Shown: positions 1-38,678 of the stretch, piece after piece
Layout of the letters: the number at the start of each line of letters is the position of its first letter
Numbering within the stretch: position 1 is the stretch's first letter
NCBI GenBank assembly: GCA_021323375.2
Contig: JAJPCT020000006.1
Span: forward strand, 1-38,678
Direction of reading: 5' to 3'
Origin: Candidatus Wolframiiraptor gerlachensis
GTDB lineage: Archaea; Thermoproteota; Nitrososphaeria_A; Caldarchaeales; Wolframiiraptoraceae
DNA length: 38,678 nucleotides
Position numbers and translations under genes: made by a program
Notes under the pieces: generated by a model
What the model saw: the letters and a program-made list of their open reading frames with translations, nothing else
Told to the model about the DNA's origin: nothing
The model's database searches: none

Positions 1-2
1 AA

Positions 3-104
3 ATCCTGATAAAAATTAGGGGTAGGGCTACAGAGAAAGATGTTGTATACCTAATATTCACTTTTCAAGCAATAATAGGCTTATTAGGATTATGGGTTTT
101 GTGA
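3..104 (+). CDS. possible C-terminal end of a membrane protein (partial)
   Basis: An open frame enters from the left edge and stops with TGA at 102-104. Its 33 residues end in a hydrophobic run (YLIFTFQAIIGLLGLWVL) that could be a last transmembrane segment. There is no family signature, and the stretch is short and AT-rich, so this may be chance. The following bases to about 165 hold no feature I can support. Confidence 0.22.
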   Translation: MLIKIRGRATEKDVVYLIFTFQAIIGLLGLWVL

Positions 105-165
105 GAAAAAACTTATTTTTTAACAAATCCACTATAGTCGATCCTCGGCAGGTTAAAAAAGTTAC

Positions 166-209
166 GATTCTTTAAAAATTAAGAATCTTAAAATTTTAAT
201 ATTCTTAAG
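166..209. promoter_or_regulatory. AT-rich interleaved inverted repeats and probable promoter of the 230 gene
   Basis: GATTCTT at 166-172 is mirrored by AAGAATC at 181-187 with an 8-base spacer, and AAGAAT at 181-186 is mirrored again by ATTCTT at 201-206 around a central TTAAAATTTTAA. The middle arm can therefore pair with either neighbour. The AT-rich core lies about 30 bases before the ATG at 230, the usual distance for an archaeal TATA box and a leaderless start. The layout suggests an operator overlapping the promoter; the regulator is unknown, though two small ribbon-helix-helix-like proteins are encoded nearby. Confidence 0.45.
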
Positions 210-229
210 ACCCTCATAATAGCGAGAAA

Positions 230-583
230 ATGAGGCGCGGAAACTCCCCCTTAAAGCCAGCCTATGAGAATGCCACGGTGATGGAAGCTGAGAGGCTTGT
301 CGAGATAAAGGCCAAGGTTCCAGAGAGGGTCGCGAAGTTCATAGGCTATGCCTCTAGGCGGCTCCACATCCCAGAAGAGGAACTGTATGCGAGGCTTATC
401 GGGGACGCCTTAAGCGCTTTGGAGAGTTACATGAGCCATCCTGAGGGCTGGACTCGCTTTGTTGGCCTGAGCCTTGAGCCGGTCTTGTGTTATGCTCTCG
501 CGAGCCTAGCCGAGTCGTTTGTGGGAAGCTATAGTAGCCAAAACTTCAGACGCATGCTAGAGGCAGAGGAAGTGGATGCCTAA
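230..583 (+). CDS. small protein with RHH-like N-terminal region
   Basis: I do not recognise this 117-residue protein. After about 20 unstructured residues it has a short strand-helix pattern (MEAERLVEIKAKVPERVAKFI, around 18-38) that resembles a ribbon-helix-helix DNA-binding domain, followed by a helical region with LIGDALSALESYM. A second possible start is ATG 281, which would begin exactly at the RHH-like part. An AT-rich promoter with inverted repeats lies just upstream. The neighbours (zinc-finger and RHH-like proteins) are typical of archaeal viruses, plasmids and islands. Possible role: small DNA-binding regulator of the accessory block; this is inference. Confidence 0.5.
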   Translation: MRRGNSPLKPAYENATVMEAERLVEIKAKVPERVAKFIGYASRRLHIPEEELYARLIGDALSALESYMSHPEGWTRFVGLSLEPVLCYALASLAESFVGSYSSQNFRRMLEAEEVDA

Positions 584-644
584 CGTATGCGCTTCTTCCC
601 TCCTCCCTTTTTTTCTGCATACCTAAGAAGGTGATGATGCACAC

Positions 645-1031
645 ATGGCTGCCGGAGGCCCGCATACGCTAGCCTCAGAGGCTGGGGATGGGATTGCATA
701 TATGCATAAGCGGAGGAGCTTCACATGCAGGTATTGTGGAGAGAGCTTTGGTAGCATGGCCAGCCTCGCGGCGCATATCTCCTGGCGCCACAGCCAGAAG
801 CGCCAGAAAAGCCGTGAAGAGCGGATCATAGAGCTGTTGGAGGAGCTTTTGGCAGAGGTCAAGGCTCTCAGGCAGGATCTCAAAAGCCTGAAGCTTGTCG
901 AGTATACGAGGAGGACCGAGGAAAAAGTCAGGGAGATCAGGCAAGAGAGGCCTCCTGATAAAAAGCTCCCAAGCTTTCTTATAGGCAATCCATGGCTTGA
1001 CATCTTATCAAGGAGGGCTGAATCAGACTAG
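645..1031 (+). CDS. C2H2 zinc-finger protein with coiled-coil tail
   Basis: The 128-residue product has one classical zinc finger: C28-x2-C31-x12-H44-x4-H49, with the hydrophobic spacing of a eukaryote-like C2H2 finger (FTCRYCGESF...LAAHISWRH). Residues about 52-105 are strongly charged and helical (IIELLEELLAEVKALRQDLKSL), most likely a coiled coil that dimerises it. Single-finger C2H2 proteins of this size are frequent in crenarchaeal viruses and conjugative plasmids, where they act as DNA-binding regulators. The start at 645 could also be the ATG at 702, just before the finger. It is followed by the palindrome-rich region and a convergent gene. Confidence 0.68.
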   Translation: MAAGGPHTLASEAGDGIAYMHKRRSFTCRYCGESFGSMASLAAHISWRHSQKRQKSREERIIELLEELLAEVKALRQDLKSLKLVEYTRRTEEKVREIRQERPPDKKLPSFLIGNPWLDILSRRAESD

Positions 1032-1269
1032 ATAATGAACAAGTAGGCGCCTCGATGAACAAAGATGTTCATCCGTTAGCGTCCGCGGACGCTAACGATT
1101 TAAAAAGGAAAGGTATTTTCGCCTTCTCTCCCTAGTTCTAATTCCTCTTTTAATGTGGTTGAAGAGCAATTCAACCGCATCCTTAAATATCTTGGAGATA
1201 TTTACCGGCAAATACCTCGCCCATCAGATATATATCTGGTGTATGTAGCTAAAGGGAGGGGCGCTCTTT
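1032..1269. repeat. palindrome-rich intergenic region between convergent genes
   Basis: This 238-base stretch separates two convergent genes and contains no reading frame I trust. It holds five inverted repeats with exact arms and unrelated sequences: 1054-1073 (GATGAAC, 6-base spacer, GTTCATC), 1074-1097 (24-base perfect palindrome), 1157-1176 (GGTTGAA, 6-base spacer, TTCAACC), 1184-1204 (TAAATATC, 5-base spacer, GATATTTA) and 1225-1238 (CAGATATATATCTG). All are 14-24 bases long. A TATA-like TTTAAAAA follows the second one. Possible roles: replication origin or nick-site region of an integrated element, operators, or hairpins in transcript 3' ends. Confidence 0.7.
1074..1097. repeat. perfect 24-bp palindrome
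   Basis: The half-site CGTTAGCGTCCG is followed at once by its exact reverse complement, with no spacer. It directly abuts the 20-base inverted repeat at 1054-1073, so the two form a continuous 44-base symmetric block about 25 bases after the stop of the zinc-finger gene. It is far more GC-rich than its surroundings. It could be a dimeric protein's binding site, a cruciform or a transcript hairpin. Confidence 0.8.
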
Positions 1270-1653
1270 CTATATAGTTTGGAGCTTCTCGGTCTTCCGC
1301 CACGTGAGGTTTTCTGTTAGCGGCAGCATGCAGGCCGGACACCCGGGGTATCGTATTTCTAGGCCGAGTTTGGGGACCGGCAGGTGGATGTTGAGGATCT
1401 CGGTCCTAAACCTGTTTCCTTGGAATCTGTAGCCGCAGTGTGGGCAGACTTCAGGCTCGAGTATCAGATCCCCTTTCCCTCTTTTCTCGGCCTGCTCCCC
1501 CTCTATGATAACCCCCCCCTTTTTCTCATTAAGCTCCTTCTCAGCCAGCTCTCTCAGGAGCCTGTTGAAACTCCTCGCGCCCCTCCGGTCTCTAAGCTCT
1601 CTTAGGAGGTCATAGGTCTCGGGCGAGACCCTAATCGTGACCACCATCCCCAT
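1270..1653 (-). CDS. RHH domain fused to a zinc ribbon
   Basis: The 127-residue protein starts with a ribbon-helix-helix-like segment (VTIRVSPETYDLLRELRDRRG, about 5-25, then a second helix to about 40), as in VapB-type antitoxins and archaeal RHH repressors. Its C-terminal half carries CPHCGYRF and CPACMLPL (about residues 70-110), two CxxC pairs forming a probable zinc ribbon. It overlaps the end of the upstream gene at 1631-1653 by 23 bases, so the two are likely co-transcribed from the promoter near 1863-1872. The combination suggests a DNA-binding regulator; the target is unknown. No toxin gene is adjacent, so antitoxin function is not supported. Confidence 0.6.
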   Translation of the reverse strand: MGMVVTIRVSPETYDLLRELRDRRGARSFNRLLRELAEKELNEKKGGVIIEGEQAEKRGKGDLILEPEVCPHCGYRFQGNRFRTEILNIHLPVPKLGLEIRYPGCPACMLPLTENLTWRKTEKLQTI

Positions 1654-1840
1654 TCACCTCTAATCTCACCTGACCATACTCGGCCTCAATCACCTTCGGG
1701 GCCGGGATTATCTCGACCCCGTTTTCAGGCCTCTCCCCTAGGAGCCTGAGGATGGCTTCTGAGAAGTCGTCTAGGCTGTTCCTATCCATCCACGCGCAGA
1801 GCTTGATCAAGGCCTTCTCAGAGATCCGGATAAGCGGCAT
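1631..1840 (-). CDS. small RHH-like protein
   Basis: The 69-residue product begins MPLIRISEKALIKLCAWMDRN, a strand followed by two amphipathic helices (DDFSEAILRLLGE), which is the outline of a ribbon-helix-helix or CopG-like dimer. The remainder is rich in acidic and aliphatic residues. The ATG at 1840 lies about 20 bases after the TTAAAGCCAAG box (1860-1870 on this strand), so the message is probably leaderless. It is the first gene of a two-gene operon with the RHH/zinc-ribbon gene. The family assignment is by pattern only. Confidence 0.5.
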   Translation of the reverse strand: MPLIRISEKALIKLCAWMDRNSLDDFSEAILRLLGERPENGVEIIPAPKVIEAEYGQVRLEVNGDGGHD

Positions 1841-1848
1841 CGTTAGAA

Positions 1849-1896
1849 ATGCATACGTGCTTGGCTTTAAGATGCATGCGTGTATCCCCTTTAAAG
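1849..1896. promoter_or_regulatory. divergent promoter with repeated ATGCATRCGTG sites
   Basis: This spacer separates the divergent genes starting at 1840 (minus) and 1923 (plus). A TATA-like TTAAAGCC box faces each gene: 1863-1870 on the minus strand and 1889-1896 on the plus strand, each at a leaderless-type distance from its ATG. Between and beside them are two near-identical 11-mers, ATGCATACGTG at 1849-1859 and ATGCATGCGTG at 1872-1882, set 23 bases apart, that is about two helical turns. They are good candidates for binding sites of one of the RHH proteins encoded here. Confidence 0.55.
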
Positions 1897-1922
1897 CCTA
1901 GCTCTCCAAGGTTATTTTACTG

Positions 1923-2120
1923 ATGCTGGTGAGGGTTCTCGCGAGAATCCCAGAGGCTTTTAGGGGCCAGAATGTGACGCGCGCTAAGCTCGCCTTCTGG
2001 GATTCAAGCATCTCCGCCTTCGCGCGATCCATTAAGCATCTTGATGGCGAGGAGGTTGAGCTGGAGTTCGAGATATCGGATATGAAGATTGAGCTCGCTC
2101 ACTGTTGGGATGAGGTCTGA
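1923..2120 (+). CDS. hypothetical small protein
   Basis: I do not recognise this 65-residue protein. It is predicted mostly beta with acidic stretches (GEEVELEFEISDMKIELAH) and has no cysteine motif or membrane segment. Support for it being a gene comes from the TTTAAAGCC promoter box about 30 bases before the ATG, shared with two other genes of the block, and from an overlapping downstream reading frame at 2110. It may be a small partner of the regulators around it. Confidence 0.42.
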   Translation: MLVRVLARIPEAFRGQNVTRAKLAFWDSSISAFARSIKHLDGEEVELEFEISDMKIELAHCWDEV

Positions 2121-2211
2121 CATCTTTCTCGCTGTTGATGAGAAGGGGGAGGGTTATGCGATCAGGAAATGGATGGCGGCAACCCCGATAAAAGCGGAGA
2201 CGCTCAGGTGA
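2110..2211 (+). CDS. possible 33-residue ORF overlapping the 1923 gene
   Basis: The ATG at 2110 lies inside the last codons of the upstream gene (11-base overlap), a typical archaeal translational coupling. It encodes 33 residues beginning MRSDIFLAVDEKGEGYAIRK, with no family signature. It could instead be the frameshifted tail of the upstream gene, because the two together would make a protein of about 98 residues. Confidence 0.25.
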   Translation: MRSDIFLAVDEKGEGYAIRKWMAATPIKAETLR

Positions 2212-2239
2212 TGAGCCTTCGCCTTGCTGAGCCTGAGGG

Positions 2240-3508
2240 CTATGATGAGCCTCCTTCTAGCTGATCTAGCTCCTCCTCAAGCTTTCTGATATGCCTCTTC
2301 ATCACCAGGTAGGTTATTAGGGCGAAGATTAAGGCCGTGGCCGCCATTATCCACGTCCACATCTTGAACCAATTAGCATTACGCTGATACATCGCGAGGT
2401 AGTCGAGGCATACGCTATAATTCGCGTTCAAGCTATTATATTCATTGACCAGTCTCCTTATCGTTTGGTTGCATTTCTCGCCCAGCTCCAAGCCCAGAGA
2501 CACGCAATAGGACAAGTTCGCCCTCAGCATCTCATTCTCCTCTTGGAGGCGGCTTATGATTATGTCCGCTGTCTGGAGCTGGCCCCATAGGTCCGCGGCC
2601 TGCTCCTCTAGGGCCGCGCTCATGACCCGGAGATCCTCGTTCTCCTGCCTGAGCCTCCGGTTCTCGTCATTAAGGTATGTGATGACATCGCTCGCATTTC
2701 TTAGATGATCCCAGAGCTTATCCATTTCAGCCTCGACCGACTTGACCCGATGTCGAAGCTCCTCATTCTCCCTCCTGAGCTGCCGTAGCTCGGCATCATA
2801 TGGAATGACCATCTTATATTCTAGGCCATCGGGTAGGGCTATTATCTCGAAGACCTCGCGGAAACTGTGGTTAAAGAATATCTCATGGATGGCGTAGAGG
2901 TCGAGGGTCGATGGATACGTTTTCTCGTTCTCCGCGGCGCCGCGCATAAGCTCAAACTTCCCATCGCCAGTGCGATCTTGGAATGCGTGTCCAAGGCCTA
3001 ATGCATGTCCAAGCTCGTGGAAGATCACTCCCCAAACCCACTCCGCTGATCCCCTATCGAATAGATTGCAGGCCACGTAGATTTGGGACTGGTAGGGGGT
3101 CCAAGCGCCCGTGAAGTTCGTATATGCTATGACCCCTTCCTGCCTGATGACCCTGAAAGTTATATCGGCCTCGCTATGATCGGAGACGTTTACAAACCAT
3201 ATTTCTAGGAGCCTGTGGAATTCCGGATGCTCATCGACAAACCGGAAGACCACTTTGCGGAACGACCTTAAAACATCGTAGAACATTGATGCAAACTCCT
3301 TTTGATATTGGCAGGTGAACTCTTCTCCATGATCCGCGTCTAGGGCGGTTGGATAAACATAGACCTTCAAGGGGAGTGCATTTGACGGCGGGGGAGTGAT
3401 ATATATTCGTGGTGATGTCGCGGAGGCGTGGACATAGCTAAAACTAGAAAAGAGCGCTAAAGCTAGCATTAACGTCAGAGTGAGAAGCTTTGAAACCGCG
3501 CTGCTCAA
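2240..3508 (-). CDS. membrane-anchored metzincin-type zinc protease with coiled-coil stalk
   Basis: The 422-residue protein has an N-terminal signal peptide (LLTLTLMLALALFSSFSYVHA), then a protease domain with the metzincin zinc motif H164-E165-x2-H168-x2-G171-x2-H174 (FHELGHALGLGH) and a possible Met-turn at FELMRG near 188. Residues about 240-340 form a long coiled coil made of two related blocks of roughly 45 residues. A single transmembrane helix follows (about 380-402) and a short charged cytoplasmic tail. The catalytic domain would thus stand outside the cell on a stalk. Its start overlaps the stop of the preceding surface-protein gene by four bases (ATGA), so the two are one operon. 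It is not an archaemetzincin, which has extra cysteines. Matrixin-like is the closest description; the substrate is unknown. Confidence 0.75.
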   Translation of the reverse strand: MSSAVSKLLTLTLMLALALFSSFSYVHASATSPRIYITPPPSNALPLKVYVYPTALDADHGEEFTCQYQKEFASMFYDVLRSFRKVVFRFVDEHPEFHRLLEIWFVNVSDHSEADITFRVIRQEGVIAYTNFTGAWTPYQSQIYVACNLFDRGSAEWVWGVIFHELGHALGLGHAFQDRTGDGKFELMRGAAENEKTYPSTLDLYAIHEIFFNHSFREVFEIIALPDGLEYKMVIPYDAELRQLRRENEELRHRVKSVEAEMDKLWDHLRNASDVITYLNDENRRLRQENEDLRVMSAALEEQAADLWGQLQTADIIISRLQEENEMLRANLSYCVSLGLELGEKCNQTIRRLVNEYNSLNANYSVCLDYLAMYQRNANWFKMWTWIMAATALIFALITYLVMKRHIRKLEEELDQLEGGSS

Positions 3509-4950
3509 GGTCGTTCACCGGCTATGAAGACGAACTGGCTATATGGATAGTATATGATTACTGGTGACATCAGGAGGTATCGTCCTGCATAATAGCCTCC
3601 CCCATAGCCTCCTCCGCCTCCTCCACCATATTTTTCGACATACTTTGTTACCGTCACAGTTCTAGTGACGGTCGTCACAACAGGATAAGGCTCAGGAACC
3701 TTGACTGTCTCTTTTATGGTCGTCTTGACTGTCGTGGTCGTTACCTCCCATCTGGTTTCGACCTTTGTTAGGGTTTGGGTTTTGTATCTCGTGGTTGTCT
3801 GGGTTATTGTCTGGGTTGTCGGCTGGGTTACGATGGACGTGACGGTCTGGGTTTTGGTGTAGGTTGTCCCGGGCTCCGTGACCGCGTATGTGGTGGTGTA
3901 GGTTATGGTTTGGCCGGGCAGGATTATCAGCTCCGTCTCCGTGACCTTGGTGGTGTATGGGACGGTCACCGTGATCGTCCTTGTCTCCACGACCGGCGTC
4001 ATGCCCTCCATGCCGGACTCAGATGCCACCATGACCTCTGCTAGCGGCGCCACCGTGACATCTTTCTCGACTATCATCTCGAAGTCGCCGGTCTCCTTGA
4101 ACTCGAAGCTGAAGCAGCCGAGCTTTGCGTCCTTAAGCTCCCTTACCACGGGCTCCTCGTCCCCCTCGAACTTGACCACGCCTTGGTAGTCGGCGTAGAA
4201 GCATATCTCCCGCTCCTTTGTCTTCGGAGGCTCATTCGGGATCTGTAATCCCCCAGTGGGCCTCTCTCCGGCGAGGATCTTCCTCGCAAGTTCTTTCTCC
4301 CCGAGGGCCATTAAGTGGAAGACCTTCCCGGGGACTGACAGCTTCTCGAACTCCATCTTCTCCGGCGGGACGCCTTTCCCGGCCCTCTCAAGGGCCTTCT
4401 CGTGGATCACCTCGCCGTCAACGCTCACCTTGACCTTCACGTTGAAGCTGTATTCCTCCGGGATGCCTTGGTATGTCTTGACCCTGAGGATCGGCCTTAC
4501 CCATACTTCTCCCTCGAGGCCCCTCTGATGGTCGTAGAGCTTGAGGGCCCTGTAGTCCCCGAGCTTGGGCTTCACGTAGATGCCGGACATACCTATGAAG
4601 CCGGCCTGAACCCCCGAGAACTTCTGCGTGAAGATGAATGATTCGCCGCTCGTGGAGGTGTAGCCGATCTCGGCCTCGAGTCCGACCGATTCAACCTCAC
4701 CGGAGAGGGCCTTGCCGAGGTTGCTGAAGGCCTTGACTACTGGTGCTAGGGGACCCCAGTCCCTCTCGATCACCAGCTCCTCGGCGGGCTTGATGCCCGG
4801 GACGCTTATCCGCGGCTGCGGCCTCGTCACCGTTATGATCGGCTGGATGGCCATGGTCAGCCCGATCATCAATAGCAGGATTATGCCTAGCGCGAGGATG
4901 AGCCTGTGGCCCTCACGCCGCCTAACCCCGTAACCAGCCTTTCCCTTCAT
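3505..4950 (-). CDS. membrane-anchored surface protein with Thr-rich stalk and Gly-rich tip
   Basis: About 481 residues. A basic N-terminus is followed by one hydrophobic helix (LILALGIILLLMIGLTMAI), then a beta-rich domain to about residue 300. Residues about 310-440 are a low-complexity Thr/Val stalk (runs such as TITVTVPYTTKVTETE and TQTITQTTTRYKTQ), probably heavily O-glycosylated, ending in GGGGGGGYGGGYY and a hydrophobic tail. This layout is that of an S-layer-like, pilus-like or virion surface protein; I see no named family. ATG 4950 is preferred over ATG 4965 because the promoter box at 4971-4981 then sits 20 bases before it, as in the 1840 gene. It heads the operon with the protease. 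Confidence 0.6.
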   Translation of the reverse strand: MKGKAGYGVRRREGHRLILALGIILLLMIGLTMAIQPIITVTRPQPRISVPGIKPAEELVIERDWGPLAPVVKAFSNLGKALSGEVESVGLEAEIGYTSTSGESFIFTQKFSGVQAGFIGMSGIYVKPKLGDYRALKLYDHQRGLEGEVWVRPILRVKTYQGIPEEYSFNVKVKVSVDGEVIHEKALERAGKGVPPEKMEFEKLSVPGKVFHLMALGEKELARKILAGERPTGGLQIPNEPPKTKEREICFYADYQGVVKFEGDEEPVVRELKDAKLGCFSFEFKETGDFEMIVEKDVTVAPLAEVMVASESGMEGMTPVVETRTITVTVPYTTKVTETELIILPGQTITYTTTYAVTEPGTTYTKTQTVTSIVTQPTTQTITQTTTRYKTQTLTKVETRWEVTTTTVKTTIKETVKVPEPYPVVTTVTRTVTVTKYVEKYGGGGGGGYGGGYYAGRYLLMSPVIIYYPYSQFVFIAGERP

Positions 4951-4970
4951 CAATAAACACGGCATAGCTA

Positions 4971-4985
4971 CTTGGCTTTAAAACC
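4971..4985 (-). promoter_or_regulatory. promoter of the surface-protein/protease operon
   Basis: Read on the minus strand this is GGTTTTAAAGCCAAG, a BRE/TATA-like box. The 11-mer TTAAAGCCAAG is identical to the one at 1860-1870 that precedes the 1840 gene, with nearly the same distance to the ATG (20 versus 19 bases). The rest of the spacer up to the thiolase gene at 5181 shows nothing I can name. Confidence 0.55.
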
Positions 4986-5180
4986 GATTCTCTTCGCCAC
5001 GATCGCGGATGCCTCACTCCTCGTAATGTTGTTGTCGGCTATTTGCATGAAAAATAAACTTTGGCAAAAATGAAGATCTATAACGCAATGGACTTCTAGC
5101 CAGTTTCTTCCCCCCTACTCCTCGGCGCATGTTTCCCTCAATTCATCAATTCCACGCGTGTCCTTTTTTTATCTCTACAT

Positions 5181-6359
5181 CTACCAGGGCTTCTCCAAGG
5201 ATAGTATTGTGATGTAGGCGAAGTGTCCTGTCCCTCCAACATTATGTACTAGGGCTTGGCCATGTTTTATTGTTGCTTGCCTTCCTCGGTCTACTTCTTG
5301 TCGAAGCTGCTTAACGGCCTCATAGATCATTGCTAGGCCTGAGGCGGCTATTGGGTGTCCCTTTGCCTTAAGCCCTCCATCGGTGTTGACTGGGATTAGG
5401 CCTCCTATGTATGTCTGCTCCTCCCTCGCGAGCAGGTATCCCTCTCCCCTTTTAGCGAACCCGAGATCCTCGTAGGCGATTATCTCCGCTATCGTGAAGC
5501 AGTCGTGGATGAGGGCGAGGTCGAGGGACTTCACGGGATCCTCTATCCCGGCCTTCCTGTATGCCTGCTTAGCCGCTTCAACCACGCTCTCTATCGAGAG
5601 GAGGTCTCTTCTCATTGTGAGGTTTGCCGGCGCTGTCGCTATCCCCTGAGACTTCACCCAGACTGGCGTATCCGTGAGCCTTGAGGCGATCTTCTCCGAT
5701 GCCACGATGGCCGCGGCGGCGCCATCCGTTATTGGCGAGCAGTCATAGAGCTTGAGAGGCCAGGCCACATACCTAGAATTTAGGACATCCTCGATTGTTA
5801 TCCTCTTCTGGAATTGAGCCTTCGGGTTCATCGAGCCATAATAATGGTTCTTAACCGCGATCTTCGCGAGATCCTCCTCGGTCGCGCCATACTCATCCAT
5901 GTAGGCCCTGGCGAAGAGGGCATAGTATGCGGGGAATGTAAGACCGAGCGTCTCGAATTCCCAGAAGAAGTTTCCTCCCCTGCCAAGGAGCTCTACTATG
6001 GCGGGTGTTGATGCCAGCTCATTCATCCTCTCAGCCCCAACCGCGAGGGCTATATCCGCGTAGCCGGATTCAACGGCCATGCAGGCTGCTGCGAGCGCTG
6101 CGCTCCCGGATGCACAGGCCGCCTCAACCCTCATCCCTCCCCTTGGATTAAGCCCAGCATACTCGCATACTATCGGGAGTGGGAAGAACTCGCCGCTCCA
6201 CCCGCCGACGTTGCCGAAGGCGATGAATCCTATATCCTCTCTGGATACGCCAGCATCTCTCAAAGCCTCATCAACGGCCTTGAAGGCCAGCTCTGGGAGC
6301 TGGTGCTCCAGATCCCTCCCAAACCGCGTCATCCCAACGCCTATTATCGCGACGACCAT
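5181..6359 (-). CDS. thiolase-superfamily acyltransferase (SCP2-thiolase-like)
   Basis: The 392-residue protein opens with VAIIGVGMTRFGRD and has the nucleophilic-cysteine loop VEAACASGSAAL (Cys about 82), a His in HDCFTIAEI near 290, and the GHPIAASG and HNVGGTG motifs near the C-terminus: all parts of the archaeal SCP2/acetyl-CoA acetyltransferase-like branch. The canonical second Cys of biosynthetic thiolases is replaced by the GGTG loop typical of this branch. In many archaea such a protein pairs with a DUF35 OB-fold protein and HMG-CoA synthase for the mevalonate pathway; neither partner is in this window, so its substrate is open. The ATG at 6359 is preferred to the TTG just before it. 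Confidence 0.82.
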   Translation of the reverse strand: MVVAIIGVGMTRFGRDLEHQLPELAFKAVDEALRDAGVSREDIGFIAFGNVGGWSGEFFPLPIVCEYAGLNPRGGMRVEAACASGSAALAAACMAVESGYADIALAVGAERMNELASTPAIVELLGRGGNFFWEFETLGLTFPAYYALFARAYMDEYGATEEDLAKIAVKNHYYGSMNPKAQFQKRITIEDVLNSRYVAWPLKLYDCSPITDGAAAAIVASEKIASRLTDTPVWVKSQGIATAPANLTMRRDLLSIESVVEAAKQAYRKAGIEDPVKSLDLALIHDCFTIAEIIAYEDLGFAKRGEGYLLAREEQTYIGGLIPVNTDGGLKAKGHPIAASGLAMIYEAVKQLRQEVDRGRQATIKHGQALVHNVGGTGHFAYITILSLEKPW

Positions 6360-6463
6360 CAAACTTCACGCATAATGCCTTGCTTTAGACCTTCCGGATG
6401 CCTTCTCAGGACCATGTGGGGAAAGATTTTAGCCGAGGAACGGCGAGCCGAGGATAGGATGGA

Positions 6464-7132
6464 ATGAGCGTTGATGCTGTTGTCTTCGACCTAGATGGAA
6501 CTCTTACGAGCTTCTCTCTCAGGATACTGGATGCGAAAAGGGAGTTTGTTAAGAGGATTAGGGGGATGGGGATAGATCTTGGAGCCCTCGACGAGCGTAA
6601 ACCAGCCGAGATAATCATCACGTATCTCGAGAGGTTTCATGGTATTCCGAGGGAGTATTCTAGGAGGATCTTGGATGAATGTATTGAGCCATATGAGCTT
6701 GAGGCCGCTGAGAGGGCTAAGCTCAGGGGTGATGGGCGCACGGTCTTGGAAATGCTTAGGGGCGCCGGATACAGGCTCGGCCTAGCCTCGAATAATAGCA
6801 GGAAATGTGTTGAGATTATCCTCGCGAGGCTGGGGATTCGCGACTTCTTCGACGTGATCGTCAGTAGGGATGACGCTGTGAGGATGAAGCCCCATGAGGA
6901 GATCATTGTCAAGGCGATTGAGCGCCTGAAAACACTTCCTCGAAGAACCGTATATGTTGGGGACTCGGCTGTGGACGTGATAGCTGGAAGGAGGGCTGGA
7001 GCGCATGTCGTGGCGATAGCTGGGGGAGCAGACCCAAGGGAGAGGCTCCTCGAGAACGGTGCAGACTTTATCATAGACGAGCTCGATGAGCTACTAGAAG
7101 TCTTGGAAGTTATCGAAGAGCGAGCTTTATAA
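6464..7132 (+). CDS. HAD-superfamily phosphatase (phosphoglycolate phosphatase-like)
   Basis: All four HAD motifs are visible in 222 residues: FDLDGTL with nucleophile D9 and D11, the S/T of motif II in ASNNS, the Lys in MKPHEE, and GDSAVDVIAGRRAG for the metal-binding aspartates. A helical cap lies between motifs I and II (about residues 15-85), making it a class C1 enzyme like phosphoglycolate phosphatases and PpaX-like hydrolases. The exact substrate cannot be read from sequence. It is transcribed away from the thiolase and is followed 32 bases later by the PIN gene. Confidence 0.85.
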   Translation: MSVDAVVFDLDGTLTSFSLRILDAKREFVKRIRGMGIDLGALDERKPAEIIITYLERFHGIPREYSRRILDECIEPYELEAAERAKLRGDGRTVLEMLRGAGYRLGLASNNSRKCVEIILARLGIRDFFDVIVSRDDAVRMKPHEEIIVKAIERLKTLPRRTVYVGDSAVDVIAGRRAGAHVVAIAGGADPRERLLENGADFIIDELDELLEVLEVIEERAL

Positions 7133-7164
7133 GAGCCGGACTCAACTAACATAACAGGAGTATC

Positions 7165-8694
7165 ATGGAGAAGGTCATCCCGGACACGAGCGTGCTGATA
7201 AATGGGGCGTTATTAAGGCTGATTGAGGCCGGGGAGATAAGGGACTGCGAGCTAATAATCCCTCTCGCCGCCGTGGACGAGCTCCAAGCACAGGCATCAA
7301 AGGGGAGAGATATTGGTCTTAGAGGTCTCGAGGAGATTAAGAGGATAAGGGAGGTCTCGGGCGAGAAGGGTATACGGATCAGATTCTCGGGCGAGAGACC
7401 TAGCCTCGATGATATAAGGCTGGCTAGAAGCGGCAGGATAGATGCCTTAATACGTGATGTCGCGAGGGCTGAGGGTGGTGTGCTCTATACATCTGATTAT
7501 GTTCAGGCTCTCGTGGCCGAGGCCGAGGGAATCCCAGTGAGATATATTGAGCCTTATCAGAGGCCCGAAGAGCCGGCTTACAAGAGGTATCTCAGGCCAG
7601 ATGTCGTGAACCTATACCTGAGGGATGGGGAGAGACCCTATGCCGAGGTGCTTAGGGATGGGAGGCTTGAGGTTGTGATGCTTAATGATGAGTCATGTAG
7701 CGATGAGTTACTAAACGAGGTGCTGGAGGAGGTGATGGCCGTAGCAAGGGTTAAGGAGGACGCCGACATTATTATGCTCAGGCCAGAGACAGTGGTCCTA
7801 GAGATGGACGATTACAGGATAAAGGTTGCTAAGCCCCCTCTCTCGGATAAAATGGAGGCCATGATACAGAGGAGTATTCTCCGGCTGGTCCCGGAGAGCG
7901 ATGTCATCGAGCCGATCATCCGGGAATGCTCCTCGGGCCGCCGCGGCGTGCTCGTGCTCAATCTTGATGGAGTCTATAGTTTCCCGATCGCTGAGCGGGT
8001 TGCTGTAAGGCTTTGGGAGATGGGCTTAGATGCGAGAATCATCGGCCGCGCTAGGAGGGTTAATTCATCAGCCCCATACTATGGCCCGTTAGATGGCGAT
8101 CTCGAGAAAACCCTCCACCTTACACTCCTCAGCCCACCAGACTACGTTATCGTGGATGAGGCTATTGATTCGAGGGATCTCAAGCTCGTGAAGGATGCTA
8201 GGCTCGCCGGCGTCGGGGTGATAGCCTTCAAGCAGTCGAGATCCTTCGAGGCCGCGATCACATCACTTATGGAGGTGATGAGCCCGCCATTACTGCCACG
8301 AGTGATAGATACGATTATTCTCATGAAGTGCTCTGGAGTTTCCGAGACATTCCATGTATCCGACTCGATGAAAGTGCCGAGCGGCCTAAGCCCAGAATCC
8401 GGCATCAAGTACGTGATAGAGCTCACCCGCGCCGGAGAGACTGTCTATGAGATCTATGAGGTGAATGGCCGTCCAATAATCTCAAACATCAAGGAGCTGC
8501 GTGAGCATATTGAAAGAATCAGGAGAAATGTCGAGGAAATCTTAAGGGGGTCTGGGGCTGGGAATGCTAGGCTCGAGGCTCTTTGGCTTGATAAGGCTGT
8601 GATTAGGCGCGTGGGAAGGGGAAGGCGCGGGCTGAGAGATCTCGAGAAGAGGATCGTGGAGGAGCTTGGGATCGCGGTGGAGTTTAGGGCCTGA
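7165..8694 (+). CDS. PIN-domain protein with a PilT-like ATPase domain that lost its Walker A
   Basis: Residues 1-130 are a PIN nuclease domain with D7, E39, D93 and D111 in the expected places. The rest follows the archaeal PINc/PilT-like ATPase family: ADFRL-like helix, then DYVIVDEA (Walker B-like D331/E332), the DARLAGVGVIAF block, the IDTIILMK and KVPSGLS segments, and a C-terminal KH-like region (EALWLDKAVIRRVGRGRRG). At residues 265-273, where family members have GxPGxGKST, this protein reads NLDGVYSFP, so nucleotide binding by a P-loop should be lost. The His of the usual VHATRP motif is also gone (FKQSRS). It may now work as an RNA-binding PIN nuclease with a structural ATPase remnant. 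A GGAG lies just before the ATG and TTTATAAG about 35 bases upstream. Confidence 0.78.
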   Translation: MEKVIPDTSVLINGALLRLIEAGEIRDCELIIPLAAVDELQAQASKGRDIGLRGLEEIKRIREVSGEKGIRIRFSGERPSLDDIRLARSGRIDALIRDVARAEGGVLYTSDYVQALVAEAEGIPVRYIEPYQRPEEPAYKRYLRPDVVNLYLRDGERPYAEVLRDGRLEVVMLNDESCSDELLNEVLEEVMAVARVKEDADIIMLRPETVVLEMDDYRIKVAKPPLSDKMEAMIQRSILRLVPESDVIEPIIRECSSGRRGVLVLNLDGVYSFPIAERVAVRLWEMGLDARIIGRARRVNSSAPYYGPLDGDLEKTLHLTLLSPPDYVIVDEAIDSRDLKLVKDARLAGVGVIAFKQSRSFEAAITSLMEVMSPPLLPRVIDTIILMKCSGVSETFHVSDSMKVPSGLSPESGIKYVIELTRAGETVYEIYEVNGRPIISNIKELREHIERIRRNVEEILRGSGAGNARLEALWLDKAVIRRVGRGRRGLRDLEKRIVEELGIAVEFRA

Positions 8695-8743
8695 CTCTGG
8701 AGGCGATAAGCTTTTTACTTGGAGGAGTCTTCCCGCCAGCCGG

Positions 8744-9151
8744 ATGAGCTCTAGAAGGCGGAGCTTCTCAGAGAAGCTGGTCTCGCAGCTGAGATCGGAA
8801 ACCGCTAGCACTATCACCATTGCCATACTCATCGTGCTAACCATGGCATTCCTCAGCGGCGCGATCTACTCCATGGCGACAGATCGGCCGATCTCGATAG
8901 TATTTCTCCAAGATGGTAGCATGCGGGTCTTCCTCTGGGATATGAGATGGCAGACCCACGCCGAGACCATAGTCGTCTTCATCTACTATGCACTCGGGGC
9001 CGGAGGCCTCCTCCTCTACGCACGAGCCGTCTCAAGGCCATCAGACCCTAGAACCACGAAATACATGCTCTTCTTCAGCTTCCTCTTAGTGTTCCTCTCA
9101 TTCCTCGGGATATATAGCGGATATCTGGAGAAGTTTATGAGCCCATACTAG
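8744..9151 (+). CDS. small three-helix membrane protein
   Basis: With the start at ATG 8744 the product has 135 residues, a basic N-terminus (MSSRRRSFSEKL) and three hydrophobic helices at about 24-46, 78-97 and 108-128, with an extracytoplasmic loop containing SIVFLQDGSMRVFLWD. The box CTTTTTAC at 8711-8718 lies about 28 bases before this ATG, which is why I prefer it to 8666, inside the PIN gene. The topology resembles small accessory subunits of membrane complexes conserved in TACK archaea (an Ost3-like role was considered), but I cannot confirm a family. Its stop codon overlaps that of the convergent RadB-like gene by four bases. Confidence 0.6.
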   Translation: MSSRRRSFSEKLVSQLRSETASTITIAILIVLTMAFLSGAIYSMATDRPISIVFLQDGSMRVFLWDMRWQTHAETIVVFIYYALGAGGLLLYARAVSRPSDPRTTKYMLFFSFLLVFLSFLGIYSGYLEKFMSPY

Positions 9152-9816
9152 GGTGGTTGAGCCTGCATTAAGCCGGATCCCGTGATCTTGTAAGCCGTGG
9201 CCTCAATCCTCTCAGGTTTTTCGATCACCACCCTGCCCACCCTAGTCTTTGGATCAAGCCCGAGCCTGAGAACAGTGTCCGACCAGTAGCCGAGAATCCT
9301 ATGAGCAACGGCCCTCGACTCGCCCCGATCCGGTATATCATGTACATGGCCCACAATCACTACAGCTAGATCATTTCTCAGCGCGGCCTCCTTTAGTGCC
9401 GCCACCTGAAATGCCAGCTTCCTATAAACCGGCATATCAAGCCTGATATCCCCAGAGAGCTCAAGCCTATGAAGAGCCGTGAAATCATCGAAGACTAGCA
9501 GCCTAGCTGGAGGCATCAAGTCATGCAGGCTCAAAATAACCTTCTCCTGATCCTGAAAGCTCTCAATAGATAGTATGTATAGCTTATCCTCATCACCCCC
9601 GATAGCCCTCATTATCTGGGAGATCCTTGCCGAGTGGAGCCTGCCGGAGCAGTCGATGTAGGCTGCTGGAATCTGTCTTGTCGCGAAGGCGCACATCATG
9701 AGGACGAGGCTCGTCTTCCCAGACTTCTCCTCGCCATAAACTAGGGTCAGGGTTCTCGATGCAACCCCCCCTCCCAGCCTCTCATCAAGCCCCGGTAGCC
9801 CCGTGAGAAACCTCAT
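9148..9816 (-). CDS. RadB-like RecA-family ATPase
   Basis: The 222-residue protein consists of a bare RecA core: TGLPGLDERLGGGV at the N-terminus, Walker A GEEKSGKTS (28-36), Walker B RLLVFDDF, and a conserved VVIVGHVHD strand. It lacks the N-terminal helix-hairpin-helix domain of RadA, as do RadB and KaiC-like proteins. Family members assist recombination by RadA or regulate it. It is smaller than KaiC (single domain) and closer to RadB in the TLVYGEEKSGKT arrangement; a KaiC-like assignment remains possible. A second single-domain RecA protein of the KaiC type lies at 34742. Confidence 0.72.
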   Translation of the reverse strand: MRFLTGLPGLDERLGGGVASRTLTLVYGEEKSGKTSLVLMMCAFATRQIPAAYIDCSGRLHSARISQIMRAIGGDEDKLYILSIESFQDQEKVILSLHDLMPPARLLVFDDFTALHRLELSGDIRLDMPVYRKLAFQVAALKEAALRNDLAVVIVGHVHDIPDRGESRAVAHRILGYWSDTVLRLGLDPKTRVGRVVIEKPERIEATAYKITGSGLMQAQPP

Positions 9817-9986
9817 TCAATAGATGATGTGCTGGAAGCTGGATAAAAACTCGTATACCAATAGGCCTATTGGCATCTCGAGGAGCTTGAATACACTTGA
9901 ATACACATGATTAGCATAATTAGCATAAGCGGCCTGGAAAGGGGGGCTTTTCTGGGGCTTGGAAGATAAATGACCTATACGTCCTA

Positions 9987-9997
9987 GCAAAATATTA
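9987..9997 (+). promoter_or_regulatory. promoter of the phosphoribosyltransferase gene
   Basis: The TATA-like CAAAATATTAA lies about 28 bases before ATG 10022. This supports the internal start and a leaderless message, and argues against the upstream ATG at 9998, which would overlap the promoter itself. Confidence 0.5.
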
Positions 9998-10021
9998 ATG
10001 GCCCTTTTTAGCTCTTTTAGT

Positions 10022-10639
10022 ATGAGATTATTCGAGGTCGGCGGGGTGAAGTATCTCCACCTTTCTTGGAAAGATATTGAGGATCTTGCCGAGAAGCTCG
10101 CTGACATTATCTCGGCTAGCTATAAGCCCGATATTATGGTCGGAATCCTGAGGGGGGGCGCCACCGTGGCCCACCTGCTCTCCGACTTCCTAGACATTAG
10201 GACCATTTACCCCATCGGCTGTAATAGCTACGTGGATGTGGCCAAGAGGTTTAGCGTTAAGGTATATAGCCCACTAGCCATAAGCGACCTCTCCGGAAAA
10301 AGGGTTCTTCTCGTCGATGATGTGGCTGATGAAGGGCTGACGCTCGAGGCCGTGGTCAAGCAGGAGATAGCTCCGAGGAACCCGCTCGAGGTTAAGGTTG
10401 CGACACTTCACATGAAGCCTTGGTGCAAGTTCAAGCCGGACTACTATGTCCAAGTAACCGATGCCTGGATAATCTATCCCTGGGAAAAGAGGGAGGTAGC
10501 CCGCCAAGTTGCTGAGAGCTTCATAAAGCATCTCGGGGTGGAGGAGGGTCTCAAGATGATCGCGGAGATCCTTGAGGCGGATGTCGAGAAGGCTAAGAAG
10601 CTCCTCAAATCTGTCAAGAGCATCCCGCTGACCGGGTAG
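10022..10639 (+). CDS. purine-type phosphoribosyltransferase
   Basis: The 205-residue protein has the type I phosphoribosyltransferase signature VLLVDDVADEGLT (PRPP loop, about residues 95-107), the PPi loop in GILRGGATVA (about 42-51), and WIIYPWEK near the end, the base-binding segment of archaeal xanthine/guanine or hypoxanthine salvage enzymes (SIYPWE-type). It would join PRPP with a purine base in nucleotide salvage. The C-terminus continues about 45 residues beyond the core (IAEILEADVEKAKKLLKS), a helical extension common in crenarchaeal members. Base specificity cannot be decided here; IMP dehydrogenase at 14657 works in the same pathway. Confidence 0.82.
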   Translation: MRLFEVGGVKYLHLSWKDIEDLAEKLADIISASYKPDIMVGILRGGATVAHLLSDFLDIRTIYPIGCNSYVDVAKRFSVKVYSPLAISDLSGKRVLLVDDVADEGLTLEAVVKQEIAPRNPLEVKVATLHMKPWCKFKPDYYVQVTDAWIIYPWEKREVARQVAESFIKHLGVEEGLKMIAEILEADVEKAKKLLKSVKSIPLTG

Positions 10640-10680
10640 CCTCATCTTTTAATTCTGCCAGCCCTGATGGTCTTTTCTGG

Positions 10681-11997
10681 ATGAAAGTTTACTGCGAGGC
10701 TTATGGCTGCGCGGCGAATATGGCTGACGCTGAGATAGCGCTCGGTATCCTGAAGAGCCGGGGGCATGAGATCGTCTCGAGGCCGGAGAATTCCGATGTA
10801 ATAGTGATCTTCACATGCGTGGTCAAGAGGCCCACGAGTGATAGAATGTTTTACAGAATTAGCAGGCTTAGGGGGCTTGGTAGGAGGCTTGTGGTCGCTG
10901 GATGCATGCCGGCTGGTGAGCCTGGGAGGGTTAGGCTCGCGGCGCCGGATGCCGTGATGATCGGCCCGAGAGCTGTTACGAGGATATGGGAGGCTGTTGA
11001 GCGGGGCGTCAGCATCTTGGAGGAGGTTGATGATGTTAAGCTGGGCTGCCCGAGGGTTAGGAGGAACCCGCTCGTCGCGATAGTCCCGGTCTCAGAGGGC
11101 TGTGCCTGGAGGCTCTGCAGCTTCTGTATAGTCGTGAGAACCCGCGGCTCGTTCAAGAGCTATCCGCTGGAGCTTGTGGCTGGGGAGGTTAAGAGGTTTG
11201 TTGAGGAGGGTGCGATAGAGATCTGGCTAACGAGCCAGGACATGGGGGGCTATGGTATTGAGTCTGGAAGGAGCATGCTCCCCGAGCTCCTCGAAAAGGT
11301 CTCGAGCATCGAGGGCCGATTCTTCATCCGGGTCGGCATGATGAACCCGCTCTACGTGTACCCAGTTAGGGGAAGGCTTGCCGAAGCATATCTCAGCCCG
11401 AAGATTTTCAAGTTCCTCCATCTCCCGGTTCAATCTGGATCGAATAAGGTTCTTAGGGATATGAGGAGGGGCTACACGGTCGAGGTCTTCAAGAGGATAG
11501 TTGAGGAGTTTAGAAGTAAGATGCCAGAGCTGACACTCTCGACTGACATCATCGTCGGATATCCGACGGAGGATGATGGCGACTTCGAGGAGACGATTAA
11601 GCTGGTTGAGGAGGTGAGACCCGACATGATAAATATCTCGAGATTTTTCGCTAGGCCGGGGACACCATCGGAGAGGCTCAGGCCGCTAGACCCGAGGCTT
11701 GTTAATGGGAGGAGCAGGATCCTGAGCGACATCGCGAGGAGAATTGCCCTCGAGAATGGTGAGAGGTGGATAGGTTGGAGCGGCTATGCGCTGGTTGATG
11801 AGATTGGTGAGAGGGGCGAGCCGATAGCAAGAAACATCTACTATAGGCCGATAGTCATAGAGGATGCGCGAGGCGATGAGATCTTTGGGAAAATCGTCGA
11901 AGTTGAGGTTGAGGATGCTAGGCCCTACTGCCTAATGGCTAGGCTCAAGAGGATTGCGAGCATTGAGGAAGCCTGGGAAACAATAATAGCATCCTAG
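10681..11997 (+). CDS. MiaB-like tRNA methylthiotransferase (e-MtaB/CDKAL1 type)
   Basis: This radical-SAM enzyme adds a methylthio group to t6A37 in tRNA. The N-terminal MTTase domain has its three cluster cysteines C10 (YGCAAN), C46 (FTCVVK) and C75 (AGCMP). The radical-SAM cysteines are C141, C146 and C149 in EGCAWRLCSFC: spaced CX4CX2C instead of the family's CX3CX2C, an in-frame one-residue insertion. GGYG, LHLPVQSGS and STDIIVGYPTE motifs follow, and a C-terminal TRAM-like RNA-binding domain ends at about 425. The 438-residue length is normal. It lies 22 bases before a ThiI-like gene also linked to tRNA thiolation. Confidence 0.87.
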   Translation: MKVYCEAYGCAANMADAEIALGILKSRGHEIVSRPENSDVIVIFTCVVKRPTSDRMFYRISRLRGLGRRLVVAGCMPAGEPGRVRLAAPDAVMIGPRAVTRIWEAVERGVSILEEVDDVKLGCPRVRRNPLVAIVPVSEGCAWRLCSFCIVVRTRGSFKSYPLELVAGEVKRFVEEGAIEIWLTSQDMGGYGIESGRSMLPELLEKVSSIEGRFFIRVGMMNPLYVYPVRGRLAEAYLSPKIFKFLHLPVQSGSNKVLRDMRRGYTVEVFKRIVEEFRSKMPELTLSTDIIVGYPTEDDGDFEETIKLVEEVRPDMINISRFFARPGTPSERLRPLDPRLVNGRSRILSDIARRIALENGERWIGWSGYALVDEIGERGEPIARNIYYRPIVIEDARGDEIFGKIVEVEVEDARPYCLMARLKRIASIEEAWETIIAS

Positions 11998-12019
11998 ATG
12001 AGGTTGATTATGATGGAGC

Positions 12020-13162
12020 ATGCTCGAAGCGCTTAACCCCGAATACAACTCCATCGTAATACATTATGGTGAGATTACGCTGAAGAGGAACAGGCGTGGG
12101 AGGTTTGAACATATACTCCGCAAGAACCTTGAGGAGCATGTTGGCATGAGTGTTAGGAGGCTTCAGGGGAGATTTGTTATAGATCTCGGGCCTGGGATGG
12201 ATGCCGCCGAGCTGCTGGAGAAGATCGGCAAGGTTTTCGGCGTCGTTTGGTATGCTCCAGCGATAAGAGCCTCATCGCTCGAGGAACTTCAGAATGTTTT
12301 ACTTAGAATCCTTCCCCGGGTTGGCGCAAGGAGCATGAAGATTATGGTGAAGAGGAGTGATAAGAGGTTCCCAAGGACGTCAATCGAAGTTGCGAGGGAG
12401 CTTGGGAGGGAACTTTCAGTGAGGCTGGGGCTTAGGGTTGATTTGAAGAACCCCGACCAGGTGATCATGGTCGAAATAACCGAAGATGGCATTTATGCCT
12501 CTTTGATGAAGCTTAGGGGGCCTGGGGGGCTGCCGCTTGGGGCCTCGGGGAGGGTTCTCGGCCTATACTCGGGTGGGGCTGGCTCCGCTCTAGCATGCTG
12601 GTTCATGATGAAGAGAGGATGTAAGGTGGACCTGCTCCATGTTCACAAGGAGGATTCGGGCGAGAAACTGCTCAGGTCGGAGATCATGTATAATGTTGAG
12701 AGGCTCCTCGAGTATGCTCTCAGGATAAGGGTTTACATGGCGTCTTCGAGACCCCTTCTAGACATACTCGAGGATCATCGAAGCGATGATGGATCCACTA
12801 TTAGAGCCGCGTTCATTCTCAAGCTTGGCGAGGAGGTTGCTAGGCTGAGGGGTTACCTAGGCCTAGTTCTCGGATCACGCCTCGAGGAGCCAAGCGGGCT
12901 CGAGGGTCTCTTAGAGATTCTTTCCATGAGAAGCCTCCCGGTTCACATGCCGCTCATAGCATTCACTGGCGAGGAGATTGCTAGGAGATGTGGAATGCTT
13001 GGATTCCGCGTAACAGAGGATTCATGGAGACGTGAGAAGTATTTGGCGATCCCGGATCCAGCCGAGCTTTGGAGGAGGCTTGAGGAGCCCGTGAGGCGCG
13101 CGATCCAGGGTCTCGAGATATATGATCTTAGGCTTGGGGCCGAGCCGAGGCGGGTTAGCTAG
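12020..13162 (+). CDS. ThiI-like THUMP/PP-loop protein, diverged active site
   Basis: ThiI makes 4-thiouridine-8 in tRNA and, in some organisms, the thiazole of thiamine. The first 170 residues match the NFLD and THUMP part (IVIHYGEITLKRNRRGRFE at 13-31 and a THUMP domain to about 165). The PP-loop reads YSGGAGSALACWFMMKRG near 183-200; the family's SGGxDS aspartate is Gly. The GESLGQVASQT segment that follows in true ThiI is here GSRLEEPSGLEG, and no rhodanese domain or catalytic Cys pair is visible in 380 residues. So the RNA-binding half is well kept while the adenylating and sulfur-transfer half is changed. It may be inactive, or use another sulfur carrier such as the TusA or IscS encoded about 5 kb away. 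Confidence 0.75.
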   Translation: MLEALNPEYNSIVIHYGEITLKRNRRGRFEHILRKNLEEHVGMSVRRLQGRFVIDLGPGMDAAELLEKIGKVFGVVWYAPAIRASSLEELQNVLLRILPRVGARSMKIMVKRSDKRFPRTSIEVARELGRELSVRLGLRVDLKNPDQVIMVEITEDGIYASLMKLRGPGGLPLGASGRVLGLYSGGAGSALACWFMMKRGCKVDLLHVHKEDSGEKLLRSEIMYNVERLLEYALRIRVYMASSRPLLDILEDHRSDDGSTIRAAFILKLGEEVARLRGYLGLVLGSRLEEPSGLEGLLEILSMRSLPVHMPLIAFTGEEIARRCGMLGFRVTEDSWRREKYLAIPDPAELWRRLEEPVRRAIQGLEIYDLRLGAEPRRVS

Positions 13163-14627
13163 CCAGCTTTATCGGCTTCATGGGGCTTGGCAAGATCACC
13201 TCACACCTTATCTCGCCCGCCTCCGCGAGCCTATGAAATTCCTGGGAATTCTCGGTATGCACGGGTATCAGAGCCCTTGGCCTTATCTCGTTTATTATAC
13301 CGATGAGGGATTCGCGATCCGCGTGCCCCGAAGAATGGGCTATCCTCAGATCAAGCCTGAGCAAGTTCACCCATCTCTCGAACTTGACCCATTCTATCTC
13401 CTGCTCCTCATCATGTGGTTCGCTTGTTGAGACCACGAGCCCGGAGCCGGGCTTAGGCCTAACTTGGGCGAGCTCCAAGACCTGATCCAAGCCGCCGAGG
13501 ATCAGTAGATAATTCTCCTGCTTCTCCGAGATCTCCTCGGCCTTCACGAGCACTCCGGGTTTCCTGCCATCAAGCCTATCAGCATACGTCTTCCTGAGCC
13601 ATCCGCGATAATGCTGCGATTCGAGATCATAGCCTCCGCCAGTAAGTGATCTTCGCTCAAAATATATGCCGGCGTCGCTGAGATCAGGGAGAGGTATCCT
13701 CGTGCCAGACTCCGCCAGCCGATCTATGAGATACGCGGCCCTCGGGCATAGCACTGGAATCCTGCCAAGCTCCCTCGATAACTGGATTATGCTCCTAATC
13801 CTATCAACATCAGCAGGCGAGACTATAACGCATACAAGCTTGCCCTCCTTCTCCTCAGCATATCTCCTTATCTCCCAGACAATTTCATCCTCGCGGATCA
13901 TTATGGATGAGTCTATCCTAGTTCCCTCGATTATCAGATAATCCACACCTCTAGCCCGCTCGATGAACCTATCAGTCAGGCTCTTAAGAGCGCCATGCCT
14001 CCTAATATCACCGGTGTAGGCTAGGGAGAGGTCCTCGATTACGAAGCCGAAGGCGGCTGGGATTGAATGGTCTATTGGGCATGGTGTTATGTGAAAGGGC
14101 GCGCCCTGGATCCTAGAATACTCCTCGAAGATCGCTGTGGGCCTAATCCGGGATTCGCGACTCTCTTCACCCCTACTCCTCATCTCGAAGACCTCAGCCT
14201 CGATGCCCGAGGCGGCGGAGGATTCTAGCATGGCCTCCATTATCGTCTTCATGGACCTGCTCATGGCGAGCGTTATATCCTCTGATAGGAAGCCGGAGGC
14301 GCCGTAATGATCCCTGTGAGAATGTGAGAAGATGCATGTCGAGGCCTCAATCTGCTCCCCCTTCTCCAAGATAGCTTTAACCCTTTCATCAACAGCTACT
14401 AGATCTTCACGGTAAATCCCCCTAATCCTAGGAAGCACCCCGGAATAGAGGTAGTAGTAGAGGGTGTTTGCAACCGCTAAAGCCCTATAGCCGATGAGAT
14501 AATCCCTCTTCCTCTTCATGTTGATGCCGAAGTCTAGGAGCACGGCCTCGCTGCCTGATGAGACCGCTATCTTATTCCCGCCAATGCAGTTCACGCCATC
14601 AAGCACTCTAAGCTCGAGCGAGGGCAT
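13155..14627 (-). CDS. RNase J-like metallo-beta-lactamase protein
   Basis: The 490-residue protein has the MBL zinc motif HSHRDH (102-107), a second His in CPIDHSIPAAFGF, an Asp in YTGDIRRHG, and the C-terminal SGHADRESL and LIPVHTEN motifs that mark beta-CASP nucleases of the RNase J group (motifs B and C). The N-terminus is extended by about 60 residues between strand one and the zinc loop. The probable role is a 5'-3' exoribonuclease or endonuclease in mRNA turnover; diverged members might hydrolyse other phosphodiesters. It converges on the ThiI-like gene with an 8-base overlap of stop ends. Confidence 0.75.
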   Translation of the reverse strand: MPSLELRVLDGVNCIGGNKIAVSSGSEAVLLDFGINMKRKRDYLIGYRALAVANTLYYYLYSGVLPRIRGIYREDLVAVDERVKAILEKGEQIEASTCIFSHSHRDHYGASGFLSEDITLAMSRSMKTIMEAMLESSAASGIEAEVFEMRSRGEESRESRIRPTAIFEEYSRIQGAPFHITPCPIDHSIPAAFGFVIEDLSLAYTGDIRRHGALKSLTDRFIERARGVDYLIIEGTRIDSSIMIREDEIVWEIRRYAEEKEGKLVCVIVSPADVDRIRSIIQLSRELGRIPVLCPRAAYLIDRLAESGTRIPLPDLSDAGIYFERRSLTGGGYDLESQHYRGWLRKTYADRLDGRKPGVLVKAEEISEKQENYLLILGGLDQVLELAQVRPKPGSGLVVSTSEPHDEEQEIEWVKFERWVNLLRLDLRIAHSSGHADRESLIGIINEIRPRALIPVHTENSQEFHRLAEAGEIRCEVILPSPMKPIKLAS

Positions 14628-14656
14628 CCTCCCCGGATAACTACGCCAGCGCCGGA

Positions 14657-15724
14657 TTATAGCATTATTTCGATAAGCCTATCCTTTTCGAGAAGGAGGC
14701 CTGAAACCCTTCGCTCGAGGCTCTCACTCGGCGTAGCCCTCACGAATATGCTTTTGCGCCTGAGCTCTTCTAGGTTCGAGGCGCCCACATAGCCCATGCC
14801 GCTCTTCAGCCCGCCGATGATCATCCTCAAGATGTCGCGAACGCTCCCCTTGTATGGGACATAGCCCGAGAGGCCCTCGGGGACAAGCTTAGAGTACCTG
14901 TCAAGCTTCTGGATCACCTCGGAGCTCCCCATCCCCCTATACTTCTTCAACCTCATGCCATTTCTCTCGATAATCTCCCCCGGCGCCTCATCGGTCCCCG
15001 CCAGCATCCTCCCGAGCATGATGCAGTCCGCTCCAGCGGCGAGAGCCTTAACCACATCACCTATCCTCCTGATGCCGCCATCGGCTATCACGGGCACGCC
15101 GTAGCCTGACGCCACGTCCGCCACCCACGCGATCGCTTGTAGCTGTGGGACGCCGACCCCGCAAACCTCCCTCGTGAAGCACATGGAGCCGGCGCCAAGC
15201 CCAACCCTGAGACCATCAGCCCCAGCCGCGATAAGATCCTCCGCGCCCTCCGGGGTCACAACATTCCCAGCCACAATATCTATGCTTGCAATCTCCTTAT
15301 ATCTCCGAATGCTCCTGATGATGTTCTCGCTATGGCCATGGGCCGCGTCGACGACCACGAGATCCGCGCCCGCATCAACCACCCTACTAAAACGCTCTTC
15401 ATCCAGTATCCCGACCGCTGCTCCGACTAGAAGCCCCCTCTCCTTCACCCTCCTAACCTCCTCGGCTTCCCTGTCAGCCGGCATATTCCTATGGATTATC
15501 CCGATGCCGCCCTCCTCAGCCAACGCTATCGCCATCTCAGACTCTGTGACCGTATCCATGGGCGAGCTGACAATCGGTATCCTCAGGGCTACATTCCTCG
15601 AGACTCTCGTTGAGACATTAATATCCTCCCGGGGGATGATGGCTGAGAATCTGGGGACGAGGAGGACGTCATCGAAGCTAAGGGCGGCAGCCGCCCTCTC
15701 AAGTTTCCGTGAATAGAACCCCAT
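14657..15724 (-). CDS. guaB: IMP dehydrogenase without CBS domains
   Basis: It oxidises IMP to XMP with NAD in guanine nucleotide synthesis. Motifs: [54 protein letters not shown] with the catalytic Cys, [10 protein letters not shown], and YRGMGS followed by a flap with [19 protein letters not shown]. The Arg-Tyr flap is IMPDH-specific and argues against GMP reductase. The chain runs straight from IIHRNM to the catalytic barrel ([12 protein letters not shown]), so the usual CBS pair of about 110 residues is missing: 355 residues against about 480. ATG 15724 is chosen over 15766 because a TATA-like GGATAAAAG lies about 28 bases upstream. Its loss of CBS domains implies no ATP/GTP control through that module. 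Confidence 0.86.
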
Positions 15725-15798
15725 ACTGGAGGACTGGTAGAGCCAGCTTTTATCCATTAAGACCATTCAGCTCGGGTATCATTCATCATCCAAGAGTC

Positions 15799-15864
15799 AG
15801 AAATACTAAGTCAGTCATACCCGCCTTCATCACGTTAAGAATATGTCTTAGCGGGGGTATTTCT
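15799..15864. repeat. intergenic sequence with two competing stem-loops
   Basis: AGAAATAC at 15799-15806 pairs with GTATTTCT at 15857-15864, and CTAAG (15806-15810) can extend it with CTTAG (15847-15851). Alternatively ATACCCGC at 15817-15824 can pair with GCGGG and TAT within 15851-15860. The element lies between divergent genes, upstream of both likely promoters, so it is more probably a DNA-level site than a leader riboswitch. Confidence 0.35.
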
Positions 15865-15920
15865 ATTTTCGGTGAGAAGGATTATCTTTTTTACCTCGGG
15901 AGTATCCTAAATGTTTTGCC

Positions 15921-16205
15921 ATGGAAGCCGATGTGGTGGATAGGGCCGTCGAAGAATATAATAGGTTTAGGAGCCCAGAGGCTTTTGCCAGAATCATTGA
16001 GCGCAGAGGGGATGGCTTTGTCGTCGAGTTCTCCGGGAGCTTCTGCGCAACCTGCGGGGTCTATGACTGGCTTGAGGACTTGAGATATGAGATCCGGAGG
16101 CTCGACCTGGAGCTTGATGCTGTGATAGAGGATTGGAAACAGATCTCGGACGACACGATAATAGTCGAGTTCAAGCTTATCAGGAGACGGCGGGATGGGC
16201 CCTAA
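15921..16205 (+). CDS. small conserved-looking protein with CxxC
   Basis: I do not recognise the family. The 94-residue product is acidic and helical at the start (VVDRAVEEYNRF), contains SFCATCGVYDWLEDL with a CxxC at about residues 42-45, and ends in beta-type sequence with a basic tail. The CxxC after a strand and before a helix recalls thioredoxin-like placement (strand-CxxC-helix), and the total length would fit a minimal or partial thioredoxin fold; that is inference. It converges on kptA with a 4-base overlap and sits next to the Fe-S gene group. Confidence 0.55.
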   Translation: MEADVVDRAVEEYNRFRSPEAFARIIERRGDGFVVEFSGSFCATCGVYDWLEDLRYEIRRLDLELDAVIEDWKQISDDTIIVEFKLIRRRRDGP

Positions 16206-16744
16206 TACCTAGCGGCGATACTGAGGTATCTTGGCGGCAACTCTCCGGAGAGATAGATCTCCTCACAGGCCTTATAGAATTTCAGGCCATCCATTCGAGC
16301 TCTAGCAGCATCCACCCTTAATATCACGGGCCTAATTGTCCTCCTCAACGCGACCCTGCGGGCCAGCTCTATGGTCGGCGAGAGGTGGACCCAGTTTCTC
16401 CTCATCGGCTTCAAACCCTCCCTGAGGATCTTAGAAGCGGCTTCACACGTCGTCCCATGATATAATACGCTGACCTCGAGATCCTCCTCAAAGCTTATTC
16501 TCACTGGTATGCTGTGGCCGTAGAGCGCCCTGATTCTCCCATCTCTCATCTCAAACCTCCTCCTATCTCCCCCCTCAACTATCTCCATTATGAGGCGTAT
16601 ATCCACTCCAGGATACATTCTCCTCATCTTTGCGAGGAGCTCTCCGAGATTCACGAAGCCCTCAGCATCCATCTTGAGGCCCTCGGGATTATGCCTCAGA
16701 AGATAGCTCATGTACTTGCTGATCCTGACCTTGAGGTCTTCCAT
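16202..16744 (-). CDS. kptA: RNA 2'-phosphotransferase Tpt1/KptA
   Basis: It removes a 2'-phosphate from RNA by transfer to NAD, producing ADP-ribose 1'',2''-cyclic phosphate. Recognisable parts are ISKYMSYLLRHNPEGLKMDAEG at the N-terminus (winged-helix lobe), the NAD-binding lobe with VLYHGTTCEAASKILREGLKPMRRNWVHLSP, and VILRVDAARARMDGLKFY. About 180 residues is the family size. I favour ATG 16744 over GTG 16801, which would overlap iscU by 26 bases and add a non-conserved tail. It is the last gene of the regulator-iscS-iscU run; in archaea the substrate may be a tRNA splicing or repair by-product, and this genome does splice tRNAs. Confidence 0.9.
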   Translation of the reverse strand: MEDLKVRISKYMSYLLRHNPEGLKMDAEGFVNLGELLAKMRRMYPGVDIRLIMEIVEGGDRRRFEMRDGRIRALYGHSIPVRISFEEDLEVSVLYHGTTCEAASKILREGLKPMRRNWVHLSPTIELARRVALRRTIRPVILRVDAARARMDGLKFYKACEEIYLSGELPPRYLSIAARY

Positions 16745-16775
16745 CCCCTTGCTAGATTGCACGCTTGTGGGGCGG

Positions 16776-17285
16776 TTAATGACTGTTGCGCCCGCCCTCA
16801 CTAATCCTCTTTGCGAGGATCTTCATGAGCTCCTCCTCTTCCAGCGCATGTCTCTCATCTGGGGTGAGCTCATCGGGCAGCCAATCCGGCTTAGCCCTAT
16901 CCTTATAATATGCTCTTATCGCTCTTCTAAGAGCCCCGACCGCGAGGACTCCGCAATGATACTTTATTGGCGGCAATCCTCCAAGCTCATCTGATAACTG
17001 TTTCCAGCTTATGTTCCACGCATCCCTCAGGGTCATGCCCTTTATCATCTCTGTTAGCAGGCTTGCGGTCGCGATGTTCGCCGCGCATCCATAGCTCTCG
17101 AAAGATGCGTCAATTATCCTCTCCCTCTGATCATCTATCTTCAGGTATATTGTTATCATGTCTCCGCATGCGAGGCTCCCGGCGGTTGCAACCGCGTTAG
17201 CGTCCTCCATCCTCCCGAGATTCTTCGGATTCCTGAAGAGCTCCAAGACCTTCGGACTATAGGGGAGCGGTATCCTCGACGACAT
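16776..17285 (-). CDS. iscU: Fe-S cluster scaffold IscU
   Basis: IscU receives sulfur from a cysteine desulfurase and assembles 2Fe-2S or 4Fe-4S clusters. The three ligand cysteines are present: C40 in LACGD (with D42), C67 in YGCAANIATAS and C111 in YHCGVLA. The LPPIK segment recognised by Hsp70-type chaperones in bacteria is here LPPIKYHC, almost complete. A charged tail of about 45 residues (KPDWLPDELTPDERHALEEEE) extends the usual 125-130 residues. The gene begins two bases after the end of the iscS gene, so the two are certainly co-transcribed. Confidence 0.92.
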   Translation of the reverse strand: MSSRIPLPYSPKVLELFRNPKNLGRMEDANAVATAGSLACGDMITIYLKIDDQRERIIDASFESYGCAANIATASLLTEMIKGMTLRDAWNISWKQLSDELGGLPPIKYHCGVLAVGALRRAIRAYYKDRAKPDWLPDELTPDERHALEEEELMKILAKRISEGGRNSH

Positions 17286-17287
17286 CG

Positions 17288-18532
17288 CTACATCACCACC
17301 CTCGGCGAGATCGCTCTAAGCCTTTTCACCGCCTCAGGCACCTGCTCCAAGACGTATTTTATATCATCTTCATCGTGCATCGGCGAGACCTTCATGAGTA
17401 TACTTCCATGCGCCACCTCATATGGCCTCTTGATCGCTAGTAGGACGTGAGATGGCTCGAGCGTTCTGCTGGTGCAGGCGCTGCCGCTCGAGACATATAC
17501 TCCCCGGAGACTCAGCTCGACCGTCAATGCCTCCCCCTCGCAGTAGAGGAAGCTCATGTTCACGTTGTCAGGCGCCCTCATATCGCCCTTCGGCCCATTC
17601 AATACAACATCATCAACTCTCTCAAATATTCCATCTATCAGCATGTCCCTTAGCCTCCTCATTCTCGAGCGATACTCGTCAAAGTTTTTCCTGAATAGCT
17701 CGAGCGCCCTCGCGAACCCAGCTATCGCTGGAATGTTCTCGGCCCCTGGCCAGAGCCTCTGTGAGCTTAATTGGCCATGGAGTATCGGCTCAAGCTTAAG
17801 ACCCTCCTTAACATAGAGGGCCCCAACGCCCTTTGGAGCGAATATCTTGTGACCGCTGAAGGATGCTATATCAACTCCGGCACTCTCGAGATCCAGCGGA
17901 ATCCTGCCCAAGGCATCGCATGCATCCGTATGGATTATCGCCCCGGGGCTCTTATCCTTAACAATCTCAGCGATGGCCCTGAGATCCTGGATCACGCCGA
18001 TCTCATGATTAACGGCCGCCACGCTCACCATCAACGTATCATCATCAACTTGGCCGGCGAGATAATCTAGGTCTATGAAGCCCTCCTCATCAACCGGTAT
18101 CTCCACGAGCTTGAAGCCATGTTCCTGAAGCCTCTCGGCGGGGAACTTCACGCTCAAGTGTTCTATCTGCGAGACGATTATCTTCCTCCGGCCGCAGCTC
18201 GCCCTAGCAAGCCCCATGACTGCCAGGTTATTCGCCTCCGTGCCGCTATGCGTGAACACCACCTCGCCATTATCCACTCCAATCAGATCCATTAAGCCCA
18301 GCTCAGCCTCCAGTATGGCCTCGAGGGCCCGCCACCCAGGCCTATGAGTTATCGAGGGATTACCATGGATCTTATAAGCCTCGTGAAGTGCCACCAAGGC
18401 CTCCTCAAAGACCAGGCCTGAGTTCTCTAAATCCAAGTAAACCTCGCGGTGAGGGCTGCCATGAGCTTTTACAAGCGACCTAACCTTTTCAAGCTGCTCC
18501 AGTAGATCTTCCCTCAATCCTCCCCCAGCCAT
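17288..18532 (-). CDS. iscS: cysteine desulfurase, IscS/NifS type
   Basis: A PLP enzyme that converts cysteine to alanine and passes the sulfur on. Seen: TEANNLAVMG near the substrate site, HTDACDALG with the PLP-binding Asp, the Schiff-base Lys in FSGHKIFAPKG, and the catalytic Cys in SSGSACTSRTLEPSHVL, whose long mobile loop is the mark of class I (IscS/NifS) enzymes. Its N-terminus departs slightly from the usual YLDNAATT: here YLDLENSGL, so the DNAATT motif is degenerate. 414 residues is normal. It lies 19 bases downstream of the HTH regulator and directly before iscU. Confidence 0.9.
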   Translation of the reverse strand: MAGGGLREDLLEQLEKVRSLVKAHGSPHREVYLDLENSGLVFEEALVALHEAYKIHGNPSITHRPGWRALEAILEAELGLMDLIGVDNGEVVFTHSGTEANNLAVMGLARASCGRRKIIVSQIEHLSVKFPAERLQEHGFKLVEIPVDEEGFIDLDYLAGQVDDDTLMVSVAAVNHEIGVIQDLRAIAEIVKDKSPGAIIHTDACDALGRIPLDLESAGVDIASFSGHKIFAPKGVGALYVKEGLKLEPILHGQLSSQRLWPGAENIPAIAGFARALELFRKNFDEYRSRMRRLRDMLIDGIFERVDDVVLNGPKGDMRAPDNVNMSFLYCEGEALTVELSLRGVYVSSGSACTSRTLEPSHVLLAIKRPYEVAHGSILMKVSPMHDEDDIKYVLEQVPEAVKRLRAISPRVVM

Positions 18533-18551
18533 CTTAGATAACCGTGTTATA

Positions 18552-18908
18552 TTAGCTTACTGTCCGGCTTCGGCCCCTCGGGGCCACACCATGCTTGCCC
18601 ATGACCCTCTTAACCGCGAGCTCGCATATCATGCAGAATGGCATATCCTCAGGTGGGGAACCTCTTGCAATCGCCTTCTCGACGTATGCATCTACGTAGT
18701 CCCGGATCTCCTTGGATCTTGATAGTATTCTCGCCATCTTGACCCCCCTCTTGGAGTTGAGGTAATGGCTTATCGAGGGCTGAGTTACCCCGAGGAGCTC
18801 CGCGACCTCTGCCTGGGTCAGATTATGCTCCTCTATAAGCTTCTTCGCTATCATCAGCCTGAGGGCAGGGATAACATATCGCGCTGAGATCTCGCACGGG
18901 AATCTCAA
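18552..18908 (-). CDS. XRE-type regulator with conserved cysteines, heading the isc operon
   Basis: The 118-residue protein has a helix-turn-helix at about 29-50 (LTQAEVAELLGVTQPSISHYL) and three cysteines, C5 near the start and C92/C95 in PFCMICELA. The family is the archaeal XRE-type predicted regulator group of COG2522 (by pattern). Placement at the head of the iscS-iscU operon and the cysteine layout suggest that it binds an Fe-S cluster or zinc and adjusts the operon, as IscR does in bacteria without being homologous. The start is TTG at 18908; TTTATACC about 18 bases before it acts as TATA box. Confidence 0.72.
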   Translation of the reverse strand: MRFPCEISARYVIPALRLMIAKKLIEEHNLTQAEVAELLGVTQPSISHYLNSKRGVKMARILSRSKEIRDYVDAYVEKAIARGSPPEDMPFCMICELAVKRVMGKHGVAPRGRSRTVS

Positions 18909-18955
18909 CCCAACTCCGGTATAAAATCTCGGATTACGCGGTTATAAAGATTCCC

Positions 18956-19180
18956 CTACACCTCGACGTATATCTCAAAGTAGTCGTCAACCTGCTTATA
19001 TCCGAGGAACTTATGTCCCGTCCTCGAAGCCCATTCTCTTATGTCATTTGGTGAGCGGGGATCGGTTGAGAGCAGCTTTATCCTCTGCCCTGGCTCAGCC
19101 CTCCTCATCACCCTTATCAGGCTTACGAGAGGGCCTGGGCAGGACTTATACCTCGCATCCACGACTAGTTCATCAGCCAT
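18956..19180 (-). CDS. tusA: sulfur carrier TusA/SirA-like
   Basis: The 74-residue protein has the CPGP motif (C14-P-G-P17) that defines TusA, followed by the family's short helix, the KLLSTDPRSPNDIREWASRTGH stretch and a terminal YFEIYVEV strand. The Cys carries persulfide sulfur from a desulfurase to tRNA thiolation, molybdenum cofactor or sulfur oxidation pathways. The ATG at 19180 is preferred over the TTG at 19195 because GGAGGGG lies directly upstream. It sits between two cysteine desulfurase genes, its natural sulfur donors. Confidence 0.9.
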   Translation of the reverse strand: MADELVVDARYKSCPGPLVSLIRVMRRAEPGQRIKLLSTDPRSPNDIREWASRTGHKFLGYKQVDDYFEIYVEV

Positions 19181-19268
19181 CACCCGCCCCTCCAATAATC
19201 CTCGCTGAGCATGCAGGAAATATAGCTTGACCTCCTCGAGCCGCAGAGAAGATCCTATCTTACTTCTT

Positions 19269-20513
19269 CTAGCTTTCTTTCATAAGCTCTCGGCATATGC
19301 GGCTTAGAACCTCCTCGAATACATCTAGCTCCTCCATTGTATTATAGAGGTAGAAGGATGCCCTGACAGAGCTCTGTATCCCGAGTATCTTATGTAGGGG
19401 CTGAGCACAATGATACCCCGACCTGACAGCGATGTTTCCATATTCATCTAAGAGTGCGGCGACCAGATCACCGCTCACGCCCCTTAGGTTGAATGAGACT
19501 ATCCCGCATCTCTCCTCTGGATTCCTCGGCCCATAAACCTCCACGCACTCAAGGCCTTCTAGGATCTCTAGAGCTCTCGCGGTCAACATTCTTTCATGCT
19601 CTCTTATCCAATCCATGCCCACGGACTTCAGGTATCTAACGGCCTCCGCCAACCCTATTGCTCCCGCGATGTTGGGGGTTCCGGGCTCAAACCTCCACGG
19701 CATCTCATTCAGCCTATAGCCATCAAGCTCGACATGCACGATCATCTCGCCCCCGCCGAATGGTGGATCAAGTTCCTCCTCAATACCCTCCCTGATGTAG
19801 AGGCATCCTATCCCTGTTGGGCCAAGGAGCTTATGGCCACTGAAGGTGAGGAAGTCGCATTCAAGATCCCTAACATTCACCGGCATATGTGGAACCGATT
19901 GAGCGGCATCTACGAGGACCAAGGACCCATGATCATGCGCCAGCCTCGCGATCCTCTTAACATCATTCATCGTCCCGAGCACGTTTGAGACATGGCATAT
20001 AGCGACCAGCCTTGTATTCTCCGTGATCTTCTCCTCGAGGCTCTCGAGATCAACCCTTCCCGGAGGCGATATCTCAGCATAGCTCAGCCTGAGACCGAAC
20101 CTCCTGCTAACTATCTGCCATGGTATCATGTTGGAGTGATGCTCCATGACCGATGATACTATTCCATCGCCCGGCCTCCACTTGATGCCATATGCCACTA
20201 AGTTTATCCCCTCTGTAGTGTTCTTCACGAAGACAAGCTCACTCGGCTTACAGCCTATGAAGCTCGCAACTTCGGCCCTCGACTCCTCATAAAGCTCCGT
20301 AGCCTCCTGCGAGAGGGCATAAACGCCCCGATGCACGTTAGCCGAGTAATCCTCATAATACCTTCTCACGGCATCTATAACCTGCCTCGGCTTCAAGCTC
20401 GTCGCAGCATTATCAAAATAGATCAGCGGCTTCCCATCCCACCGCCTCCTCGATAATGTCGGAAAATCATCCCTCAGCCTACTAGGATCCCTCAAGCACC
20501 AGCACCCTCTCAC
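19269..20513 (-). CDS. sufS: cysteine desulfurase, SufS/CsdA type
   Basis: Class II desulfurase of about 414 residues. Motifs: LIYFDNAATSLKP near the N-terminus, VHRGVYALSQEATELYE, the Schiff-base Lys in FSGHKLLGPTGIG, and the catalytic Cys in RSGYHCAQPLHKILG with the short loop typical of SufS. ORF length would allow a start at 20618, but the first 35 residues would then be unrelated to the family and would contain the promoter; GTG 20513 lies about 40 bases after the TTATAAAT box at 20551-20560 and gives the expected N-terminus. No sufBCD genes occur in the window, so a role with TusA is as likely as one in Suf assembly. Confidence 0.87.
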   Translation of the reverse strand: MRGCWCLRDPSRLRDDFPTLSRRRWDGKPLIYFDNAATSLKPRQVIDAVRRYYEDYSANVHRGVYALSQEATELYEESRAEVASFIGCKPSELVFVKNTTEGINLVAYGIKWRPGDGIVSSVMEHHSNMIPWQIVSRRFGLRLSYAEISPPGRVDLESLEEKITENTRLVAICHVSNVLGTMNDVKRIARLAHDHGSLVLVDAAQSVPHMPVNVRDLECDFLTFSGHKLLGPTGIGCLYIREGIEEELDPPFGGGEMIVHVELDGYRLNEMPWRFEPGTPNIAGAIGLAEAVRYLKSVGMDWIREHERMLTARALEILEGLECVEVYGPRNPEERCGIVSFNLRGVSGDLVAALLDEYGNIAVRSGYHCAQPLHKILGIQSSVRASFYLYNTMEELDVFEEVLSRICRELMKES

Positions 20514-20550
20514 ATAAGCGGATATGGGAGGATAATAAGGACTTGGCAAA

Positions 20551-20560
20551 AGATTTATAA
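20551..20560 (-). promoter_or_regulatory. promoter of the SufS-type gene
   Basis: On the minus strand this reads TTATAAATCT, a near-consensus archaeal TATA box. It lies inside the longest open frame for the desulfurase and so argues for the internal GTG start at 20513. Confidence 0.55.
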
Positions 20561-20660
20561 TGACACAGTTATATGCCGGCGAGAGACCTTTTCCAATACT
20601 CCCAGCGCATGCTTTCAAAGAAAAGGGGAAAAATAATGGATGTTCGGGTTGAGCTTGCTG

Positions 20661-21434
20661 CTAGCTCGAGAGGCTTATTGTTAGGCTTACGCTGGCTGTT
20701 ATCTCGCCCTCTCCAGGCGCTATCGGCACAGTGGCCATCTCCGCGGCTGATTTAATGATTATCGGCGGTGAGGTCTGCTGATGTGATATGCTTATGGATT
20801 CTATCTTGGCGATCCTTAGGCCTAGCTGTGATGCTGCGACCTCGGCCTTCTTCATCGCATCGCTTATCGCCGCCCTAATCGCCTGGTTTACGAGCTCCGA
20901 CTCCTTCTCCTTGGATAGCGTGAATTGGAGGCCATACATTCCATCAGCTCCGGCGGCGAAGGCGGCGTCAATCGCCTTACCTGCCAGCGATATATCCGAG
21001 ATCTCGACCATCAAGCTATAAGATGCCTCATAATCGACCAGCTTGGGCGGCCTCTGCTCCCAATCATATCTCGGATACACGTTTATTCCCGAGGTCCTCA
21101 TGTTATCCCTGCTTATCCCTAGGCTCTCCAAGGCCGAGAAGATCCTCGACATCTTCGAGGAGCATTCGCCCAACGCATCGGCTGCGGTCTTTCCATAGCC
21201 TAGCGCGACGAAAAACACCGTAATCCTATCCGGTACATAGGATGCCCTTCCATAGCCCGAGATCATCAAAGTAGTGTAGTTTTGGAGCTTAACACCATTA
21301 TTCTCCATACCTATATTAACCGCACCACTGACCGTTGGCGTAGCCTGCGCCGTCATCAAGCCCGCTATAGAGACGCCAAGAGCAGCAACAGCAATCAACC
21401 CGATGGCTAAAACCAAAGCCAGTATCCGATTCAT
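20661..21434 (-). CDS. exported SIMPL-domain (DUF541) protein
   Basis: The 257-residue protein has an N-terminal signal or anchor helix (ILALVLAIGLIAVAALGVSIAGL) and a SIMPL domain: TTLMISGYGRASYVPDRITVFFV, then MRTSGINVYPRYD and the repeated strand-helix pattern up to a final strand ITASVSLTISL. Family members are envelope proteins (bacterial BP26/YggE); the oligomer is a ring, the function is unclear, with links to oxidative stress. ATG 21434 is preferred over 21455 because the TATA-like GTATTAAAG at about 21459-21467 lies 28 bases before it. Confidence 0.83.
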   Translation of the reverse strand: MNRILALVLAIGLIAVAALGVSIAGLMTAQATPTVSGAVNIGMENNGVKLQNYTTLMISGYGRASYVPDRITVFFVALGYGKTAADALGECSSKMSRIFSALESLGISRDNMRTSGINVYPRYDWEQRPPKLVDYEASYSLMVEISDISLAGKAIDAAFAAGADGMYGLQFTLSKEKESELVNQAIRAAISDAMKKAEVAASQLGLRIAKIESISISHQQTSPPIIIKSAAEMATVPIAPGEGEITASVSLTISLSS

Positions 21435-21539
21435 GCCTAAATCATGTTTCAGCACCTCTTTAATACTTGGGATCAGAACAGCCCCGTACTATGGTTCAGA
21501 ACAGCCTTGAGAAGAGAACATTGTTGGAGGAGAGAATAA

Positions 21540-21570
21540 TGGACCGGGCGGGGTTTGAACCCACGCCAAG
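21540..21570 (-). pseudogene. truncated tRNA-Ala-like 3' fragment
   Basis: On the minus strand this reads as an intact T arm (GTGGG, TTCAAAC loop, CCCGC) followed by CCGGTCC and A73, the same acceptor half, including U70, as the tRNA-Ala gene at 23063. On the plus strand the first 22 bases match that gene's 3' end at 20 positions. Directly before the T arm is CTTGGCGT, the anticodon loop of tRNA-Ala(GGC), fused without the 3' anticodon stem and variable loop. No 5' half exists upstream; a GGGGG/CCCCC hairpin lies there instead (21570-21584). It could be a decayed second tRNA-Ala, the far end of an integrated element, or, less likely, a trans-spliced 3' piece. Confidence 0.6.
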
Positions 21571-21829
21571 GGGGATAGTCCCCCTATAATCCAGTATTAT
21601 CAAGCTATTCAAGAACAAGAACACTTACAACGTTACTAGGATCATGTTCATTAAAAGTCCCGGAGACCTCATCCTCCTCGATAAACTTCTTTACAATCCT
21701 CTCTCGTCCGGCCTCAAGCTGACTACCCAAACATAAACCCCACGATTAGAGTCCCCATTTTCGGGATGGTCCTCAACAAATAAAGGAGGGCCTGTATTGT
21801 AGGGTTGTTGTGGGGGGAGGTTTATTGGG
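21571..21829. other. spacer with no supported gene
   Basis: Between the tRNA fragment and the ORF at 21830 I find no convincing reading frame; the minus-strand frame here lacks any family pattern and codon bias. A GGGGG/CCCCC hairpin starts the interval and a TATA-like CAAATAAAG is seen near 21777. Confidence 0.4.
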
Positions 21830-22094
21830 GTGAGTGGGCCTAGGATCTGGAGACCATATGAGAAGTTCGGAGGTTGTTTTAAAGATGCTGGGCTACTTGA
21901 TGATCTCACTAGGATGCTGAATTATACCAATGAGACGCTAGTTATTATCGAGTGTTACTGCCAAGTGGCTCGGTAATCCGTTGATAGAGAGATTGAAGGC
22001 AGAGATATACGAGCTGTTAGAGGAGGCCCTAGAGCGGCGGGGTAGACAGGAAGTCTGTGACAAAATGGAGGGTGAAGACAGTGAAGAAGTATAG
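21830..22094 (+). pseudogene. small frameshifted ORF inside the tRNA-Ala island
   Basis: A GTG at 21830, preceded by a GGGGGGAGG ribosome-binding-like run, opens a 48-residue frame (SGPRIWRPYEKFGG at its start) that stops at 21976. In the next frame the sequence continues with AKWLGNPLIERLKAEIYELL, a strongly helical segment that reads as protein-coding, to TAG at 22094. The two parts probably were one gene of about 85-90 residues broken near 21950-21970. I do not recognise the family. Its end overlaps the start of the homing endonuclease by 38 bases. Confidence 0.35.
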
Positions 22095-22951
22095 GAGTCT
22101 TGAGGAGAGGCTCAGGTTCTATGAGCAGGTTATGAAGTTGAGGGGATTGGGGCTTAGTTATAAGCGGATAGCAAAGATTATTGAGGAGAGGTACGGCGTC
22201 CCGCTAAATCCGGGTATGATATGTAACTGGGTTAAGGGCAGATACCATCCTCTCGAGAGGTGTAACAGGATAGTTGAGGGGTCTGGGCTGGCATATGTCG
22301 TCGGTGCTTGGCTCGGGGATGGAGAGCTTAGTCGCGATAGGAGGAACTATGAATATTTTGTTAAGCTGGCTGTGAAGGATTATGATTTTGCCGAGGAGTG
22401 GGGTCGCCGTCTTGCAGAGGCCCTCGGCAGATCGAAGCCATATACGCCGAGGTGGGATGATAGTCTCCAGACATGGGTCGTCAAAGGATCCAGTATACTA
22501 TTATACAACCTGTTAAAGAGGGCTAAGGTGGATCCTTGGATTCTTATGATATACCTTTGATATACCTTGAGAAATATCCAGCAGAGGCGTGCCGTGGATT
22601 CTTCGATGCAGAAGGATGGGCTGAAGCCTACTATTATCGAATTGTAGCAGATAATACGAATTCCAGTATTATTGATTTATTTGGCCTGCTTCTTGAGAAA
22701 CTCGATATTAACTATAAAATATACCAATGTCATCAGAATGGGATGCTCGTAGACCCGAAATCCGGTAAAACGTATCGCCGTAATAGCGAGTTCATAATAT
22801 ACTTATTAGCGATATATGGAGAGGAGAACATCACATCCTGAAGTTTGCTGAGAAGGTTGGCTTCACGATTACACGGAAGCAAGTAGAGTTAATGAAACTA
22901 AGTGAGAAGATATCGAAAAAGGCTGAAGACGAAAATCTTAAACCCTCCTAA
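22057..22951 (+). pseudogene. LAGLIDADG homing endonuclease broken by two tandem duplications
   Basis: The gene opens at GTG 22057 with an HTH-like region (YKRIAKIIEERYGVPLNPGMI) and has both LAGLIDADG helices, VVGAWLGDGEL and ACRGFFDAEGWAE, each with its acidic residue, the pattern of archaeal intron-encoded endonucleases. The frame stops at 22560 at the junction of two exact copies of TGATATACCTT (22549-22559 and 22559-22570 region). Removing one copy gives DPWILMIYLEKYPAEACRG in one frame. A second stop follows ACATCACATC near 22827-22836; removing one ACATC joins YGEENI to LKFAEKVGFTITRKQ and runs on to TAA 22951. So the ancestor was a single protein of about 290 residues, now inactive unless the duplications are errors. 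It lies next to an intron-containing tRNA gene. Confidence 0.85.
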
Positions 22952-23062
22952 GCCTTCTCTTTCCCTATCTTGAAGTCTTCATGCTCCTTTATATTGTTCT
23001 TGTCTGGAAAGTGGAATTAGGTGATAGGTTTTGGGCCGGGGGGCTTCTGAAGCCCCGTCTAT

Positions 23063-23188
23063 TGGACCGGGCGGGATTCGAACCTTATCGGCCAGCCCTC
23101 TGTTATCAGGGTCTGGCTCGCGACCTCCCGCACGCCAAGCGGGCGCTCATGGGGGGTTTAGAGGCTCTCCCAGCTGAGCTACCGGCCC
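23063..23188 (-). tRNA. tRNA-Ala(GGC) with two non-canonical introns
   Basis: Read on the minus strand from 23188: acceptor GGGCCGG, D arm GCTC/GAGC, then 19 extra bases (about 23145-23163), anticodon stem CCCGC, loop TTGGCGT with anticodon GGC, stem GCGGG, variable AGGTC, the first three T-stem bases GCG, then 34 extra bases (23085-23118), the rest of the T arm GG-TTCGAAT-CCCGC, acceptor CCGGTCC and discriminator A at 23063. Dropping both inserts gives a perfect 73-base tRNA with G3:U70 and A73, the alanine identity elements. The 34-base insert folds on its own (GCCAG-A-CCC with GGG-CTGGC). Boundaries of the 19-base insert are ambiguous by four bases because GAGC occurs at both ends. CCA is not encoded. 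Confidence 0.88.
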
Positions 23189-23239
23189 CTAGGTCATAGC
23201 TTATCTACTGGCTCGTCTTAAACCTTTCAGGCTTTCCTG

Positions 23240-23419
23240 CTAGGCGAGTAGCTTCTTTGGCGTGAGCCACCTGTATTTCCTCCATTTCTTGGTTTCTCCG
23301 AAGCCGCAGTGTGCACATCTCCGCTTTGAGACGTTGAATGAATGCCTTCCGCATCGCCTGCATCTTATATGTGTCGGGCTCCTATTCCTCTTCCCGAATG
23401 ATGGCGTCCCCTTCGTCAT
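23240..23419 (-). CDS. rpl37e: 50S ribosomal protein L37e
   Basis: A 59-residue zinc-binding ribosomal protein: [20 protein letters not shown] at the start, cysteines 20/23 and 35/38 (RCRRCG and RCAHCG) and the basic tail [10 protein letters not shown]. This matches archaeal and eukaryotic L37e over its whole length. Its ATG follows the Lsm stop codon by one base, the standard archaeal lsm-rpl37e pair, so both are translated from one message. Confidence 0.95.
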
Positions 23420-23420
23420 T

Positions 23421-23663
23421 CTACTCTCCCTCCTTTACTGCTGGTGAGATCATCATAACATTATCTCCCCTGACGACTATTACCCCGAGCTGCTTCTGGG
23501 AGGTGTTGTCGTCGGAGATCTCTTCAGCCTGCTCGAGCACTAGGTTCATATGCTGATCATATCCCTGGAGTATTCCTCTAAGCAGCTTTCCACCCCTAAG
23601 TCTCACTAGTACTGTGCAGCCGAGGCTTTTCGCGAGTATCTTTAATGAGATGTCCGATGACAT
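23421..23663 (-). CDS. Sm-like archaeal protein (Lsm)
   Basis: The 80-residue protein has both Sm motifs: [35 protein letters not shown] and [15 protein letters not shown], with D/N residues of the uridine-binding pocket. Lsm proteins form heptameric rings that bind U-rich RNA. ATG 23663 fits the family's length and lies at leaderless distance from the TTTTTATC box near 23700; ATG 23693 would add ten unconserved residues. It is coupled to rpl37e. Confidence 0.93.
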
Positions 23664-23826
23664 CGCCTTTAGCCCAAGTCTTGGAGAATACATGGCAGAT
23701 AAAAATCTTTATCCCGACGAGGAATATCCAAGGATATATTCAACGCATATCGTGGAACATGCGGGCAGCCATCTCGGGAGCTATGCTTTTTGAGGGGTCC
23801 TGTATCCCTCGAGCTGGAGGATAATC

Positions 23827-24156
23827 ATGTCTGGGGAGGATGAGCTGATCAAGGATGTTGAGGAGGAGGTTAAGAGGCTTCTGGCCGAACGGAGGCAGGA
23901 ACGAGTGCAGAAGAAGCCCGCCCTACAGATATACTACTTCAAGTCTCCAGAGGAAATGCGTGAGGAGGATTTGATGATGGGCTTGAGGGATGGCGCGGTC
24001 TTGATCGCGCTTAAGGATGGGCCACCGGAAAATACGAGAAAACTTCTCGAGAATGTCTTAAGGATGGCTAAGCAGGCTGGTGGAGCCATCTATCTAATTA
24101 GATCACCCTCAATCCTCATTTTAGGTGAGGGCGCTAGGCTTGAGATCCGGGGCTAG
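23827..24156 (+). CDS. sepF: SepF-like protein (DUF552)
   Basis: The 109-residue protein has an acidic, basic-rich N-terminal helix (about 5-32) and a SepF-type core of alternating strands and helices: LQIYYFKSPEEM, AVLIALKDGPPENTRKLLENVLRMAKQAGGAIYLI and SILILGEGARLEI. In archaea SepF anchors FtsZ to the membrane by an N-terminal amphipathic helix. Here the first residues (MSGEDELIKDVEEEVKRLL) are not clearly membrane-binding, so a role with FtsZ is unproven; no ftsZ gene is in the window. It converges on fttA with seven bases between. Confidence 0.68.
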   Translation: MSGEDELIKDVEEEVKRLLAERRQERVQKKPALQIYYFKSPEEMREEDLMMGLRDGAVLIALKDGPPENTRKLLENVLRMAKQAGGAIYLIRSPSILILGEGARLEIRG

Positions 24157-24163
24157 CCGCCTC

Positions 24164-26089
24164 TCAGCTCTGGGACTCTAGGACTATTGATTCCAAGTTG
24201 TAGGGCGTGTATATCCTCGTGCCCTCTAGTATTCTTGAAGCGCTCTTCGCAAGGCTCATAACAGCCTCCGGCTCACCGTGCACCAAGATAAGCTTCCTCG
24301 GCCTCGGCTTGAATGCCTTAAGGTAGCTTAGTAGCTGCTGTCTGCTAGAGTGCCCAGAGAATCCGTCAACCTTATTGATCTCAAGCTTCACGTTGACTAT
24401 CTCCGTCCGCCCGGACTCATCCATGACCGGGAACTCCTTGACGCCTTTTAGGAGCTTTCTTCCAAGCGTCCCCTCAACCTGGTAGCTGACGAAGATAAGC
24501 ATGTTCCTCTCATCGGAGGCGAACTCCCTGAGATATGTGAGGATCGGTCCTCCCTCGAGCATACCTGACGTCGCCATTATTATCATGGGATCATCCGAGT
24601 TCAGGATCTCATCCCTCTGCTGCTGGCTCCTGACGGGGACGAAGTACTCGCTCATAAAGACGGAGCTGAGCTCATCAGACATGTCCCTCAACTCCTTCCT
24701 GAGGTAGCTCGGGTATGCCACGTGGATCGTGGTGGCCTCTATGAGGAGGCCATCTAGGAAGACTGGGACCTCGGGTATGGCCTTGGAAGCGAATAAGTGG
24801 TTTAGCACGAGCATTATCTCCTGAGCCCTTCCAACCGCTGGAACCGGTATCAGGACCTTCCCGCCGCGGTTTAGTGTCTTCTCGACATAGCTTGCGAGGA
24901 GCTGCTCGCTCTCCTCGCGCGTGAACTGTGTGGGCGTCGCGCCATACGTGCTCTCCATTATGAGCGTCTCGGCCCTCGGGAACTTCGTCACCGCCGCGTC
25001 CAGCGTCCTGCTCGCCTCATACTTGAAGTCACTCGTGTATATGACGTTGTGGAAGCCCTCGCCTATGTGAATATGCACTATCGCGGATCCCAGTATATGC
25101 CCAGCATTATAAAATGCTATCCTTATGTCTGGGGCGATATTCGTCACCATGCCATATGATAGTGGCACGGTATGCTGTATCGCGGTCATGACATCCCGCT
25201 CGCTATATGGCGCGAAGACCCCCTGCTTTCCCGCCACGTTTATGAAGTCTAGGTGCTGCATAAGCATCAGCGGGAGCGTTGGCTCGGTGCAGTAGACCGG
25301 GCCCCTATAGTCATATTTGAACAGGTATGGGACCATGCCCATGTGATCTAGGTGGGCGTGGGTTATCACGACCGCGTCAAGCTCCTCAGCGAGGTTCTCG
25401 ATGAAGTCGAATCTCGGTATCATCTCCATGTTGCCGGAGCCGCCTGGGGCGAACCCGCAGTCTAGGAGAACCTTGCTCTCCGTGGTCTGTAGGAGTATCG
25501 CGGATCTGCCGACCTGCATCCCCGACCCGAGTATCGTTATGACGGCGTCCTTTGTCTCGAAGACCTGGTTCCTGAATACCTTCTCGCCTATCCTCCTGAG
25601 TGCCTGGAGCCTCTCCTCCACATAGCCGTAGATTATGTTGTTTACTTGCTCTATGATCTTCGTTTCCATCGGCGGCTTTATGCTGATCGTGACTATCCAT
25701 CCTGTGGAGGCGCTGAGCTCCTTGACGATATCATCGCTCGGCGGCCGGACGCTTGGATCCAGCTCGACCACAACCTCGCCCATCAGGTCGTTGAAGAAGA
25801 GCCTTTTGATCCCCTTGATCCTCCTCCGCGCCTCGGCCTCAAATTCCTCCTTATCCACCCTTATCGACTCATCAGGCCTGATCACGACGCGCTTTTTTAT
25901 CAGGGTCACCAAGTCCTTCGCCACTTGATCCCTGTTGCTGAACATCTCCGGGTTCCTCGTGTAGATGGCGATTCGCGGGCCCTCGAACTCTATCTTCGTT
26001 ATCCCTGACTCCAGCGGATTCACGACAGAGAAGTATCTAATTATCTCCTGCCTAAGCCTATCAAGCGAGAAGAGCTCCTGTGATGTCAT
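24164..26089 (-). CDS. fttA: FttA/aCPSF1: KH-domain beta-CASP transcription termination nuclease
   Basis: Residues 1-170 form the N-terminal KH-containing region (SLDRLRQEIIRYFS to TGWIVTISIKPP). The MBL domain carries VITHAHLDHMG, then YTSDFKYE and ESTYGA, and the beta-CASP domain ends with ATSGMLEGGP, SGHSSRQQLLSYL and LVHGEPEA. At 641 residues it is the size of archaeal CPSF1 homologues, which cleave nascent RNA at U-rich sites and terminate transcription. It is 23 bases downstream of the proteasome beta gene, a common archaeal pairing. Confidence 0.94.
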   Translation of the reverse strand: MTSQELFSLDRLRQEIIRYFSVVNPLESGITKIEFEGPRIAIYTRNPEMFSNRDQVAKDLVTLIKKRVVIRPDESIRVDKEEFEAEARRRIKGIKRLFFNDLMGEVVVELDPSVRPPSDDIVKELSASTGWIVTISIKPPMETKIIEQVNNIIYGYVEERLQALRRIGEKVFRNQVFETKDAVITILGSGMQVGRSAILLQTTESKVLLDCGFAPGGSGNMEMIPRFDFIENLAEELDAVVITHAHLDHMGMVPYLFKYDYRGPVYCTEPTLPLMLMQHLDFINVAGKQGVFAPYSERDVMTAIQHTVPLSYGMVTNIAPDIRIAFYNAGHILGSAIVHIHIGEGFHNVIYTSDFKYEASRTLDAAVTKFPRAETLIMESTYGATPTQFTREESEQLLASYVEKTLNRGGKVLIPVPAVGRAQEIMLVLNHLFASKAIPEVPVFLDGLLIEATTIHVAYPSYLRKELRDMSDELSSVFMSEYFVPVRSQQQRDEILNSDDPMIIMATSGMLEGGPILTYLREFASDERNMLIFVSYQVEGTLGRKLLKGVKEFPVMDESGRTEIVNVKLEINKVDGFSGHSSRQQLLSYLKAFKPRPRKLILVHGEPEAVMSLAKSASRILEGTRIYTPYNLESIVLESQS

Positions 26090-26112
26090 GATTGTGAGAC
26101 CAACCTCTTAAG

Positions 26113-26778
26113 CTAATACAGGGGCTTGATGTACTGCGCATAGAGAGGCTTCTTCTCCTCCATGCTAAGCTCCCTATACTTCCCATCAACCCTAATGTAG
26201 GCCACATCTATGCTGTCGCCTGAGCCTATATCTCTTTGGATCGCCATGGCAACGGCCTTGAATGCCAGCTTGGCCGCCTCCTCTACCCCCATGTTCTCAT
26301 CATACCCGCTCTCGAGAACACCATATGCTATCGGCGAGCCGGAGCCCGTCGCCAGCAACCTCTCCTCAGTCATCGCTCCATACAAGTCGACATTATAGAG
26401 ATGTGGGCCTGTCGAGTCAACGCCAGCTATTATGAGTTGGACCTCGTAGGGAAAGATCCTCCACCTGAATGCGAGGTTTGCCGCAAGCCTTGCGATCGAG
26501 GCTATGGGCATGGGCCTACCCCAGCTCGCGTGATAGTATCCTATGTTGGCTTTCAGGTAGTCTACCATGTTTTGAGCATCGGCAACCCTTCCGGCGATGG
26601 TCATGGCCGCGTAGTCTGCCAGTGGATAAAGCTTCCTAACCTTCCTATGAGCGACGAAGAAGCCGGCCGTCGCCCTGGTATCTGTCGCGAGAACCACGCC
26701 ATCCCTCACTACTAGTCCGACGGTGGTCGTGCCGGTTTTAATCTGCTTACCCTGATCTAGATTCATGCCCCAAATCAT
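26113..26778 (-). CDS. psmB: proteasome beta subunit
   Basis: The propeptide MIWGMNLDQGKQIKTG is cut before T17 to expose the nucleophile (TTTVGLVVRDGVVLATDTRAT), with Asp17 of the mature chain in TDTRA and Lys33 in HRKVRKL. The GSGSPIAYGVLE segment and the SGDSIDVAYI C-terminal strand complete the catalytic site. With 221 residues it is a normal active archaeal beta subunit of the 20S core particle. The alpha subunit is not in the window. It is co-transcribed with fttA. Confidence 0.95.
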   Translation of the reverse strand: MIWGMNLDQGKQIKTGTTTVGLVVRDGVVLATDTRATAGFFVAHRKVRKLYPLADYAAMTIAGRVADAQNMVDYLKANIGYYHASWGRPMPIASIARLAANLAFRWRIFPYEVQLIIAGVDSTGPHLYNVDLYGAMTEERLLATGSGSPIAYGVLESGYDENMGVEEAAKLAFKAVAMAIQRDIGSGDSIDVAYIRVDGKYRELSMEEKKPLYAQYIKPLY

Positions 26779-26942
26779 AGCTCACACCTACACCTCACAG
26801 CTTTTGCGAGCCGCTGAGCCTAGCCAGAGGAGCGGCCCACTGGGAATTGTAGAAAGATGCTTAATAAAAGTATTGCTTGAGGGGGCGGCGCTCGCAACCA
26901 ACCCTTAATAAGGAAGCATTAATCGAGAATCCGCCGAGTCCT

Positions 26943-27689
26943 ATGTCTGAGGAGCAGCGGGGAGAGATTGCTGAGAGGGTGGAGGGAGTAGTTGAGCTCG
27001 TGAAAGAGGGAGACCTCGTGCTGATAGATTATGTGATAAGGGTGAAGGAGACGGGCGAGCTCATCGAGACCACGATGAGGGATGTTGCCGAGAAAGAGGG
27101 CTTAGAGGTCTCTGGGAGATTCGAGCCCAAGCTAGCTATACCGGGGAGGGGCTACATGCTGAAGGCGTTCGAGGAGCAATTGATAGGAATGGCTGCCGGG
27201 GAAGAGAAGCGCTTTGAGATACCACCTGAGAAGGCCTTCGGCCCAAGAGATCCATCGAAGGTGAGGGTGATACCTGTTAGGAGGCTTAGAGATGTTGAGG
27301 GGCCAATAACCGTGGGCTCAAGGATAATAGTGGATGGCAAGGAGGGGATAGTTAGGAGCGTAGGCTCCGGCAGGGTTCAGGTTGATTTCAATCCATATCT
27401 CGCTGGAAAAACCCTCGACTGCTATGTGAAGGTCGTCAAGATATTATCCGACAACAACGAGAAGATCAGAGCCCTGATACATAACAGGATACCGGATGTC
27501 GATGTGGAGAAGTTCGGGATAACGATAGCCGAGTCCTCGGTGACGGTCGAGGTGCCCGAGGAGGCCATGCTCCTCCCGGGTATACAGGTTGCTAAGAGGG
27601 CTTTAGCTAGGGAGATCATGGAGCATATAAATGGCGTGGAGAAGGTAGTCTTCATCGAAACCATACGCAAGGAACAGGCTCGAAGCTAG
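26943..27689 (+). CDS. FKBP/SlyD-type peptidyl-prolyl isomerase, long archaeal form
   Basis: The FKBP domain begins at VKEGDLVLIDYVIRVKETGELIETT and continues with LAIPGRGYMLKAFEEQLIGMAAGEEKRFEIPPEKAFGPRDPSKV. An inserted IF-type flap domain follows (VIPVRRLRDVEGPITVG to NPYLAGKTLDCYVKV), as in SlyD and archaeal long FKBPs, and a C-terminal extension (NRIPDVDVEKFGITIAESSV) found in the 26-30 kDa archaeal forms. Role: protein folding helper and prolyl isomerase. The first ATG, 26943, gives 248 residues; the earlier TTG lies inside the likely promoter (AATAAAAG near 26863). It is divergent from psmB. Confidence 0.9.
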   Translation: MSEEQRGEIAERVEGVVELVKEGDLVLIDYVIRVKETGELIETTMRDVAEKEGLEVSGRFEPKLAIPGRGYMLKAFEEQLIGMAAGEEKRFEIPPEKAFGPRDPSKVRVIPVRRLRDVEGPITVGSRIIVDGKEGIVRSVGSGRVQVDFNPYLAGKTLDCYVKVVKILSDNNEKIRALIHNRIPDVDVEKFGITIAESSVTVEVPEEAMLLPGIQVAKRALAREIMEHINGVEKVVFIETIRKEQARS

Positions 27690-27706
27690 CGGTCTCCAAA
27701 ACAGTT

Positions 27707-28360
27707 TTATAGCGTTGTCAGCTGTGGGTCCACGGCGGAGTCCTCGATCTCTATTATCGCACAGAATCCATCCTTGGCCGGCCCTGCATTAACTATCATA
27801 GTGCTGCCCAGCCGCGTTATTGATCTCCCCTCATGGGCATGGCCTGCACATACTAGGAGCGGCTTAACCTCCTCGATGAACCTCTTTACTGAGATGCTCC
27901 CGATATGCTTTGTCCCGGTGTAGTCTGCCTCGGTACCATAGGGTGGGCTGTGCGTGACTAGTATCAGCCTATCACCCGCATCCTTGAAGCCCATCAGTAT
28001 GTTCTCGAACTCATCCTCCTCAAGCTCCGTTAGCGTTCCGAATTTCCCGCTTCCACCGCCCACCCCTGCGAAGAGATAGCCGGAGAACTCCCTCATCCGG
28101 CCGTGAAGATTATGGGCATTAAACCCCTCCGGCTGCCATGATAAGAGCTCCGGCGAATCACAGTTACCAGATACGAAGAATATCGGGAGACCAGGCTTGG
28201 AGATGATCTCTAAGATCTTCAGGGCGGTTGAGGGGCCTCCGAAGTGTGTTATATCGCCAGCGATCACTATTAGGTCCGCGTTCACCTCGCCAGCCTTGCG
28301 AGAGATCTTCTCAGCCGCCTCCAACTTGCCATGAATATCGCTCGCCTGAAGTATTCTCAT
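27707..28360 (-). CDS. calcineurin-like metallophosphoesterase
   Basis: The motifs of the calcineurin-like fold are complete: SDIHGK (D8, H10), VIAGDITHFG, SGNCDSPE, VTHSPPYG and CAGHAHEGRS, which bind two metals. The compact size of 217 residues and the DIHG start place it near YfcE/MJ0936-type phosphodiesterases that act on small phosphodiesters or nucleotides. It converges on the FKBP gene with 17 bases between the stops and has no obvious operon partner. Confidence 0.86.
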   Translation of the reverse strand: MRILQASDIHGKLEAAEKISRKAGEVNADLIVIAGDITHFGGPSTALKILEIISKPGLPIFFVSGNCDSPELLSWQPEGFNAHNLHGRMREFSGYLFAGVGGGSGKFGTLTELEEDEFENILMGFKDAGDRLILVTHSPPYGTEADYTGTKHIGSISVKRFIEEVKPLLVCAGHAHEGRSITRLGSTMIVNAGPAKDGFCAIIEIEDSAVDPQLTTL

Positions 28361-28454
28361 GGCATCTTATCGCGTGAAAAAGCCACTTAAAACGGTTACG
28401 TGAGGTATAATCCTCCTGATTATGGGGAGGGGGCGTGTGGCCGCGATGATCTGG

Positions 28455-29171
28455 CTAAAAGCTAGAGGGTGGTGGGATTATCCTCGATATGCTCTCGAGC
28501 GAGAGGAGTGAGGGCGCATATAGTGAGGCCAAGAGTAGTATTATGAATGATGCCAGCGGCACCGTAATGTTGTCGTCTATTGGGGGGTATTCGAAGTGTT
28601 CGATGATTGATGCTAAGACTCCGGCCACCATTCCCGCCACGCCGAGTATCGCTCCCATGGGTATCGAGACGGCTGCCATGGCCAGATTCCCCCACCACGA
28701 CTTAGTCCTCCTCTTGAAGAGCACATTCCTGACAAAGCCGGTTGCCGAGTCTCCGATGGCCATGAAGAGTACCGGCACGATGCCAATCCAGAAGTTCCCG
28801 CCCGAGACAAGCCACCCGAGCGCGATGATAACGCCCCACATGATGCAGAACGAGACCTCATACATGTTGTCCTCAACCTGAAACCAGTACATCAGCTTCC
28901 CAACTCTATGCGGCATGTATGTGAAGACGCCTAGGAGGAGCGCCATGACGAGGGGCAGCAAGGGTGTCTCAAAGACGTATGGAACTATGAAGGCCACGAG
29001 GCCGCCAGCCAAAACATGAATTATCTTGCGATTATAGTATACTGCAACCTTATCCTGCACTCCTCTTCCAAGCATGAGCATATAGGTTTTCTTGGTCAGA
29101 ACCGTTACCAAGAAGACAACCCACGCGAATAAGACCCCCGTGGCTATAATCTCCGATATCGAGGGCCACAT
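28455..29171 (-). CDS. polyprenol/phytol kinase-like membrane protein (CTP-dependent)
   Basis: About 238 residues with seven or so hydrophobic helices. Family signs are NRKIIHVLAGGL (the RKxxH motif), FMAIGDSATGFVRN, KSWWGNLAMAAVSIP and IIEHFEYPPIDDNITVPL, shared with eukaryotic dolichol kinase Sec59, plant VTE5/FOLK and their archaeal homologues, which phosphorylate isoprenoid alcohols with CTP. In archaea the likely substrate is dolichol or geranylgeraniol for glycan carrier or ether-lipid recycling. ATG 29171 lies about 30 bases after the TTTTTATT box, so I prefer it to the earlier start at 29219. Confidence 0.8.
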   Translation of the reverse strand: MWPSISEIIATGVLFAWVVFLVTVLTKKTYMLMLGRGVQDKVAVYYNRKIIHVLAGGLVAFIVPYVFETPLLPLVMALLLGVFTYMPHRVGKLMYWFQVEDNMYEVSFCIMWGVIIALGWLVSGGNFWIGIVPVLFMAIGDSATGFVRNVLFKRRTKSWWGNLAMAAVSIPMGAILGVAGMVAGVLASIIEHFEYPPIDDNITVPLASFIILLLASLYAPSLLSLESISRIIPPPSSF

Positions 29172-29315
29172 ACGAAAAGACAAACAACCCCCCATGAATA
29201 AAAATTTCCCTCTCCTCAAACCCGCATTTACATGACAGAGTTGATAGCCCGGATCGGCTTCCCGGATAGTCCAGATATAATGTTAAAATAGCTAGAGGAG
29301 TGCTGGTGTAAATGA

Positions 29316-29434
29316 GCGGGGGTAGCCAAGCCTGGACAAAGGCGCCGGGCTTAAGACCTGATGAAAGCTGGTCAGATTACTGGTTGGAGACCCGGTCCCG
29401 TAGGGGTTCGCGGGTTCGAATCCCGCCCCCCGCA
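29316..29434 (+). tRNA. tRNA-Leu(TAA) with a canonical intron
   Basis: Acceptor GCGGGGG (29316-29322) pairs with CCCCCGC (29427-29433); discriminator A at 29434. The anticodon stem CCGGG and CCCGG enclose loop CTTAAG-A with anticodon TAA, interrupted after base 37 by 34 bases (29356-29389), the standard archaeal intron position with complementary ACC/GGT next to the splice points. A long variable arm (CCC-GTA-GGG) and T arm GCGGG-TTCGAAT-CCCGC follow. CCA is not encoded. Upstream is TATA-like TTAAAATAG at about 29283-29291. Confidence 0.93.
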
Positions 29435-29448
29435 TACTTATCGTCTTT

Positions 29449-31350
29449 TCACGTTATGTTTGCGAGGATCTCGTCTAGGGGGGCTTTGGCGGCGCATACA
29501 TACGTGTCCGCTCCACCATAATAGAGGTAGACAATGCCATCTCTAACGATCGCGCCGCATGGGAAGACGACGTTTCTCACATATCCCTCCTTCTCATAGG
29601 CCTCACTCGGCTCTATTAGCGGGAAGAGCGTTCTCCCGATGACCTTCTCCGGCCTCCTCAAGTCTAGGAGAAATGCTCCAACCCGGTATACGTTGTCATG
29701 TGAGACGCCATGGTAGAAGACTAGCCAACCCTTTCGGGTCTTTATTGGAGGGGCTGCAAGGCCGACCTTCTTACCATCCCACATCCCAGGCCTCGGCGGG
29801 AGAAGCGTGATGCTTAGAAGCTCCTCGGTCCTCACATCCTCCAGAGAATCAATGTAATCGTAGCCGATGTTTATTCCCATGGCCCTGTGTATGAAGAAGT
29901 ATTTGCCGTCAATCTTCTCCGGGACTATGCAAGCATCCTTATCATCTACTCCAGGCGGGGAGATTATCCGCGGCCTAGACCAGGCATCCCAATTCCTGCT
30001 GAGAAAATCATCCACGGATATGGAGGTTACTGCGACCTTTGGGGGATGGACGTTATCGTATGCCGTGTAGAACATGTAGAGCCTATCCCCCAGCCTAATC
30101 ACCCTCGGATCCTCGCATCCGGAGTGACCCGGCGTGAGCTTCATCTCAAAGCTCTCCCTCGGGACATAGATCGGCTCTTCAAGCCTCTCAACGATGTTAA
30201 ATCCATCCTCGCTTACCGCGAGCCCTATCGTGGAAGTCTTATCCCTCGATAATGCCCTGTACAGTATGTATATCCTGCCCTCGAGCTCTATCGCTGCCGG
30301 GTTGAATGTCGCTAAGCTCTCCCACTCATGCTTAGGGTCGGGCTTTATTATCGGGTTCCATGGACACCTCTTAAAGACCTCTTTCATACCATCCATCGCC
30401 ATGAGCACATCCCTTATCTTAACCGTTGCGAGACAGCACGTGGTATCAGCAGCCCCATAATATACCCTGAGAGTATCCCTCTGCTTCAAGACCGATGTAG
30501 GGAAGACGACGTTCGGCACATTACCATACTTCTCATAAAACTCTTCAGGGACCATTAACGGATACCTCGTCCTCCTCAGAACCCTCCTAGGATCCTTCAA
30601 GTCCAGTAGAAGAGCCTCAACACCGAAGATCCTATCCTCCAGCCTTGGTGAAAAATAGTTCTGAATATAGGAGTATATCAGTAGCCATCCCTGCTTAAGC
30701 CTCACCGGTGGCGCTCCAACCTCGATGTGATCAAGCTTAGATCTCCTAGGATCCGGGCTCAGCGTATAAGCCATGAAGTTGTTATACCATTCATCCATCT
30801 CTTGGAGCCATTTTGATGGATCATCCCCGAGCGGCGCGACAGCAATATATGCCGGGGGCTTATCCGTATGCACCGTCAATATTGCCATGAGCTTTCCATC
30901 TATCCTCTCTGGGAAGAGCGCCATCGCCTTGGCGTTGAATGACGTCACTAGGTACTTTGCCTCAACCCTCTCCAAATCACGGCTGATAGCTACACCAACT
31001 CTGATGCCCTCAGCTCTCGGCGGCAGCGTCGAGATTGCCGTGTAGAAAATATAATACCTCCCGTCGATGTAGGTGGCTCTCGGGTCCTCGCATCCAAAAA
31101 GCTCCCAATCCTCCTCCGGGGATATGAATATCCGCCTATCATAGAAGTGAATTCCATCCCTGCTCCTAGCGATGCCTATAGAGCTATAACTTGACCCCTG
31201 CTTCTTTAGGAGGTCGGATGATGAGAGAGCCCGGTAGAGCATGTAATAGTACTTGCCACGCTTAACAACTGATGGGTTGAAAACCGCGTAAGCCTCCCAG
31301 GAATGCTCCCTTATAGGTGATAAAATGGGATTCCAGAGGCACCTTCTCAT
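29449..31350 (-). CDS. tandem double-domain GH130 glycoside phosphorylase/hydrolase
   Basis: GH130 enzymes are five-bladed beta-propellers that phosphorolyse or hydrolyse beta-mannosides. This 633-residue protein contains two full copies: residues about 1-315 (CLWNPILSPIREHSWEAYAVFNPS, then GCEDPR at 86-91) and about 325-633 (CPWNPIIKPDPKHEWESLATFNPA, then GCEDPR at 411-416). The GCEDPR aspartate, FYHGVS-type and YYGAAD/YYGGAD motifs occur in both, so both look catalytically complete. Single copies are 300-350 residues, so this is a duplication-fusion. No signal peptide is visible, implying an intracellular sugar metabolism or glycan-recycling role. It is divergent from another GH130 gene at 31497. 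Confidence 0.85.
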   Translation of the reverse strand: MRRCLWNPILSPIREHSWEAYAVFNPSVVKRGKYYYMLYRALSSSDLLKKQGSSYSSIGIARSRDGIHFYDRRIFISPEEDWELFGCEDPRATYIDGRYYIFYTAISTLPPRAEGIRVGVAISRDLERVEAKYLVTSFNAKAMALFPERIDGKLMAILTVHTDKPPAYIAVAPLGDDPSKWLQEMDEWYNNFMAYTLSPDPRRSKLDHIEVGAPPVRLKQGWLLIYSYIQNYFSPRLEDRIFGVEALLLDLKDPRRVLRRTRYPLMVPEEFYEKYGNVPNVVFPTSVLKQRDTLRVYYGAADTTCCLATVKIRDVLMAMDGMKEVFKRCPWNPIIKPDPKHEWESLATFNPAAIELEGRIYILYRALSRDKTSTIGLAVSEDGFNIVERLEEPIYVPRESFEMKLTPGHSGCEDPRVIRLGDRLYMFYTAYDNVHPPKVAVTSISVDDFLSRNWDAWSRPRIISPPGVDDKDACIVPEKIDGKYFFIHRAMGINIGYDYIDSLEDVRTEELLSITLLPPRPGMWDGKKVGLAAPPIKTRKGWLVFYHGVSHDNVYRVGAFLLDLRRPEKVIGRTLFPLIEPSEAYEKEGYVRNVVFPCGAIVRDGIVYLYYGGADTYVCAAKAPLDEILANIT

Positions 31351-31385
31351 GATCTGAGTAGGGAGAAATGACCGCGGCGTTATAT

Positions 31386-31475
31386 GTATTACACATGAAC
31401 CTCGAAGATGGAATATGTGAGAGTAATACTCGGGAATCTATGTAAGGGTAATACTTAATTATGTAACGGTAATAC
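31386..31475. promoter_or_regulatory. operator-like array between the GH130 genes
   Basis: Three direct copies of ATGT-N4-GTAATAC occur at 31415-31429, 31440-31454 and 31461-31475. The four spacer bases differ (GAGA, AAGG, AACG) while the flanks are identical. The core is also present in inverse orientation as GTATTAC at 31386-31392, followed by ACAT. The starts are 25 and 21 bases apart. The last copy adjoins the TATA-like TTAATTA of the 31497 gene, so a bound protein would affect its promoter directly and probably that of the divergent gene. Confidence 0.75.
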
Positions 31476-31496
31476 GCTATCGTAGGGGAAGTAAAA

Positions 31497-32567
31497 GTGC
31501 CTGTTACTTCTCCATTTAAGCCTAGAGCTAGAGAGGGACTAGGCGAAAAAGCTTATGAGCGTGAGAGGGAGGTTCCCAGCCCTCAAATCCCCGTGAAAAA
31601 TCCTTGGAAGGAGGTTTTCACAAAGTCGCCCTCTAATCCCATAATTAGGCCTAACCCGGATAATCACTGGGAGGCTTATCAGACATTTAACCCAGGCGCG
31701 ATAATTCTTAGCGGGAGAATCCATATAGTGTATCGGGCTCTGGGGGTTGACTGGATATCGCGCTTCGGCTACGCCTCATCAAGCGATGGAGTCGCGATTG
31801 ATGAGAGGCTTCCCTATCCAATATATCAGAGTAGCGTGGATGCGAATGTATTCTCGGTCTCGATCTCCGGCGGCGGCTTCGGCGGGTGTGAGGATCCTAG
31901 GCTGGTCGCAATAGATGATGTCGTCTACATGACCTATAACATATTCGACTCCAAGGGGTTGAGGGTCGGGCTAACATCAATACGCGTTGAAGATTTTCTC
32001 GGTAAGAATTGGAGGTGGAGTGAGGAGAGGGTAATATCTGATCCCAGCAAGATCAATAAGAACTTCGTGCTCTTCCCCGAGAGGATAGATGGGCGATACG
32101 CGATCCTCCATAGTATCTCGCCCAGAGTCCAGATAGCATACCTCGATGACCTGAGATTCGACGGCTATATCGAGAGTCATTATGAGGCCTGCTCATATCC
32201 AAGTGGATGGGAGCTTGTGGTAAAGGGGGCTGGGGGGCCGCCGATAAAGACGAGCGAGGGATGGCTCCTATTCTACCATGGGCTGGGCAAGAATGATCCT
32301 TGGAAATACAAGATAGGGCTCATGCTATTGGACTTGGATAGGCCGGAGAGGATACTGCATAGGGCTAGAAACCCCGTTATAGAGGCCGATCAATGGTATG
32401 AGTATGATGGGTTTAAGCCCGGGATAACATATACGTGCGGGGCTGTTTTAAGGGGTGGGGAGCTGCTCGTCTATTATGGCGCTGCTGATAAATATGTGTG
32501 CATGGCTAGGGCTCCCTTAGACCTAGTTCTGGACACGTTAAAGAGATATGGCGTGCATCCGGGCTAA
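31497..32567 (+). CDS. single-domain GH130-family enzyme
   Basis: The 356-residue protein has a non-conserved basic N-terminus of about 35 residues, then a GH130 propeller with SNPIIRPNPDNHWEAYQTFNPGA, HIVYRALG, GCEDPRLVA (130-138), VLFPERIDGRY, LLFYHGLG and YYGAADKYVCMARAPL. The motifs are those of beta-mannoside phosphorylases of archaeal and bacterial type. The start is GTG 31497, 22 bases after the last repeat of the upstream operator array. It and the double-domain protein diverge from that array and so likely respond to the same signal; an LDH2-type dehydrogenase follows. Confidence 0.84.
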   Translation: MPVTSPFKPRAREGLGEKAYEREREVPSPQIPVKNPWKEVFTKSPSNPIIRPNPDNHWEAYQTFNPGAIILSGRIHIVYRALGVDWISRFGYASSSDGVAIDERLPYPIYQSSVDANVFSVSISGGGFGGCEDPRLVAIDDVVYMTYNIFDSKGLRVGLTSIRVEDFLGKNWRWSEERVISDPSKINKNFVLFPERIDGRYAILHSISPRVQIAYLDDLRFDGYIESHYEACSYPSGWELVVKGAGGPPIKTSEGWLLFYHGLGKNDPWKYKIGLMLLDLDRPERILHRARNPVIEADQWYEYDGFKPGITYTCGAVLRGGELLVYYGAADKYVCMARAPLDLVLDTLKRYGVHPG

Positions 32568-32637
32568 TGGTCGAACTTACACCCCCGCCACCAGCACATG
32601 ATTAATAATATTAGGATGTGAGAGGTATTTTTCCAGC

Positions 32638-33678
32638 ATGTCCCAAGTCATTGTCTCTCACGAGGATCTTCGTAAATTCACTCGCGAGTGCTTTCTCAGG
32701 GCAGGCGTTCCCGAGCAGGATGCAGATATTATAGCTGATCATCTTGTTCTCGCAAACCTTAGGGGCGTTGACTCTCATGGTGTTATCAGGATACCATATT
32801 ATCTCGAGGGTGTTGAGAGGGGTTATGTTAGGCCTGAGAGCGAGTTTAGGATTTTGAGAGAGAATCCTGTGCTGGCGCTCGTTGATGGTGGGGGCGGCCT
32901 CGGTATACCAGTCGCCGCCAAGGCCACGGAGCTAGCAATCCAGAAGGCTAGGAACATGGGTGTTGCGGTTATCTGTGTGAGGAATCTCGGCCATATTGGC
33001 ATGCTCGCATATTATACGCTTAAGGTGGCTGAGGCTGGGATGATGGGGCTCGCGGCCGCTAACTCCCCAGCGCGGGTCGCTCCATGGGGAGGCTCAAAGC
33101 CATTATTCGGGACCAATCCCATTAGCTTTAGCATCCCGTCAGCTGGTAGGCCCGTGATCTTTGATATGGCGATATCCAAGATCGCGGATTTCAAGATTAG
33201 GATGGCCCTAATGCGCGGGGATAGGTTGCAGGAGGGTATAGCGCTGAGCCCGGATGGTAGGCCAACCACGAGCCCAGAGGAGGCTATACGCGGAGCGCTA
33301 CTCCCCTTTGGAGAGCATAAGGGTTATGCGATCTCCCTAATGGTCGAGGCGCTCTCAGCGCTTCTGGGGGGCGCGCCGCTCAGCGTGGATGTGATAAGAC
33401 ATGCATCAACTCAGGGAGGGTTCTTCATTATGGCCCTAAGTGTATCGGCCTTTCGGGATTATGCCGAGTATCTAGCGGATCTGGAGAGACTTATAGAGCT
33501 TATCAAGTCCTGCCCACCCGCACATGGCTTCGAGGAAGTCCTGCTACCGGGTGAGCTTGAGGAGAGGATTCGCGAGAAGAGGCTTAGGGACGGCATACCG
33601 ATAGATCATTCTACTTGGAGCATGCTTGTCGAGGTTGCGAGGAGGCTGGGCGTCGAGCTTCCTAGGATTAAGAGCTAG
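32638..33678 (+). CDS. LDH2-family malate/L-lactate dehydrogenase-like oxidoreductase
   Basis: The 346-residue protein shows the family pattern VDSHGVIRIPYYLEG with the catalytic His, VDGGGGLGIPVAAKATELAI, RNLGHIGMLAYYT, WGGSKPLFGTNPISF and LPFGEHKGYAISLMVEALS. Members use NAD(P) without a Rossmann fold to reduce 2-oxo acids such as oxaloacetate, 2,3-diketogulonate or ureidoglycolate. Substrate specificity cannot be assigned. It starts 70 bases after the GH130 gene on the same strand, behind its own TATA-like TTAATAATATTAG, so it may be separately controlled yet share a role in sugar-acid metabolism. Confidence 0.85.
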   Translation: MSQVIVSHEDLRKFTRECFLRAGVPEQDADIIADHLVLANLRGVDSHGVIRIPYYLEGVERGYVRPESEFRILRENPVLALVDGGGGLGIPVAAKATELAIQKARNMGVAVICVRNLGHIGMLAYYTLKVAEAGMMGLAAANSPARVAPWGGSKPLFGTNPISFSIPSAGRPVIFDMAISKIADFKIRMALMRGDRLQEGIALSPDGRPTTSPEEAIRGALLPFGEHKGYAISLMVEALSALLGGAPLSVDVIRHASTQGGFFIMALSVSAFRDYAEYLADLERLIELIKSCPPAHGFEEVLLPGELEERIREKRLRDGIPIDHSTWSMLVEVARRLGVELPRIKS

Positions 33679-34096
33679 CCTCCTCCTTCGACGTTCTAAC
33701 TTTTCTCTCGATGAGCCTGAGCCTTAGCGTGATATAGGCTATCGCAGTGGTTATTATTGCTAGGATGTAGTAGCCCGCGCCCAAGGCCATTCCTATCGAG
33801 GATGTAACCCATAGAGATGCCGCCGTCGTTATGCCAACAATCCTCTCCCTAGTCTGAATTATTGTCCCAGCACCGATGAAGCCTATCCCGGCGACAATGT
33901 AGGAGGCAACCCTAGCTGGATCCCCGCCCGGAAACGCCGTTATCGAGAGAATTGTGAACAGGCATGAGCCGAGCGAGACGAGTATATGCGTCCTCAGGCC
34001 GGCTGGCTTATCCACCTGCTCGCGCTCATAGCCCAGAACGCCACCTAAGGCGAATGCCGCTACAAGCCTGATCACTAGCTCCAGCTCGGGCACCAT
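33668..34096 (-). CDS. MgtC/SapB-family membrane protein
   Basis: About 142 residues with four or five helices. The family signature is clear: LGGVLGYEREQVDKPAGLRTHILVSLGSCLFTILS, then GIGFIGAGTIIQTRERIVGITTAASLWVTSSIGMALGAGYY. MgtC-type proteins affect Mg homeostasis or F-ATPase activity in bacteria; the archaeal role is not known. ATG 34096 sits about 30 bases after the TATTAATATAG box on this strand (34123-34133), so the upstream ATG at 34150 is probably not used. It overlaps the dehydrogenase end by 11 bases on the opposite strand. Confidence 0.85.
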   Translation of the reverse strand: MVPELELVIRLVAAFALGGVLGYEREQVDKPAGLRTHILVSLGSCLFTILSITAFPGGDPARVASYIVAGIGFIGAGTIIQTRERIVGITTAASLWVTSSIGMALGAGYYILAIITTAIAYITLRLRLIERKVRTSKEEASS

Positions 34097-34146
34097 AGCC
34101 ACGCGCTTATGGGGTGTGATCGCTATATTAATACTGAGCCGCGGCT

Positions 34147-34755
34147 TCACAGCTCGGATGAAAGCCTGTTCAGCGTCTCCATCACGCTGGATAAGACCTG
34201 CTTCACGCGGGAGATCCTATCCTCATAACCCTTCAGCCTAGACTCATACTCGGAGATCCTCGACTCATATTCGGAGATTCTTGATTGGTATTCTGAGATC
34301 CTTGACTCGTATTCGGAGATCCTTGCCTTGAGAGAGTCTAGCTCAGATTGGAGCTTGGAGATCTTCTCGGCCTCAACGCCCTCGCCGAGGGGCGCATACT
34401 TCTCCTTGAAGAGCTCCGTCGGCAGCTGTATCTTCACCCCCTCTCTCAGGAACCTCTCGTATGTCTCTCGGACGATCTGGCCCGCCTTCGTCTTACCTTG
34501 AAGATGGTTTCTTATCGTGGCCTCGGTTCTCCCGAGCTCCTCAGCTATCTGCGGGATGGACATCTTGGCCTTTTCCCTCGCGAGAGCCGCCGCTGCAACA
34601 GCCAAGCTATCAATCCAAGTCAACCTCTCCCTCGGGTTCTCGAGCTCCTCCAAGACCCTTGGGCTGAAAATGCTGGCGATCAGTAGCGCCGACTCGAGCT
34701 TGTGTATCTGCTCCCTCCCAATCGGCGTTAATGGTATCTCCTCACTCTCGCTCAA
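34147..34755 (-). CDS. HTH regulator with heptad-repeat coiled-coil tail
   Basis: The first 100 residues contain a winged or tetra-helical DNA-binding region with an HTH at about 64-86 ([21 protein letters not shown]). Residues about 135-185 are a coiled coil built from exact heptads, ISEYESR and ISEYQSR, four consecutive copies. The gene overlaps the KaiC-like gene upstream by 14 bases, which ties the two functionally: a KaiC-like ATPase next to a DNA-binding partner is a recurring archaeal pairing. The protein's target is unknown. Confidence 0.65.
34241..34324. repeat. four 21-bp tandem repeats inside the HTH/coiled-coil gene
   Basis: Units at 34241-34261, 34262-34282, 34283-34303 and 34304-34324 start GACTCATACTCGGAGATCCTC and differ by one to six bases. 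Each encodes one heptad of the coiled coil, so copy number could change without breaking the frame, giving a coiled coil of variable length. Confidence 0.75.
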
Positions 34756-35488
34756 TCTCCCTCACCTCCTTCAAAACCTCCGCCGCCTTCACAATTATAC
34801 CTTTATCCGTTATCTCGAAGGGATGCCTCCTCATAGAGTGCGCAGTCCCCCTCATCTTCCAGACTATCAGGCTTCTCTTCAGCTCCCCACGTATCTCGTC
34901 GAGATCGAGCCTCACGATTCCGTCAACTGCATGCTCTACTCCGGGCCCGCCGAAGCCTCGCTCAGTCACGCTGACCTGTGAGACTAGGATTGAGGTGCAG
35001 CCCAGCCCCGATAAGACCCTCTTCAGCTGGAGAACCATGCCCCTCGCCATGACCGGCTTGGTTATGTAGAGCGTTGTGACCGAGTCGACGACGACGCGCT
35101 CAGCCTTAACCTCCCTAATCGCCGTCCTCAAAACATCGATTAGCATCTGGAAGTCATCCGGCGCCCTGACAACATATCTCTCCCTCTTGGCAGCCTCGCC
35201 TATCCCGGCCGTGAATGCGTCAACTATCGCAAATCTCCCCTCTTCCTCATACTCCGAGACATCCCAGCCGAACTGCGACATCGCTATCCTCACGGCCACC
35301 GGGTGCTCCTCCAGCGCGACGAGTATGCCGGGCTCTCCGCGCCTAAGCCCATTATACAGATACTGGTATCCGAAGATAGACTTCCCAGTCCCAGGGCCCC
35401 CCGAAAGCAGGACGACATTCCTCTTCGGTATCCCGCCACTCAATATCTCATCAAACCCAGGTATCCCGGTTATAACCCTCTCAACCAT
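34742..35488 (-). CDS. single-domain KaiC-like RecA ATPase
   Basis: The 248-residue protein begins [30 protein letters not shown] with Walker [12 protein letters not shown] (about 27-37 from the chosen start), Glu pair in LVALEEHP, Walker [14 protein letters not shown], and a C-terminal [22 protein letters not shown], all KaiC-family features. Archaeal single-domain KaiC-like ATPases often have signalling or regulatory roles and pair with small HTH proteins, here the overlapping downstream gene. ATG 35488 lies about 33 bases after the TTTATGC box near 35520, so it is preferred over 35536. Confidence 0.87.
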
Positions 35489-35586
35489 AAGCTCCCAGAA
35501 AATTATATCCCCCTCGCCGCATAAATGCCTTTCCATATCTTTAAGCCATCAGCTAATCCAAATAAGTAATGGGGGATGATTGATCC

Positions 35587-36051
35587 TCAGGGAGGCGGTG
35601 TTATCTCGAACGTCTTTGGATCAGCGTATGAATAATACCATAGGATTGTTTCACCATTGCTTAGGACGTATTTGTCGCATGCTGATCCGCCATGAGCCCA
35701 TCCGAGGTTCGTCCACATCCACCAGGTCCAGTATCTCGATTGCTCGATGGATTGTTCTACACCATTTATCGCCTTCACATATAACCCCATTGTGCCGTAG
35801 GATTCCGCGTCAACCTTCCATCCAGCCTCCAGCATGGCGTCATAGAGCGTCAGCCCCCGAGTCCCATTAAACCAAACCCGGGTACCATTCCCATAGTCTA
35901 TGCCGAGGTTTATGATCGCCTTCGATCTCTCAAGCCTCGAGGTAAGATCCGTGTACTGGTAATAGTAGTAGCCGAGTAGGAGTGATGCGGCGATCGCCCA
36001 GCATAGGATGCATATCGCGGCTAAGGCCCATCTATTTCTCAGAGACGCCAT
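35587..36051 (-). CDS. membrane-anchored DUF4430 protein
   Basis: The 154-residue protein has an N-terminal membrane helix (LAAICILCWAIAASLLLGYYYY) and an extracytoplasmic domain with GLTLYDAMLEAGWKVDAESYGTMGLYVKAING, YWTWWMWTNLGWAHGGSACDKYVLSNGETILWYYSYAD. This is the DUF4430 pattern related to the C-terminal domain of transcobalamin-like proteins. Such proteins are often found beside ECF transporters and probably capture a cofactor. It overlaps the upstream S-component gene by 13 bases, so they act together. Confidence 0.78.
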   Translation of the reverse strand: MASLRNRWALAAICILCWAIAASLLLGYYYYQYTDLTSRLERSKAIINLGIDYGNGTRVWFNGTRGLTLYDAMLEAGWKVDAESYGTMGLYVKAINGVEQSIEQSRYWTWWMWTNLGWAHGGSACDKYVLSNGETILWYYSYADPKTFEITPPP

Positions 36052-36587
36052 GATATCATCCCCCTATAACTCCTCTCCAAGACCGTGATCAGCGGAATGG
36101 AGCAGATTCCGAAGAGGGCTGCATTGCTCATTTCATGGATTATCGCGAAGGGTATGCCGGCGATCAGCGCCGCAATGATCGGGACGTTGAACGTCAGGGC
36201 GAAGGCGATATTCGTGATTAGGTCGTAGATGAGGGTTAGTAGGAAGCCCATGGCGCCAAATAGCATGCTCAGCCCAGCCCTATTGCCGGAGGTGCTCACT
36301 ATTGATAAAGACTTACCGAGGAGGCCTCCCGCGACGCCGTACATCGACTCGGATAACATGGTCGCGATCCAGATCTGGGGCACGAATCCATAGGGATTCA
36401 GCACGCCGTAAACGGCCCAGACGAGGATGCCAACGGAGGCGCCGATCAGGGGGCCGAAGACGAAGCCGCTCACGAAAACAAGAAGATCCATGATCTTGAA
36501 ATTCGCAACCCCTATCAGGGCATAATTTGAGCCCAAGCATGCGGCCACCGTAACTGCTATTAGGCTGACCTTTTTGCTCTCGAACAT
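36039..36587 (-). CDS. ECF transporter substrate-binding S component
   Basis: A 182-residue membrane protein with about six helices. The start MFESKKVSLIAVTVAACLGSNYAL and the AVYGVLNPYG and GLLGKSLS segments follow the pattern of vitamin-type S components (CbrT/PanT/QueT group by resemblance). No EcfA or EcfT genes are nearby, so it presumably uses an ECF module encoded elsewhere. The partner DUF4430 protein points to a corrinoid, but that is inference. ATG 36587 directly follows the 21-bp palindrome and TATA-like box, which fixes the start. Confidence 0.75.
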   Translation of the reverse strand: MFESKKVSLIAVTVAACLGSNYALIGVANFKIMDLLVFVSGFVFGPLIGASVGILVWAVYGVLNPYGFVPQIWIATMLSESMYGVAGGLLGKSLSIVSTSGNRAGLSMLFGAMGFLLTLIYDLITNIAFALTFNVPIIAALIAGIPFAIIHEMSNAALFGICSIPLITVLERSYRGMISWRL

Positions 36588-36588
36588 G

Positions 36589-36609
36589 TTGGATGGATAA
36601 TCCATCCAA
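36589..36609 (-). promoter_or_regulatory. 21-bp perfect palindrome operator
   Basis: TTGGATGGAT, one central base, then ATCCATCCAA: ten exact base pairs on each side. It lies between a TATA-like GATTTATGAA (36610-36619, minus strand) and the ATG at 36587, covering the expected transcription start. A dimeric repressor bound here would block transcription of the S component and DUF4430 gene, the usual arrangement for vitamin-uptake control. Confidence 0.85.
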
Positions 36610-36740
36610 TTCATAAATCTTATCCTTACCCGCCTCCCAAAATATTACCAAAGGTCTAAGCGATGCCCCAGCATTTATCAGCTCGGGGATGAAGAGACCC
36701 TCGATTGCTGATCGTGATGTGATGAGCTGGGGGAATGCTT

Positions 36741-37088
36741 TCAGACCCGGTCAGGCCTGAACATTTTGAGGAGGGCTCTTCGAGCGTTCTCATCGTTCCG
36801 GCGCATGAGGACTATTACCTCATCTGGGCTTGATGCATTGATCGCGCCCTCGCGGATCATCGTCGAGAACAATACTCTCAGGAGGGCCTCCGCCCCCTCC
36901 CCAAATACCGCTCTGAAGGCGTTGTAAAGCCTGTTAGGATTCTCGTAAAACACTTGGTAGGGGCTCTCGCCGAGAACCTTCCTCAACTGATACTCAAGTG
37001 CCACAAGCCCTGTATTACCCAATAATCTTAGGAGCCATTGCTTCAGAAGCCTCTCAACATAATCCCTAGATGAGTTCTCACCGACCAC
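36741..37088 (-). CDS. small helical archaeal protein of unknown function
   Basis: The 115-residue product is all-helical by pattern (SRDYVERLLKQWLLRLLGNTG, ALEYQLRKVLGESPYQVFYENPNRLYNAFRAVFGEGAEALLRVLFSTM). It resembles a small uncharacterised archaeal group with an EYQLRKVLGE-like helix, but I cannot give it a name. No signal peptide or cysteine. It stands alone between the ECF promoter region and the disrupted membrane protein. The 174 bases before the next gene contain no feature I can support beyond a TATA-like GTTAAAAATC near 37233. Confidence 0.5.
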   Translation of the reverse strand: MVGENSSRDYVERLLKQWLLRLLGNTGLVALEYQLRKVLGESPYQVFYENPNRLYNAFRAVFGEGAEALLRVLFSTMIREGAINASSPDEVIVLMRRNDENARRALLKMFRPDRV

Positions 37089-37262
37089 CTCATCAGCCCT
37101 AAAACATGGTCATTCCCATAAGATTTAGTGTTTTCACATGTTGGCCACACGCCTTGTAAGCGGCCTAAATTACAATAATAAGGAGCATATTCGGCTCCAA
37201 GTGCCCGCCGATAGACGTTATTGCCGGATGAATGTTAAAAATCTACGGGGAGCATTGTTTTC

Positions 37263-37937
37263 TTGAATCTTGTTCTTGAGGGTGGCATGGGGCTGATGGG
37301 GCTTAAGCTCCTCTGCTTAATTCTCTTAAGCACAATCATTTTAGGAGCAGTTCTTGGAGCATCTTTAGAACTTGAGACAATCAGCATGCTCCCATCCCTG
37401 AAAGCAGCCTCCTCGAGAGCGATCATTATTGCGAAGACGATCTTTCAGGCTATCCGCCACCTAGGGCTCGACGACGCTCAGACATTGACCCTATCACCAG
37501 GCATAGGGATATTCGCCAACAACGCCCTCACAACCATACTCATACTCTTCTCGCCGATACCAATCCTACTGGCCAAGCCATTCTCGGATAAGCATCTATC
37601 CAAGCTCCATTATGAGCATGGAATCCGGCTCTTCAAGCCAATAGGATGCTATCGCTAATCCTGCCATCATATGCGCTAGGCCTACAATTCTACATGATTG
37701 GAGGAGCCCTCGCGCTTCATGGCTTAGACGTGGCCGCATTAACAATTTCTAGCGATCGAGACAGCTACAGTATCATTCTCATGTATCCTTGCTCTCCTGC
37801 CAGGCCTCTCAAGAAACCCTTTCCAGTATCTCGGGAAATATGCCAGAGCGCTTAAGCTCGCCATGCCAGCGATATTGGCATGTCTTCTCGCTGCCGCGAT
37901 CCTCGAGTCCCATCAACTACTCCTATTGGCCAGCTGA
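37263..37937 (+). pseudogene. multi-pass membrane protein with two offsetting frameshifts
   Basis: The first frame (start TTG 37263 or ATG 37287) encodes two hydrophobic helices and the stretch HYEHGIRLFKPIGCYR, then stops at 37658. The reading sense continues in another frame from about 37643 (SLILPSYALGLQFYMIGGALALHGLDVAAL) and returns to the first frame near 37752 (AIETATVSFSCILALLPGLSRNPFQYLGKYARALKL) to TGA 37935-37937. The middle part is about 105 bases, so one lost and one gained base would give the pattern. The complete chain of about 225 residues has five or six membrane helices, and its ANNALTTILILFSPIP part faintly recalls SpoIIM-type proteins. Assembly error is a real alternative to a true pseudogene. 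Confidence 0.6.
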
Positions 37938-37997
37938 CGGGGAAATGCGCGGAATATGGTTAAAGTTAAATATGTCTCGTGATGCCGTGGCGGGAGA

Positions 37998-38498
37998 ATG
38001 GGGCTTTACGGGAAGCTTGAGGAGCTGTGGCGGGAAAAGCCTGAGGAGCTCCGAGCCCTAATGAGGCAGAGGCTAATCAGGTGGCGGAGGGAGCCCGCGG
38101 TAGTCAGGATTAGGAAGCCCCTCAGGCTGGATAGGGCTAGAAAGCTCGGCTACAAGGCGAAGCAGGGATTCATAGTGCTCCGGGTCAGGGTTAGAAGGGG
38201 CGGGTTCCAGAAGCCTAGACCAAGATCAGGCAGAAGGCCGAAAGCCCTCGGAGTCGTAAAACATAAAGTGAATGTCTCAATGAAGGAGGAGGCGATCCAG
38301 CGCGCAAAGAAGAAGTACCCGAACCTCTACCCGCTCGGAGCCTACTGGATCGCCGAGGACGGCTTATACAAGTGGTATGAGGTCATAATGGTTGATCCGC
38401 ATCACCCGGCAATACTAAATGATGAGGAGCTTCGGCTTCCCGATCCCCTCCTGAGAAGGATTAAAAAGAAATTGGAGAAAAAGAAGCAAGAGAAGTAG
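37998..38498 (+). CDS. rpl15e: 50S ribosomal protein L15e
   Basis: The 166-residue basic protein has the L15e pattern from the first residue (MGLYGKLEELWREKPEELRALMRQRLIRWRREP) through RLDRARKLGYKAKQGFIVLRVRVRRGG, RSGRRPKALGV, and NLYPLGAYWIAEDGLYKWYEVIMVDPHHPAI. The C-terminus is a basic lysine-rich helix that differs from the typical GKRGR ending. TATA-like GTTAAATAT at about 37965 lies 33 bases before the ATG, suggesting its own promoter. Confidence 0.95.
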   Translation: MGLYGKLEELWREKPEELRALMRQRLIRWRREPAVVRIRKPLRLDRARKLGYKAKQGFIVLRVRVRRGGFQKPRPRSGRRPKALGVVKHKVNVSMKEEAIQRAKKKYPNLYPLGAYWIAEDGLYKWYEVIMVDPHHPAILNDEELRLPDPLLRRIKKKLEKKKQEK

Positions 38499-38505
38499 GG
38501 AGCTA

Positions 38506-38678
38506 TTACTCAACCTTTATCACGCCGACTGGGCATCCGTCAGCGGCGCTCTTAACATCATTCAACAGGTTATTAGATGCTTCTCCAACAGCTGGATCTC
38601 CGCCAACCCTATACTTCTCGACTATCTGGCTCTTACCATCATCGGGGTTTTGCTCGAAGAACTCGGGGACGAGGGCCC
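38506..38678 (-). CDS. ferredoxin, C-terminal part (cut by the window edge)
   Basis: The last 57 residues of an electron-transfer protein on the minus strand, ending LNDVKSAADGCPVGVIKVE. The CP pair before a final strand is the last cluster cysteine of single 4Fe-4S ferredoxins such as those of Thermococcus. The first three cysteines would lie upstream of 38678. A linker of about 25 residues (NPDDGKSQIVEKYRVGGDPAVG) is longer than in small ferredoxins. Confidence 0.8.
   Translation of the reverse strand, partial: ALVPEFFEQNPDDGKSQIVEKYRVGGDPAVGEASNNLLNDVKSAADGCPVGVIKVE

Follow-up and report, generated by a model that had tools for sequence, protein, structure and literature searches.

Five mutually unrelated inverted repeats clustered in an integrated element of Candidatus Wolframiiraptor gerlachensis

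The locus and its genes

The stretch of DNA analysed here (the window) comprises positions 1 to 38,678 of contig JAJPCT020000006.1 of Candidatus Wolframiiraptor gerlachensis. Close to its start, a C2H2 gene and an RHH-zinc gene converge on a gap of 238 bp, which holds at 1054-1238 five perfect inverted repeats with arms of at least 7 and loops of at most 8, the criterion behind all repeat counts given below (Table 1). All five elements named in the original prediction are present, but the geometry of two had to be corrected: 1054-1073 is an 8-4-8 rather than a 7-6-7 repeat, and 1184-1204 a 9-3-9 rather than an 8-5-8 repeat. As predicted, the five are mutually unrelated in sequence; the sole direct repeat is an 8-mer, ATGAACAA, at 1035 and 1055, and the locus has no iterons.

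The products of both flanking genes are putative DNA-binding proteins. The tail of the C2H2 protein (LPSFL..NPW..IL.RR) also occurs in larger chromosomal coiled-coil proteins across the order (L005, L008-L013), as if a docking motif had been taken over by the element. A search of 398 genomes of the phylum gave no full-length relative of the RHH-zinc protein; the single partial match is limited to the RHH part and has no repeats nearby. No Rep-Arvir protein or other replication endonuclease was recognised among the genes flanking the locus, and neither a relaxase nor a replication initiator in the assembled parts of the element. The GC skew changes from + to - at the locus, as expected from convergent genes alone and opposite to the usual origin.

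In genome G016, the PEPCK gene is split in two overlapping frames, and two metallopeptidase-like genes homologous to window 2240-3508 lie at its 3' end (L041:13337-17168). Weak matches to archaeal C/D box sRNA families, all below threshold, are found at window 2204-2267.

Table 1. Positions of the inverted repeats, possible helices, genes and attachment features in the window.
Feature	Position	Strand	Remarks
ORF of the element, 117 aa	230..583	+	no significant family
C2H2 gene	645..1031	+	single C2H2 finger and coiled coil; C-terminal tail common to larger chromosomal proteins
Possible closing helix, 5' arm	1046..1053	+	pairs with 1258-1265, two G.U; alone not significant
Inverted repeat 1	1054..1073	none	8-4-8: GATGAACA AAGA TGTTCATC
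Inverted repeat 2	1074..1097	none	perfect spacerless 24-bp palindrome CGTTAGCGTCCGCGGACGCTAACG; single copy in genome
Possible inner helix, 5' arm	1111..1118	+	AGGTATTT; pairs with 1210-1217; encloses repeats 3 and 4
Inverted repeat 3	1153..1180	none	perfect 7-6-7 core at 1157-1176; 11-6-11 on + strand with one U.G
Inverted repeat 4	1184..1204	none	9-3-9: TAAATATCT TGG AGATATTTA
Possible inner helix, 3' arm	1210..1217	+	AAATACCT; pairs with 1111-1118
Inverted repeat 5	1222..1241	none	perfect 14-bp palindrome at 1225-1238; 20 bp when one mismatch is allowed (U.G on + strand)
Possible closing helix, 3' arm	1258..1265	+	pairs with 1046-1053
RHH-zinc gene	1270..1653	-	RHH (PF01402) and CxxC..CxxC motif
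Small ORF, 69 aa	1631..1840	-	directly upstream of RHH-zinc gene; no family
Metallopeptidase-like protein	2240..3508	-	HExxH, coiled coil, C-terminal membrane segment; homologues beside PEPCK in G016
486-aa protein	3505..4965	-	Thr/Val-rich stretch; in the family a weak partial match only
13-mer AAGTTTATTTTTC	5049..5061	-	reads GAAAAATAAACTT on + strand; inverted copy of L040:2316 just inside other end
attR core	5074..5095	+	22 bp identical to 3' end of intact PEPCK gene on contig C7

Excess of symmetry over chance

Dinucleotide shuffles of the 238-bp gap yield on average 0.13 repeats of this kind, and none of 3000 shuffles reaches four. Across the 1.218 Mb of the genome that was scanned (95% of the 1.278-Mb assembly), 703 such repeats occur, a rate of 0.58 per kb, and four or more within 250 bp are found only here, making this the densest cluster. 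The gap carries 21 repeats per kb versus 0.81-0.90 per kb in the other intergenic gaps; for any single gap named in advance, five or more repeats at the intergenic rate have a Poisson probability of about 2e-6. Shuffles, genome scan and intergenic rates thus support the earlier claim that selection rather than chance lies behind the symmetry, and the refuting outcome that had been named for it, shuffled sequence of the same composition giving as many repeats, did not occur. Chance clustering, for which no supporting point was found and which the shuffles and the uniqueness within 1.22 Mb contradict, is practically negligible as an explanation.

Folding of the gap

Both strands of the gap fold strongly as RNA, with z near -6.5: the + strand at -86.0 kcal/mol (z -6.4), the - strand at -83.3 kcal/mol (z -6.6). 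Folded as single-stranded DNA, the gap has a z of -5.6. In a genome-wide scan of 5481 folding windows, it is among the few whose folds are most stable given their GC content, and the strongest others include the 23S rRNA and a repeated hairpin family.

Pairing beyond the hairpins was assessed by holding all five fixed and shuffling the linkers alone. At 37 C, the pairing that then remains, the possible closing and inner helices included, scores z -1.2 on either strand; at 60 C, z is -2.2 for the + strand and -1.65 for the - strand. Since the long-range helices are barely beyond chance under these conditions, what the data support is local hairpins in a row. A single global RNA fold of the gap is possible in addition to them; pairing beyond the hairpins is not significant at 37 C. 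Rfam covariance models gave no match at the locus, even at E up to 1.

Other structured sites were seen elsewhere in the genome. The repeated hairpins belong to a dispersed MITE-like family of long imperfect hairpins resembling GGCTGGCCGGCGAGT...CTGGCCTTTATGGC, with sites at window ~21959-22054, L069 ~9021, L106 ~8361, L082 ~12541, L083 ~8581 and L061 1927-2051; the window copy has a blast match to contig C21 only (77%). Of all folds in the scan, a multibranched structure on contig C17 (L091:~1700-2040) has the greatest stability relative to GC content; it has no Rfam match even at relaxed thresholds and, by eye, could be a divergent RNase P RNA. At window 29316-29434, Rfam matches a tRNA that ARAGORN does not report; as the match is 119 nt long, this tRNA probably contains an intron.

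An element integrated at the PEPCK gene

Positions 1-5095 of the window make up the right-hand part of an integrated element. The att duplication is a 22-bp identity, AGATCTATAACGCAATGGACTT, between L040:2282-2303 on contig C7 and window 5074-5095. Contig C7 carries the intact PEPCK gene, directly at its 3' end the gene of a tyrosine recombinase of 480 aa (PF00589, E 1.3e-13; also phrog_1), and then small genes up to the contig end; in the window, the PEPCK gene is reduced to its last codons at 5074-5095. A 13-mer, AAGTTTATTTTTC, lies in inverted orientation just inside each end, and its window copy is possibly an arm site of the recombinase. Together with the 22-bp identity, these inverted 13-mers fit attL and attR of one element. 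Of this element, ~5.1 kb lie in the window and ~4.0 kb on C7 (L040:2282-6343), and the middle is unassembled; direct joining of the C7 and C6 contig ends was rejected, there being no overlap between them, and the two ends of the element, one on C7 and one on C6, are not on one assembled contig.

The empty site is seen in genomes G015 and G021, in which a PEPCK-like gene (601 aa) and a thiolase gene are adjacent and convergent. The thiolase gene of the window lies at 5181-6362, and synteny with the sister genomes starts at 5049-5185. The 21 other genomes of the family lack the locus and those flanking genes that were tested; the exceptions are a weak partial match to the 486-aa protein and the metallopeptidase homologues of G016. 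The att duplication, the tyrosine recombinase at the other end and the absence of the block from close relatives support the original view of the block as an integrated plasmid or virus.

Relatives of the locus and of the element

Phage and plasmid records yielded no relative of the locus, nor did a DNA search in the family, a single-sequence RNA covariance model in the 44 genomes of the order and class, a 22-bp pattern in viral contigs (IMG/VR), the flanking genes, the recombinase and the C21 primase gene in IMG/VR, or two element proteins in GTDB contigs; a literature search for precisely these features together likewise returned nothing.

The closest relative of the element that was found lies in G007 (contig C65), with a recombinase 49% identical. 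It shares RHH, C2H2, e121- and e200-like genes and a putative Walker-type ATPase, but differs in having neither a hairpin cluster nor a structured gap and in lying between ribosomal protein genes instead of at PEPCK. G010 offers a candidate plasmid origin on its contig C12, which also encodes a related recombinase: a structured gap directly 3' of a prim-pol gene (L124:856-1090, z -6.2), rich in palindromes and with TTCACCC-like repeats. The window's own genome has two PriL-like primase genes with 37% identity between them; the second, on contig C21 (L061:3111-4905), is followed by a strongly structured gap (z -7.1) and a small membrane protein; that C21 is part of the element is not proven. 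The gap 3' of the G012 prim-pol gene is unstructured.

The structured gaps of G010 and C21 recall two known archaeal origins. That of pRN1 from Sulfolobus is a single stem-loop of ~100 bp that follows the replication gene orf904 at a distance of 54 bp; this noncoding structure 3' of the replication gene is needed for replication, and its structure is kept whereas its sequence is not (PMC4234260, PMC3869888). With the pRN1 family the present locus shares a noncoding structured region, a replicon also found integrated and an encoded RHH protein (PMC4234260, PMC3869888), but it consists of five small separate hairpins between C2H2 and RHH-zinc genes, and a large stem-loop 3' of a prim-pol/helicase replication gene is absent from it. 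The SNJ2 (Rep-Arvir) origin is bipartite and lies directly downstream of the Rep-Arvir gene, with a noncoding hairpin and a short inverted repeat whose sequence is not conserved (PMC13107129). Like SNJ2, the element is an integrated archaeal one with a noncoding region of hairpin type (PMC13107129), but it has five repeats, and no Rep was recognised in its assembled parts. As no replication gene is adjacent to the locus, membership of the pRN1 or SNJ2 origin class is not claimed.

Possible functions of the cluster

From the excess of symmetry and the integrated setting we infer, tentatively and with somewhat less than even confidence, that the five repeats form a structured replication or maintenance locus of a plasmid- or virus-like element, the best of the explanations considered. 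When the element is excised or replicates, the palindromes would form extruded cruciforms or, in single-stranded DNA, fold back on themselves, and element-encoded proteins, with the flanking RHH and C2H2 proteins as candidates, would recognise them by shape and dyad symmetry; the site may act as an origin, a strand-conversion site, a terminus or a partition site. Because it is the structure that would be read, the sequence of the locus need not be conserved. Consistent with a replication or maintenance site are the stable fold of the gap as single-stranded DNA, the putative DNA-binding proteins encoded on both sides, the lack of a spacer in two of the five dyads, a feature for which RNA hairpins have no need, and the structured gaps 3' of the G010 prim-pol and the C21 PriL-like genes; the noncoding stem-loop origins of pRN1 and SNJ2 serve as precedent. 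Against it stand the lack of a replication gene both next to the locus and in the assembled part of the element, the absence of iterons, a skew running opposite to that of the usual origin, the G007 element without the cluster, the unstructured gap of G012 and the unproven membership of C21.

The main rival is a structured RNA, either a + strand noncoding RNA of ~220 nt or a 3' end common to both convergent mRNAs, in which the hairpins would protect the transcripts or limit read-through; it is possible, though somewhat less probable than the first reading. The strong folding on both strands suits such an RNA, as does the possible closing helix, which begins 15 nt past one stop codon and stops 5 nt before the other gene. 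The G.U pairs of the + strand (in repeats 3 and 5 and in the closing helix) become C.A mismatches on the - strand. These pairs favour + strand RNA, whereas the two spacerless dyads favour double-stranded DNA, and the clues to the strand, weak in themselves, thus conflict. With the hairpins fixed, however, long-range pairing does not exceed chance at 37 C and exceeds it only weakly at 60 C, Rfam offers no match, and an upstream TATA-like box was not seen by eye. Hairpins are also not enriched in the convergent gaps of this genome (0.90 vs 0.81 per kb), which speaks against a host-wide terminator habit; bidirectional terminator hairpins as a general device of the host were therefore rejected.

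RHH proteins bind DNA as dimers, and five unrelated dyads, two of them spacerless, could each be the operator of a different dimeric regulator of the element. Such an operator cluster is improbable: the gap lies between the 3' ends of genes, where operators are unexpected, and five different specificities would be required with only one or two RHH genes nearby. The remnant of an inserted MITE or transposon end is more improbable by far; hairpin repeats of another family are common in the genome, but the locus is single copy by blast and RNA model and unlike that family.

Implications

Only for a few archaeal mobile elements, pRN1 and SNJ2 among them, are the replication sites and noncoding RNAs understood. 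The wider proposition that elements of this archaeal class carry a hitherto undescribed multi-hairpin locus of fast-evolving sequence, either a replication site or a noncoding RNA, is speculative and on balance unlikely. If it were true, such loci would be recognisable by their array of small perfect hairpins, and the C21 and G010 gaps would be further examples. Replication sites and noncoding RNAs of mobile elements can keep their shape and not their sequence, so that they escape similarity searches; perfect hairpins in a dense array are an easy mark by which to look for more, and the present element, with both att ends defined, offers a concrete test case.

Follow-up and report, generated by a model that had tools for sequence, protein, structure and literature searches.

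A conserved palindrome at the promoter of a CbrT-like ECF S-component gene of Candidatus Wolframiiraptor gerlachensis is a likely operator of a cobalamin regulon in Thermoproteota, with DUF4443 proteins as candidate regulators

The window analyzed here, a stretch of 38,678 nucleotides from Candidatus Wolframiiraptor gerlachensis, contains on its minus strand a two-gene unit headed by the gene for a CbrT-like ECF S-component of 182 aa (36039..36587), a predicted cobalamin/corrinoid binding subunit that was identified by profile match and through its orthologues. The second gene of the unit, which overlaps the stop of the S-component gene, encodes a DUF4430 protein (35587..36051, minus strand; PF14478, E 1.6e-8). 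The putative operator, a perfect palindrome of 21 bp, TTGGATGGATTATCCATCCAA (36589..36609, minus strand), was delineated on the basis of its exactness, uniqueness and conservation; it has the form TTGGATGGAT-A-ATCCATCCAA, with arms of ten bases that are 100% complementary and a single base in the center, and can also be decomposed into two TGGAT-N5-ATCCA units that overlap at an offset of 4 bp. The palindrome is abutted by a TATA-like box, TTTATGAA (36610..36617, minus strand), which is supported by its sequence and by the T/A-rich box found at positions -11 to -3 ahead of the palindrome in an alignment of 75 oriented sites (in this alignment, the letters of the palindrome itself are biased because the sites were picked by pattern). 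The S-component gene has its conserved ATG at 36587, separated from the palindrome by one base; given that the ATG of the orthologues directly follows the palindrome, the longer open reading frame start at 36614 is probably not real.

A preliminary description, made from the sequence alone, had claimed an exact inverted repeat of ten base pairs with a single central base, located between the TATA box and the ATG and without an adjacent regulator; the first claim held, and the second held for the window. The genome scan that it proposed yielded no second copy in the same genome: within 3 mismatches, the 21-mer occurs once in the window (mean of 0.01 in dinucleotide shuffles) and is a single copy in the whole 1.28-Mb genome, and further copies were found solely in other genomes. 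A longer perfect palindrome, of 24 bp, CGTTAGCGTCCG/CGGACGCTAACG, is present at positions 1074-1097 of the window, between 1031 and 1270 and outside the called open reading frames of 80 aa or more. Within 3 mismatches, this palindrome is absent from all seven other genomes of the genus. Palindromy alone is therefore insufficient, and it is conservation that makes the site at 36589-36609 real.

Across the phylum, the 19-base core of the site was detected within one mismatch in 78 of the 398 genomes, whereas the reversed control matched in one of the same 398 (G311). Although the left arm is readable as codons (MDYPS), these counts and the occurrence of the site before unrelated gene families practically rule out a chance palindrome or a coding constraint. 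Within the order, the S-component gene is present in 6 of the 44 genomes, own genome counted, and named genomes (Wolframiiraptor, Geocrenenecus, Bathyarchaeota) contribute nine S-component loci, in part the same contigs; the palindrome precedes nearly all of these genes, G021 being an exception. Altogether 68 places were found in the search for S-component loci, of which those in G170 and G292, both with frames of roughly 940 aa, were left out. A site within 4 mismatches lies upstream of 40 of the 71 distinct S-component genes and, among the best-scoring ones, upstream of 39 of 43; four well-scoring S-components (L007, L075, L171, L176) lack it. Hence the finding that would have refuted the preliminary description, orthologous S-components without a conserved site, was not obtained. 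In the null for this comparison, 756 of the 20,000 windows match with up to 4 mismatches, a figure that includes real sites because the windows were drawn from the same loci. At the genome level, the site is present in 30 of the 36 genomes with an S-component match of E up to 1.1e-52 and in 48 of the 362 others (Fisher test, p 2.4e-18; the four counts were compiled by hand from the site scan and the S-component scan).

The S-component family profile has a sole PDB sequence match, 6fnp_A (E 5.7e-11), and 6FNP is the cobalamin transporter ECF-CbrT (PMC5997447). The archaeal profile matches this Lactobacillus delbrueckii protein along its length; the window protein differs in being archaeal and in having DUF4430 as the second gene, and its transport function is inferred. 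No curated family model matches above its cut-off: the match to PF07155 (20.1 bits) is under the cut-off of 26.7, and no NCBIfam family matches the window S-component. We consider it likely that this protein is the subunit of a CbrT-like B12 importer, with cobalamin binding and transport both inferred. Its nearest named relative, from Candidatus Wolframiiraptor allenii (L008), is 90% identical, and the DUF4430 cluster is represented in 29 of the clustered loci. A third S-component type matches PF12822.

The genes that follow the site identify the vitamin. At 73 of the 82 distinct sites, a gene of a B12 family, as recognized by us, is located from -60 to +330 nt downstream; these targets include S-components, BtuF, BtuC, CobZ, CobD, CobT, CobN, MtaB and DUF4430. 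By Pfam and NCBIfam names, the transport neighbors are Peripla_BP_2 (BtuF-like) and FecCD (BtuC-like), and the other neighbors are a CobD-like aminotransferase with a zf-like domain, DUF71/Diphthami_syn_2, CbiB, CobS, CbiZ-PgpA, CobY-like, CobT, CobN and MtaB. A relative of apgM-type phosphoglycerate mutase (iPGM), which to our knowledge has no established B12 role, was counted as a B12 family and is never the only B12-type neighbor of a site. No recognized B12 gene is directly downstream of nine of the 82 sites (L057, L059, L070, L071, L072, L073, L078, L091, L094), and BtuC and BtuF-type genes are located elsewhere in two of these loci (L071 and L078). Because the sites stand at B12 genes, and in four relatives at the gene for the B12-independent ribonucleotide reductase NrdD, the vitamin is inferred to be cobalamin. 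The site is thus very likely to be the operator of a B12 importer, and it recurs at B12 genes phylum-wide, with binding and effector still inferred. The preliminary description had predicted that the ECF S-component gene carries a repressor operator responsive to a vitamin, and that more copies would reveal the vitamin; the former is supported, with the same reservation on protein and effector, and the latter held, through copies in other genomes.

In five loci (L088, L089, L090, L092, L093), the gene about 183 nt downstream of the site encodes MtaB (methanol:corrinoid methyltransferase), and it is possible that methylotrophy is under B12-linked control there.

Bacterial cobalamin riboswitches have the same targets, namely B12 uptake, salvage and B12-independent isozymes that are shut off by B12, whereas the window element is a DNA palindrome at a promoter; archaea, as a rule, lack B12 riboswitches. 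A cobalamin riboswitch was rejected for the window: an Rfam search of positions 34000-38678 gave only two sub-threshold matches, to unrelated families. More generally, the palindrome might act as a hairpin in the mRNA leader, in riboswitch-like or translational control, rather than as a DNA operator. Any palindrome can fold into a hairpin, and a few genes, such as MtaB with its long distance to the site, would carry the palindrome in the leader if transcription started upstream. However, in L050, L051, L053, L096, L097 and L103 one copy is shared by two divergent genes that lie at different distances from it, and no Rfam match exceeds the gathering score in the region searched. Furthermore, given that the TATA-like box abuts the palindrome, the transcript would start at or near the ATG, without the hairpin, by the usual spacing of TATA box and transcription start in archaea. 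The RNA alternative therefore appears very unlikely, and the DNA operator remains the preferred reading.

In the window's family, the site is present in 14 of the 22 genomes. With one locus kept per genome (further copies in G027, G028 and G030, four sites, were left out of the tally), it precedes the S-component gene in six, one of which is the remnant in G028 described below, BtuF in four and class III NrdD in four. The NrdD-linked sites (G031, G035, G039 and G042; loci L248, L249, L253 and L256) are at the gene start, and two of the four fall inside the window's own genus. An operator at the gene for the B12-independent enzyme probably reflects a B12-sparing logic, which is also the logic of bacterial B12 riboswitches. 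The own genome encodes the AdoCbl-dependent NrdJ and two CbiQ/EcfT proteins above the cut-off, so that an ECF energizing module is present; neither a BtuF-type binding protein nor CobS was found in it, and these absences are provisional because the assembly is 89% complete. Where the supply of DNA precursors depends on imported B12, regulation of the importer is to be expected, as is regulation of NrdD in the relatives that have this alternative enzyme. In one locus of this family (L245, G028:C12:211805), a perfect operator is followed by a 76-aa remnant that runs from the S-component into DUF4430-like sequence, apparently a case of gene decay through internal deletion.

The best candidate for the regulator is a protein with a winged helix and DUF4443 (PH0730 type), represented in the own genome by a gene on G000:C22 (about 99818-100432); we regard this assignment as likely, with binding to the site inferred. 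The protein matches PF14544 (84.9 bits) and PF22167, the N-terminal wHTH domain (42.8 bits), both above the cut-off. Its gene is on another contig, unlinked to the window site, and no near copy of the 21-mer was found in its promoter. The family came to attention through clustering of the neighbors of the sites, not every one of which was scanned against Pfam; searching the site neighborhoods for HTH proteins by regular expression gave nothing useful. DUF4443 is the only recurrent regulator-like family that we recognized: cluster 16 (DUF4443 with the N-terminal winged helix) is present in 5 of 60 palindrome-centered regions, a subset of the site places, and additionally in L011. The DUF4443 gene follows BtuC and the ABC ATPase in L050 and L051, the S-component and DUF4430 in L061 and L062, and CobZ-like genes in L117, L120 and L126. 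Of these loci, L117 (G296) and L120 (G339), which belong to different genera, cannot be told apart by their gene lengths and protein starts, possibly as a result of cross-binning of one contig.

Among 35 S-component-centered regions taken without regard to DUF4443, 12 contain a DUF4443 gene, either in divergent orientation to the S-component (L176, L178, L193, L194, L197) or co-oriented and downstream of it (L184-L189, L192). A rough estimate based on 1-3 copies per genome and regions of 5.5 kb gives a chance expectation below one; these 12 regions are not 12 independent events because they come from five families, with six regions from one genus. In a tree of 47 DUF4443 proteins, the number of label changes was set aside as evidence, since L176, L178, L184-L189 and L192-L194 carried the label for proteins away from B12 genes but adjoin S-components. 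The presence or absence of DUF4443 was rejected as a discriminator since the family is near universal, with a match in 357 of the 398 genomes; no match was found in three genomes with the palindrome (G001, G040 and G371, 81, 76 and 87% complete, respectively). In many Bathyarchaeota-like genomes, the DUF4443 gene adjoins a gene for a GPN-type GTPase (identified by our reading of the sequence, without a family search), and no B12 gene was seen there.

Related sites strengthen the connection. More distant S-components have TTGGATAnnnTATCCAA or a near variant as the site (L180, L182-L187, L189, L192, L193). The exact TTGGATAnnnTATCCAA pattern was found in 35 of the 398 genomes vs 7 of 398 (8 sites) for the control, and in 14 of the 30 loci retained it is located at a gene for an S-component, BtuF, CobZ, a CbtA/CbtB-like protein or DUF4443; many of the other copies lie within open reading frames and may be due to chance. 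In four loci (L219, L222, L226, L231), TTGGATAnnnTATCCAA is in the promoter common to DUF4443 and a cbtB-like gene; the short gene opposite DUF4443 is CbtB by Pfam in all three loci tested (L219, L222, L231), and CbtA then follows CbtB in both of the two tested (L219, L231). In L234, TTGGATAnnnTATCCAA is located between the DUF4443 gene and the S-component, and in L197 the site beside the divergent DUF4443 gene is CTGGCTGGATTATCCAGCCAG, with both arms changed symmetrically. An operator on the promoter of the presumed regulator is the pattern of autoregulation. The helix letters of DUF4443 also differ by group: they read, for example, GEGSVKSMVK in L184-L189, where the site has the TTGGATAnnnTATCCAA form, and GEGxxRTLI/V in L113, L115 and L118, where it has the 21-mer form. 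This correspondence is suggestive only. In L228 (G341), TTGGATAAACTATCCAA is located 35 nt upstream of a gene for a CsoR/RcnR-type metal repressor (PF02583), a possible link to cobalt.

Two rival readings accept the operator. Under the first, it is read by another, unlinked protein, and DUF4443 is a neighbor for another reason, in agreement with the near universality of the family, its frequent location away from B12 genes and the lack of linkage in the window genome. Against this stand the blindly chosen S-component regions, the sites in the DUF4443/cbtB common promoter and in the gap between DUF4443 and the S-component, and the failure to recognize any other recurrent regulator-like protein near the sites (with the neighbors incompletely scanned against Pfam); we consider this rival unlikely. 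Under the second, the operator senses a metal, cobalt, rather than a cobamide, as the related sites ahead of the probable cobalt transporter genes cbtBA might indicate. Given, however, that sites also stand ahead of importers of whole corrinoids, salvage genes and the B12-independent NrdD, a cobamide sensor is the simpler explanation, and a cobalt sensor appears improbable.

Thus, the palindrome is likely the operator of a cobalamin-responsive repressor, most likely DUF4443, that controls a CbrT-like B12 importer, although no binding or expression data exist. What is shown is the palindrome with its conservation, its position in promoters and its occurrence at B12 genes, together with the recurrent linkage of DUF4443 to B12 and cobalt genes and to related palindromes; binding by DUF4443 and the cobamide effector are inferred. 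When B12 is plentiful, the cobamide-loaded repressor would sit between the TATA box and the start and would keep the archaeal transcription machinery from being recruited; once B12 is exhausted, the repressor would leave and the importer would be made. That the effect is repression rather than activation is likewise an inference. In a bolder reading, which we consider fairly likely, the DUF4443/PH0730 family is the archaeal B12 repressor (CblR), an old, near phylum-wide switch that would coordinate the import and salvage of B12 with the uptake of cobalt and with the use of either a B12-dependent or a B12-independent ribonucleotide reductase, through a single or double TGGAT-N5-ATCCA site, depending on the lineage.

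An archaeal B12 regulon with an unidentified regulator is already known. The predicted cobalamin regulon of P. furiosus has been named in print, with the regulator given as 'unknown' (PMC10746257, 2023), and Rodionov 2003 is reportedly the CBL-box paper on the archaeal B12 regulon. The present sites resemble this predicted CblR/CBL-box regulon of Pyrococcus and others in being palindromic DNA sites at archaeal B12 genes; the difference is that the present proposal, made for Thermoproteota, adds a candidate family for the regulator, a double-unit form of the site and NrdD as a target (the consensus letters were not compared). As far as our literature search reaches, the assignment of DUF4443 and the double-unit reading appear to be new: in the open-licence PMC literature, we found no papers on CBL-box, CblR or DUF4443, none naming DUF4443 as the archaeal B12 regulator, and no other archaeal B12 regulator. 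A homologous structure is that of PH0730 of Pyrococcus horikoshii (PDB 2p8t), which has the same two-domain build (profile E 9.5e-27) and is listed as a winged-helix family (PMC6316755); the entry itself is titled 'Hypothetical protein PH0730', and neither a ligand nor an operator was found in the literature searched. A single palindrome thus leads to a vitamin, an importer, a phylum-wide regulon and a specific candidate for the regulator, of which a homologous structure has been solved without being explained; if the assignment is true, a domain of unknown function gains a function.

The architecture of the site is best seen in the spacing spectrum before the 71 S-components: N5 occurs 45 times, N1 30, N9 21 and N4 2, and none of the other spacings from 0 to 12 was found. 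The window 21-mer contains exactly two N5 units, 4 bp apart and with letters in common, and such doubled units account for the N1 and N9 counts. At least one TGGAT-N5-ATCCA unit is kept in 81 of the 82 sites; this figure is weak evidence because 16 of the 18 possible single mismatches leave one unit by construction, and the spacing spectrum is the better evidence for the unit. By inference, one dimer would bind at a single site, and double sites would accommodate two dimers or offer a choice of register. DtxR/IdeR-type operators are likewise long palindromes in which two overlapping dimer sites can be discerned; the window site differs in the protein family, the letters and the 4-bp offset. 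Upstream of the distant S-components in L201 and L203 there are perfect palindromes of 28 bp, with a TTGGATAATTATCCAA core and CCATA flanks, which are even-spaced and are the longest operators seen.
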